Positions 1 to 64,000 of a DNA stretch of 64,000 nt are shown in pieces. The notes below the pieces were generated by a model that worked only from the letters and a program-made list of their open reading frames with translations, had not been told where the DNA came from and ran no database searches. The stretch is taken from the NCBI RefSeq assembly GCF_022201045.2, contig NC_068558.1, positions 34,739,501-34,803,500 of the forward strand, in the 5' to 3' direction. The stretch comes from Citrus sinensis (lineage: Eukaryota > Streptophyta > Magnoliopsida > Sapindales > Rutaceae). Within the stretch, counting starts at the first letter, position 1; every line of letters starts with the position of its first letter. The position numbers were made by a program, and so were the translations under genes.

Positions 1-391
1 TCACCATTATGAGCAGGCCCCGGATGATAAACTCATACACCGCAGGTTTGTTATTATGTTCGTATGTTTCTTGAGTTAGTGTATATATGTTAGTGCATTG
101 CATATTGTTACTTAGCATTATGAATTGTGTGGGATGGGTCCATTTTCATGGTGTAGGAATGTGACATTAGGCTTGGCCGGAGCAGCGCTGGGCTTGAACG
201 TCATTGGTGATCGGAATGCAAATGCGGCAGCGCGGAGGCCTCCGCCGCCTCCACCGGAGGAGAAGAAGGACCCAAATGTGAGTGGCGTGCAAGCAAAGGT
301 ATTAGCTAGCAAGAAGAGGAAGGAGGCCATGAAGCAAGCTGTGGCCAAGCTTAGAGAGAAAGGAAAGCCCGTAAATGGGCCTTCTGAATAG
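1..391 (+). CDS. 3' end of a small conserved plant protein gene (partial)
   Basis: Two exons are visible: 1-45, cut by the window edge, and 157-391, separated by a GT-AG intron at 46-156. The frame crosses the splice cleanly: the upstream exon reads HHYEQAPDDKLIHR and continues into NVTLGLAGAALGLNVIGD. The C-terminal exon has a small hydrophobic Gly/Ala stretch, a run of six prolines followed by EEKKDPN, and a Lys/Arg-rich helix-like tail ending KPVNGPSE, then TAG. I do not recognise the family with confidence; the glycine-alanine segment and basic tail suggest a short organelle- or membrane-associated protein, but no function is claimed. A CT-microsatellite follows the stop. Confidence 0.7.
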
Positions 392-1973
392 TGCGTGTGT
401 GTCTCTCTCTCTCTCGATGAGACTTGTCACTTATTCGTTTTCATTTTATTTTGTGCAAAGTTTTTTGCATGCAATGACTTGAAGAGTCAATATGGATTCC
501 TTTATATTGGTATTGGGAAGAAATTTATCAAGAGTTGCATCTATTTTATATAAATTATAATAATAATAATATAGCTTTTGAATTGTTTTAGTACGCATGT
601 ATATGGTGTAGTATCTCTGTGCTTCAACTGACATTGTAAACATGTCGCCTTGGTTGCTCGAATTCATGATGTTTCCACTCTGGCACATCAATTGAGAATG
701 GGAGATTGCTATTTGCCCCTTAAATGAAATTTCTTTTCAGCAACGACTTTGTAATTTTCATAATACTTTTGTTTTACCTTTTGACATTTGGCATAACATC
801 CATTCATCCGTAAGCTAATGATTTTTTTTTTTTTGGAGTTGTTTTAATTTTTATATTATTGCAATTATGTATTAATACCGACCATAACAGAAAATTTTGC
901 AAATGGCAAATGAAAGGTAGTGGATGATAGTTTAATTAATCACTAAACTAGTATCTGCCACGGTGCAATAATTGCATCACTTGAAAGCATTTCATGGACG
1001 TTTCATACACTTCAGATTTTGCTCACGGCAATGACCATGGGCTAGAGGCCCACTAAATCCAATTCCAGCCCAAACTAAGAACAGCGCAATTGTTTGGCCC
1101 ATAAAGATAGGTCTGGTTGATTTTCTGACGTAGATGAAAGTTTGGACGAGACTAGAAAGCTCCAGTTGCTGATTAAAGATCAACATTTCTCTTTAGTTAA
1201 AATCTAACGGCCGTATGTAAATTCTGAATACAAAATCTCTGAATATGACCGAAGAGTACCAAGACCTGTTTACATGCACTAAAGCAAACTCTGCAATACA
1301 TTGTTTTACAAAATCTTCATGTCCATTCCCTTTACATTGCATTGCTTAACAAAATCTCCATGTCCATCCCCTTTATATTGCTCCAGCTTTCAAGTTATTC
1401 GCAAAGATGGTACACAGAAGTTCCAAAAAAAAAAGTGTTTATGCTGACGTACATATGCATAAAGCATGGTGGGATTGCACTGGGGTAATACAATTTTGGT
1501 GCGTGGCAGAGCAGAAGTTGCTTGTATGGCTCTCACTCGAGCTTCTTGAGCTTGATACGACCATGGGAATCTAGACACACTGAAGGTTTTCTGCTTCTGA
1601 GGAGAACATAGATGCTGCAAATGAACAGGAAAACGTAGTGAAAACGAAGATGCAGAAAAGATAACAAAACTTTCATTTCCTTTACTTTTCTTATCCACTA
1701 AACTTTTTCTAGGAAAAGTGAATCAAACAGAATGTTAATGACTATAATCCATGCTCTCAAAACCGCGAGAGTATGTAACATTTATCCAAAATTGACAACT
1801 TATGGATTCTACATGACCTAGGCTTTTCATACTCTAAAGCACAATCCAAAGAATGATGTATGCAGATAACTTGAGCAATTGAATGTAGCAGTTACCTTCG
1901 GCGCAAGACGTTAAACGCAACCAATAAATCTTTCTGAGTGCTCACAAACTCCCAAGCCAGCGGAAGGTTTTCC
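392..1973. other. Intergenic spacer and probable 3' UTR of the PPR gene
   Basis: AT-rich spacer between two genes whose 3' ends face each other. No convincing coding exon was seen; open frames here are short and low in complexity. At 1309-1382 there is an imperfect direct duplication with a period of 41 bases (the motif caaaatcttcatgtccattcc recurs as caaaatctccatgtccatccc). The part to the right of about 1380 probably contains the 3' UTR of the minus-strand PPR gene. Confidence 0.4.
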
Positions 1974-4205
1974 CTAGTTCTGATCATCGTTGATGTTTTG
2001 ATTTCCAATTTTAAAGGTTGCTTTTCTTTCTTGTAATTGATCATACTAGCACTGAATCAGCTTTTTACCTGAATGAAGACAATAACACGATAAACTTCAT
2101 AGTTCGTATCATAAGTTCAAAACTCAAGTTCATTAAAAAAGTCTTAAGTTTCACAAACATTTGTAATATAACGCCCAATGAGTTCCAAGCTATAAAATCT
2201 CTTTAATCAGAACTCTCCAAGTGCACAACCAATGATGTCAAAAATCATTGGCTATTGGCACTAATATAATGTTGCAACAGTAAAAATAGTCAGCAGAGAA
2301 AACCCAGTCTTGTGAAAAATTCTCACATACCAGCAAATCAACACTAGCATGAGATGAAGAAGGTACTCCGAATACCTGAATTTTCCTTCATAGCAATCAT
2401 TTTATTTTCCAGATTTTGAGCAGCCTCAGTCATTCCCAGTGCATTGTAGGCTTGGATCATCGTGGCAAACGTGATATTATCAGGCACACAATGTCTTTCT
2501 TTCATTGTCAAAAACAACTCACCCATCTTCTCTACATCACCAGCCTGACCATAGGCACTGATGATGCAGTTGAAAAATGGAGTATCCAGTATTACATCCG
2601 AATTCTCTACCTGCCTCAAAATTGAATCAACCTTCATAATAAGCCCAGCTTTACTGTAAGCACTAACTAGAGAGCAGTATGTAATGGAGTTAGGTTTCAT
2701 TCCCCTATGTTTCATTTTCTTGAAGTATTCCTCCATTTTCTCAATGTGTCCGGCCTTCCCAAATGTCTCGATAACTATATTATAAGTAACAACTGTAGGG
2801 AAGAAGAATCTTTTCTGCATGAAATCCATAACAGACCTCATCTTATCATACATTCCTGCTCTTCCATATGACTTAGTTAGGATATTTAATGTCTGAATGT
2901 CTGCCTTCACTCCCATAAGATTAAATTCGTTGTACCATTTCTCCATTTTCTCAATGTTCCCACTATTCCCATAAGCTGAAATCATTGAATTTAATGTGAA
3001 AATATCAGGATGGCAGCCGCCACTTTCAACCATAGCAGAAAACGAGCTCTCCATCTCTTCAAACTTTTTAGCCTTGCCATATCCATCAATAATTGTATTA
3101 GATGTAACTGCGCTACATTCAATTCCTAGATAAGACATCTCAGCAAGAATTTTTTCAATCAGATCAAATCGATGGAACTTCGTGCAAGATTTGATAAGAA
3201 TAGAATATGTATATACATCAGGTTTGCAGGCTGAGACTGATTTCATATCATTTATGGTTGAAAACGCCTCATCAAGAAGGCCACTATGGCCATAAGCACT
3301 CACAAGAGCTGTATAAACATCAACACTCGGTTTCAGCCCATCAGACAACATGACCTCAAACAGCAAACTTGCCTGATCAGGTTGCTTGCACTTGCCAAGC
3401 ATTACTATAAGCTTTGTAAATGTTTGACATCTTGCTTGATACCACTGCTGCTGACGCAGAAGTCCAAAAATCTATGATAGGGAATAGGTTTTTATTTCAG
3501 AAGAAAGAACAAAATAGTTGAAGTACAACCAAAGTAGCAACTATGTATCAATACACATAAAACTCAACAAGACATGTAAAGTTATGCATACAAACTGATG
3601 TGGCAACTAGTATGACAATAATTTATGGATATTACTCAATGAGCAATGATCTAGTGTGCAAGTTGCCCATATTATATTCTGCAACACTATTGCATAACTT
3701 TGTCTGGTTTAATCCCCAACGTCAACATTATCCACACTGAGTTTTAAAATTGTGCTACCTGTACAGTTGTGCACGTATAATTAATGAAGTAGCTAACTAA
3801 ATCATAAACATACTTGTCACAACTCCACGTTAAATATGGAGACACATGAAAACCCCATAACCCAGTAAAACTAAAAAAACTATAAAAAGAAAAAGAAAAA
3901 AATCAAACCTTGAGAGCAAGTTGCCATTTCTTTTGTTTGATAGCCTCATCAAGAGCTTCTAAAACTGGTTTAGGCCACAAATTTTTGTACTTCTTCGAGC
4001 TCACTTTCTTTTCGATATTCTTAATGGCAAATTCAGTTCTCAGAATCTTAGACAAGTCCTTCTCTGCCTCTTTCTGGATTCCCAGTTCTTGGATTGGACC
4101 AGGGCTCCGCTTTATTGCTTGGATTCGGAAAACGGGTTCCTTGTAGAATTTTGGTGGGTGAGCGGTGGTGGTTGGATGGGTGAAGATTGAAGTGGAGAGG
4201 CGCAT
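1974..4205 (-). CDS. P-class pentatricopeptide repeat protein, At3g53170-like
   Basis: Organelle RNA-binding PPR protein, read on the minus strand. Exon 1 (4205-3909, 99 codons) starts MRLSTSIFTHP, a Ser/Thr/His/Pro-rich leader consistent with a transit peptide, and includes RILRTE-like and LWPKPVLEALDEAIK segments. Exon 2 (3471-2376) encodes about ten 35-residue P-type PPR motifs (for example VDVYTALVSAYGHSGLLDEA and VTYNIVIETFGKAGHIEKM). Order and wording closely follow what I remember of Arabidopsis At3g53170. Exon 2 ends at a good donor (TTCAG/GTATTC). A weak candidate last exon, 2029-1974, keeps phase and ends in TAG after 17 codons; if the intron is retained the protein stops at 2344 instead. 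No DYW or SMR domain was seen. The C-terminus is the uncertain part. Confidence 0.85.
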
Positions 4206-4800
4206 GTTGGAGGAACTAGAAGGTTTTGATAAATCACCAGCGGCAAAGGTAGCAAACGCCGCCTCAGCATTACAGAAGTTGAGGAGTGGTGATGGGTTGT
4301 GCTGGCGGGATTATGTTTCAGAATCTGCATCAAATATTCCAATCAGCACAACAACCTAAAAAACTGAATTCTAGTGAGAATAATACTCGTGACCAAGACA
4401 AAAAGTATCTTATTTTACCGGTCCACTTCTAATCTTATTCTTACTCACAATGAATCCACAAGTTTGTGCCAACCCCATATGCACAAATACACATTCATTA
4501 CCTCTTTTGCACATGTCATTTTATGGCAAGCACATAAGACAGGTACAACAATGTACTTCTAAGAAAGCTAAAGTTTTATTCAAAGACAACTCCAAAAAAG
4601 AAACCAAGATAAAATACAAGTCAAAATTTTGGGTAGCAGCAAGCATCCGACAGCAGTATTTCAAAATCTGTAATTAAAAAAGATTTGAATAAAAAAGCCA
4701 AAACAGAAACTAACCTTTACAAATGGCAAACGGCCAGCAGCAGGGACGGTAGTAGATGGCGCGAAGAGCAGTGGGTTTGTGAGCCACTGAGCTTCAGCGT
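4206..4800 (-). other. 5' leader of the PPR gene with a leader intron
   Basis: On the minus strand a donor at about 4716 (GTAAAG/GTTAGT) and an acceptor at about 4359 (TTTTTTAG/GTTGTT) suggest a 5' UTR exon near 4717-4800 spliced to the exon holding the start codon at 4205. An alternative in-frame extension upstream of 4205 was not found. Confidence 0.45.
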
Positions 4801-4829
4801 TTTCCCTTTAGCATTCGGTTTTTTGGATA

Positions 4830-5288
4830 AGAAATGAATGATGAACCGAACCAAACACAAACCGTTTTGAATTTTTCTCACTTTTATGCCATGTTAAAAT
4901 CAATTATTATCCACGAATATTAAAAAAGATAAAAAGTAGAATAATAATTTAATTTATAAATATTAATTATAATCTCATATAATATGAGTTATATTCTTAA
5001 ATAATAATTTTATGTTATAAAAAATTAATTATTAAAAAATTATGGGTACCTAGAGCAAGTAAAGTTTATTATAGGGTACATAAATAAGGAAGAAATTGAT
5101 TTATTATTAAGTTAAATAAAAAAAATTTTAAAAATCAAAATTTTTAAGTAACTCGATTTAGTTGATTATAAGAAAAAAAAGATAAAAGAAAGAGTAACAA
5201 ATGATAAAATTAATGTGACATTTTGATTAATTATTAATATCAAGGTAGTTATTAATATTTAGTATGAAGAGTAAATATTAATAATTAA
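4830..5288. other. AT-rich spacer between divergent PPR and HAD genes
   Basis: Very AT-rich sequence with no coding frame that I trust. It separates the probable 5' end of the minus-strand PPR gene from a short MITE and the 5' region of the HAD gene. Confidence 0.4.
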
Positions 5289-5490
5289 AGTGATGATACA
5301 ACCACAAATTTTTGTACAAATTTATTTTGTATAAATTGATATCTTATTAATTCATTAGTTGAATAAAAATATAAAATAATAAAAATAAATCATGTGAGTT
5401 AAGATATATTTAATTCAACCAATGAATTAACGTCACATCAATTTATACAAAATAAATTTATATAAGAGTTTGTGACTATATTATTATTCT
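5289..5490. mobile_element. Short MITE with long inverted repeats, Mutator-like
   Basis: A 202-bp palindromic element. The left arm (agtgatgataca, then aaatttattttgtataaattgat and ttaattcattagttgaat) is repeated as an inverted copy at the right end, giving arms of about 75 bp. It is flanked by near-identical 9-bp direct repeats, aataattaa (5280-5288) and aacaattaa (5491-5499), one mismatch, which is the target-site length of Mutator-like elements. It carries no coding capacity. Confidence 0.7.
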
Positions 5491-5853
5491 AACAATTAAT
5501 ATGGTTTAGAACTAATATCGAGATAACACGAGGCTGTCGTAGGTGGGGAAGTAAAAGAAAATTAAAAAAATTGGTATCGTTGCAGATTGTTTTAAAAATA
5601 GGGACTCCTATGATATTTTACTCTATTAGCCTATTAGGCTTATTTCTCATTTTCTTCTCTCTCCTCACTGTCTAAAGGCTCTCGCCGGACTGCTTCTGGC
5701 TACAGTTGGTTTTTAATTGAAGTTGAAAAGCTGCTTGTAGCCAGTTCCATAGACCTCAAAATTGAAACTGTTTTCTGAATTCTGAAAACCCCCCAAAAAA
5801 AAAAAAAAAAATTTAAAATTTAAAAATTTAAAAATAAAAATAAGAAATAAACA

Positions 5854-8800
5854 ATGATTGCAAAATGCTCTGTTCAATCCAATGACCCTCACCTTTTTCA
5901 GACCCTCAACGGACTTCGCCATATCGCCGAAACGCGCCGTTTCAAGGTAATCAAACCAAATGTCACCTTACTTTTCCCCATTTTTCAGCTTCTCCCAAAA
6001 TTTAAATGTTTTGCCCAGTGTCAGTTTTGTCATTTCATTTGTGTGGCGCTCGTATCTGAATTTTAGTTTTCTATCATTTATTTCAAGTGATGTTGGCTGC
6101 TGAATTAGATAGCTTTAATTGCTCAAAAATATTGAAAAATAATTATGTTTTAAGTAAAGCAAGAAATCTTTTTATGGTTAAAGGGTGCGTGTGTGTTTGT
6201 TTAGAAGTTCATTTGCAAATTGGCTAAACAGCTTTGGTTGACTATGCAAAAGTGCTTTTTTGGATTAAAATGCAATTACAGTGCTTATTCTCCTTAACTA
6301 GTAATTAAGTTGGAGCTTTTTTCTTTTTTAAATAGTAATTTTAAAATGTGGTTTTCGAGTTAGAAAAAAAATTCAATTGCTTTTTGGAGAAACACCAGAT
6401 AATTAGTATTTTTTATGTGTTTACATGTTTTCAAAATATGTTAATCTGTTGGTGGTGTGGGTGCAGGCATGGCTGTTGGATCAATTTGGGGTTCTTCATG
6501 ATGGAAAAAAACCTTATCCCGGTGCAATTTCTACATGTAAGTTTTCACATGAGAGATTTGGCATTTGGGGTTAGCTTTTCTAAAGATAATATCATACATA
6601 ATACGTTAGCTTTCCAGGATTGTTAGTATGTTTGTGGTGGATACTCATTTCATTGGAATGCTTAAGCTTTTAGCTTGCATTCCATCATGTGCTAATAACC
6701 ATGTGTCTTTCTTGATATGTCTCGGATACTCTGTTTTTGTGCATAATGAGTATCATAAGTGTCGGCACATTTTGTCTGGCTACTTGGATTTGTCCACCTT
6801 ACAGCTTCGGATTTTTCGGTTGGACTTTCTGACAAGTATGAATGACACGGTGTCTTAAGAATCTTTTACTTGGTGGCAGTAGAAATGCTGGCAACAACCG
6901 GCGCAAAAATGGTTGTCATTAGTAATTCTTCACGACGTGCTTCAACAACAATAGACAAACTGAAGAGCCTTGGTTTCGATCCCTCGCTTTTTGCGGGAGC
7001 TATCACCAGTGGAGAATTGACTCATCAGTACTTGCTAAGGTTGGTAATAGCATCTTCAGTGATTAAGGACTGAAAAATCATTTATTTCTCAATTTGTAAT
7101 ATGTTAGACTCTGTGATGATTACTATGTAAGTCTATTTAGCAGTTTGCATCTATCAAATTGAGCTACTTAACTTTCTTGTCTCAACTATTAATCTTCTCC
7201 ATTCGTTTCCATTCTCTTGTTCATTCAGCATTATATGCACTTTGAACCAAGCCATCCCTTATTCAAATGGCAGAATTATCCATAACTAGTGCCTGTCAAA
7301 ATTCCATTGGTTTGGTTCACTTACTTTCCTTGAACATTCTAACCTTTTCTCATCATCCTCCTATCTTTTTCATTTCCTGTGATGGGTTATTATTTTTTTT
7401 TTTGCCTCCCTTGAAACTATAATATTGAACATGATTTTCTATGAACCTGTTGCTTTGAGTGGACAAGCACATTTCAAATATTTTGGAATTTATATGAATA
7501 GGAGAGATGATGCTTGGTTTGCAGCTCTAGGAAGGTCTTGCATTCACATGACTTGGAGTGACAGAGGTGCTATATCTCTTGAGGTATGAGCTCTCTGACT
7601 ATTTGTTTGCTGATATTTATTCCCACTTTTTTTTTCCTCCTCAATTTTGCTTAAAAATAAGTCCTCTATTTTGGAAATACTTAGAACTCTTTCTCTCTTT
7701 TTCTGCAATCCTGTAACTTTTTGTGGATACAGGATTTCATGAAATGACATAATTGTGGAGCTTTAACTTAGAAATGATATTCATATAAAGCAAAAACTAA
7801 TGGGGGCAGAATTTTACGTCTTTAACACTCTGGCAATGCTCTGAGGGTTGAATCTAATTGTCCCAAGGGAACCAACTGATTTTAATTTACTGACTTTTTC
7901 TGAGGAATTTTCAGTGTTTAACAACATTATAACGAGAATCACCCAGCAGTGATTGTAATGTTACTTCTTCTCTTGTCATTTGCCCATTCAGATGAGGACA
8001 GTTTTTTTCTTGTTTTGATTGACTGCAGCCATGAATATAACTTTTAAGGAGATATGGTTTTGAATAATTTGGTACATAGTTGAGAGGATATTTTATTATG
8101 TTGCACCACGTAAAAGTTTATTTTATTTTATTGTAGCTTTTGTTTTCTTTTGGTTGTTTGCAGGGTCTAGGCTTAAAAGTTGTGGAAAATGTTGAAGAAG
8201 CTGATTTTATCTTAGCTCATGGTACTGAAGGCATGGGGCTTCCTTCTGGAGATGTACGCCCAATGAGTCTTCAGGATCTCGAGAAAATTTTGGAAATTTG
8301 TGCATCTAAGAAAATTCCCATGGTGGTTGCCAATCCAGATTATGTGACTGTCGAAGCTAGGGCTCTGCGTGTCATGCCTGGTAAAGATATTTTAGTTAAT
8401 GAGATCTTCAGACCACACAATGTGGCACAGGAAAGTACATTATATCTAGGATGACAGATTTGATTCTGTTTGATTTAAAAAACTTTAACCTAGTGTCTGT
8501 TGATATTATATACTCATCTCACAAGTTATTGAGTAGGAATTTCTCAATATCTAAGAATTTCACATTTAGGAATTTTATTGGTTTACCATTTGGTTATGAA
8601 TGTATTTTGATCATACTAGGTACATTGGCATCTAAATTTGAAAAGCTTGGGGGTGAAGTGAGATGGATGGGAAAGCCTGATAAGGTGGTGCAATTACTTT
8701 GTTCTCTTTCTAGTAGTGTTATTATCCTTTTCCTGATATTTTTGGACTTTTAGCAGACTGTGTGTGGTAGATGGTGTATGTCTTTAGTCAAACAAACTGA

Positions 8801-9610
8801 CATCCAATAATACGTGTGGCTGTAATGATCATTCTCACATGATATCTTTTGGGTTGCCTTTGGTATAACTTTTGTTTTGCTTTTGGGCCTACCTTCACAG
8901 ATGTTTATTGCATTATATTACTGAATTTGACAACTTTTAGGAAAACCACTTATTACTCACACACTCTTTTGTTATGTCATTTCAATTAACCAAATATTAG
9001 CTATAAGTGCTAAACTCAATACTACTGGCTATTCCCTTCTACTCACCCACACCTCATCAAACACAATTGCACTCCTTTAATTTATTTTTTGTCCAAATAT
9101 GTCAGTGTATTCCAACTTTATCTCAGATTGTAATACATGAATTTATGATTTGGTTAGTTGTGATGGCAACATCATATGTATTTTGAGATTTTGCAGTATA
9201 TAGAAGTAGCTAAATGAAATTGGTGACATCATCACTCTGCATTTGCACTTTCGTTTGATTGTTTACATTCTTTTAACTAGGCTGTCTATTGTCCTTATCT
9301 TTCTGTGGTCATTTTATGTTCTCTGTATTTTCACTCCTTTTAATTATTTCATCAGATAATATATAAATCGGCTATGGCCATGGTTGGTGTGGATGCTTGT
9401 GATTCTATAGCTGTGGGCGACTCTCTTCACCATGATATTAAGGGTGCCAATGCAGCTGGAATCCAGTCCGTATTTATTACTGGAGGGATCCATACAACTG
9501 AACTTGGACTTGGCAGTTATGGAGAAGTTGCAGATCTATCTTCTGTTCAAACTCTTGTATCTAAATATGATGCGTATCCATCATATGTGTTGCCATCATT
9601 TACGTGGTAG
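5854..9610 (+). CDS. HAD-superfamily hydrolase, subclass IIA (seven exons)
   Basis: Exons 5854-5946, 6467-6536, 6880-7039, 7502-7583, 8164-8380, 8620-8684 and 9356-9610 all join in phase at GT-AG sites and give 313 aa. HAD landmarks: motif I WLLDQFGVLHDG (Asp36), motif II VVISNSS (Ser69-Asn70), a cap module in the middle, motif III GKPDK (Lys226) and motif IV AVGDSLHHDIKGA (Asp251, Asp256). This matches the subclass IIA family with the LHDGKKPYPGA signature found in bacteria and plants, whose substrate is unknown. The usual DxD of phosphatases is D-Q-F here, so the general acid/base Asp is missing. A 5' CT-rich leader precedes the ATG. No clear transit peptide was seen, so a cytosolic location is likely. 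Confidence 0.88.
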
Positions 9611-11639
9611 ACTTATTTTGGTAAGCTCTCTTCTTGGGTCTCTGCTATTTGCAATAAGAAACACATTTACTAACTCCTACGACTCCAATATTTAAGAATG
9701 AGAGCTGTTAGCTACTCAGATGGTTTAGCCGGAAAGAGGGGATGAGAGAGTAATTGCATTGGATTAGCTTTTAACAAAACTTCTTTCCCCATCGAAATGA
9801 AAAAAATCTGGACCATGAGGTGAGGAAAGGAACAATGAATGTTTGTGATTTCGTCCTGCCTATATAGAGTCTGGCCAAATTCTGTAATTTGCATGTTGTC
9901 CATAACAAAGGTGATATTGGATCATTGAGCAGACTGTAGATTTTGCCATCATCAATTCTGTTTATCATCTTTACTTCGTACAATCAGTTTTGAAATTTTT
10001 GTTAGCATATTGTCTTTTGAATTTTCAGGGATCTCAAGAATGCAATCATTTTCCTGACAATTTTTCTGGCATCAAATGATAGTTTCTACATTTATGTGTT
10101 GTGAGACAAAAGGATGCGATGCACCTTGAGAGCGGTGGTTCATCCTGATTCAAATTATCCTCAGTTGACTTTCTGAACTTCAGATGTTTTTACGGCATTC
10201 ATCTCATTGTCTTAAACCTTTTATCAACTTTGGTACGGGGTTGAGGCTAAATAAACTCTCTTATCTCATATGAATATGGTAATATCATATAACAATGATC
10301 TTCCATCACCTGATGAGTAAACTCATATGGCAGTGATTAACTGGCCATACATGGCTTCGCATAGTGATTTTTGGTTTGAATCCTGAAGTTCTCATGTTGC
10401 CGTTTCAGATTGAGAAGAAAAATAGAAATTTTCCATCGCGATTTTAGTGTCTTATGTCAAATTTCTTCATCAAGTTCTTATTTTTTAGAAGACAAATCTG
10501 GAATCGGTAGTTCAATTTAATACATTTGTATGGTATCTATCAAATATCAATCATTGATCTCTTGGGTCAAATAAAAATGCAAAATTTATTTATTGCCGGA
10601 TTGTGCCATTAATTGATCCATCTTGATGACCTTTACAAAATAAACTACATATTTCTTGCTGTACTCGTTATTATACTAAATAGTAAATAAAATATTAAGC
10701 TTGTTTTTTTTTATTCTTCGAAAGCAGTTTCTTTTTGACCATCTTGGTGGAGCTTGGTCAAATTTTCATGATACCATGCCTGCAATGAGAATGTTGATTT
10801 TTTTATAAACGATGGAACTTAGCAATTACCTCTCTACAATTTTGGTAAAACTTTGCTACCCATCAAATGAAAGAAATTTTTACAAAAAAAAAAAAAAAAT
10901 TCAATTGCGAGGGAAAGTGTCAATCTCTGATTTGCTATGTCAAAAGTCCCAGAGAGAGTACTGGTACAGGAATGAAAATGTTTTTTAATATTAAAAATGA
11001 AATTCTTAATTAGATAAAATAAAATTGAGATTTTGGTTACATGTTGACTATTAACAGTTTGGTAGTTGACATAATGCCGGCGAGTGATGGTTAATTGGTA
11101 ATGGCACAGAAGCAGCTTATTATTACGTGTACGTAATAATAATAGAATTATTCCAAAGTTTCTAGAAGAAAAAAGATAATAACACATGGATTTCCAATTT
11201 TAATAAAATCATAAATAAACACACAGTTTATATATTTTTACACAAGTTCTACAATCAAGCATCTGCATACGAAAAAAGACATACATAATTTAATTAATTA
11301 ACTATTTTAGTACAAATCAATTAGTAAAGTAGTAAACTTCTCTTTCTCACTATGTACTAAGGTGAGGATTTATATCTCAAAGATTTTCATTTAAATAATT
11401 GAACATAAATTTTACCAATTCTAAGTTCAAGTTTTTAAAAAGTACACCATAATAAAATTATTTTAAATATGACTTTAGTGAAATTTTGATTGTAATATTA
11501 AAAAAAATTATTTTGTATATATTGGAAATATATTAATTTGAAATAAGCTATTTTCAAAATTATAGTGGTCAAATTGTCGACTTGTATTATTGGCAATTTG
11601 GCATTGTACAACAAGCGCTACAATACTGCAACAGTAGAG
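9611..11639. other. Intergenic region between HAD and MPK6 genes
   Basis: AT-rich spacer. The first few hundred bases probably include the 3' UTR of the HAD gene; a CAG-acceptor-like site at about 10029 could reflect a spliced 3' UTR. No coding exon or RNA gene was seen. Confidence 0.4.
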
Positions 11640-12190
11640 TTGGTAAAATTTGATTCGATCCGATTGCTCAACAAAAACACGACATGAATAAATGAGTATG
11701 AATTATCAAATTTGACACAATTATTAAATGGATCGAGTCCGAGTCGATACGATTTTTATATGTCGTATTAGCATTAAAGTTTTTAATTCATTTACCTTAC
11801 CAATAATACGATTATATTTTTTTATTTTAAATTAATTTCTAACTCCTTGTTATTAAAACTCAAGTGTTGGATATGATTATCTCTTTTTATTATTTTTAGA
11901 AAGATAGATATTTATACAAAATTTTATTTATAAAATTTTATATAGATTTAGAACTTTAATAGTATATATATGTGTGTGTGTACGTTTGCGCAAATATTTG
12001 ATGTAAATTTTTATGAATAAATAGATATTGAACAAGTTATTAAGTAACCCATTTATTTTTTGTGTCGAGTTTAAATCTTAATATTTTGATATAATTATTA
12101 ATTGGGTCGGGTTTAGGTTGACCTGAATTTGAGATGGCACGAGAGTGATACGACACAAGCACGATCCGGTGGCCCGTTTTGCTAGTTCTA
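11640..12190. repeat. Degenerate dispersed repeat (cacgac/gtcgggttt type)
   Basis: Contains decayed words such as aacacgacatgaa, gagtcgatacgat and gggtcgggtttaggttgacctg, ending with acgacacaagcacgatccggtggcccgttttg. This resembles a common plant dispersed repeat with alternating cacgacacg and gtcgggttgacccg blocks, in a mutated state. Boundaries are uncertain; no terminal repeats could be fixed. Confidence 0.35.
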
Positions 12191-12462
12191 CGTAACAACA
12201 GGGATCTATTTGAAAACCATTGCAAGATCTATTCTCATTCATGATTTTATTAAAATAAAGATACCTAAATGTTATTACATCCTGACACGAGAAGAACAAA
12301 ATCTCAAAATAATGAAATAAATAAATAAATATAAACCAACAGAATTTAGATCTGTTGACCAAAGAAAATCTTCAATCCTTAACACGAGCACGTAGCATAT
12401 CACTGAGCATGATCCCAGCACTCAAGTAACAAGAAGCCCGGATAAAGAAAGCGAGCGATAAA

Positions 12463-17752
<5,290 letters not shown>

Positions 17753-19303
17753 TAACTTGTGAGCTGATTATTTAATGTGGCTTTGATAGTGTTGTTTCTC
17801 TGTTTTATGTTTCGGTGAATTGAGTTCTTCATGTAAATACATGTTACATCCAAAAAAGGGGATGGCTATTGAGTTGCAATATTTTATCATGATGGGCAGA
17901 ATTCAAGGACCAGAGTATTTGTAATGGTGTTTGTATTGGCTGTCTTTATTGTTGTCCTAATGAAAACAGTCAGCGTCTGATGATCAGATTTCATTCGTCT
18001 CTTTCAGCGATTCTGTATCTATCTGTCCTGCTGTCGCAAAACAATTAATGATGCATTTATTAAACGGAAATCAAAATGGGTTGAGATGAGAATGAGTTGG
18101 AATGAGAATGAAAAATAAAAATAAAAATAAGTTGTTTATTTAAAATTGTAGGAATTGGAATCAGAATCGGAATGAGCTATTTGCTTACTTTGTCTTGAAA
18201 TTAGAATTTGAATGAGTTAGATTATAATAAATTATTAAAAAGTACTTATTAAATTATTGTTATAATTATTATTTTATAGTTTAATTACAGTAATTATTTA
18301 TTAAAAATTATTATTAATGATAATTATTATTATATTAGGTAATTAATTATAATATGTTAATTAAATATAATAATATATTAATTATTGTGATTATTTATTT
18401 AAAAATTACTATTAATTATTATTATTAATTATAATTAATATTAATAGTAACAACTGTTTTTATTAATAATGATAATATAAGGGAGGTTAAAATGATAATT
18501 TTAAAATTTAAGTAGAGGTAATATATTTACTTTAAGAAATGAGATTTTCATTTTCATCTTTTTCATAGAAATAAAAACTCTAATAATTATTCTCAATTTT
18601 CGGTGAATCGCACTATTTTAATTCTTATTCCATCTCTCATAAAACCAAGTAAACTTATCATTTACTTTCATTCTTGACTAGTTCTCAGTCGGTCATTCCT
18701 GATAAGTAAACACACTACAAGTGCGAAACTAAAAATGCTTGCGCCCCAACGACAATGGCATCTGTCATCTACAGTCTGCCTTAGAATCCTTTCCGGTAAA
18801 GCATAAGCACGATTTTGCTTATGCTGCCGATCTGGGACATCTCTATTCAGCAGTATCTTGCAGCAATTTAAAGAGTTGAAATTGAAATGAATATCACAAA
18901 CTGGATTGACATTTTTTACATTACGGCGTAAATGAAACTGCTATCTAAATGAACCATGGAGAAATTTGTTAATACATGAAAACCTGTCGTGAACACCTTA
19001 GGGCTTAGAAGGTTACAAAAGGGATTTCTGGCAACAATTTCTCAGCTCACAAGAAATTTCCTTAACATGGTAACAGAAATTTATATGATACAGTTCACTC
19101 AAGTCTTTCAGAAAATTTCCAAACTCGCAACTTCAAAGAAAAGCAGAATTTGAAACTCTAATTTGAAAATCAAGGAAAACAGATATCATCACAAGCTCAT
19201 AATAAAGAAAGAACAAATCAGATCTTTAAGAAACAGGAAAATAACAAATAATCTCCTATTGTATAAAGCCTGAATTAAGACAATATCTTCAATGATGATG
19301 CTG
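17753..19303. other. MPK6 3' UTR and convergent intergenic spacer
   Basis: The first 200-250 bases after the stop are probably MPK6 3' UTR. About 18060-18720 holds an AT-rich repeat whose outer parts are rich in gaatgag/ctcattc words (for example gagaatgagttggaatgagaatg on the left), typical of a hAT-type MITE, with inverted AT-rich core blocks. The rest (18720-19303) leads into the 3' UTR of the convergent minus-strand gene. No coding exon was seen. Confidence 0.45.
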
Positions 19304-22300
19304 TTAACTTTTCGTGCTCTCAAAGAATCTTGAAAGCGGCACAGGACCACCAGCCTCTTCATCATCACTGCCAGAGTGCTTGGTCCTTGACCTGTGCTTC
19401 TTTTCCTTCTTTGATTTCTTGGACCTGGACTTTGATTTTCTTGATTCTCTCTCTTCTTCATCACTACTAGAAGATTCTGATGATGAACTTGAGGAACTTG
19501 AGTCAGAAGATCTCCGCCTTGAATGCTGCAAAGGAAAGATTTTGAGTCAGAAGATCTAACTATAACTGTAATTTTTGTTAAAAAAATAATAAATATATAG
19601 AAAATGAAAAATAAAAAATAAAAAGCCTAAGAATAGAACATTTGGCTAGTGATTACACAATCCAAAGAGAACAGTAAATCCAGGATACTGCATAATTCCA
19701 TTGAAAAGAAAAGACAGTTATAAGCGAGAAACAAATCCACATATCCAGATGGTACACCAGATTACCAGTAAAACCAACAAAATTTACATATTAAACCATA
19801 TGTTAAGCAATTCAGATTGACAACAGTGTACCACAATTAAACACCGATACAAAACTCTGTCCTGTCTCTAATCTTTCTCGATGCCTCTAAACTAAAAATA
19901 AATCTTCACTTCTCGTCATTTGTAAAATGAAACAACTGATTCTGTCCGAATCAAATACTAAATTTTCTCTGCAGTTTATAGCAACCAAAATTGCAGTTAA
20001 GAGTTCCCATGGATTCATCAACCCCTCCAAGAATGTCATATACTGACCTGAAGATAAAAAAATATGTTACAAACTAAGAGCTACAATGCAGTTCTTCAAG
20101 CACGGGTCCCCTCCTTTAACACTATATGACAAAAAATAGCTTCCAGGAGATTCTTGGAAGTTGATATTTAAACTGCAAGTACCGAAATGGACAGATATGA
20201 GTTTCTAAACAGTTTCAAGATCCATGATTTTTCTTCACTCATCTAAACCAGGTAGGGATTTTGTGATAGGGAACTATATCTGATTCTAGCTTTGTATAGG
20301 GGTGATTGGGTATACATTTATAGCACAAATAGTCTTAAAATTTTGTTTTCTTAGTGGACAGCTGGTCCACTATCTGTTTTAAATCTTCATCTTTAATACA
20401 ATTTTGAGTTTTTTTTTTTTTAAAAAATCACCAAAATACAAGGCTAGGCAAAAAATCACCAAAACACAAGGCTAGGCCAAACAGGGTTCTTAGCATACTT
20501 TATTGGTAAGAGTTCAAATCACTATATTTACATGTGCAAAGTATGTCAATACCTAAATTAAAACTTTGGACTGTATTTCAAACATGAAACAGTCAGATTC
20601 ATAAGGTTGCCAAACCATATGATGCGAATGAATACAAACTTGAAAAAAGCACAAACTGCACAATACAAGGAGCGAGGGGCGTCAAACTTGAGGAAAGCAC
20701 AAACCCCACAATACTAGGAGCGATGCATGTTGGTACTCAACTATGGTCCAATTATTTGAAACAGTCTAACTTGCTCAACCTCCCAAAGAGAATATGTTTG
20801 TTTCGTATTTTGGACTGCATCAGTGATGCAATATTTAGTAAATGGATAAGCAATTTTAATCCTCCAAAAAACAGTACCACTAGGCCACTGTCTAGTAATA
20901 AATGTAAAAGCTTTTACCAGGAAACTAATTTAGAACAGAAGACTGAAACATGTGTTTCTAGTTTCAAAAAACATCCATGAAGGCAAGAGCATAGAGGGTT
21001 GTTCCCTTAGCTTATCGTTAAGGAATTAAAAAAATCCGTGCTATAAGTATTATCATATCAGTCACATATGCAATTTATATGAAACAATGACCAGCAACTA
21101 GAATCTACACGCAAGGCTTGTTAGAAATAGTAAGCACCTTTCTCTTTTTGCTGCTGCGTTTCTTTAAGTCTCTATCCTTCCTATCTACAAGAATGCATTC
21201 ATCGGTAGAGAGGTAAAGAATAAGGGTCAGTAATCATAAGAAATGAGACACATGTTCTTGTCTTAAGATCTTTTACACATACCTTTTTTACGATCAGACT
21301 TACTACCAGAGTGATTCCTTCCTTGGGCCAGCTTGCGTGCCCTTTCAGCATCTAATTGGGCTCTGTACTCTCGCATCATTCTATCAGTATCTTTTTCCAG
21401 TTCACCTTTTCTCAGTTCATCTTCCTAGCACATCAAGTACAAAGATAAGTGACAAATATGCCATTCATAATAACACAAACGCCAGTAGCTTAGCACACAT
21501 TCAGAAGGTATGCATCCAGAAAACTTGGAACTGAATAAGAAAATGGTTACAGTAACAATTCTAATGTGAACAGAAAAGAAATATACAGGGCGTCATAAGA
21601 GAGTCCAAAGTGCAAGCAAAGGGTAAGCTGGACCTTTGGCCAGCTTTGTCTGAACCATTTGCAAGCAATATTGACTCTAGCTCCAACTTTTTCTTCTCTT
21701 ATTTTCTTAGCATGTACATCATAATAATGTGAGTTTCTAAGATCAGACAGAAGATTTTGGAATATTTAGGGGGCATCAAGTTAACCTGGTGAAAGGTTAA
21801 GTCTCTTATGACCTACTATTTGCATCTTTCATGGTGAGGGATTAAGGGGGCCATTGTATTCTGTAAGCAAAATAACTCAAATTTCAGGGGTTCTCACTTG
21901 GAGGGTGTATGTTTGCACTAATCACAACCACACAATAAATCAATACCTTGCTATGTTGAAGAGTTTCAAAATAAATAAATAAATATCAAATTCAAACTTC
22001 CTGATTGTTATCATCCAAACTTGGGACTAAATGAATTGTGAAAAATTGGACTTGCAAGGTTAACAAACTACAGTGGGTTTAAATACATTTGACAAATCCT
22101 GCAACAGCAACACTCCATCAGTCTAATTCTATGATACTTAGGAACAAGGCAAACACAATCTTAAAGCCGGTGTAGCTACGAACAAACCTAAAAGTCCAGA
22201 CAACAAAAGACTGCATCATTTTTAAACTCGTAGATGCCAAATTGCAGAAAATCATAATCCTAGATATATAACAAGCGAAATTATCTGGAAAATTTCGAAG

Positions 22301-23856
22301 ACAAATCCATTTAAATTCCAGCTTAATCAAATACCTAACCAACTTTTTCAAAAAGAAATTTAGTACTTTACAATCCGAAATCAGAATGCATTATCAAAAA
22401 TAGAATAAGCTTCTGTATGTCACAGACGAATAGAGGTGCCAAATATATTTCTTTATTTCTATTACTCTAAATAACTTCTCACATTCATGCATGTGGATAT
22501 GTTTCTTCACATAGGACATAGTCACAGAGAATTATGTTTATCGCATTCACTGAACATTGTAGCAAGATTACACCAACAGTTAATAATTTAAAAATAAAAA
22601 TAAAAACATATATGAATTTGCATTGCAGCTTACCTTTTGTTTCTTTTTAAACTCTTCCCAGGTAACCGTGTGAGATGTTTTAAGGCTGGCCAAACGAGCA
22701 GCATGCCACTCTGGTGAATGAAAAGACCCATCCACCTGCGAGGGCCCCATCAGAAATATTCCAGGAAAAATAGTCATCCAAAATAATATTACAGCATTAC
22801 TTAAAACAATCGAATTGTCTAATTGACGAAAAGAAAAACCTTTCCTAAGATACCCTAAAATAAAGAATGAATTTAAAAAGTTAACCTCACCATTAGCAAT
22901 TTTCAGCACTAAGCATCTAAGAACACTAAACGATCATCTGTTCACTCAAATAAATAGAACTTGCTAGCATGCCCTTGATCGTTAAATCAAGAAATAAAAG
23001 AGGGCCGTGGGACTGGCAAGCACTTGCAATCAATCATACCAACAGAGAGAAAGAAAACATTTGTGTATAAGTGCAGATCACTTCGCTAATTAATAACGTA
23101 GCAGCTAACTCGTCAAAAGCTTGTCAAGAGTAATACACTTGTGCACTTCTTCTGCTAGGAGCTGATTTAGGATCTAAATTTATTCCAAACACAACCTATA
23201 CAATCTAACAACTAACTTCATCTAATAAACGTATTGAGAAGAAATTGTTCTGTCGTTCAATTTAAAAACTAAGCTCAAAAGTTGCTATCACTACTCTTGT
23301 ACTGTTGTAAGCACTCGAAGAGGTTTTACCAGTTAAGCTAGCAAGCAGCTAACCCAATAAAGGTGTAAAAAATTGACTAGGAGAAACAGTTAATAGCATA
23401 AAATTAAAAACTAGTGCACCATACGAACTTCTAATAATCCAACTAAGCTCACTCCTCACTAATCAGTATCTCAAAACCACCAACCAACAAGCCAATTGAA
23501 TCAGATTTTTCCCGCCAGTAAGCAGAAAAAACAATTACTTAGCTCAACAAACTGTAGGAAACAATGCAAATCACAAGCAACAAGCATGTGCCAGAAATTT
23601 AAAATTAGACAGATTATTAAAACAATCCAAATTAAAAACACAAATTTACTAAACCACTAAGCATAAGCAACTAGCCTATTCGAGATAATGATAAAAAAAT
23701 TAAAAAATTAAAAACTCGAAAAATGGGAAAGATTTTGATTTTGAAATACTAGTATGAAAGGGTACGAACCATGCCGTCCTCGATCTCATCAGGGGCAGCC
23801 GAGGAAGAACCGAGGCGAGCTCTCTGCATGGCTTTGTACGCTTGGTTTTTGCCCAT
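19304..23856 (-). CDS. Ser/Lys/Arg-rich nuclear protein, FAM133-like
   Basis: Five exons on the minus strand: 23856-23770, 22735-22634, 21424-21283, 21184-21138 and 19525-19304, all in phase, giving 199 aa. The N-terminus MGKNQAYKAMQRARLGSSSA and the segment DGSFHSPEWHAARLASL are followed by a charged helical region (TWEEFKKKQKEDEL, EYRAQLDAERARKLAQG). The C-terminal half has alternating basic and Ser/Asp/Glu runs and ends GPVPLSRFFESTKS. The low-complexity tail resembles FAM133 and splicing-associated nuclear proteins; I recall similar plant proteins annotated as FAM133-like. It is most likely a nuclear, phosphorylated RNA-processing accessory protein, but this is inferred from composition. 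The gene converges with MPK6. Confidence 0.82.
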
Positions 23857-25723
23857 TTTGAATGATATACCCAGATGAAAAAAAATCCGAGAAAATTTGA
23901 GGGGACAATTCAGAAACCCAGAAAGAAAAAAATAGAGGAAAAGTTTTCTTTTCTCTTTTTAATTTTCTAGGATATTAACGGTCGAGAACCCATGAAAAAG
24001 GAGAGGAAATATAGGGATTGTACGGAATTTGTTGTTATCGTGAGTGAAAGAGAAAAGAAAGAGACGATGAAATAATAAATAAATATTAAGGGGCGAAAAA
24101 GAAAGATGGAAGATATCTAATTTCTTTTGGGTAATTTTCGGGTCGGGTTGATCAAATCTTATTTAAAGAATCCTTTTTAAACCTTTTAAAGTCCATAGAG
24201 TTACAGTTTGGATTGCCCATGAAGGCTCAAGGCCCATGAGAAAGTTACTAATCGGGCTCCAGTGTCCATAAAGTTTGATACGAGTTAGGTGTTAAAATAA
24301 TAGGCATATCCCAGCAATGAAATTTTCACTTCAACAGTTATAAATCCCGGTAAAAAATTTCTAATGTATTTTACATTTATTGTGAAAAAAATATCTCACT
24401 TTGATGTAAGTCTCTTAACCATTGAAGTTGTTGCTTCAAAGAATGGAACCTAGAGAATCATCGGAAATCTCCATTTACTCCATAATATTTGACAAATCAA
24501 TCACTCCTTGATTTCCTCTTCTCCATTAACAATTAGACTTAAATATAAATTTCAACCACCCTGTTTTATCACAAAATAAAGAGAGAGTATTAAAATTAAG
24601 AGTTTCTTTATTAAATTTCTAAAGTCTGAAATTTTATTCATTTCAGAACTTTTTTTTAATTTACTTGATTATTTTTTATAATTTATGTATGATTATCAGA
24701 CATTTACATCTGACTAAAAAAAGTAAAATTTTGTTATTTTTATCTAAATAGAAAAAAAAGTTTGAATGAAAAGTAAATATTATATTCAATATATGTATAT
24801 ATATCTAATTCTTTTTTTTCTGATTTACGAGAGCATAAATGTTAAATAACCATATTTAAGTTTTTTTTAATAAAAACAAACAAGATATTACTTATACTCA
24901 GATATTAAAAAGAAAAAATCAAACATGTCTATTAAAAAATAAATAAATATATTATTCAGATATGTATATTCAAACTTATTTGAACTTCAAAATTTATGTT
25001 CAAACTTATTTGAACTTTAGAAAAATTCAGACCCATTCGAAGTTCCAAGGAAAAAAAAAAAGGCTACCTAATTAAGAAGTTTTTTTTTTAACACCAAAAT
25101 TACATTTTTTTGAGGGTAGAATAATATGACGGTGCCTATTAACAAAGCTGCAGATTGTTTCAATCAAATCTTAAGTACGTGTTCTATGTAAAGTTCTTTT
25201 GTGTGCATTAATTTTTTGTGTTGTCGAAGAGATTATTCATTGGAGATGCATTCCTCTCGTTTAATTGAAACCCTTCGCCTAATACCCTATCTACATAATA
25301 CATTGTTCCACACGCCGTAAAAGAGAAACGAAATGGCTTGACTTGAGTCGGTCTACAATATTATGCGTGAAAAAAAAAAAAAACAGTTTACAACGTAGTA
25401 ATTAGAGGATTCCAAACTTTATAAGGTTTGGGATTCCTGAATTGAAAGTGATTGCTCAAGGACCAATGATTGCAGATGTCACCACCAACGCTCCAAATCA
25501 GCGTGCTGGACAAAGAAGACAAGAAGCATGATTCCAGCATTTGAAGGCAGGCAAAGCAACGCCCTCAATTGGAATATCAATATTCAATAGTTCCAACACT
25601 CTATCTCTTGCAAAGTATATGTGCTGCAACGGGTAGACAGCTGATTCAATTATTCAGATCGTTCGCATCCTCAGACTGATACATCAGTTAATAGCGACTT
25701 TATTTTGACCCGCTTCGGGGTTT

Positions 25724-25834
25724 GGTGGGTCGTCGCCAAGTGCTTTTTCTTCTTCTATACGGAATATTTTCGGTGTGTGGTAGGTAGGTCGACGCCACGT
25801 GCTTTTTCTTCTTATATATGGAATATTTTTGTGT
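25724..25834 (+). repeat. 59-bp imperfect tandem duplication
   Basis: The block ggtgggtcgtcgccaagtgc followed by tttttcttcttctatacggaat recurs 59 bases later as ggtaggtcgacgccacgtgc followed by tttttcttcttatatatggaat. There are two copies, and the second contains a CACGTG E/G-box core that the first (CAAGTG) lacks. Confidence 0.75.
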
Positions 25835-25904
25835 ACTCTTGTGCCTTTTTTTTTAACTCTTTATTATATATATATATAAATGTTTCAGTTTGGAATTTTT
25901 AAGT

Positions 25905-26005
25905 GCCGGAAAGTGCGGGTAAACTTTAAAACCGCATGGTTTTAAAGACTTAAAATTGTAAGTTTTTAAAGCCGTGCGATTTTAAAGTTTTCCAATACTT
26001 TCACG
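25905..26005. repeat. Palindromic-box repeat, copy A
   Basis: Contains the inverted repeat ctttaaaacc-gcat-ggttttaaag (25924-25947; 10-base arms, 4-base loop) and a second, imperfect box ttttaaagccgtgcgatttt about 40 bases later. Related boxes occur at 32601-32735 and 42032-42145. Confidence 0.5.
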
Positions 26006-26286
26006 CATTTTAAAATTTTTGACAAAAAAACTACTATATATATTTATAATAAATAATGCAGGGATGAAGAGTAATGTTCCAAGAGCACAAAAAATCTTAT
26101 GCTTCTATATTATCAATTTTTTTTTACTTTGCTTTTATTTTATTGATTTCATTAAAACTTTCGGTCTCTCTCTCTCTTTTTCTCTTCTTCTCTCTAAATA
26201 ACACAAGACATGAGGACCCATCATGCATCATGCACATTTTTTCAAATTTTCTTTTATTGGGTTTTCTTTCGTTATCATTCTGTTTC

Positions 26287-26304
26287 TTGACTTTGACTTT
26301 GACT
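26287..26304 (+). promoter_or_regulatory. Three tandem W-boxes (TTGACT) upstream of the TNL gene
   Basis: TTGACT occurs three times in direct succession (26287-26292, 26293-26298, 26299-26304), about 0.6 kb upstream of the TNL start codon. TTGAC[C/T] is the binding core of WRKY transcription factors, which control many defence genes in plants. Being in the promoter of a TNL receptor makes a WRKY-responsive role plausible; function is inferred from the motif only. Confidence 0.6.
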
Positions 26305-26896
26305 TCAGCTCTACGTGGAAAATATAGCTACATAAAAGTCAAGTCACTTTCGGCAGTTAAAATTTTAAGTATTTAGAAATTTTATTTATTTGTACAAACT
26401 GCCGCTTCAATTAACTGGTGGACATTTTATTACCCTAATCTTAAAATAGATAGTTCGAATATTTAACTATGATGTTGTTTTTCTTTTTCCAAATATTGAA
26501 AATAAATCCAACGCGTTGCATTATCTCTTGAAATTATATTCGGCGGTTTCGATAGACTTTAAACCTGCTAGAGATTGAAATTTCCTCTTCAGAACACGTT
26601 GTTTATTTGTCAATAGTGCGATGCTCTTTAATTTTTTAACAACACAGTCAAAATGATATATTAAAAATTTGTAAGGAGCCCATAGTTTCAAATTGCATTC
26701 TCTCATATATTCAGATGGGGAAAGCTACATGAAATTTGTAAGGAAAATAATCCAAAGAGAGAAGAAAGAAACGGGAAAGTAATAGGAAATTAATTATAAT
26801 TTATGCGTAATAAAAGCTCAAAGTAGGAAAGTCATATATTTACTTTCACTCAACACTACTCTCTGTTTAATTCAGTCACAAAAATTTCCTTCATAC

Positions 26897-29800
26897 ATGG
26901 CTTCATCATCTTCTTCTTCTTCTTCCGGCCTTACTGCTCAAAGCAAATATGAGGTCTTCCTCAGTTTCAGAGGGGAGGACACTCGTAATGGCTTTACCAG
27001 CCATCTAGCTGCAGCTTTACACCGGAAACAAATACAATTCTTCATTGACGATGAAGAACTTAAGAAAGGTGATGAGATTTCGCCTACCATTTTGAAGGCA
27101 ATCGAAACATCAGATATTTCGATAATTATCTTCTCAAAAGACTATGCTGCTTCCAAATGGTGCCTCAATGAGCTTGTCAAGATTCTTGATTGCAAGAAAA
27201 TAAATGGCCAAATTGTGATACCGGTTTTCTACCAAGTGGATCCATCTAATGTGCGAAAACAGAGTGGGAGTTTCGGAGAAGCTTTTGACGAGTATGAAAA
27301 GAACTTTCCAAATATGGTTCAAAAATGGAGGGACGCATTGACCCAAGCATCAAATATATCTGGATATCATGAGTCCAGGACTTTCAGGTCACTCTTTTTA
27401 ACTCTTCCTATTCCTCGTATAATTTGGCATTTTTTCTTTTAATCAATAAAAGAACATTAATGCTTTATAGCCTGAGCTACGCTTATGTTGGATTAGGATA
27501 TGATCAAATTATGAGAGGATCCTTTCCTGGGCATGTTTGGGATTGCTTTAGTTTCCTAAATAATATTGCCTGAGTTTCCTAAATAATATGCTTTATAAAT
27601 ATTTTGGTAAAATGTTTGGTAATTTTACATTATTAAATAGTCACTTTACAAATAATTTATCATATATATTTGATAAGTTAACCACTACAGCGCATTAGAA
27701 AATATAAATAGAAAGTTAAAATTTTTTAAAAATATTATCAATGCTAATTAAAGAAATAAATATACCATTGTTCCGTAATTCATGTCTTATTATCTCATAA
27801 CAATTTGCCAGGAACGAGGCGGAACTAGTGGAAAACATTGTTGAAGATATTTCCCAGAAATTGGAAGATATGTCAAACTCAACTGATTTAGATAGCTTCG
27901 TCGGATTAAATTCACGAATTGAGGAAATGAAATCACTGCTGTGTCTCGAATCTCACGATGTTCGAATCGTAGGAATTTGGGGCATGGGCGGTGTCGGTAA
28001 AACAACCATTGCTAGTGTTGTTTTCCATCAAATATCAAGAGACTTTCAAGGCAAGTGCTTCGTGGCGGACGTCAGAGAAGAATCAAATAAAATGGGAGTC
28101 ATTCACGTTCGAGATGAGGTTATTTCTCGAGTATTAGGAGAAAATCTCAAAATAGGAACCCCCACTATACCCCAGAATATCCGGAAAAGGCTCCAACGGA
28201 TCAAAGTGTTGATCGTTCTTGATGATGTTCATGATGGATTCGCTCAATTAGAAAATTTAGTTGGAGGGTCTGATAAATTTAGCCCTGGAAGTAGAATCAT
28301 TATAACTACTAGAGATAAACGAGTACTTGATAAATGTGGAGTGGATAACATATTTGAGGTCAAGGGATTGCAACACAGTAAAGCTCTCGAGCTCTTTTGT
28401 AGAAAAGCCTTTAGACAAAACAATCGCTCTCATGATCTTCTTGAGCTCTCACAGGAAGTAGTGTGTTATGCCGATGGCAATCCGTTGGCTCTCGAAGTTT
28501 TGGGTTCTTCCCTTCACCAAAAGAGCAAACAGCAATGGGAAGATAAATTGCACAACTTGAAATTGATTTCAGAACCGAGTATTTATAAGGTGTTGAAAAT
28601 CAGTTATGATGAGCTGAATTCAGAAGAGAAGGAAATATTTCTTGACATCGCATGTTTCTTTAATGGAGAATATATAGACTTCGTGACAAGGATACAAGAC
28701 GATCCTATGTCCATACGTGATCGACTGAACATTCTCATTGACAAGTCACTCATCACAATATCGTCATATGGGAATCGGCTACGGATGCATGATTTATTGC
28801 AAGAGATGGGTCAGATAATCGTTCGCCAAGAATCTGTCAAAGAACCATGCAAACGTAGCAGGCTGTGGGATCACAATGATGTCTATCACGTGCTAAAGAA
28901 AAATAAGGTAAGAATCACTGATTTGACTTTTACTATTAATTTTTCTTCTCCAAAGCGAGAAATTTTAGAATACATAAGAGGTACATACAATAAGTAAATA
29001 ATATTATAACATATGTGTATTTAGTTTGAAAAACTATTATGTAAGTAGTGGTTATATTAAATTCAACTACGCATGGCATGTATGTATCAATTAGTTATAA
29101 TACAGAGATATTCTAAAATTTTTTCTCCAAAACCAAGTTTTAATTTGCCAAAATTATCCTTAGTCGATGTTACTTACAAGGCCCCTAAATTGCTTTTTGC
29201 GCCCATTCACTATAATATCATTTAAAACTTTTGTTGAACAACTTAGGAGCATCGCAAGCAAATTACTTGGTAATAGAAAACACATCTTTCAAAATAAAAA
29301 GCCTAGGTTAGTTTTTAGGCAATTAAACGTAATGAGATTATCATTGCAATCAATGAAATTAGATTAACCAATAGGGAATCCAAAAGCTTGTTAATTAGCA
29401 TGGATTGTACAGTGGTGCATGAATTCGTTTACCTTTCATAATCTCAGCTTTGAGACTAAACTTTTGCATGAACTTTAATTTACTTGCAATAGAATGATAA
29501 TCTTAAATTTATTCTTAAAAATGTGAAAATTTTAACTTATTCTCTAAAATATATTAAATTCAACTACTGATTAATATTGGCTTAGGGTCCGTTTGTGATT
29601 GTTTTTAAAGGCTTAAAAGTGATTTTAAAAATATAAAAGCAAATTTTAGTGCTTGATAAAAAAAAAATCAAAATCACTTTTGTCAAAATCAGCCCCTCTT
29701 ACAACTGATTTTGAAAAGTAGGGAATGAGTAACTTTTAGATTCTGATTTTAAGAATCAATTTTATCCTTTAATACAATTTCATAATTATCCTTAAAATTA

Positions 29801-32800
29801 TTACCTAAACCCAAAATTATCGTTATTCAAATTGAAAATAAAATCATATTTTAATAAAATTTTATTATAATTCATCAATATAAATTTATTAATATCAATT
29901 TGTTGGTTGATTTATTATTAAATTTGTTTCATTATATTATAAATTTAATTGTCAATTGTTTTAAGAAAAAAAATAAAATCAATAGATTATAAATTTTATT
30001 TTTAGTAAAAATTATTATAATATATAATTAAAAATATTATATGTACATGTTTTTATATGTATAAGTAAATTTTATCCGACATTATGTATATTTTAGTCGT
30101 TTGTTTTCTTTCAGCAGTTTAACAATAAAATTTACCAAACGTCCATAACTGCTTTCAAAATTTACAGTACTTTTGAAAAAAAAGTTTACCTAACACTTAA
30201 CTGATTTTCTTCACAATTGATTATTTTTACATCTCAGCTAACAACAATTACTTTTGAAGTTACAACATTCCCAAATTGACCCTTAATAAAATACGATAAT
30301 ATCCTTATTAATAAGAATAGTTAAACTTTTTATTGGTCGCATATGTTCTTTATTCCTATTGTTTCTAAAATAAAATGAATTCAAATCTTTATGTACCTCA
30401 CTTACAAAAGGGTCCAGCTAAGTTGCCTCAGTGGTATGGTATCACTCTTTTTTGTCTTTTTGTGACCTGACGGTTAGATCCAACTAAAGAATTGCAAAAG
30501 TAAAAGTAACGGTATGATGTATTTACTTAGGTAATTAACATTGCAGTCCCTCTAATTTTATAAAATGTCAGAAATAATAATATTATTATTATTTTACCCT
30601 CCCATCCCATCAATGGTTATCCTCATCTCTACTTCTCATGCAACCCGTGATTCATATTTAGACTTTCATGTTTTTTTTTTCTTTGTATCGTAGTTGTTTT
30701 ATTTTATTTCTTTTAGTAAATATTTTTATTTATTGGCTAAGTTATTAAATAATACGAATAAGGAAGATATAGGGAATTTTGAGAGCATTTTTTATTATTG
30801 ATATTGGGTGATTATAATGTATGATTTAGTTGCGCATCCATGAGAGCCACAACCTCTTAAATACAACAAAGCCTATGAACTTTAGAAAGATAAATCCCTT
30901 AATTTATTCCACAAGTACATCAATATTTTATAATTCTCTAATTATTACTATTATTTCCATGTCTACTTCTATAATTAATTATCCATAATATTGAGAAAGT
31001 ATATCACATTAAAATTGAGTATAAAAATGATTAGGAGATATTATTATCTTGTTTTTCGTGTAAATTAGATAAGGTTTTATAAAAATTTTGACAATATCAA
31101 AATGAAAAATAAATAAATATTAAATAAATGCTTGGATAGTTGTTTAAATTTCATTATGGAGTTTATAAATAATATTTTCAAAATAATAAATTTCTATATG
31201 TAAATCTGAAATTATGTAAAATTATTTATACCTTATTACACGTACAAAGCTGATAAATTATTTATTTAATGTGAAAAAAAATGCATTGTATAATATTTAT
31301 TCTATTACTTAAATTTAAAATTATAAAGAATGAAACTTAAATTTAAAATTGTAAAGAATGAATTAATAGATTATGGGAGAATACCTTTAAAAAAAAGATT
31401 AAAATTAACTAACATTTTAGGGTTTGGGTTTCATCAATTGGATTTGAGATTAGCAACAACTGGATTTCAGATTGGGGTTTGGTGATTTTACTGAATTTTG
31501 TATATTTTATTTTATTTTTTATTAACTATTTGTAAGTAGAAAGAAAATTAATTTAAATTTTTTATATTCCAAATTATATTTTTTTCCCAATAAATGATGA
31601 CGTAGAATGTGAATATCCCTTTAAGAGTTAATTTTATTTTTCTGTGTAAGCATAAAAATGTTAAGGGTGATATGGTATTTTTGTTGGTCAAAAAGAAATT
31701 TATTAAAATATTTAGGTTTATGTTGAAATTTCTTAAAACATTTAGGTGTTATTGAAATTAATCTATATTTTTTTATAGAAGAAATTAATCTATATAAAAT
31801 ATAAAATTTTGACTTTCCATGAGTTAGTTAACTGTAAAAAAAAAAATATATATATAATATTACATTTTTGGCTGCTAAAATTTATGAAACGATAATTATA
31901 TTTTAGAATAAATTAAAGTTTCTATATTTCTAGAGATAAATTAAAAATTGTCATTCTAATTATGGAATAAATTGAAGTTTACCCTAAATTTTTAGATAAA
32001 AATAAAATAAAAATAGCTAAAAACTAAAAAGTAGAAGAGAGGAGGATGATCACCAATGAATTCAAATAACCCAACACTTAGGCTATGTTTAGAAGACCAG
32101 ATTAGACTCAATTAACTTTTAGGATTAGATTCGATTGGCTTATACTAGATTATATAATCTTCTCTCCTATTAGGTATAGAGTTAGAAAAGACTATGTAAA
32201 TTTTAATCTAATGACACTAAAATAACTATTTAAATAATATATTTATTTTAAAAAAAGTTAAATTAAATATTTAATATTATTGTAAATAAATAATTGAATT
32301 CTTTTTTATGTTTGATATCACATACTAGTGAAAATAAATTATTGAATAAAATTTTGATATTATTAGCAAATTTAGATTAAAATAGTTAATCCTATTTAAA
32401 CCCATGTGAAAATGAGGATTAATAATCCCATGAATGTTAGACTAAAATTTAGACTAATTTATTAGTCATGACAGTCAAACATCACTCTGGATTGTATTTT
32501 TTTTTTATCCTTTAAATTAGTCTAATTCCACCTTTTATCCAATGTCCAAACATAGTTGTATGTATGTACGTGTGGGGGCCTTCATTTTTTTTTTTTTCAT
32601 GTTAAAACACTTTTAAACCGTGAGGTTTAATATAGTCAGTTATTAAGCCTATTAAACCACACGACTTTATTGTGTATTGAAAATTAACTCTATTAAGTCG
32701 TACGGCTTAACAACGTGTCTGCATTAAAATAAAATAAGGGCATCCGCATCTAAGAATGATTATATATATATACACACACACACGATTAGGAAGCTCTTAA

Positions 32801-35172
32801 TCAAATTTTCAAAAGTTTTGGTAAATTTTATGCTTACTCACTCTTTGCTTATGTTGTTAGGGGACCGATAAAATTGAAGGCATATTCCTTGATCTGTCCA
32901 AGATAAATGATATTCATCTAAATTCTCAAACCTTTGCAAAAATGTCCAATCTCAGATTGCTTAAATTCTATATGCCCAAGCCTAATGATGTTCAAATTAT
33001 AAGCTCTAAAGTGCATCTTGATCAAGGTTTGGAATATTTTCCTGAGGATATGAGGTATCTTCATTGGCACGGATATCCTTTGAAAACACTACCATTTGAT
33101 GTTGAATTGGAGAACCTTGTTGAGCTCAATTTGCCTTACAGTAAAATTGAGCAAATTTGGGAAGGAAAAAAGGTATGGTGTTCTAGTACCAAAACATTAA
33201 TTACTTTTTTCTTCTTTAAATAATATAAAATTAATTGTGAAATTCAGTGGTACTAATTTAATATAATCTGTTTATTTTTTGTTACAGAAAGCTTTCAAGT
33301 TAAAATCTATTGATCTTGGCCATTCCCAATATCTTACTAGAATGCCAGACCTGTCGGAAACTCCAAATCTTGAGAGAATAAACTTTTTGAATTGTACGAA
33401 CTTAGCTTGTGTTCCCTCATCAATCCAAAATTTCAACCATCTCACTGAGCTGTGTTTTAGGGGCTGCAAAAGTCTTAGGTCATTTCCAAGCAACCTTCAT
33501 TTTGTTTGTCCAATAAGTATTGATTTCTCCTCCTGTGTTAATCTCACAGAGTTCCCACAGATTTCTGGGAATATAAAGACGCTATACTTATTCGAGACGG
33601 CAATAGAAGAAGTTCCCTCATCAATAGAATGCCTAACTAATCTTACACTCTTAACTATAAGTAGATGCACAAGGCTGAAAAGGGTTTCAACTAGCATCTG
33701 TAAATTGAAATCTCTGATTTGGCTTTCTGTTCACGGGTGCTTAAACCTCGAGAGTTTCCCAGAAAGCTTGGAGAAGATGGAACATTTAAATCAAATCAAT
33801 TTAGGCAGGGCTAAAATTACAGAGCAGCGACCATCTTCATTTGAAAATGTAGAAGGGCTTGGAACGCAGGGCTTAGAGGGCTGTTCTGAACCAGATAATA
33901 TTGGCAATTTAAAATTTCATGAGTACGTGGGTGCACATGGATCTGCCACTAGTCAACTACCACCCTTATTATCAGGTTTGGGGTCACTGCCTGCATCGTT
34001 GTTATCCGGTTTATCTTCATTGAATTGGTTAGATTTAGATAACTGTGGTTTAACGGCTATTCCGCAAGAGATTGGCTGTCTATCGTCATTGGAATGGTTG
34101 CATCTAAGTGGAAATAACTTTGAGAGTTTACCGGCAAGTATCAAGCAACTTTCACGGCTGAGAGAACTTTTCTTGAGCGATTGCAATATGCTTCAGTCAT
34201 TACCAGAGCTCCCACCAAGTTTGGAATTATTAGATGCAAGTAATTGCCAGCGACTACAATCTTTGCCAGAGATTCCATCATGTCTAGAAGAACTAGATGC
34301 ATCCCTACTTGAAAAGCTATCCAAACACTCCCGTAATGAAGTTGAATTTCACTTTTCGAGGCATCAAATCACTTCGTCCAGTGAGTTCTGGCTTATTAAT
34401 TGCTCGAAACTGGCTGAAGAAGCAAACAGGAATTTGGCAGATTCACAACTAAGGATTCAGCATATGGCAATTGCATCACTGAGACGACTTTATGAATTGG
34501 AAATGGTATATATATGTAATTCTCTCTCTTCTCTCCGATCCTCTCTCCCTCTTCATTACATCCGAAATCATAATTTTTTTACAGGAACGCGGTAGACTCG
34601 GGGGTCCCAGCATAATTTTACCAGGGAGCGAGATTCCAGAGTGGTTCAGCAATCAAAGTTCAGGATCTTTATTAACTCTTCAAATGCCGCAACATTGTCG
34701 TCAAACTTTAGTTGGGTTTGCTTTCTGTGCTGTTCTCGTGTCATGTGATTCAGAACGGAGTGGGTTTGACGTCGACTTTCGATACAGCTTTGAAACGAAG
34801 ACTCTCGGTAGAAGGAAACGTGGTCGTCGCTGTTGCTTTGAGGAAGGATGGGTTGGTGGTTATCAGGTGACTAAAACGGATCATGTCGTGCTTGGGTTTA
34901 GTCCCTGCGGGAAAGTTGGGTTTCCTGATGATAACCACCACACAACTGTCTCCTTTGAGTTCCTCTCGAGAGTGGACAAGGTGAAATGTTATGGGGTGTG
35001 TCCGGTATATGCAAATCCCAACGAGACCAAACCCAACACTTTTACCCTCAATTTTGCTACCCAAGTTTGGAAATTGGATGATATGGCGAGCGCAAGTGGA
35101 ACTTCTGATGAAGAGGAATTGGAACCGAGTCCCAAGAGAATTTGCAGAGACGACGAAGTCAACACTCCCTAA
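26897..35172 (+). CDS. TIR-NBS-LRR (TNL) intracellular immune receptor
   Basis: Five exons (26897-27387, 27812-28907, 32861-33172, 33288-34505, 34585-35172), all in phase, encode about 1234 aa. TIR domain at residues 18-160: YEVFLSFRGEDTR, then SKWCLNEL with the catalytic-type Glu92. NB-ARC: P-loop GMGGVGKTT (221-229, Lys227), kinase-2 VLIVLDDVHD, RNBS-B GSRIIITTRDK, GLPL-type GNPLALEVLGSSL and MHD in LRMHDLLQEMG (about 488-490). LRRs run from about 560 to 1000 (LVELNLPYSKIEQIWEG onward). The last exon carries the C-JID/post-LRR domain (IILPGSEIPEWFSNQSSG). A short acidic-then-basic C-terminus has PSPKRICRD. TNLs sense pathogen effectors and signal by TIR NADase activity through EDS1. No stop or frameshift was seen, so it looks functional. 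The Ser-rich start after the ATG is typical. Confidence 0.95.
29581..30286. mobile_element. Tourist/PIF-Harbinger-like MITE in TNL intron 2
   Basis: Begins agggtccgtttgtgattg and ends ccaaattgaccctt, the inverted form of the start, with TTA on both flanks (a 3-bp target duplication, as for PIF/Harbinger elements). The interior has matching inverted blocks (aaaagtgattttaa near the left, aattacttttgaag near the right) and no coding potential. Confidence 0.6.
32089..32559. mobile_element. MITE with ctatgttt termini in TNL intron 2
   Basis: Left end ctatgtttagaagaccagattagactcaatt and right end aattagtctaattcc...ccaaacatag form imperfect terminal inverted repeats (CTATGTTTRGA; ATTAGACTNAATT). 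The AT-rich core has no open frame. Exact target duplication is unclear. Confidence 0.55.
32601..32735. repeat. Palindromic-box repeat, copy B
   Basis: Three boxes of the form ttaaacc...ggtttaa: ttttaaaccgtgaggtttaa, attaaaccacacgacttta and the near-palindrome ttaagtcgtacggcttaa (32693-32710), followed by gcattaaaataaaataaggg. Order and spacing match copy C at 42032. It lies just upstream of the LRR exon acceptor in TNL intron 2. Confidence 0.55.
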
Positions 35173-35955
35173 CAAATGAGTCACTCCTTCTCACATACTC
35201 TTTTCCCTTAGGTATGTCTAAAATGCTCCAATTGATCTCTATTTCTTTATCCTTTTTATTAATTTTTCCTTAATAATTAATCTCTTCCTCTCAACACCTA
35301 AAAAAAGAGAAGATCTTCCCTTGGTGAAATAAATTTGATTTAATTTAATTTGGATTTCTGTTTTAACCCCCATGTCGTTTAAAATTTTTATCCTAGATTG
35401 TCGTTGTCAATATTAACCGTATACAAAAGCACTTATCATTTTGCGCTATAAAATATTTTACTTCGTAAGCATTAAGGTGAATTAAATTCTTGAGATGTGA
35501 GAAAAGTTCAGATAGTTTAATCTTCTTATTCTTGCTTTCAGTATTGTTTAGATTGCCATATGATTTTTGCAGATGTTTAATACTAATAAATTCTTCAGAT
35601 GCGGGTGCTTTTATTTTTTTAAATGCAGATATGTTTTTAAGCCATATAATAAGAAAATTAAAAATCGATATGCCTTAAAAAAATATCCGTATGAAAAAAA
35701 AAATGAGGTTGTCCGCAATAGAGAAGGACTCATATATTTATTTCGCACGACTGATTTTGACATGACTTATATAATTGATTTTAATCACGCCATTGTAGAA
35801 TTTTTCGTTATTTAATTGTAAGTCTCCTAACTCCTTCCCCAAATCCAATACCTGCTAAGAGTCGGTTAAGTTGTATTTATTTCTATTCACTCACGGAAAA
35901 TTTTCCAAGATTCTAATCTCACACACTAGCGGACCCCCGAAAGTTTAATATTCCA
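35173..35955. other. 3' UTR of TNL gene and AT-rich spacer
   Basis: The first few hundred bases are probable TNL 3' UTR. The rest is AT-rich without a convincing exon. Confidence 0.4.
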
Positions 35956-36262
35956 GAAACAAAAGAAATTATAACACGACCTCGTTTCAATTTGCAAGTG
36001 GAAGCAGTGAAGGCTATAGCAACAATTCGAAGAAGGGAAAACTTTCTGAAGAAGTTCAAAGTAAACCAGATGAATTTGCGAAAGCCAGCCTTGCAAATTT
36101 GCCTCCAAAGTATTCATCAATCCGATTCCAAGTTATCCAGAAGCCAGCTGCGGTCTCTGACTCCAAAGTTAATGCAAAATCAGAGACAACAAACCAGAGG
36201 AAAGCTCTGGACTACAATCACTCTGCCAGAACTACCACAGTGTTGATGAGCAGAAAATCTTA
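35956..36262 (+). pseudogene. Possible orphan last exon of an unidentified gene
   Basis: After an acceptor-like ttccag an open frame of about 100 codons runs to TAG at 36260-36262. Its composition looks like protein and not noise (FASGSSEGYSNNSKKGKLSEE, then KASLANLPPKYSSIRFQV and a Lys/Thr/Arg-rich end). I do not recognise it and see no upstream exon. It may be a captured gene fragment or the last exon of an otherwise lost gene. Confidence 0.3.
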
Positions 36263-36719
36263 GCATTCTAACCGCCATTTGTATAATTAAATGCTGTGCT
36301 AAAGATTGTTTAATTGGACACTGATTTCTGACAAACTGACGATAGGCAAAGTCGGACTAGTTTGGAGGTTATGCATGCATGGCGGAGATATTAAAATAAA
36401 GGCTTACGGCTGCTGAGCTTTGTAGGTACAGTAGTTGCTTTCAATTTCTTTGATATGATGTGTTAGCAGCTGTTGTCAATGGCTTCAAACATCATCTTCT
36501 TGCCTTAATCATCAAGTAATTTTATTATTTTTGTTATTTCTTCACTATAAAGTTTGAAACTTTGAATTGGTTGTAAATGTTCAGATAAAAATTAACGCAG
36601 TTTGATCAATCAAGGAGAACGGAGGGAAATCATCAGCATTTGTTGCATAATCACTCACAACAGTCCCGAGTCCCGCTTTGCCAGCACACTGCAGCATCTA
36701 TGTTCAACTTGAACTAAGG

Positions 36720-37190
36720 TGGCGGCAATCAGATGTAATTCAAATCCTTCGTTATGACCATAAGTTATTAGAACCTTTTTCGATATGACCGTCAACAGCA
36801 AAGTGAGACTTCTCCCCATGGGACTCTTGTGACCACACAGCTAATGGCTTGTCAAACTCATTTGAGAGCAGAGCTTGGTTACTAGAACCCCACACACTGC
36901 CCAGCCCCCAATCACAAATACTAGCACGCAACGATAGTGACCACAAAGATTCACCTGACCAACTGCTGCAAACTCCTTAAAAAAGAGAATGTTTCCAAAA
37001 AGCCACAGTCAAAACTCGCAATGAAAGCCACATCAAAATCAAGAGGAAGTGGAAGAGACTTGTTTATGTACCAGGAGATTTGCAGTTGGTAACAAATCTG
37101 AAACAGCTCGCCTAAGAAATACTTCAACCCTGGGAGGAATCTGAAGTTGCCAAGGAAAACACCACACATTGTATCGTTAATCTTTGTAGC
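36720..37190 (-). pseudogene. Decayed LINE-like fragment (RT zinc-binding / RNase H region)
   Basis: On the minus strand one frame gives WCFPWQLQIPPRVEVFLRRA, then LLPTANLLVHKQ, resembling the W..lW.l.iPpKv..FLWRa...LPTr.nL pattern of the reverse-transcriptase zinc-binding domain of plant LINEs. A shifted frame further on resembles an RNase H-like stretch. Several stops and frameshifts are present, so it is a relic. Identification rests on pattern memory only. Confidence 0.35.
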
Positions 37191-37629
37191 TGACCAATCG
37201 AGAGAGAAAGAAAGAGATGATGGCTCTGTTAGCAGCTAGTCTAGTGGGGTTATTGTTAGTTAGTGACACAGATTATTAATTCTATTTATATTTAAATTTT
37301 AAGATTTCTTAATCCCGATCAAATTTTATTATTAAGTCTTTGTCAGCTTATAATAATTAATTAAACGAAATGACATTATTCTAAATGGCCGGCCAAAATA
37401 GAAATCAAAGCCTTTTTATGGAGTTTAGCGGCATACTGTTATTCCATTGTTTGAAACACAGTCGTCTAATTACTGTTAAAAAAAATGACTCGTTTTTATT
37501 TTATGGTTTATTGGAAGTTCCTCCATGAAAACAAGAAAAGGAAACTTAGGAAACTAGAAAGTCATAGGAAAATCAATTGGTAGAGAAAATAGACTTACAT
37601 TCTGATACCAAATTTCAGAAATTTGTTTC

Positions 37630-40600
37630 ATGGCTTCAACGCCATCTTCTTCTTGCAAATATGATGTCTTCCTCAGTTTCAGAGGGGAGGATACTCGTTG
37701 TAATTTAACTAGTCATCTCTACGCTGCTTTTTGTCAGAAGAAGATCAAAACATTTATTGATGATGAAGAGATTAGCAGGGGAGAAAAGATTTCACCTGCC
37801 ATTTCGAAGGCAATGTAATACCCCACACCCGCGTTTTTGACTCTCCACCTAGATATATATATAAAGAGAGAGAGAACGAAAGTGAGAAGAGACGAGAGAA
37901 AGAGAGGAAAAGAGTTGACCCGAGTTTGACCCGGATCCGACCCGGAACCCGCAGCTTTGACCCGGTGATTTCTCCCATTTCCGGCCACCGTTCCGGGCAA
38001 GCTTGGTACCGATTCGAAGTTGGAGAGACGAGCTACCTATCCATGTCGTCCTTGCCGCCGGAAATCGATCGGAAAGCCACCGATCGAAGCTTTGAAGTTC
38101 CGCGGAGTCGCCGGCGCGATTTGCCGTGATTTCGCCGGTTTCCGGTGAAGCCATCACTTGGGTTTTGTTCCTTACCTTGCCCTCTGCCATTTCCGACTAA
38201 CCCCTGACGCCGGGGACGTCGTTTTGCGGTTGATCGGCCGTTGGACAATTCACGACTTCGGGAGCTCGATTTGCCGTCGTTACCGCGCGTGGTAGGTCAC
38301 CACCGCCACCATTGGACTCAGCGTGGCTTGAACTTTCAGTTCTGAGCTTCCCGTCGCCGTCGGATGAATTCCGGTGACGTTGACCGGCAAGGGTATTTTG
38401 GTAATTTCAGAGTCTAAGGGCAATTTTGTAATTTCAGATTTTGTGGGTATTTTAGTAATTGCTGTAATTGAGGATAAAGTTGGTAATTTATGATTTTGAG
38501 GTTAATTTGGTAATTTTAATATGAGGGTATTTTGGTAATATTGAATTCAAGGGCATTTTGGTAATTTTGATATTTGGGGGGTAATTTCGTAATTTCAAGA
38601 ATTGTGAGTATTTTGATTATTTATGATTTAAATTAAGATTATTTGAGGTTAAGTATGGAATGCGATTATATTGAGGAATTTGAGAATATTGGAGTTTATG
38701 GTTATGATTTAATTTTATTCTTATGAGAGTATTTTTATTTATTTATAAGCCGATGATATCGATGTGGATTTGTTACTCGAGGATTGGTTTACCAGGAGGT
38801 AAGTAAACTAGATTTCCAAACGAATCACAATAAACAATATATATGTGTTGACATGTTTGAAAAGTCTATTTTGATATATGTACGGATATTGATTTATATG
38901 TCTTGCCCATGTGTTTATACGATATGTTGATATGATATGTTGTTATGTGTGTTTATGGACATGGGCATACGTATGTGTGGATATTTCATTGGCATGAGCA
39001 CGAAAATGTATTATGTTTTCTGTAAAATGAGAAAGTTGATTTTAGCAAGCGGAATTTGAAGAAAGAAAGATTGTTTTACAGTTTTAGCTTGGATGCTTGA
39101 ATTCGTTACTGGCTTAGTGGAGGATACTCTAGATATAGTTATGAGATAAGTGGGCGAATGACGCATTGGCGAGAAGCCCAAAGAGTATGAAAGTTAAGAG
39201 AGTGTCCTGCTAAGCGGTAATCGAATGAAGGTAGCTCAAGTAAGTGGTTTGAAAGAGAAAGTGAAAGTTTGAGAAAGACAGAATGAGATTTCGATGATTT
39301 ATTTTACGATGTTTTCAAATATTACGGCACGTCATTCATGTGCACTGTATATATGTATGTATGTATTTTGGTATATGCAAAACTGGTTTACTTATTAAGT
39401 TTCGTACTCATTATAATTTATTGTGATTCAGTTTTCATAAATCAGGATTGATTCGTGATGAGTGTCAAGAAGGACTTGAATGGAGGAATTAGATGGTTTG
39501 ACATGAATTTATTCTTCCGCTGCAGTTGTATTTTTTAAGGATATGATTTTTAATGGCTTGTAAAGGATTATTTATTATTATTTTATTTTTTAAGCATTTA
39601 TCAGTAAGATTCGCTCTGTAGAGGTCGGGGCGGGTCGTTACAGGCAATCCAAGGCTCAAAGGTTTCGATAATCATTTTCTCGAAGGACTATGCTTCTTCA
39701 GATTGGTGCCTGAATGAACTTGTCAAGATTCTTGACTGCAAGAAAATAAATGGTCAAATTGTTATTCCAATTTTCTATCACGTAGATCCATCGGATGTAC
39801 GGAAGCAAAATGGAAGTTTTGGGGATCCGTTTGTTGAGCATGAAAAACAGTTCAAGAACATGCCAGAAAAGATTCAGAAATGGAGGGCTGCGTTGACCGA
39901 AGCATCCAATCTGTCTGGATGGGATTCCATGACAATCAGGTATCTGTTAACCATTCGTGTATTCTGTTAAAGAAAAATTTGTATGCGTCTCGTTGTTCTG
40001 TTTCCGTCAGTATAATTTAAATTTAACTAATTTCTGTCCATCTTCGCACCTGCTAGGTCTGAGGCACAACTCGTAAACAAAATTGTGGGAGATGTTTTGA
40101 AGAAATTGAAATCATCAGCAAAAAAGAACCAACACCCCTTTAATCAATTTTCTGCATTCATTCAGGTTATATTGTCTTATAGGTTTTTATTGTATAGTTC
40201 TTTTCTCCAATCCGTTCAGTCTTGTAAGTCAAGAAATTGGGATGAGAAGAGCAAACAAGCTTCCTTCAATAAGAAGGAACATGATGATGAGAGTCTCTCT
40301 AGAGATGAAGTGGAAATGGTCATGCGAAAGTTGACACTTTTTTGCAGCTTTGAAGATGAGGAGCTTCCACAGAAGCTGGGTTCTGCTGAGCTTTCGTGGT
40401 TGTTTGAGGAGAAAGAGCCAAGCTTGGAGGAGGTGAAAGAAGCTTTTGATGTGTTTGATGAGAACAAAGATGGCTTCATTGATGCCATGGAGTTGCAGAG
40501 ATTGCTCTGTATTTTGGGCTTGAAAGAGGGATTTGAGCTGGAGAATTGCAAGAAAATGATCAAAACTTTTGATAAAAATGGAGATGGAAGGATAGATTTT

Positions 40601-40645
40601 AAGGAATTTGTAAAGTTTATGGAGAAGAGCTTTGTTGAATCATAA
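37630..40645 (+). pseudogene. TIR-calmodulin-like (EF-hand) fusion gene split by a solo LTR
   Basis: TIR exon 37630-37813 plus 39648-39939, interrupted by an LTR at 37814-39642. The TIR part has KYDVFLSFRGEDTR and SDWCLNEL with the catalytic-type Glu (residue 85 if the LTR is ignored) and YHVDPSDVRKQNGSFG. Donor 39939/GTATCT and acceptor TGCTAG/40057 are in the normal TNL intron-1 position. Exon 2 starts with the usual NB-ARC linker (SEAQLVNKIVGDVLKKL), but from about 40130 the same frame continues into a calmodulin-like protein to TAA at 40643-40645. This has EF-hand loops DENKDGFIDAME and DKNGDGRIDFKE, both with all Ca2+ ligands, and resembles CML45/46. Without the LTR it would encode about 354 aa. 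As it stands, TAA at 37817-37819, just inside the LTR, ends the TIR frame after 62 codons. There is no NB-ARC or LRR. Confidence 0.85.
37814..39642 (+). mobile_element. Solo LTR (1829 bp) inserted in the TIR exon
   Basis: Begins TGTAATACCCC and ends GGGTCGTTACA (TG...CA with a short inverted terminus), and is flanked by a perfect 5-bp target duplication ggcaa (37809-37813 and 39643-39647). No internal gag-pol sequence, primer site or second LTR is present, so it is a solo LTR left by recombination. A TATA-like atatatatataaag at about 37855 is followed by a GC-rich region (37900-38360). At 38390-38640 the motif ggtattttggtaatttc recurs many times. It probably belongs to a Ty3/Gypsy family with TGTAAYRCCC ends. 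Confidence 0.85.
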
Positions 40646-40769
40646 CTCATTTCTGAAAAATAAATAAAAGTACAGAACTTGATATAATATTTTCAACATA
40701 TTCTTTTTTTTTCCCTCTGTTGTTGTGATATGAATATCTATGTAATTTTCTTTTGCATCTTTCTCAAAT

Positions 40770-41010
40770 CCACATTAAATCTTCATCAGTAGTCTGCACA
40801 ACATCTCATTTGACTGGTGTAGAACTCATAAACTTCTCAGCCTCATCAAGCAGACCGGCCTTCAAATACTTGCAGTAGACCCAAGTGGCCACTAGCAGGG
40901 AGAACCCCAACAAAAGTTACCTGGTTAGAACATTCGTCTCTGCAACATACCTGTCCCGAAACATAGTCTGAGCGTCCATACATATGATTAATAAATTATC
41001 ATTATTGTGT
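40770..41010 (-). pseudogene. PPR protein relic (EMB2744/At5g39680-like)
   Basis: Minus-strand frames give NQVTFVGVLPASGHLGLLQ and, after a frame change, KAGLLDEAEKFMSSTPVK followed by a stop where Trp is expected, then DVV. These match the end of a PLS-class PPR protein in the same order, with the intervening motif deleted; an upstream piece reads DAQTMFRDRYVAETNVLT. From memory this is closest to EMB2744 (At5g39680), whose Arabidopsis neighbour At5g39670 encodes a CML45/46-type EF-hand protein. It is non-functional. Confidence 0.6.
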
Positions 41011-41229
41011 ACGTGATGTGAATTCCTACAGACTGTACGAAATTGTTGGATAGTCTTAATTGTTGGGATTCGGGCCATGGGGATATAAGCAAAACGACCT
41101 TGCCACAACTATTTTCATCAATTTTGCTGAATGTTGAAATATTTGACTTGAATATGGGAAAACATTTATGACAAACCGGACAAGTTAGTAATTGCATGGT
41201 AAAAGTGTGAAGATCAAATGGTAAACTTG

Positions 41230-41790
41230 TACTCATGCAATTAAATGCTAAACAGTGAGGCCGGTAACCATTGTCGGCAATTGTACGTACAAAATTGTTG
41301 AAAAAGCCGCATAGGTTTAATACGTGCAATGAGAGTGGCTATCTCCACGTGAGAGCAATTTATGCTCCTTTTGTCAAGATTTGTTTAACAAAATGGCGGC
41401 TTGTCTCAGCGGATTTTGAATCGCAATTGTTGGAGGTCAAAGCCATGAGATGCATATAAATAGAGCTTCATTCTTGAGAGTTAAGATATTACAAATTTTG
41501 AGAGTTGAAAGTATTTACAAGTGAATTCTTCCAGAGTTTATATCTAACATTTTTTTGAGTCTCAAGAGGATCCATTTGAGTGTATTGGGTTTTTAAATTT
41601 TGAGAGTAATTCTTAATTTTATTACTCCTATTTCATAGTAAAATTATAAAATTATTATTTAGTTTTTGTCTGTAGATATAGGTTTTAAATCGAACGACAT
41701 AAATTATTGTGTCATTTTTTTTATTTTACATTTGTTTATCACTATATTTGTACTTCTCAACAAGTTGCAGTCACTATAATATTGATAGTT
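41230..41790 (+). mobile_element. LTR-like fragment, Copia-type
   Basis: A TATA-like atataaatagagc at about 41455, then a leader rich in ttgagag, aagaggatccatttgagtg, and a right end with aggttttaaatcgaacgacataaattattgtgtc and ttctcaacaagttgcag. This order is typical of the R-U5 part of plant Copia LTRs, which end in ...caaca before the primer site. No gag-pol follows. Left boundary is a guess. Confidence 0.4.
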
Positions 41791-44077
41791 GCTCAATCCA
41801 CACTTCCACAACACATAAAGTAAATGTTTCATGAAAAATATTAGGAGGGAGAAAAGGATATAATGTTAATGATGGATTGAAATATCACAAGGCTTTTGGG
41901 TAAGTGTGAGGCAATATATTACGTTGGGATTTAATGTCCCGTTACGTAGGAGGAAAACTTATATCGGTCAGTGATGAAGGGGGGGGGGGGGGGGGAGCTT
42001 ATGATGCTCAATTTTTCTTATGCGTGACATGTTATTAAGTCATATGGTTTAATAAAGTTAATGCATATACGCTATTAATATTAAACCATATGGCTTTATA
42101 GTGAATTTAACACTGACTTTGTTAATCCATATGGCTTAATAACATATTTGCATGAAAAAAATGAGGATGCTTACACATGAGAATTTATATATATATATAT
42201 ATATATATAGGAAAATGATCTATTGGCATTTAAACACATGGAAGAATTCTGACTTTGAATGAATAGTATTAAAGTTATGGATGAACTAGACACTGCCACA
42301 TGTCAATAACGTTTACCATAATATGAACACTATCATCCACTGTCGTTTATAACGGCCTTCAACAAAGAAAATAAACGACCTTCAACAAAGAAAATAAAAT
42401 TATCTTGAACAGAATATTTTTAATTTAGGATTATGAATTGACTCTATAATGCTGCTTCTTTGGAAGGATATTGATACGCCATTAACATCGTGCCTGCCTA
42501 ATAAATCCGGGTTTTCGGTTTTCATTTTGATTTAATCCATCAAATCAAATTACAGTATATAATTTTTTTTTTCCAAAGGTTAGTGATTCCGTATTACTAT
42601 TAGGGAAAGTGGGGGATAAATTGCTTTTAACTAAACAGTTGAAAAAAGAAATTAATAGTAAAAGTTTAAAGGCATCTAAAATACAATAATTTATATTTAA
42701 ATTTGTATATATGGTCTTTTCATATTAATAAATAAGCAATGCTTTTCTATTTTCAGTGTTGATCTTTTTAAGTCACTCGTTTCAATATTTCATTTATTTC
42801 CTTTTCAAGCTAACAATTAATGTATATGAATGTGCGGATTATTTTTTTATGTGTAATGATGACTAAAGGTAAAAGTTGTCTCTGTTACCTAGCTCACTCC
42901 ATCTTGATGCTAATATTCTACTGTCTTAATTACAGGATTTGGAAAAGACAAAGAATAAGAAAAAGAAAAAGAACAAAAGTAAGAGAAACATTCCCTCGGT
43001 ACAGAGGAAAGGAAGAATGACTCCGCGAACAGCTAGCTTATATAAAAACCCGTACCACTTAACCTAAAGTTTACTAACTCATTTATGAATCAATCCTTAA
43101 GAGTAAGCCTCGTTGTCATACTAATTATTAGCAAAACCTTTTTAGCAAAAGCTTGAGCAATCACTGCTCCAAAATAAAAGAAGTTAAGCAAATTTTAAAG
43201 GTTAGAATTTATGATTGGAACAAAGAAAAAAGTCTGAACACACTAAACACATTAGATACAGCTTTAGCCATTGCCAAGTTTCTTCGGGTGTTTTTCACGT
43301 TCACTAGAATCCTTCTACTTACCTTCTTTCGGATGTGATACGTGCAATTAGGGTACAGAGGAGTTAAAGTATTTGTTGTGAATTTGGCTTTGATACGACT
43401 AACCAAATTCTCCCCAAGACACTAATTATGTATCAATGGTTTGAGAATTAACAGCACAGATTATCGAGCAACAAATCACACGCAAGAACCAAAGCATTAA
43501 AGAAACAATATGACACCAAGTATAAGTGGTTCAGCACCAAGAGATGGTACCTAAACAAAGCAACAGTCTTTCACTATTTAGTTCACAAAACAATACAAGA
43601 ATAGGAATTGATTTACAGAGAACAAGAACTTGTAAACCCCTTTCTCTCTCTATCTTCTCTCTACTCTCAGTGTTTCCCAAATCATGTGAAGACGATGACA
43701 GAGCCTGCACCTTTTAACCTCTGTTTCTGGGTTGTTACATTAACTACCCTTCCCGCCAAAACTAACCAAGAAGCTCCTCTCTCACGTGCTTGTCACAAGT
43801 TGGCATAAGTGAGCTTGAAACGGCAACCACAGATGTCGTTCTTGAGCTAACGAGATTTCAGCTTCAATACACGTGCAAACCACGTGTCTTACTTAAAGGT
43901 TGAATGACCAAAGAGAGGATGTCGGTTTTACTCTGAAGAACTCCTCAAGCGACAAGTCGACTGATACTGAAACCTCTAAACGACTTGTAGCACTTTGAGT
44001 TTCGAGTTCACTGTTTATCAGTATTGATTCAGAGAAAGGAAGTAAACTTCACTCTACGCACACTCAGATTGATTCAT
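41791..44077. other. Intergenic, repeat-rich spacer before the ankyrin gene
   Basis: Contains a run of more than 20 G at about 41980, palindromic-box copy C (42032-42145), a TA microsatellite at about 42188-42212, and at about 43400-43900 sequence with ataagtggttcagcaccaag and CT/CA-rich blocks that look like an antisense Copia LTR leader (low confidence). No convincing exon was seen. Confidence 0.4.
42032..42145. repeat. Palindromic-box repeat, copy C
   Basis: Three boxes ttaagtcatatggtttaa, ttaaaccatatggcttta and ttaatccatatggcttaa, each centred on catatg, spaced by about 45-50 bases and followed by gcatgaaaaaaatgaggatgc. The same order occurs in copy B at 32601-32735. Confidence 0.6.
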
Positions 44078-44085
44078 TATATAAA
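44078..44085 (+). promoter_or_regulatory. TATA box of the ankyrin/PGG gene
   Basis: TATATAAA lies 57-64 bases before the ATG at 44142, leaving a short leader of around 30 bases. This supports 44142 as the start over any further upstream in-frame codon. Confidence 0.5.
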
Positions 44086-44141
44086 GTGGCAAATTGTCTG
44101 TCCACAACGTAGGAAGCCATTTCTTAACTTATTTCCAAAAG

Positions 44142-45955
44142 ATGAGAGACGCTAATGAGGCTCTTAGATTAGCGTCTCTTAGATCAGCACTGATCAATTA
44201 CAATGTCAGTCCATTCCTCCTTTCTGAGATTGAAAACCAAGACATGTCAGAAACTTTCAAAACAATAACTAGCCCTTCTGAGAATACGTTGCTGCACATA
44301 GCAGCTGCGGGCTCTATTCACGATCATGAAAATATGGCGACAACATTGGCGAGAAAGTATCCCTTCTTGATCACCATGCAAAACTCCAAACGCGATACTC
44401 CGCTTCACGTTGCTGCTAGAGCTGGGATGTTACAAACGGCGAAAATCCTCGTCGATTGTGCGAAAAGGTCTGGAATGACATCATCATCTCAAATAGATGT
44501 CAAAGGTCTGATGGAGATGAAAAACGTTAGGGGAAACACAGCTCTGCACGAGGCGCTTAATGCTTTGCTGGATGCCAAGAAAGACAAAAATAAACAGAAG
44601 GAAGAAAGAGTAACCTTGCTGGTATCTCTTGCTCGATCCCTAGTGTCGGAAGATCCAAATGCGTCCTACTTAAAGAACGTTGACTGTAAATCTCCTCTGT
44701 ATCTGGCGGTTGAGTCTAAAAACGAGGATATCCTGAAATACATCCTGGAAGCTCTACCAGTGAATGACGATTGCGCCACTAAGTTAGAGGGAAAATCCCC
44801 TGTGAAGGTTGCCATTGAGCTACAAAAACTAGGTAAGTAGTATTTTCCAGCAGGCAATATATGCATGCATGCATCTTTTATTTGAATTCCTAGAATATTC
44901 ATAAAAAATAATTATAGTTTATTGAAAATTCTCGTGTGGGGATAGCTTCATTTTATTTAGAAAGATGAGAAAGAACGCTGAATGCCGACAGAGCACTGTC
45001 AGAACTATTGATACATCTAACCTGAGTTACCGTGTAAATTGATTATTTTTCAGTCAACACAATAGCGTTGGCCAGATGTCCTGTTATTTTTGTTAGCACT
45101 CTGTGAAATTTTTCTGTTTAGTTATCATTGCGCTTTTAATTATATTTTTTTGTTTGAAGTATGATTTTACGTATATATTACAATTTGGGATCTATGGACT
45201 CAATGATCTACTGAGAATGGCTAAGAAATCTGTCTCAATTAGAGATGCTGCATTCTATTAGTTCTTAATTTGTATGTGTAAATAAAACTTTTAATTTTGT
45301 TTCCTTCAATTCAGGTTTGTTGAAAATGATGCACGATAAGCAACCAGCTCTATTACTTATACAAGATGAACAAATGAATACTCCGATGCATTGGGCAGCA
45401 TCCGTAGATCATCTTGAAGGGGTTCGTTTCCTCTACGAAATCAATCCTGATAGTGTCCTTCAACGGAATGAGGAGGGCTTTTATCCTTTCCATCTTGCAA
45501 GTGCAAATGGCCGTGTCCGAGTAATGGGCGAGTTTTTTGAAAAAGAGAACATGCCTCCCCCAACAGAATTGCTCAATACGAAAGGGCAGAATATTCTTCA
45601 TGTGGCGGCCAAGAAGGGGAAATCTGATACCGTGAGGCGCATACTCAAAGCAAGCAATATCGATACGCTAATTAACGAGATGGATGACGATGGAAATACA
45701 CCATTGCATTTGGCAGCTTTGTACGGTCGTCATTTGGCAGCGGCCATTCTCGTATGGGATGGACGAGCAAATCAAGACATTATCAACTTTCATGGCCAAA
45801 CGGCCTACAGTATTGCCAAGCAAAAATCTGCTGAGATAAATCCAGAGTTCTTTGGAAACGACGACGATGTAAATTGTGTTCCTTTCTTCTTCTTCCTTCT
45901 TTTTTTTTTTTTTGAAAATTTACTTTTTTAAAAAAAAATTTACTTACAGACATGC

Positions 45956-45993
<38 letters not shown>

Positions 45994-46566
45994 ATTTCAT
46001 GTTGATTTTCTCAGAAGGACCATAAACAGAAGAAATCCAAATCAAAACCAGATATCTATAATACTATATAAATAACCTAACCTCTGCGTATACATTTCTG
46101 CTTCTTCCTTTTTTTTTTTTTTTTTCAGCAAATACTGATTGTTTTATTCATATTGCTCTTGCAGGCTGACCAGCTCAGAGTTGACAATTATAAAACAACT
46201 GACAAGAATATGAAGGATTCGGGTTCAAAACCAAATGCATATAATATGGTATGAAATTCCTAGACGGCTACATACAGGATAAATGTCGCTAGCTAACTTT
46301 TCTTAATAAATATATATATTTTTAATTCTAAGTATTAACTTTTTAAAATATTATCTTATTACCTTTTTAAAATGCAACTTTTACATTTGACGATTTTTTA
46401 AAATTCCAGAATGGTTATTAAACAAAATTAATTATTCTATATCTATGTCGTTTGTTATATGAGGATTTGTTTGAATATTCAAGTTAAATAAAATAAATAT
46501 ACTATTTTGGATAATCTTGGAAGTAAAATTAACCCAAACTTTATGGTCTAAAGAAGAATTACCTGT

Positions 46567-46616
<50 letters not shown>

Positions 46617-47560
46617 CATATGTATCTTCAAGTCTAAAATTAAAATTTGGTATTCAAATTTGGGAAATGTTTACAATGTTTCACTATTTTACAATATTAT
46701 AAAAGTCAGTTTATGAGGTTGTAAAAAAAATTACTAAATGTATATACATAAATATTATCGGGTATGCGACTACGCACATGGTGACCTCTTGCATATATAG
46801 TTGAGGTTTTCAATTTAAATAACAAAAAAAAAAAAATAGTTATTGTATTTCTCCTTGATCCATGCAGATGATGACGTTAACGGTCTTATTTCAACATCAA
46901 CTTTCTCGTTCGGGTCCCACGTCCTTTCAAAGTCTTTTGAAGTTTACTGGAAATACAAGCAATCAAAGGTCCGTTAAAAAAAATGATGTTAACAACAGAA
47001 TAAACACCTTCATTGTCGTGGCAGCACTTGTTGCCGGTGCTTCCTTTGCTTCTTCAGTCCAAATGGGTAGCAGTAGCTTCAGTGACAGCGAACGGTCTAC
47101 TACTAGTACAAGTATCTTGCGTAGCAAGGTTTTGACTCTAAAATATTTCACAGCTTTCAATACTATAGCTATGTACACATCCATCACGGCTGCACTCGCA
47201 CTGTGTTTGGCGCTAACAGTTGATCCGGTTCTAGCATCTATAAACATTTGGTTTGCATCTCTATTGATAGTGATAGCACTTTATGCGTCATGCGTTGCCT
47301 TTTCCGACAGCACATACATGTTAAAAGATAGGGGCCAAGGATTTATTGTTGCCATGACGGTGGTTCAGTGCTTTCTTTTGATTCCACTGGCGCAGCTTGC
47401 AACTCATTTGCTTGTCCCCTTTAGACTGAAGAAACCTTTGATTTTGTACAACTACCGGATTCACTTGTGGTTTTGGTACTTTCTCGACTGGATCTGGAGT
47501 TCACCGAAAAGAACCCCTTGTTGTGCTCGCTGCCTCCATGGCAAGCCGCCAAAAGAGTAG
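44142..47560 (+). CDS. Ankyrin-repeat membrane protein, ACD6/PGG family
   Basis: Four exons (44142-44832, 45315-45868, 46165-46248, 46868-47560), all in phase, give about 673 aa, close to the length of Arabidopsis ACD6. The N-terminal two thirds holds ankyrin repeats (NTLLHIAAAGS, DTPLHVAARAGM, GNTALHEALNALL, KSPLYLAVESKNEDILKYIL, NTPMHWAASVDHLEGVRFL, QNILHVAAKKGK, GNTPLHLAALYGR). A short acidic/lysine linker exon follows, then a C-terminal domain with four probable membrane helices (FIVVAALVAGASFASS, then three more), in the position of the PGG domain, though the PGG tripeptide itself is not present. The tail is basic with CCARC. ACD6-type proteins sit in ER/plasma membranes and modulate salicylate-dependent defence and cell death; its neighbours are TNL genes. 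The ATG at 44142 was chosen because a TATA box lies just upstream. Confidence 0.9.
46016..46070 (+). pseudogene. Decayed duplicate of ankyrin-gene exon 3
   Basis: In intron 2, after an acceptor-like tttctcag, the frame reads KDHKQKKSKSKPDIYNT before a stop. The end mirrors exon 3 (DSGSKPNAYNM, 46165-46248) in sequence and phase, but the donor found after exon 3 (atg/gtatg) is lost here (actatata). Confidence 0.5.
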
Positions 47561-48017
47561 CGTTTTGTCTTTAATTACCCTTTTATAAGATAGTCGCTCG
47601 CAGTGCTTGAGAGCTACGTACTTCTGTCATCTTTACTTATTTTAAAGACAATAAATTGGCGTGTCATGTTTGTATTTAACTATTTTTATTTTCATTATTG
47701 TAATGTTATGACTGAGTGAAAGTAATAAAGAAATTGTTTTCATTAATTGTCATGCATGTTTACTTCTTTTATTTTTATTTTTATTTTTATAGATAATTTT
47801 CTATAGCTTTTTTTATTTTTCAAAATGAGCTTCGTTGTCGAGGCATATTATTGATAATGAAAGAGAAAACACAAAAAATCAAGGGATAAAGCGAGCCTTA
47901 CTCTTCAAAAGAGGAAAAAAAAAAAACACAAGACGTACGGCATATCTATCAAATCAGCACAATGATAGCACATACAGAAAAACTCATGATACTTCTCAAA
48001 TATGTAGCTTGATTTAC
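47561..48017. other. 3' UTR of ankyrin gene and spacer
   Basis: About 200 bases of probable 3' UTR followed by AT-rich sequence. No exon was seen. Confidence 0.4.
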
Positions 48018-48312
48018 TGTTAAATAATCGTTAAGTTGATTAATATGTTATAAGCATATGTGTGGTTGGAATCAGTTTGTTAATTGGAGTGTGTTCTGTG
48101 TTGATGGATTCTCATCATGTATAAATACTACTTCTCTAAGATAGTTCAAGTACAACAAAAATAAGAAAGCACAAAAGAAATAAAGTGCTAGTGTGAGGGA
48201 AAAGCAGAAATTAAAGCGCTGTGAGGAGTGCAATTTATTTCGATGAAGTGATCAAGCGTTTTCTAGCTTGTAATACTTGAATGAGTTAAAATATTTGTTT
48301 TACTTTACTTCG
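48018..48312 (+). mobile_element. Possible LTR fragment preceding the Copia element
   Basis: Starts tgttaaataatcgttaagttg, has a TATA-like tataaatactac at about 48120 and a leader ending in cttgtaatacttgaatgag, the general layout of a Copia LTR. Its right part is replaced by the Copia LTR at 48313. Confidence is low because no partner LTR or target duplication is visible. Confidence 0.3.
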
Positions 48313-48868
48313 TGTTGAAAAATGGGGCACCGTTCTTCTAGAAGAGGGTGGACCCAAAGTCTCACGTGGCCCGTCATTTTTGTGATGCCGCAATACTTGA
48401 AGAAGAAAAGAAGAAAGAAGAAGAATGAAGAAACTTTGACAACAGCACAAAAATTCAAAGGCGATGCAATTTATTTAGAAAGAATAAAAATAATAATAAA
48501 TAAATAAATAAAATAATAGTCAATTTTTGGCTATAAAAGGAGGATGCTCCTCCTCATTTCGGTATCTAATTTGTGAGAGGAAAAAAAAAAGCAGAGAGCT
48601 TGAGTGATTTTATGGGCTTAAAATTATATTGTGAGTCTAGTGAGTGAGAGATTGTGTGTATGAGGATTTTGGATAGTGAGCCAAAATATTACAATACTTG
48701 TAATCCTCATTTCACTAGTGAAATATTTTCCTTCTGTCTTCGCTCGTGGATATAGGCTAAAAGCTAAACTGCATAATTTTTTGGTGTCCTCTTGTGTGCT
48801 TATTTTTTTTTCATTTTCTTTTAATTTCATTTTAGCTGTGGCCTGCTTCACTCATCGATTTTCTAACA
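48313..48868 (+). mobile_element. 5' LTR of a Ty1/Copia element
   Basis: Starts TGTTGAAAAATGGG and ends TTTTCTAACA, with a TATA-like ctataaaagg at about 48532. It is followed directly by gtaatatcagagc (48869-48881), a one-base-off form of the tggtatcagagc primer-binding site complementary to initiator tRNA-Met. The coding region on the plus strand follows. The matching 3' LTR lies outside the window. Confidence 0.7.
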
Positions 48869-48907
48869 GTAATATCAGAGCTACAAATTGTATTTTTTGG
48901 AGTCAGG

Positions 48908-48998
48908 GTACTGTTCACGTAAAAAGTACTATTCACATATACGTACTGTTCATGTATACGGTATTGTTCACTTATACAGTAACTGTTCATGTGAAAAG
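48908..48998 (+). repeat. Array of five about 18-bp units in the Copia leader
   Basis: Units begin gtactgttcacgt, gtactattcacat, gtactgttcatgt, gtattgttcactt and actgttcatgtg, between the primer-binding site and the gag start. The same gt(a)ctgttcac word recurs in the insertion at 61325-62640. Confidence 0.65.
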
Positions 48999-49040
48999 GT
49001 GGGAGCCAATCTTAGCAAAGTTAGTCCGTGGTGAAAAGTG

Positions 49041-50968
49041 ATGGTGGCAAAATATGAAATTGAGAAGTTCAATAAAAATAATTTCTCGTTGTGGAAAATG
49101 AAGATGAAGGTTGTATTGAGAAAAAATAATTGCTTGGCAGCAATTGGAGAAAGGCTCGTGGAGATGACTGATAACGTCAAGTGGAACGAGATGGATGACG
49201 ATGCAATTGCTGATTTACACTTGGCACTTGCAGACGAGGTGTTATCCAGTGTGGCAAAGAAAAAGACAGCAAAGGAAATATGGGATACTCTCACAAAATT
49301 GTATGAGGCCAAGTCACTGCACAACAAGGTCTTCTTAAAGAGAAGACTCTACACTTTTCGAATGGCGGAATCAATATCAGTAACCGACCACATCAATACC
49401 TTGAAGACTCTATTTTCACAACTCACAACGTTGGGTCATAAAATTAAAGGAAAATGAACGTGTAGAGCTTTTACTTCAGAGTCTACTAGATTCGTATGAT
49501 CAACTCATCATTAATCTGACGAACAACAACCAAGCAGAAAATTTAGTTTTTTATGATGTTGCAGCTTCCGAATTGGATGAGGAAAGCAAGCAAAAAAATA
49601 AGGAAGACAAACAAGCAAGTTCGCAACAAGCAGAAGTGCTGTTGGTGACGAGAAGGAGATCAACGGAACGTGGCCCTAGTGGGAGCCACAATCATAGTAG
49701 ATCAAAATCAAGAAGCAAGAGAATATTAAATGCTATAATTATGGTAAGAAAGGGCACGGTAAGAAAGAGTGTTGAAACAACCAGAAGAAAAGAGAGGGTA
49801 GAGATCCAGAGTCATCAAATGCTCAAGGGTGTGTAGCAAGTATCTTGGATGATGACGAAATTCTCTACAGCGAGACAACAACTATTTCAGAAGGCAGAAA
49901 ACAACTATATGACGTCTGACTTACAGACTCAAGAGCTACCTGGCATATGACTTTTCGGAGAGAATGGTTCCACACATATAAACCTATCCAAGAGGATCTG
50001 TATACATGGGTAATGATCATGCCTTGGAGATTTGTATATATTTGTAGGATCTGTATACACTACAGGAAACTGATGCGTGCGGCGCATCAAATGGAGAAGA
50101 GTCAGCTATGATATGGCTTCTCAAGCTTGGCCACATGTGGGAATAAGGTTTGAAGATTCGCTCTGAATAAAAGTTGCTTCTATGGCTCAAATCGGTTAAC
50201 TTATCGTTTTGTGAGCATTGTGTTATAACTAAGCAATATAGACTAAAGTTTAGTAGATCTGTTGTTAGAAGTAAACGCATTCTGGACTTAGTTCATTTTG
50301 ACATTTGGGAATCACCAGACACATCCATGGGAGGTTAAAAATAAATGGTGATTTTCATTAATAATTATTCTAGGAGACATTAGGTGTATCCAATTAAGAA
50401 AAATTCAGATGAGTTTCCAGTATTCAAATAGTACAAAGCACGGGTAGAACTTGAATCTGGGAAAATGATCAAGTGCTTGAGGACAGATAATGATGGAGAC
50501 TATACAGGCTGCGAGTTTCTTGCTTTCTATAAGTAAGAAAGTATTTAAAAACAATTCACTGTGGCATACACTCCCCAACAGAATGGAGTGACAGAGTGGA
50601 TGAACATAACTGTTATAAAAAGAATAAGAGATATGTTAAGGACTGCGGGTCTACCCAATTTATTCTGGGCAGAAGCAGCCAAAACTGCTAGTTATATAGT
50701 AAATCGATCACCATTAACAATAATTGAGTTAAAGACACCGATGGAGATGTGGATTGGAAAGCCAACTGATTACTCCCATCTACATGCATTTGGATATCTT
50801 GTGTACGTGATGTACAATGCCCAAGAAAGATCAAAGCTAAATCCAAAATCTAGGAGGTGTATCTTTATGGGATATGCTAATGGAGTAAAAGGATATTTTC
50901 TGTGGGATTTCACTACTCACAAGATTGTTATAAGCAAAAATGTTATTTTTATAGAAGATCAACTATAA
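49041..50968 (+). mobile_element. Ty1/Copia gag-protease-integrase region (decayed)
   Basis: Gag starts at 49041 (MVAKYEIEKFNKNNFSLWKM) and runs to about 49457, then continues in another frame (RVELLLQSLLDSYDQLI). A zinc knuckle is damaged (CYNYGKKGHGKKEC, the second Cys replaced by Tyr). The protease motif reads TDSRATWHM where DSG/DSA is expected. Integrase pieces include CLRTDNDGDYTG, TPQQNGVTEWMN and FWAEAAKTASYIVNRSP, with several stops and frameshifts between them. Order gag-PR-IN before RT identifies Copia; style resembles Tork/TNT1 types. Not functional. The element is interrupted at 50986 by the Gypsy insertion and resumes at 63184. Confidence 0.88.
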
Positions 50969-50986
50969 AGGAATGAGGATGATATC

Positions 50987-52453
50987 TGTTGGTTAATTTT
51001 AAGCTCAATTGCTATTGATGCCAATATGTAAGTGTACACAACAAGTAATAAAGTGATGAGTATTTAAGATCGTCTCCACAGGGATTGATGTCACTAGAAA
51101 TGCTACAGCAATCACAATAGCGCTATTTATCTTGATTTTAAGATAAATGTAAAGTTGTTTACTACTGAAATTAAAACATGTAAAGAAATAAAACAATAAC
51201 TGCAAGAGTAAAATAAATTAAGTAAATTACGTAAAATGATCAATTGAGAATGAGGTAGTTGAATGATCAAACTCTCTTTATGGGCTGATTGCTTTTTATC
51301 AGATTAACTCCAGTTGCTACAGTAATTCCTACAGCACTGGGCAAAATTATTTTGCATCCTCAGCTATCGCGTGTTGGACTTCTCATACCTTTAAGTATCT
51401 TAACAATGATCAATTGTTATTCTACATGAGGCATGGCATTGTGAACAAACATTCTACCAACCCTACAAGGTGAATGACTATGTCCAGTTCTTCAAAAATC
51501 TTAACTTCAAGTATAGTCCTTATGGGAGTTAAGCTAACCTAATCCAGGAAACTCAAATTAAAATCAAGTATCACTCTAATAATATCCACTAAGACAGACC
51601 CTTTTGCGACTCTATCTTAACTTGAACCATTAAATGGGTGCTCAGCCGAAATAACAGTTATAATAATAGCTACTAGAGTAAAATGCTATAGTAATCATAC
51701 AACAACTCATAAAAATAGTCAAAAACTCATTAGATTGTTTGTCACTCAACTACAAGCAAGTTTAATTCATACTTTGCAAAAGATAAACAAATAGCAAAAT
51801 ATTGGTTATGAAATACATTAGTTCAATCAAAGAGTAAAGAGAAAAACAAGTAGAGAATCAATGAAGATCGAATCCAGATAACTCTGCTGGATTCTTCACT
51901 GATGCAGATTTGGTTCCTAGGGAGTCTGATCGTTTCCTTATTTTCCTCTCCAATTTTTCAATGTTAATTCCTTGCCGCCGTTTTATATGATGTGTACTTC
52001 CTTTTATAACTGAAAATTAGGGTAAGCAAAAGCCTAGGGCGCGCGAGAGTTAGATTAGAAAACTGCAGATCACAGTCTTGTAAATTTCCCGTGCTAAGTT
52101 TTCTCTATCGTTGTTCCAGAATTGCTACAGCAATGGCTGCTCCAGCAACGACTCTAGCACTGTACTGCTTCAGATTTGGTTTCACTTCTTTTGTGGCCAT
52201 CTTCTTTATCTTTTGTGCCAGCCCATTGCTTCTGTATTCTTTCCCCGAATCATAAGCTTCTAGAAACCTACGATTTTGCACACAATTTGATCACAAATTA
52301 ATCTAAATCAAGCAAAACTTATTAAGACTAAACTAAAATGAATGTTTATGCAAAATGTAACAAAAATGCAATAAAAACACATCATTTGCTCTCCAAGTGA
52401 TCTTGTTTTCAGTCTAGAATTGCCGTAATAACTCTCATTTCATAGAGTTATCA
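50987..52453 (-). repeat. 3' LTR of the Gypsy element (1467 bp)
   Basis: On the minus strand it begins TGATAACTCTATGAAATGAG and ends AAATTAACCAACA. By hand about ten differences are seen in the first 128 aligned bases against the other LTR, so the insertion is old. Just outside (minus strand) is the purine-rich aagtttaggagtg, a likely polypurine tract. Confidence 0.85.
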
Positions 52454-54289
52454 CACTCCTAAACTTAAACCATTACTTGTCCTCAAGTAATGACAATCAT
52501 ACAAACACTTCAATCACACAATCATGCAACAAATAACTTAGCTCTGTCATCAAATTTGCAAGGATTCTTCCACCCTCATATCCCACTCTTAATCACGCAA
52601 AATAGCCATAGCAGTTTAGTTCTAGACTTAGACTTCATTCTGTCCAAAGCGTGTGTGTCACTTTGATCAAATTCTAGAGGTGTTACAACATTACATAGAT
52701 CTTACATAAATTCATAGGTAGACCACAAATATATTCACATATGGGGGAGCAGAATTCAGAAACACACTTACACTGTGCCACAACAAACACACTTTTTTTT
52801 TCAGTTAAACCTCTCAATGCAACATTGAGCTTTCATGTGAATGACTATCACTTGTATTGACGACACCCAATTACTCACTCAAAGTACATGTTAGTGTTGC
52901 TGCAGCAACACATCTAGGATGCTATGTCTAAGTCTTACCTTTAGATGCCTTTGACTCAAGGCTGAACATGAGGTTCATGGACAAACCAGGTTACTCAGTA
53001 TCATAGGCAGCGGACCTCTTTATTTTTCATTATTTCATCATCATTTTTTTTATATATAAAATTACTTCAACACTGCTCATAGCTCTTATTGCCTTTGGAC
53101 TCAAGTTTGCATATGGGGTGCATATTCAATCCTGGTTACTTAGCAACTTAAACCATTGGAGCATAATTTATTTCCTAACAGGCACATTTCATCAAAAATT
53201 TCCCCCAAACTTGAGATATTTTCTACTCTATTTGGTTTTCTGGGCTCTACTACAACAGTCTCATTAAGCTTAACCAAAGTCTAAGTGTCGGGACAGAACT
53301 TCAACATCCATCTATAATTATCTCAACTTGGCATTCTCATACGGCATAGCACTCAATTTATCTTCATTAGGTTTTCAAATCCATAGATAAATATTAAATA
53401 ATAGAGCTTCACACAACACATAACACAAGCATAAACACAACCCCTAAACTTAAGTAGTGTTATGTCCTCACAAGCACACAAAACAAAACACATAAACCAA
53501 ATATGCATACATAAAATGAAGGGCATGGAGAATGAATTAGAAATTAAAGCGAAATGAAAGAAAAGTTTTCCAGAAAGAAGTAAAAGAAACTAGCAGGTAA
53601 GGGTCACTTCCCTATTGTTTGAGCACTGCTACAACATGGAGGAGTCACTTTAGCACTTTTCGGATGCGCTTCGCAGCGGATCCTTAAGGGATTCTTGTGG
53701 TAAGACAGCGGGCAATGGTTTCTTCTTCTTCAGTGGCGGGCTGGTGCAGCCTGCTTAGATGAAACAGATCTGGTCCTTTTTATTTCTAGTGTGGCTGCTA
53801 CAACAGGGCCTCTAGGAGTGCCTCCCTTTCTTTTGCTGGATCTATTTGGACTAGTGATAATAGGTTTGCTGGAGGTTTGCTGTGAAGGTATTAGAATTGG
53901 GGCCTCGGCTTCCTGTCCCTCAGCCGTGATCGCAGCAATGATGTCAAGTAGATGCTTTGCCTAGGCTAGTGTACGCGTGACTCTAGCCACTATAGCCTCC
54001 AGCTCTGCATTAATTAGTACGGCTTCATTATCCGACGTAGGAGGAGTGATTACTTTCTCTTTGCCCTTCTAGAAAGGACTGAAATAGGAGGTTCTTCTGC
54101 AGATTCATCTTCATTTTCATCTTCTTGGATAATGTGTTTTTTTTTAGACTTGGAAGAGGTTTTGACTGGGGGTTTCTCAGGTTCTTCTTCAGGCTCTTCT
54201 TCTGCCTCTATTGGGGAACCGTCAGTTGCAGATTGGACATCCTCTTCTTTGGGCTGGTTTGACTTGTCATCAGCATCTGTTTCCTCCTC

Positions 54290-55430
54290 TGCGTGCTGAG
54301 CTGCTACAGCTTCCTCCTCTGGTTTATCTGGTCAGTAACTTCCTCACTGAATTCTGCTGGAGCCTCTATTGTGTGGGTGTCAAAATTATATTGCTGGAGC
54401 AAGGAATCAGGGAAGTTTCTGTGGTTACTCTTCATGTATACAGCAAATTGGTGGAGCTGGTTGTCCAGGTGTCGCAAATAGCTCCAGAACCTTTTATTTT
54501 CCCTCTCCTGAGCTTCAGCACATTGAGTGATGTTAGTGCTCAGTGCTTGTATTCTCCGTTCTAGCCCAATAGCTTGTCTCGCCCCTGTTACAGCAGCCGG
54601 TTCAGTTGTTGTTCCAGCAATTTCACTAGCAATTCTCTCAATGGTGCGTGCAGTAAGGGCACCATCATTCTTGACATGTTCATCATTTGCTTTAAGACGA
54701 ACGCCTGATACTACACAAATGCTGGTGATGAGTGAAAGAAATAGCAAGGCAGCAGCTTTGTGGTATTTCATGGCACAATCTTGGATTTCTTTTTCGATAA
54801 TGCTTCCCACATCTATGGGTAGCCCTCTAACAATAGCATACAATAGTACCAACATTTCTTGTGAAATAGTAGTGGTGCGGGTGGTTGGCATAAGCTAGGA
54901 TTTCAGAAATTTCACCCACATCTTAGCAATGAGTTTTAAATCTATCCTGTTAATTACATGCACTTCCTCATTAGCCCACAATACACCTCTATTATAAGTT
55001 TTGTGAAAATTGTGTTCCATCTTTGTGGGGTCAATTTTTCAAGCAACTTGGCATACTCACAATTAATTTCAGCAGGTAAATTATAAAAAGCATTTATAAC
55101 TCAACAGTCTAATGGAATAAGTGAGTTTCTTACCCAAATGTTGTGCTGACCATGGCTTACCAAATTGGTGTAAAATTCTTTTACTATTGGCAGCACAGGA
55201 TCTCGAGGGTGGTTGCAAAACTCTAGCCACCCACGCTCTGCTGCAGTATTGTGTACTGTTTGCACAATTCCTGTGGGTTGAGGTGGGAATTGAAACCCTT
55301 TTTTCCTCTAGAATCTTGCGCAGTTCAATGAATTCTTTATATTTTTCTTCCGCGTGGTAACTTTGGAAGCGTGAAGGATCTTTGAGTCAGCTAGCTGTCT
55401 TTTTATACCTAGGCATTGCTACAACAGTAA
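54290..55430 (-). mobile_element. Extra ORF of the Gypsy element (putative plant transposon protein type)
   Basis: Located 3' of integrase in the element's own orientation, the position of env-like ORFs. A first piece (MPRYKKTASWLKDPSRFQSY, EKYKEFIELRKILEERGVSI) is followed by stops, then an open frame 54891-54304 (MPTTRTTTISQEMLVLLYAI, RGLPIDVGSIIEKEI, LLFLSLITSICVVSGV, then an Ala/Glu-rich helical stretch). The two pieces correspond to the ends of the domain often annotated in databases as putative plant transposon protein (PF20167, from memory), with its middle lost. A Glu/Lys/Ser-rich low-complexity tail continues toward about 53700. Function of this domain is unknown. Confidence 0.6.
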
Positions 55431-56159
55431 GAATTTGACGGTAAGATGCACAAGAGTAAAACGAGAAGAAGTTAAGAAGTATTGGAGTTGTGATTGCGAA
55501 GGAGATGGGACATAATGTCGTAGGTCACTAAGCACATTAACTCCCTTTTATAGTTGAAATTTCATGAAAATAAATCCGGTAAAGAGAGATAAATTAGGGA
55601 AGAATATACTTTAAATTTATTAGGCATATCCCCTAAAAATAGGCAAAAGAAATTAGTGCATTAATTTCGGGGATTTTTCTTCCTTAATTTCTATCCAAAT
55701 CCATTAATCCATCTGTCATATTTTATCTCCAACGGTAAGTAAGAAGCTCCATCTATAAGTTACTGTAACTGTAATATTGGTTGCTGCAGCACCCAATTGT
55801 TTGCTCTAACAACGGTTACATACTCGTCTCCAATAGTTGCTGACACGTGGCTTGCCTATACACTTTATCAATATAACCCCAATTATCAGTATAGAATCCA
55901 TTTGTCACACACATTTCACTCAAAATTTAAAAAACAAATAAAACCAATCCTAAGCAATTAAAAATTAAGATATAAAATGACAACAAAAATAAAGGTGCAA
56001 AAATCTGAAATCATAAAAGAAATAGAAAAACAAAAATAAATAACAATAAGTGAATAACAAAATTAAAATGAGATAAAAGGAAGAGCTTTCAAAAAAACCA
56101 GAGAGGGTCAAGCTCAGTTGAAGTGATTGCCCCCACAATGGGTTGCCTCTTATTGAGCG

Positions 56160-57460
56160 CTTAATTTAGGGTCCTTCAGCCTGACCTTCTTTGACTGCTC
56201 AATAACTTGGTTCTTTAAGGAGTAAGACCTCTTTTGAACAATCTGCAGTTGAGTGTATATAATGCTTAACTCTGTGCCCATTGACTTTAAATTCTTGGCC
56301 TATCTTTTCATCTAGGAGATCAACAGCCCCATGAGGATAAATTCTGAGCAGTTTGAATGGTCTAGACCATCGAGATTTTAGTTTTCCTAGAAATAGTATT
56401 AACCTGGTTTTATGGAGCAACACTAGTTGACCATGGCTTAATTTCCTGTGTTGGATATGCTTGTCATGCCAGTGTTTTGTCATCTCTTTATAGATTCTCG
56501 CATTTTCATATGAGAACAGTCGTAATTCATCAAGCTCACATAATTGAAGCTTCTTTTGCTTTGCTGCAGCATGTATATCCCAATTTAATTGCTTCAGTGG
56601 CTAGTAAGTTTTATGCTCTAGCTCAAATGGCAAGTGACAAGCTTTCCCATACACAATTCGGTAGGGAGACATGCCAAGTGGTGTTTTGTATGTTGTTTTA
56701 TAAGCCTATAAGGAGTCGTGTAAGTGCAAGGACTAATCATTCTTTGATGGATTCACCACTTTTTCTAAGATTGTCTTAATCTATCTATTAGACACTTCTG
56801 CTTGGCCATTAGATTGTGGGTGGTATGCTGTTGCTACTTTATGCCTGATTCCATATTTTACCATAGCTCTAACAAATACTTTGTTGCAAAAATGTGTACC
56901 TTCATCACTAATAATTGCTCTTGGAGTGCCAAATCTGGAAAAAATATTTTTCTGAAGAAAGTCCACTACTGCTCGAGCATCATTAGTACGCAATGTTGTA
57001 GCTTCTACCTATTTGGAGACATAATCCACAGTAACAAGGATATATAAGTTCCCAAAGGATTGTGGAAAAGGACCCATGAAATTTATTCCCTATACATAAA
57101 AAACTTCCACTTCTAAAATGTTTGTCAGCGGTATTTCATGTCTTTGAGTTATGTTCCCTGTCCTTTAACACTTATCACAACATTTAGCAAATTAATAAGC
57201 ATCTTTAAAAATAGAAGGCCAGTAATAACCTGATTGCAGAACTTTTGCAGTTGTTCTGTGACCACCAAAATGTCCTCTATATGCTGCAGCATGACATGAT
57301 TCTAGTATATGGGTAATCTCTCCCTCTGAAGCACATCTTTGTATTACTTGATATGAGCATAACTTATATAAATATAGGTCATTCCACTGGTAGCTTCTAA
57401 TATCATGAAGAAATTTTTTTTTCTCCTGAAATTTCAACTCAGGTGGTAGCAATCCACTTA
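56160..57460 (-). mobile_element. Integrase region of the Gypsy element
   Basis: Pieces in order on the minus strand: the zinc-binding HHCC region near 57452-57192 (ending GHFGGHRTTAKVLQSGYYWP), the catalytic core near 56993-56781 ([20 protein letters not shown], then [12 protein letters not shown]) and the C-terminal portion near 56483-56199 (SRWSRPFKLLRIYPHGAVDL). Stops separate them, so it is inactive. Confidence 0.85.
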
Positions 57461-57508
57461 CTAAATAGTTAGCAAAATCGTCGTGTGTGCTTGCTGTATT
57501 ACTAACAG

Positions 57509-58412
57509 TTATTCATCAGGAAAAGTTTCAGTGATGTCCTTTCTTGTTAATGTGCTTGTGTCTGCTTCCAGCCTCGACAGGTGGTCTGCTACTTGATTTT
57601 CAGTCCCCTTTCTATCTTTAATTTTCAGATCAAACTCTTGAAGTAATAAGATCCATCTTATTAATCTTGGTTTAACATCCTTCGTTGAGATTAAATACTT
57701 GATGGCTGCATGGTCTGTGTACACTGTCACTTTAGTGCCCACCAAATAAGCTCTGAATTTATTAAAAGTAAATACTACTACTAGCAACTCTTTTTCTGTG
57801 GTGGTGTAATTAATTTGAGTTTGAGTAAGAGTTTTGCTGGCATAGTATATGGAATGAAAAATCTTGTCCTTCCTCTGCCCTAATACTGCTCCAATGGAAT
57901 GGTCACTGGCATCACACATCAGTTCAAATGGTAAAGTCCAATCTGGTGATATAATCACTGGTGTAGTGATCAAAGCTCTCTTTAACTCTCCAAAGGCTTG
58001 AAGACAGTCTTTATCAAAATGAAAAGGCTTGTCATGTTCCAGCAATGAGCATAATGGTTTAGCTAACTTGGAAAAATCTTTAATGAATCTTCTATAAAAT
58101 CCGGCATGCCCCAAAAAACTCTTAATTCCCTTGATTGAAGTGGGAGGTGGTAGTTTATCTATCACTTCTATCTACTTCAATACCATTCTTGGACACCTTA
58201 TGACCCAGCACTATGCCTTCTTGCACCATGAAATGGCATTTTTTCCAGTTGAGTACTAAATTGGTCATCTTACATCTTTTAAGAACTTTTTCTAAGTTGT
58301 GTAAACAATCAGCATATGTCTCTCCAAAAATTGAGAAATCATCCATGAATACTTCCAATGTTTGCTCCACCATATTAGAAAAAATAGACATCACACATCT
58401 CTTCTGCCTCAT
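57509..58412 (-). mobile_element. Reverse transcriptase C-terminal half and RNase H of the Gypsy element
   Basis: The frame enters RT abruptly at RCVMSIFSNMVEQTLEVFMDD, with the catalytic MDD intact, then LNWKKCHFMVQEGIVLGHKV, the thumb ([20 protein letters not shown]) and RNase H ([40 protein letters not shown]). The fingers of RT, normally before this, are missing. One frame break is seen near 58160. Confidence 0.88.
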
Positions 58413-58439
58413 CAGGGTTCTTTATAGCTTCTAACACAT

Positions 58440-58975
58440 TGAATGTGACTTGTTGATCATTCACTCTCATTGTTAGCTCTCCTTTTTATACATCTATCAG
58501 AGTCTTCCCAGTTGTTAGGAAATGTCTTCTAAGTATAATGGGAACCTCTTTATTAGCCTCAAAGTCTAGTACAATGAAGTCCACTGGAAAGATGAATTTG
58601 TCAACCATCACTAGTACATCCTCAATTTTTCCTTTAGGATATGCATGAGATCTGTCAACTAATTACAGAGTGACTGTTGTTAGCCTGCATTCTTCTACTC
58701 CCAATTGCTTAAATACAGATAATGGCATTAGATTAATATTGGGTCCCAAATCACAAAGTGCTTTGCCATTGTACTTAGTTCCAATGGAACATGGTATTGT
58801 AAAGCTTCGTAGATCCTTTAATTTTTTAGGAATCTTACTTTGGAGCATATGACTGTTTTCCTGTGTTAAAGCAACAGTTTCAAATTCTCCCAACTTTCTC
58901 TTTCTTGCCAAAATGTCTTTTAGAAATTTCACATAATTAGGGATTTGCTCCAAAGCTTCCACAAAAGGTATGTTG
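58440..58975 (-). mobile_element. Protease region of the Gypsy element
   Basis: Contains FTIPCSIGTKYNGKALCDLG, then NINLMPLSVFKQLG, with the active-site region reading CDLGPNINLMP where DLGASINLMP is usual, and further MVDKFIFPVDFIVLDFE. It runs into NPDEAEE and then joins directly to RT sequence, marking an internal deletion. Confidence 0.75.
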
Positions 58976-59224
58976 ATGTGTAATTACTTTAGCACTTTCA
59001 GGAATTTGCTGAACTGCTTGTCTTGTTTTTGCTTCTAGAATCTTCGTGGAAAATGAGGTAGGTGCCTAAACAGCTGGGTAGCCTCAGGGGGTACCAAACT
59101 CTGTTCGTTTGGTTTGTCGTAGGTTGTTACCACCGGTGTTGCAACTTTTTTTTCAGCATTAACTGGTTGATTTCCTTCCATAGTTGCTGCAGCTTGAACC
59201 CTAACACCAGTGTCTTGATGGCTG

Positions 59225-60230
59225 GGTTATTGTAACATACTTTCATCTTGAGGTGGTTTTTGTGAGGAATTAAGTTCCAGCCCTTTTTTAGTTATATCAA
59301 CAGGGATATCAACATTCTTTCCAGATCTTAAGTTGATTACCTTGCAGTGTTGATTTCCCTCTCTTTTTGGATCTTCTGTGTTGCTGGGTAAGCTTCCTTG
59401 AGTTCTGCTACTCATTGCTGTAGCAAGCTGTCCTATTTGGTTATCCAGGTTTCTCAAGGATACAGCTTGACTCTACACAATTGCTTCATTCTTTGCAATG
59501 TATTCCTTAATCAGTGCTTCCAATGAAGTGATTGGATCTTGGCTGGTGTGTTTTTGCCCTTGACTTTGCTGATGAAAACCAGGTGGTTGAATGTTCCTAT
59601 TCTGTCCATTCAATGCTGGAGCATTTCGATTTTGACCGCTCCATGAGAAATTTGGCTGTTGCTTCCATCCAGGTAAGTATTTGAATATGGGTTGTTTTGA
59701 AGCTGTCGGTTGAAATTACCCACATAATTTACTGATGCTGGATTTCTAGGGCAGTTATCAAAGTTATGTTCTTCACTACAATATACACAAGACAGTTCAG
59801 CAACCTGCTTAACTGCTGCTGGAGCAGATGTCATGGCTTTCACCATGTTAGTCAATGAGGTTACTTGTGCTTATAAAGCTGTAATTGCATCTATATTATG
59901 TACCCCTGCTGCTCTTCTTGCTGCTGGCTGTCTAGTCGATGGCCACTAATAGTGTTTGCAACATTTGAAACATCATTGGCTTCAGTTCAAAGTTTGTGGC
60001 TTCTACTTCAGGTCTGATTATTCTAGGGTGTACAACTTAAGGAGTTAACACGGCGTAATCTCTGATCGCCCTGTCTCTGTCATTTGGCATGTGGATGATA
60101 TTGTTGTTGCCTAGCTGTCTCTGGTTAACATCCTCATTATGCTCCTCTTGAATGTTGACAGGTTGTAATGGCCCGTGAGGGTCCAAATTTCCCACACCCA
60201 GCAGATTATCCATGTCTGAAGCAATTTTTT
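59225..60230 (-). mobile_element. Gag region of the Gypsy element (internally deleted)
   Basis: Begins with NDRDRAIRDYAVLTP and FELKPMMFQMLQTL, then jumps to VTSLTNMVKAMTSAPAAVKQ, the zinc knuckle CVYCSEEHNFDNCP, and the tail LRNLDNQIGQLATAMSSR and CKVINLRSGK. The capsid core usually found between the first two pieces is absent. Stops interrupt the frame. Confidence 0.8.
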
Positions 60231-60427
60231 AATTCATTTGTTCTCTTTGCAGTCTCCTTACAGTCCTTTCAATCTCAGGATCAAATTGAAATACTACAGA
60301 TCTGTCTTTGCGCATGCAAGTATTGATATGTCAATAAATAGAGTAAATTAGATCAAGTTGGTATTATCAAGATTTACTTCACACTTAGAAAATAAACAAA
60401 CAATCCTCAGCAACAACGCCAAAAACT

Positions 60428-63183
60428 TGCTGGTTAATTTTAAGCTCAATTGCTATTGATGTCAATGTACAAGTGTACACAACAAGTAATAAAGTGATGA
60501 GTATTTAAGATCGACTCCACATGGATTGATGTCACCAGAAATACTACAGCAATTACAATAGCGCTATCTATCTTGATTTTAAGATAAATGTAAAGTTGTT
60601 TACTACCGAAATTAAAACATGTAAAGAAATAAAACAAGTAACTGCAAGAGTAAAATAAACTAAGTAAATTGCGTAAAAGAATCAATTGAGAATGAGGTAG
60701 TTGAATGATCAAACTCTCTTTTTGGGCTTACTACTTTTCATAATATTAACACCAGTTGTTACATCAATTCCTACAGCACTGGGCAGAATTATTTTGCATC
60801 ATTAGCTATCGCGTGTTGGACTTCTCATACCTCTAAGTATTCTAACAATGACCAGCTGCTATTCCACATGAGGCATGACATTGTGAACAACAATTCTATC
60901 AACCCTACAAGGTGAATGACTATGTCTAGTTCTTCACAAATCTTAACTTCAAGTATAGTCCTTATAGGAGTCAAACTAACTTAATACAGGAAACTCAAAT
61001 TAAGATCAAGTGTTACTCTAATAATATCCACTAAGACTGGCCATTTTGCTGCTCCATCTTAACTTGAACCATTAAATGGGTGCTCAGCTGAAATAACAGT
61101 TATAATAATAGCTGCTAGAGTAAAATGCTATAGCAATCATACATCAACTCATAAGAACAGTCTAAACCCATTAGATTGTTTGTAACTCAACTACAAGCAA
61201 GTTTAGTTTATACTTTGCAAAAGATAAACAAATAGCAAAATACTAGTTTTGAAATACATCGGTTCAATCAAAGAGTAAAGAGAAAAACAAGTAGAGAATC
61301 AATGAAGATCAAATCCAAATAACTATTGAGTACTAGAAAATGTATATTTATAAAGGAGAAAATCATCATTTTACATTTCAAGTCTTACTAACAACTCTTA
61401 CTTTTATGTATTTAAGTTTCTTGTAATTTAATTATGTGTGTTTTATTTTAATTAAGTATTTTATGTATTTTAGGGGCATCATGGTCATTTTACAATAAAC
61501 GAGAGATCATACAGCGAAACAGATATTACTTTTGAATTCAGGACAGTCGAAAACCTTAGGAGGAGCATAAAAATAAAAATGGCACAGTTCACATGTACGG
61601 TATTGTCCATGTTACTGTTCACGACATTGTTCACACATACGGAACGATGACGTGACATTGACCAATCATGTGGCATTGACTGATGAGGTGTTACGATTCT
61701 ATTGGACTGAAATTCTTATGTATTGTTAATGGTGACGTGGCGGCATATTAGTGGACCAAAAATCACGCGTACGGTAAATGCAATACATGGGATTATTTTC
61801 AACCAAACCGCGTCACTGTTCAAACCGCGTCACTATTCAAACCGCGTGGTCAAACCGTGTACTGTTAACTGATGATGTGGCACAATCCTAAGAGTCCAAA
61901 TTGTTTTTAATCCAATGGTCATGATTTACTCAATATATCTATAAAAAGGGGGTTTTCCCCCCCTAATTTGGCATCTTTGAATTCATTTTTTAGCTCCATT
62001 TTCTGTAATTCCTTCTCTATCTTGTATTTTCTATGTATTTTAATAAATTTCCATTTTACCCCTAGTTCAATTATGAGTAGCTAATTTTCTTTCAAGCTTG
62101 GGTTGAAGGTGAAGTCTCAACATGTGCCATGGGCTTTAATTGTTAAATTTACTTTCTCTTCCCCTCTAATTTTTGTGGATGTTTTGACTTTTCATTGATA
62201 AATAGTAATAATCTTATCTAGATACCGCCCTGGTTTCACCGGCTCCCTAGTACAATGTTATTATTATTTTGCACGATAAGCCCTTAGCACCATATTGATT
62301 AGAACATGGTTCAAGAGGTGTGGATTCCCCTTTCATGATTTAATTGGCAATAATAAAGAATATTTAGCTCATAGTCCATATTGATGCAGATCTAGATAAC
62401 CCAAGCGCTTTATTTTAATAGTTTCCACTTTAATTTAATTCTGTCATTTCAATTTAAATTTTAGGATATTCTAAATCATCTTCACCACAAATCCAACCAC
62501 CCTCATAGAAAATTAATTCTACATATAATTAAAATCTATCTCCTCGTGGGATCGACACTCGTCACCATTAATCTATTCTACAATAAATTCGTGCACTTAT
62601 GAGTTCAATAAAATTTGTACAACAAGTTTTTGATCGTGCCAATAACTCTGCTGGATTCTTCACTGATTCCCCGGGAGTCTGATCGTTTCCTTCTTTTCCT
62701 CTCCAATTTTTCAATGTTAATTCCTTGCCGCCGTTTTATATGATGTGTGCCTCCTTTTATAACTGAAAATTAGGGTAAGAAAAAGCCTAAGGTGCGCGAG
62801 AGTTAGATTAGGAAACTGTATATCGCAATCTTGCAGATTTCCCGTGCTAAGTTTTCTCTATCGTTGTTCCAGAATTGCTACAACAATGGCTGCTCCAACA
62901 ACGACTCTAGCATTGTACTGCTTCAGATTTAGTTTCACTTCTTTTGTGCCAACCCATTACTTCTTCAATCTTTCCCAGAATCATAAGCTTCTAGAAACCT
63001 ACGATTTTGCACACAATTTGATCACACATTAATTTAAATCAAGCAAAACTTATTAAGATTAAACTAAAATGAATGTTTATGCAAAATGTAAAAAAATGCA
63101 ATAAAAACACATCATTTGCTCTCTAAGTAATCTTGTTTTCAGTCTAGAATTACTGTAATAACTCTCATTTCATAGAGTTGTCA
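60428..63183 (-). repeat. 5' LTR of the Gypsy element, carrying a nested insertion
   Basis: Same ends as the other LTR (tgctggttaatttt at the left; catagagttgtca at the right). It aligns with 50987-52453 except for extra sequence at 61325-62640 and a small deletion after it (cactgat joins ccccgggagtctg). Confidence 0.85.
61325..62640 (+). mobile_element. 1.3-kb insertion inside the Gypsy 5' LTR (LTR-like)
   Basis: Absent from the other LTR and flanked by the direct repeat aataact (61318-61324 and 62641-62647). It begins attgagtactagaaaatg and has a TATA-like tctataaaaaggggg near 61940. It ends with cctcgtgggatcgacactcg and acaacaagtttttgatcgtgcc, wording typical of the 3' end of Athila/Tat LTRs and the start of their primer site. 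It has no gag-pol, so it is probably a solo LTR or truncated copy. Its ends are not a clean TG...CA, so the boundary is approximate. Confidence 0.6.
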
Positions 63184-64000
63184 ATAGCACTATAAAAGAT
63201 AAGTTAGGGATTGTATCGATATAAGTGAAAAATAATTCAGGAAAAGAAAATTCAAATTCTTTTGAAGTAGCACTAGAGCATGAGAAATAAAAACCAGTCG
63301 AGTCTGAGGCATCAGAAGATCGTCGGTCAACTCATGAGAGACGACTGCCAGTGTGGCACTCAAAGTATGTTACAGAGATCAATATTGCATACTATCTTCT
63401 AACAGAGGATGGAGAGTCATGAACTTTCCATGAAGTTTTAAATAGCCTAGATGTTGCTTTGTGGATGACCGCAATGCAGGAAAAAATTGAAGCTCTACAC
63501 AAGAACACTGCATGGGAACTTGTATCACTACTACGCGGAAGGAAAGCCATTAGAAACAAATGAGTCTACAAGATCAAACGAGGTGGCAATGACCAAACAA
63601 AGTGGTATCGTGCAAGATTGGTGGTGAAATGATATGTTTAGAAAGAATGTATTAACTTTAATGAAATATTGTCTTTGGTGGTTCGACTCACAACGGTCAG
63701 AATAGTCTTGGCAATGTGTGCTACATTTAACCTACATCTAGAGCAATTAGATGTGAAAACTGCATTTCTTCATAGAGATCTTGAAGAAGAAATTTATATG
63801 CTTTAACTACAAGGTTTTGCCGAAATAGGAAAGAAGAACTTAGTTTGCAGGTTGAAAAAATCTCTATACGGTCTCAAACAGACGCTAATGTGTTGGAATA
63901 AGAGATTTGATTCCTTTATTATGAGCCTTGGATACAACAGATTTAGTTCAGACTATTGTGCATATTACAAGAGGTTTGAGGATAATGATTTCATCATTTT
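63184..64000 (+). mobile_element. Ty1/Copia element resumes: reverse transcriptase (partial, decayed)
   Basis: Continues the Copia element that was split at 50986. Pieces: RRSTHERRLPVWHSKYVTEI, WMTAMQEKIEALHKNTAWEL, LHLEQLDVKTAFLHRDLEEE and CRLKKSLYGLKQ, the classic Copia RT signatures, with in-frame stops between them (for example after AIRNK and VVK). The element runs past the window edge, so the RT end, RNase H and 3' LTR are not visible. Confidence 0.88.

Follow-up and report, generated by a model that had tools for sequence, protein, structure and literature searches.

The TIR-X and TIR-only proteins, of which RBA1 and TX14 are examples, form one of the described systems with which the locus analysed here can be compared. 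According to passages of PMC10972746, the AE-interface mutants of RPP1-TIR, RBA1 and TX14 lose condensation and have impaired NADase activity, and the Glu mutant of RBA1 alone gives no cell death. The second system comprises the NLR and TNL-like proteins that carry EF-hands. In the rows of Table 1 of PMC10934728, two TNL-like genes of soybean, GLYMA_16G214500 and GLYMA_16G214800, are entered with EF-hand_7 as an integrated domain, excerpts of PMC4759884 report EF_hand_5 for NLRs from apple, poplar and Triticum urartu, and further NLR or TNL-like proteins with EF-hands are catalogued for adzuki bean and, with shifted rows in the text form, in a table on Haynaldia. The third system is that of the calmodulin-like proteins CML46 and CML47 of Arabidopsis, which lower the accumulation of salicylic acid (PMC5877526), are ChIP targets of SARD1 (PMC4703862) and are tied to SARD1/CBP60g (PMC3511238, PMC4703862).

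Here we analyse a stretch of 64,000 nucleotides of Citrus sinensis, C3:34739501-34803500 (called the window below; contig C3 has 52,308,633 bases and the genome 299.7 Mb), in which a TIR exon of the TNL type is followed by a CML45/46-like part with two EF-hands. An earlier reading of the sequence alone had pointed to this fusion and had stated that no described plant TIR-EF-hand receptor was known. The statement has to be narrowed, because EF-hands are catalogued in the soybean TNL-like proteins and in the apple, poplar and T. urartu NLRs. The terms TIR-CML, TIR-EF-hand and TIR-calmodulin have no occurrence in the literature among the matches listed. Literature searches found by title no paper on such a TIR-CML fusion, nor did they find literature on the three gene-model names of the fusion, and a term count in the main text of a survey of 2,348 plant TIRs (PMC9806590) returned no 'EF-hand'. 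The fusion is a variant within the TIR-X or integrated-domain kind, as EF-hands in NLR and TNL-like proteins are already known.

Results

The TIR exon begins with the ATG at 37630 and is present in two parts, 37630..37813 (+; PF01582, 2e-16) and 39643..39939 (+; PF01582, 7.6e-35), with the Pfam TIR matches extending over 37630-37812 (60.8 bits) and 39644-39937 (120.7 bits) against a cut-off of 21.3, so that the claim that exon 1 encodes the TIR domain of a TNL holds for both parts. The first part contains GEDTR and the SH pair in the first helix, and the second part contains, at 39716-39718, the catalytic-type Glu of WCLNEL. In P0007, a protein record of C. x clementina, the Glu (WCL.EL) aligns with the RUN1 position occupied by Ala in 7s2z, which we take to be a catalytic mutant, and the same residue is present in the window. 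Judged by these motifs, the window TIR belongs to the plant TNL type, with putative NADase and cell-death activity.

The two parts of the exon are separated by a solo LTR at 37814..39642 (1,829 bp, no strand assigned), which starts with TG, ends with CA and is flanked on both sides by GGCAA target-site duplications, the left copy being the last 5 bases of 37630..37813 and the right copy occupying 39643-39647. Its borders are fixed by eight other places on C5-C9 that match bases 1-1829 with both ends, and no internal region is present at the site. The proposal that a solo LTR cuts the TIR exon is therefore confirmed for the window allele; in the P0007 protein record the TIR is uninterrupted. 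It is noted that an ATG and a donor site inside the LTR (38364-38400) constitute the first exon of a public C. sinensis gene model, P0001, which is identical letter for letter to window positions 38364-38400, 39786-39939 and 40183-40645, with GT-AG borders. The LTR may thus have given the locus a new start.

TIR exons are abundant on C3 at about 22.9-38.2 Mb, with most of them near this locus, at 34.3-35.2 Mb; of 118 candidates 40 TIR places were scored, 37 on C3 including the window and 3 on C2. The window also contains a TNL at 26786-35172 (+), with TIR, NB-ARC with a Roq1-like winged helix, and LRR, the post-LRR part being recognised by eye and about 3.9 kb separating the NB-ARC and LRR reading frames. 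This TNL, at 26.8 kb, was considered as the donor of the TIR exon and rejected, because other TIR copies on C3 are closer (85% vs 75%). Downstream, 44085-47560 (+) encodes ankyrin repeats (44085-44837) and a PGG domain (46859-47557) and is presumably a gene of the ACD6-like kind. Two retroelement coding pieces follow, one at 49035-50968, with a retroviral SH3-like match at 50549-50965 (+) and a gag-like piece recognised by eye at 49035-49836, the second half being without a Pfam match, and the other at 57509-58171, with a match to reverse-transcriptase RNase H at 57512-58171 (-).

The TIR exon is followed by a predicted intron 1 at 39940..40056 (+; 117 bp, GT...AG), where GTATCT follows position 39939 and CTAG precedes position 40057. 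The intron lies at the TNL intron-1 site, that is, at the position of intron 1 in the TNLs on the same contig. Exon 2 (40057-40645, +) is open throughout, up to the TAA stop at 40643-40645, and begins with a TNL linker at 40057..40111 (+; R/SEAQLVNKIVGDVLKKL) from upstream of the P-loop position. The linker consists of 17 TNL codons, in the same frame as the CML part and inside one exon with it. As had been claimed, the predicted splice leads in frame and with no stop to the CML part, and P0007 has the same junction. At the level of the sequence, the in-frame TIR-linker-CML frame at the TNL intron-1 site is confirmed, with the TIR-to-CML joining at 39939/40057 being a predicted splice. Public models use the alternative acceptors 40183 (P0001) and 40220 (P0004-type; open in the window too). 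Since P0007 shares the junction and the TNL and CML46 homologies meet within 3 bp, a chance juxtaposition is excluded. With the predicted splice, the locus has a TIR followed by a non-NLR tail and no NB-ARC, as in TIR-X proteins. It is not a TNL with NB-ARC and LRR in frame, because the linker alone precedes the CML part and the P-loop remainder is degenerate, and it is not an NLR with an integrated domain, because no in-frame NB-ARC stands alongside the extra domain.

The CML45/46-like coding part (40109..40645, +) ends with TAA and has CML45/46 as its nearest relatives. It has no start codon or N-terminus of its own, the first 13 codons of the parent being absent and the TNL linker standing in their place; the possibility that it is a stand-alone gene with the old N-terminus was rejected, as the Met and the first 13 codons of the gene on C6 are missing. 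The two canonical EF-hands that had been read from the sequence were borne out both by Pfam (EF-hand_7, 4.6e-15, for the pair in exon 2) and by reading of the loops. Loop 1 (40457..40492, +; DENKDGFIDAME) and loop 2 (40571..40606, +; DKNGDGRIDFKE) keep every ligand position (D1, N3, D5, D9 and E12) as well as the Gly and the Ile.

Bases 4-55 of exon 2 match five places on C3 (85-87%), of which L034 and L035 are TNL exons by reading frame, while bases 53-611 match CML46 on C6 (80%), the parent-like gene, located at C6:25582817-25583449. The TNL homology stops at 40111 against all three TNL loci compared (L034, L035 and L036) and restarts at 41043 (41058 in L036), and the restart point in L034 and L035 lies 87 bp past the breakpoint, at the P-loop. 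At the breakpoint the two homologies have 3 bp, AAA, in common (40109..40111, +). The similarity to C6 extends over five collinear blocks, 40109-40667, 40691-40748, 40763-40796, 40798-40862 and 40869-40981. Past the coding part, the remaining chromosome-6 piece (40646..40981, +) contains the CML46 3' flank and an antisense PPR fragment and is shorter than on C6, the last two blocks falling within a PPR/DYW gene on the opposite strand, beside CML46 on C6. Then comes the degenerate remainder of the NB-ARC exon (41043..41123, +), with the P-loop and an in-frame stop (LIVGIRAMGI*AKRP) and with DNA identities of 84%, 79% and 77% to the three TNLs; downstream NB-ARC remains are seen as DNA matches alone, with no tblastn match at 1e-2.

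Based on the breakpoints and the collinear blocks, a piece that is about 2.1 kb long on C6 and shorter here separates the linker from the P-loop within the NB-ARC exon of a TNL, and we infer that it moved from C6 rather than from a third copy. A retrocopy origin of the CML part was considered and rejected, because the 3' flank and the PPR fragment came along. Downstream of the NB-ARC remainder, 41360-41820 matches repeats dispersed on most contigs, so that the TNL tail probably also received a mobile element.

Comparison of the CML part with the C6 gene over 178 codons gives dS of 0.29, dN of 0.099 and dN/dS of 0.34 (bootstrap 0.20-0.58), with 0.41 in the N-part and 0.21 (0.05-0.84) in the EF part, where it is noted that the constraint on the C6 gene itself lowers the pairwise dN/dS. 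The gaps inside the coding part are of 11, 1 and 7 whole codons. Parsimony with outgroups assigns the 35 amino-acid differences to the fusion branch (19) and the other branch (14), with 2 unclear. By neutral simulation at half of dS, where the equal split of dS between the branches is an assumption, 54 changes in 197 codons are expected (by manual scaling, about 49 for 178), with a stop in 93% of the runs; a branch of 0.10 still yields 40 changes in 197 codons, and 87% of the runs then acquire a stop. Four of the fusion-branch changes fall in the EF part, none of the four at a Ca2+ ligand of the window protein. These sequence comparisons show that the CML part evolved slowly, with past constraint on the CML branch. 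For the TIR, dN/dS ranges from 0.15 to 0.47 over 13 of 23 TNL comparisons, with 0.17 for the DNA-closest L036, and these values include the time spent as a TNL; L010-L012, L015, L016, L018, L019, L023, L027 and L028 have no value, the places of L010 being covered by L036. Between the window and P0007, 8 of 283 compared residues differ, a sequence difference which hints that the constraint is relaxed now.

In a protein search with the exon-2 part, 477 of 678 candidates passed, and the best 120 of the 477 were examined. A TIR Pfam domain together with the CML part occurs in four records among the matches listed, P0001, P0004, P0007 and P0036, all of them from Citrus, and in none of the other CML45/46-type matches (best 120 of 477; 19 of 19 in a length-limited search). 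Since similarity to TIR and CML is what brought the four records up, they do not form an independent sample. In a search of about 265-843 aa with the CML45/46 part (19 of 119 candidates), TIR and EF-hand are both present in P0004 alone, and a search with the P0007 junction region (8 of 55 candidates) gave records already in the exon-2 search. In its own genome the fusion is found once, and the next best match of exon 2 is CML46 on C6, which is without the linker.

P0007 (C. x clementina CICLE_v10021500mg, 287 aa) carries an uninterrupted TIR, shares splice and linker with the window, continues into the N-part of the CML and ends with EEVRR ahead of the EF-hands; for a window exon accounting for this end, no match was found after 40400. 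A stop between linker and CML part, which was looked for in the relatives, is not present in P0007. P0004 and P0036, from C. x changshan-huyou, have the EF-hand pair and skip parts of the TIR or of the middle and exon 2, and P0036 has Tyr at position 9 of EF loop 2. Splice choices vary among the four TIR-CML records. The expectation that an intact form exists elsewhere is borne out in respect of the LTR, which is absent in P0007, P0004 and P0036, each reading through the insertion site; it is not borne out in respect of the whole protein, as among the records examined no single one has the complete TIR and both EF-hands.

One further record, P0002, on a contig of 1,061 bases, starts with MDDVLKKLKSSANKN, which is the TNL linker, where stand-alone relatives have ITMEKSS. 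It has the DVLKKLK linker in common with the fusion, as well as the 11- and 7-codon gaps and not the 1-codon gap, and has Ala at position 12 of its EF loop 2. Phylogenetically, P0002 groups with the fusion rows in a single clade next to the stand-alone P0003, P0005 and P0006, with moderate support (83/79, 85/81). Based on the common linker, the common gaps and the tree grouping, the fusion likely predates the split of the window lineage from the P0002 lineage. Note also that, given the Tyr in P0036 and the Ala in P0002, EF loop 2 is not kept everywhere.

Discussion

We propose that C6-type CML45/46 DNA in the NB-ARC exon of a TNL gave rise to a TIR-linker-CML gene, the product of which was likely for a long time one protein, and that the gene is now split by the LTR. 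We regard this proposal, taken as a whole, as somewhat favoured. The DNA itself shows the breakpoints, the reading frame, the GT-AG borders, both EF-hand loops, the conserved Glu and the LTR, and from the slow protein change and the records in other citrus we infer that a joined protein was produced and retained. Probably the gene either served for a long time and was lost recently from cultivated citrus, or still has intact alleles that annotation hides. Since the TIR half is split in the window, any function likely survives in the related citrus versions alone.

Signalling by TIRs acts through EDS1 and helper NLRs and results in an influx of Ca2+. Taking this together with the kept SH pair and Glu, the TIR-X proteins and the CML46/47 literature, a Ca2+-tuned TIR can be put forward, as follows. 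The TIR would self-associate and cleave NAD+ as other plant TIR-X proteins do. The Ca2+ that enters after EDS1 and helper-NLR signalling would then bind the EF-hands on the same chain, and the Ca2+-bound EF-hands would change the assembly or the partners of the TIR, giving a Ca2+-tuned output. From the window allele, a half-TIR-CML alone could still be made, as in model P0001, from the ATG in the LTR. That citrus and its relatives have in this way a TIR NADase with its own EF-hands reading the TIR-triggered Ca2+ influx, with some haplotypes having lost the enzyme half to a retroelement, is a speculative and, in our judgement, unlikely scenario. If the built-in Ca2+ switch is true, a feedback loop would be closed within one polypeptide, and if the protein works, one chain would couple the NAD-derived signal and Ca2+, the steps with which TIR signalling starts and ends. 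Independently of the switch, the locus offers a traceable case in which a plant TIR gains a partner domain via a DNA piece in the NB-ARC exon, in frame and slow-changing afterwards, and points to a crop immune gene that carries an LTR in some versions and lacks it in others.

The explanation that competes best is that of a decaying gene, where the fusion was once coding and has since become, in cultivated Citrus, a pseudogene that yields no notable protein. Besides the LTR within the TIR, it would account for the clementina model without EF-hands, the huyou models that skip parts, the loss of one EF ligand each in P0036 and P0002, and the 8 of 283 residues that differ between the window and clementina. 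However, four records retain long open frames, three of the four with the EF-hand pair (one ligand being changed in P0036), and the CML branch carries past constraint, although a past function is compatible with decay. We consider decay a serious possibility, a little short of an even one.

The main functional rival to the Ca2+-tuned TIR is that the CML part is an integrated bait, a decoy for effectors that target salicylic-acid regulators of the CML45/46 type, with its disturbance freeing the TIR. This would be in line with the presence of an extra domain in a TNL-derived gene, with the tie of the CML46/47 clade to salicylic-acid control in the literature cited above, and with excerpts of PMC4759884, where EF-hand domains are among the NLR-integrated domains and also occur in one effector-group target. 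By contrast, no effector is known to bind the CML part, and the NB-ARC and LRR, which are the usual parts holding a TNL off, are absent, so that a bait appears rather doubtful.

It is also conceivable that in this haplotype the LTR provides both start and promoter for a half-TIR that lacks the catalytic-type Glu and is fused to the CML, and that this product could serve simply as a Ca2+ sensor or could restrain other TIRs. P0001 agrees with the window letter for letter, with GT-AG borders, but is a gene model only, and we hold such a half protein to be quite improbable. Finally, that a TIR relic and a CML relic are mere neighbours, joined by annotation software and never one protein, as the differing splice choices of the four records and the frequent bridging of neighbouring genes by gene finders might suggest, is very improbable, because linker and CML part are in one frame and one exon with a 3-bp breakpoint, where bridging is unneeded, and because the gaps are whole-codon and the linker is common to P0002.

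We now compare the fusion, as proposed here, with the known systems. With the TNLs L034, L035 and L036 on C3 it has in common the TIR exon, intron 1 and the first 17 codons of exon 2, whereas its NB-ARC is broken before the P-loop, with the degenerate remainder at 41043-41123. With CML45/46/47 it has in common the 80% DNA identity to CML46 on C6, the same EF-hand pair and a mildly hydrophobic stretch before that pair (19-residue mean of 1.31 against 1.50), and it differs from them by the lack of the first 13 codons, by the gaps of 11, 1 and 7 codons and by the TIR and linker in front. The soybean, apple, poplar and T. urartu NLR or TNL-like proteins, known from table rows, likewise have an EF-hand in a TIR- or NLR-derived protein; in citrus, by contrast, the CML replaces the NB-ARC and LRR, where the soybean pair is compared by its table rows. 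As in the TIR-X and TIR-only proteins RBA1 and TX14, a TNL-type TIR with SH pair, GEDTR and Glu is present without NB-ARC and LRR and with a non-NLR tail, while the citrus tail, unlike theirs, is a CML45/46 part of the chromosome-6 type with two full EF-hands, gained at the DNA level.
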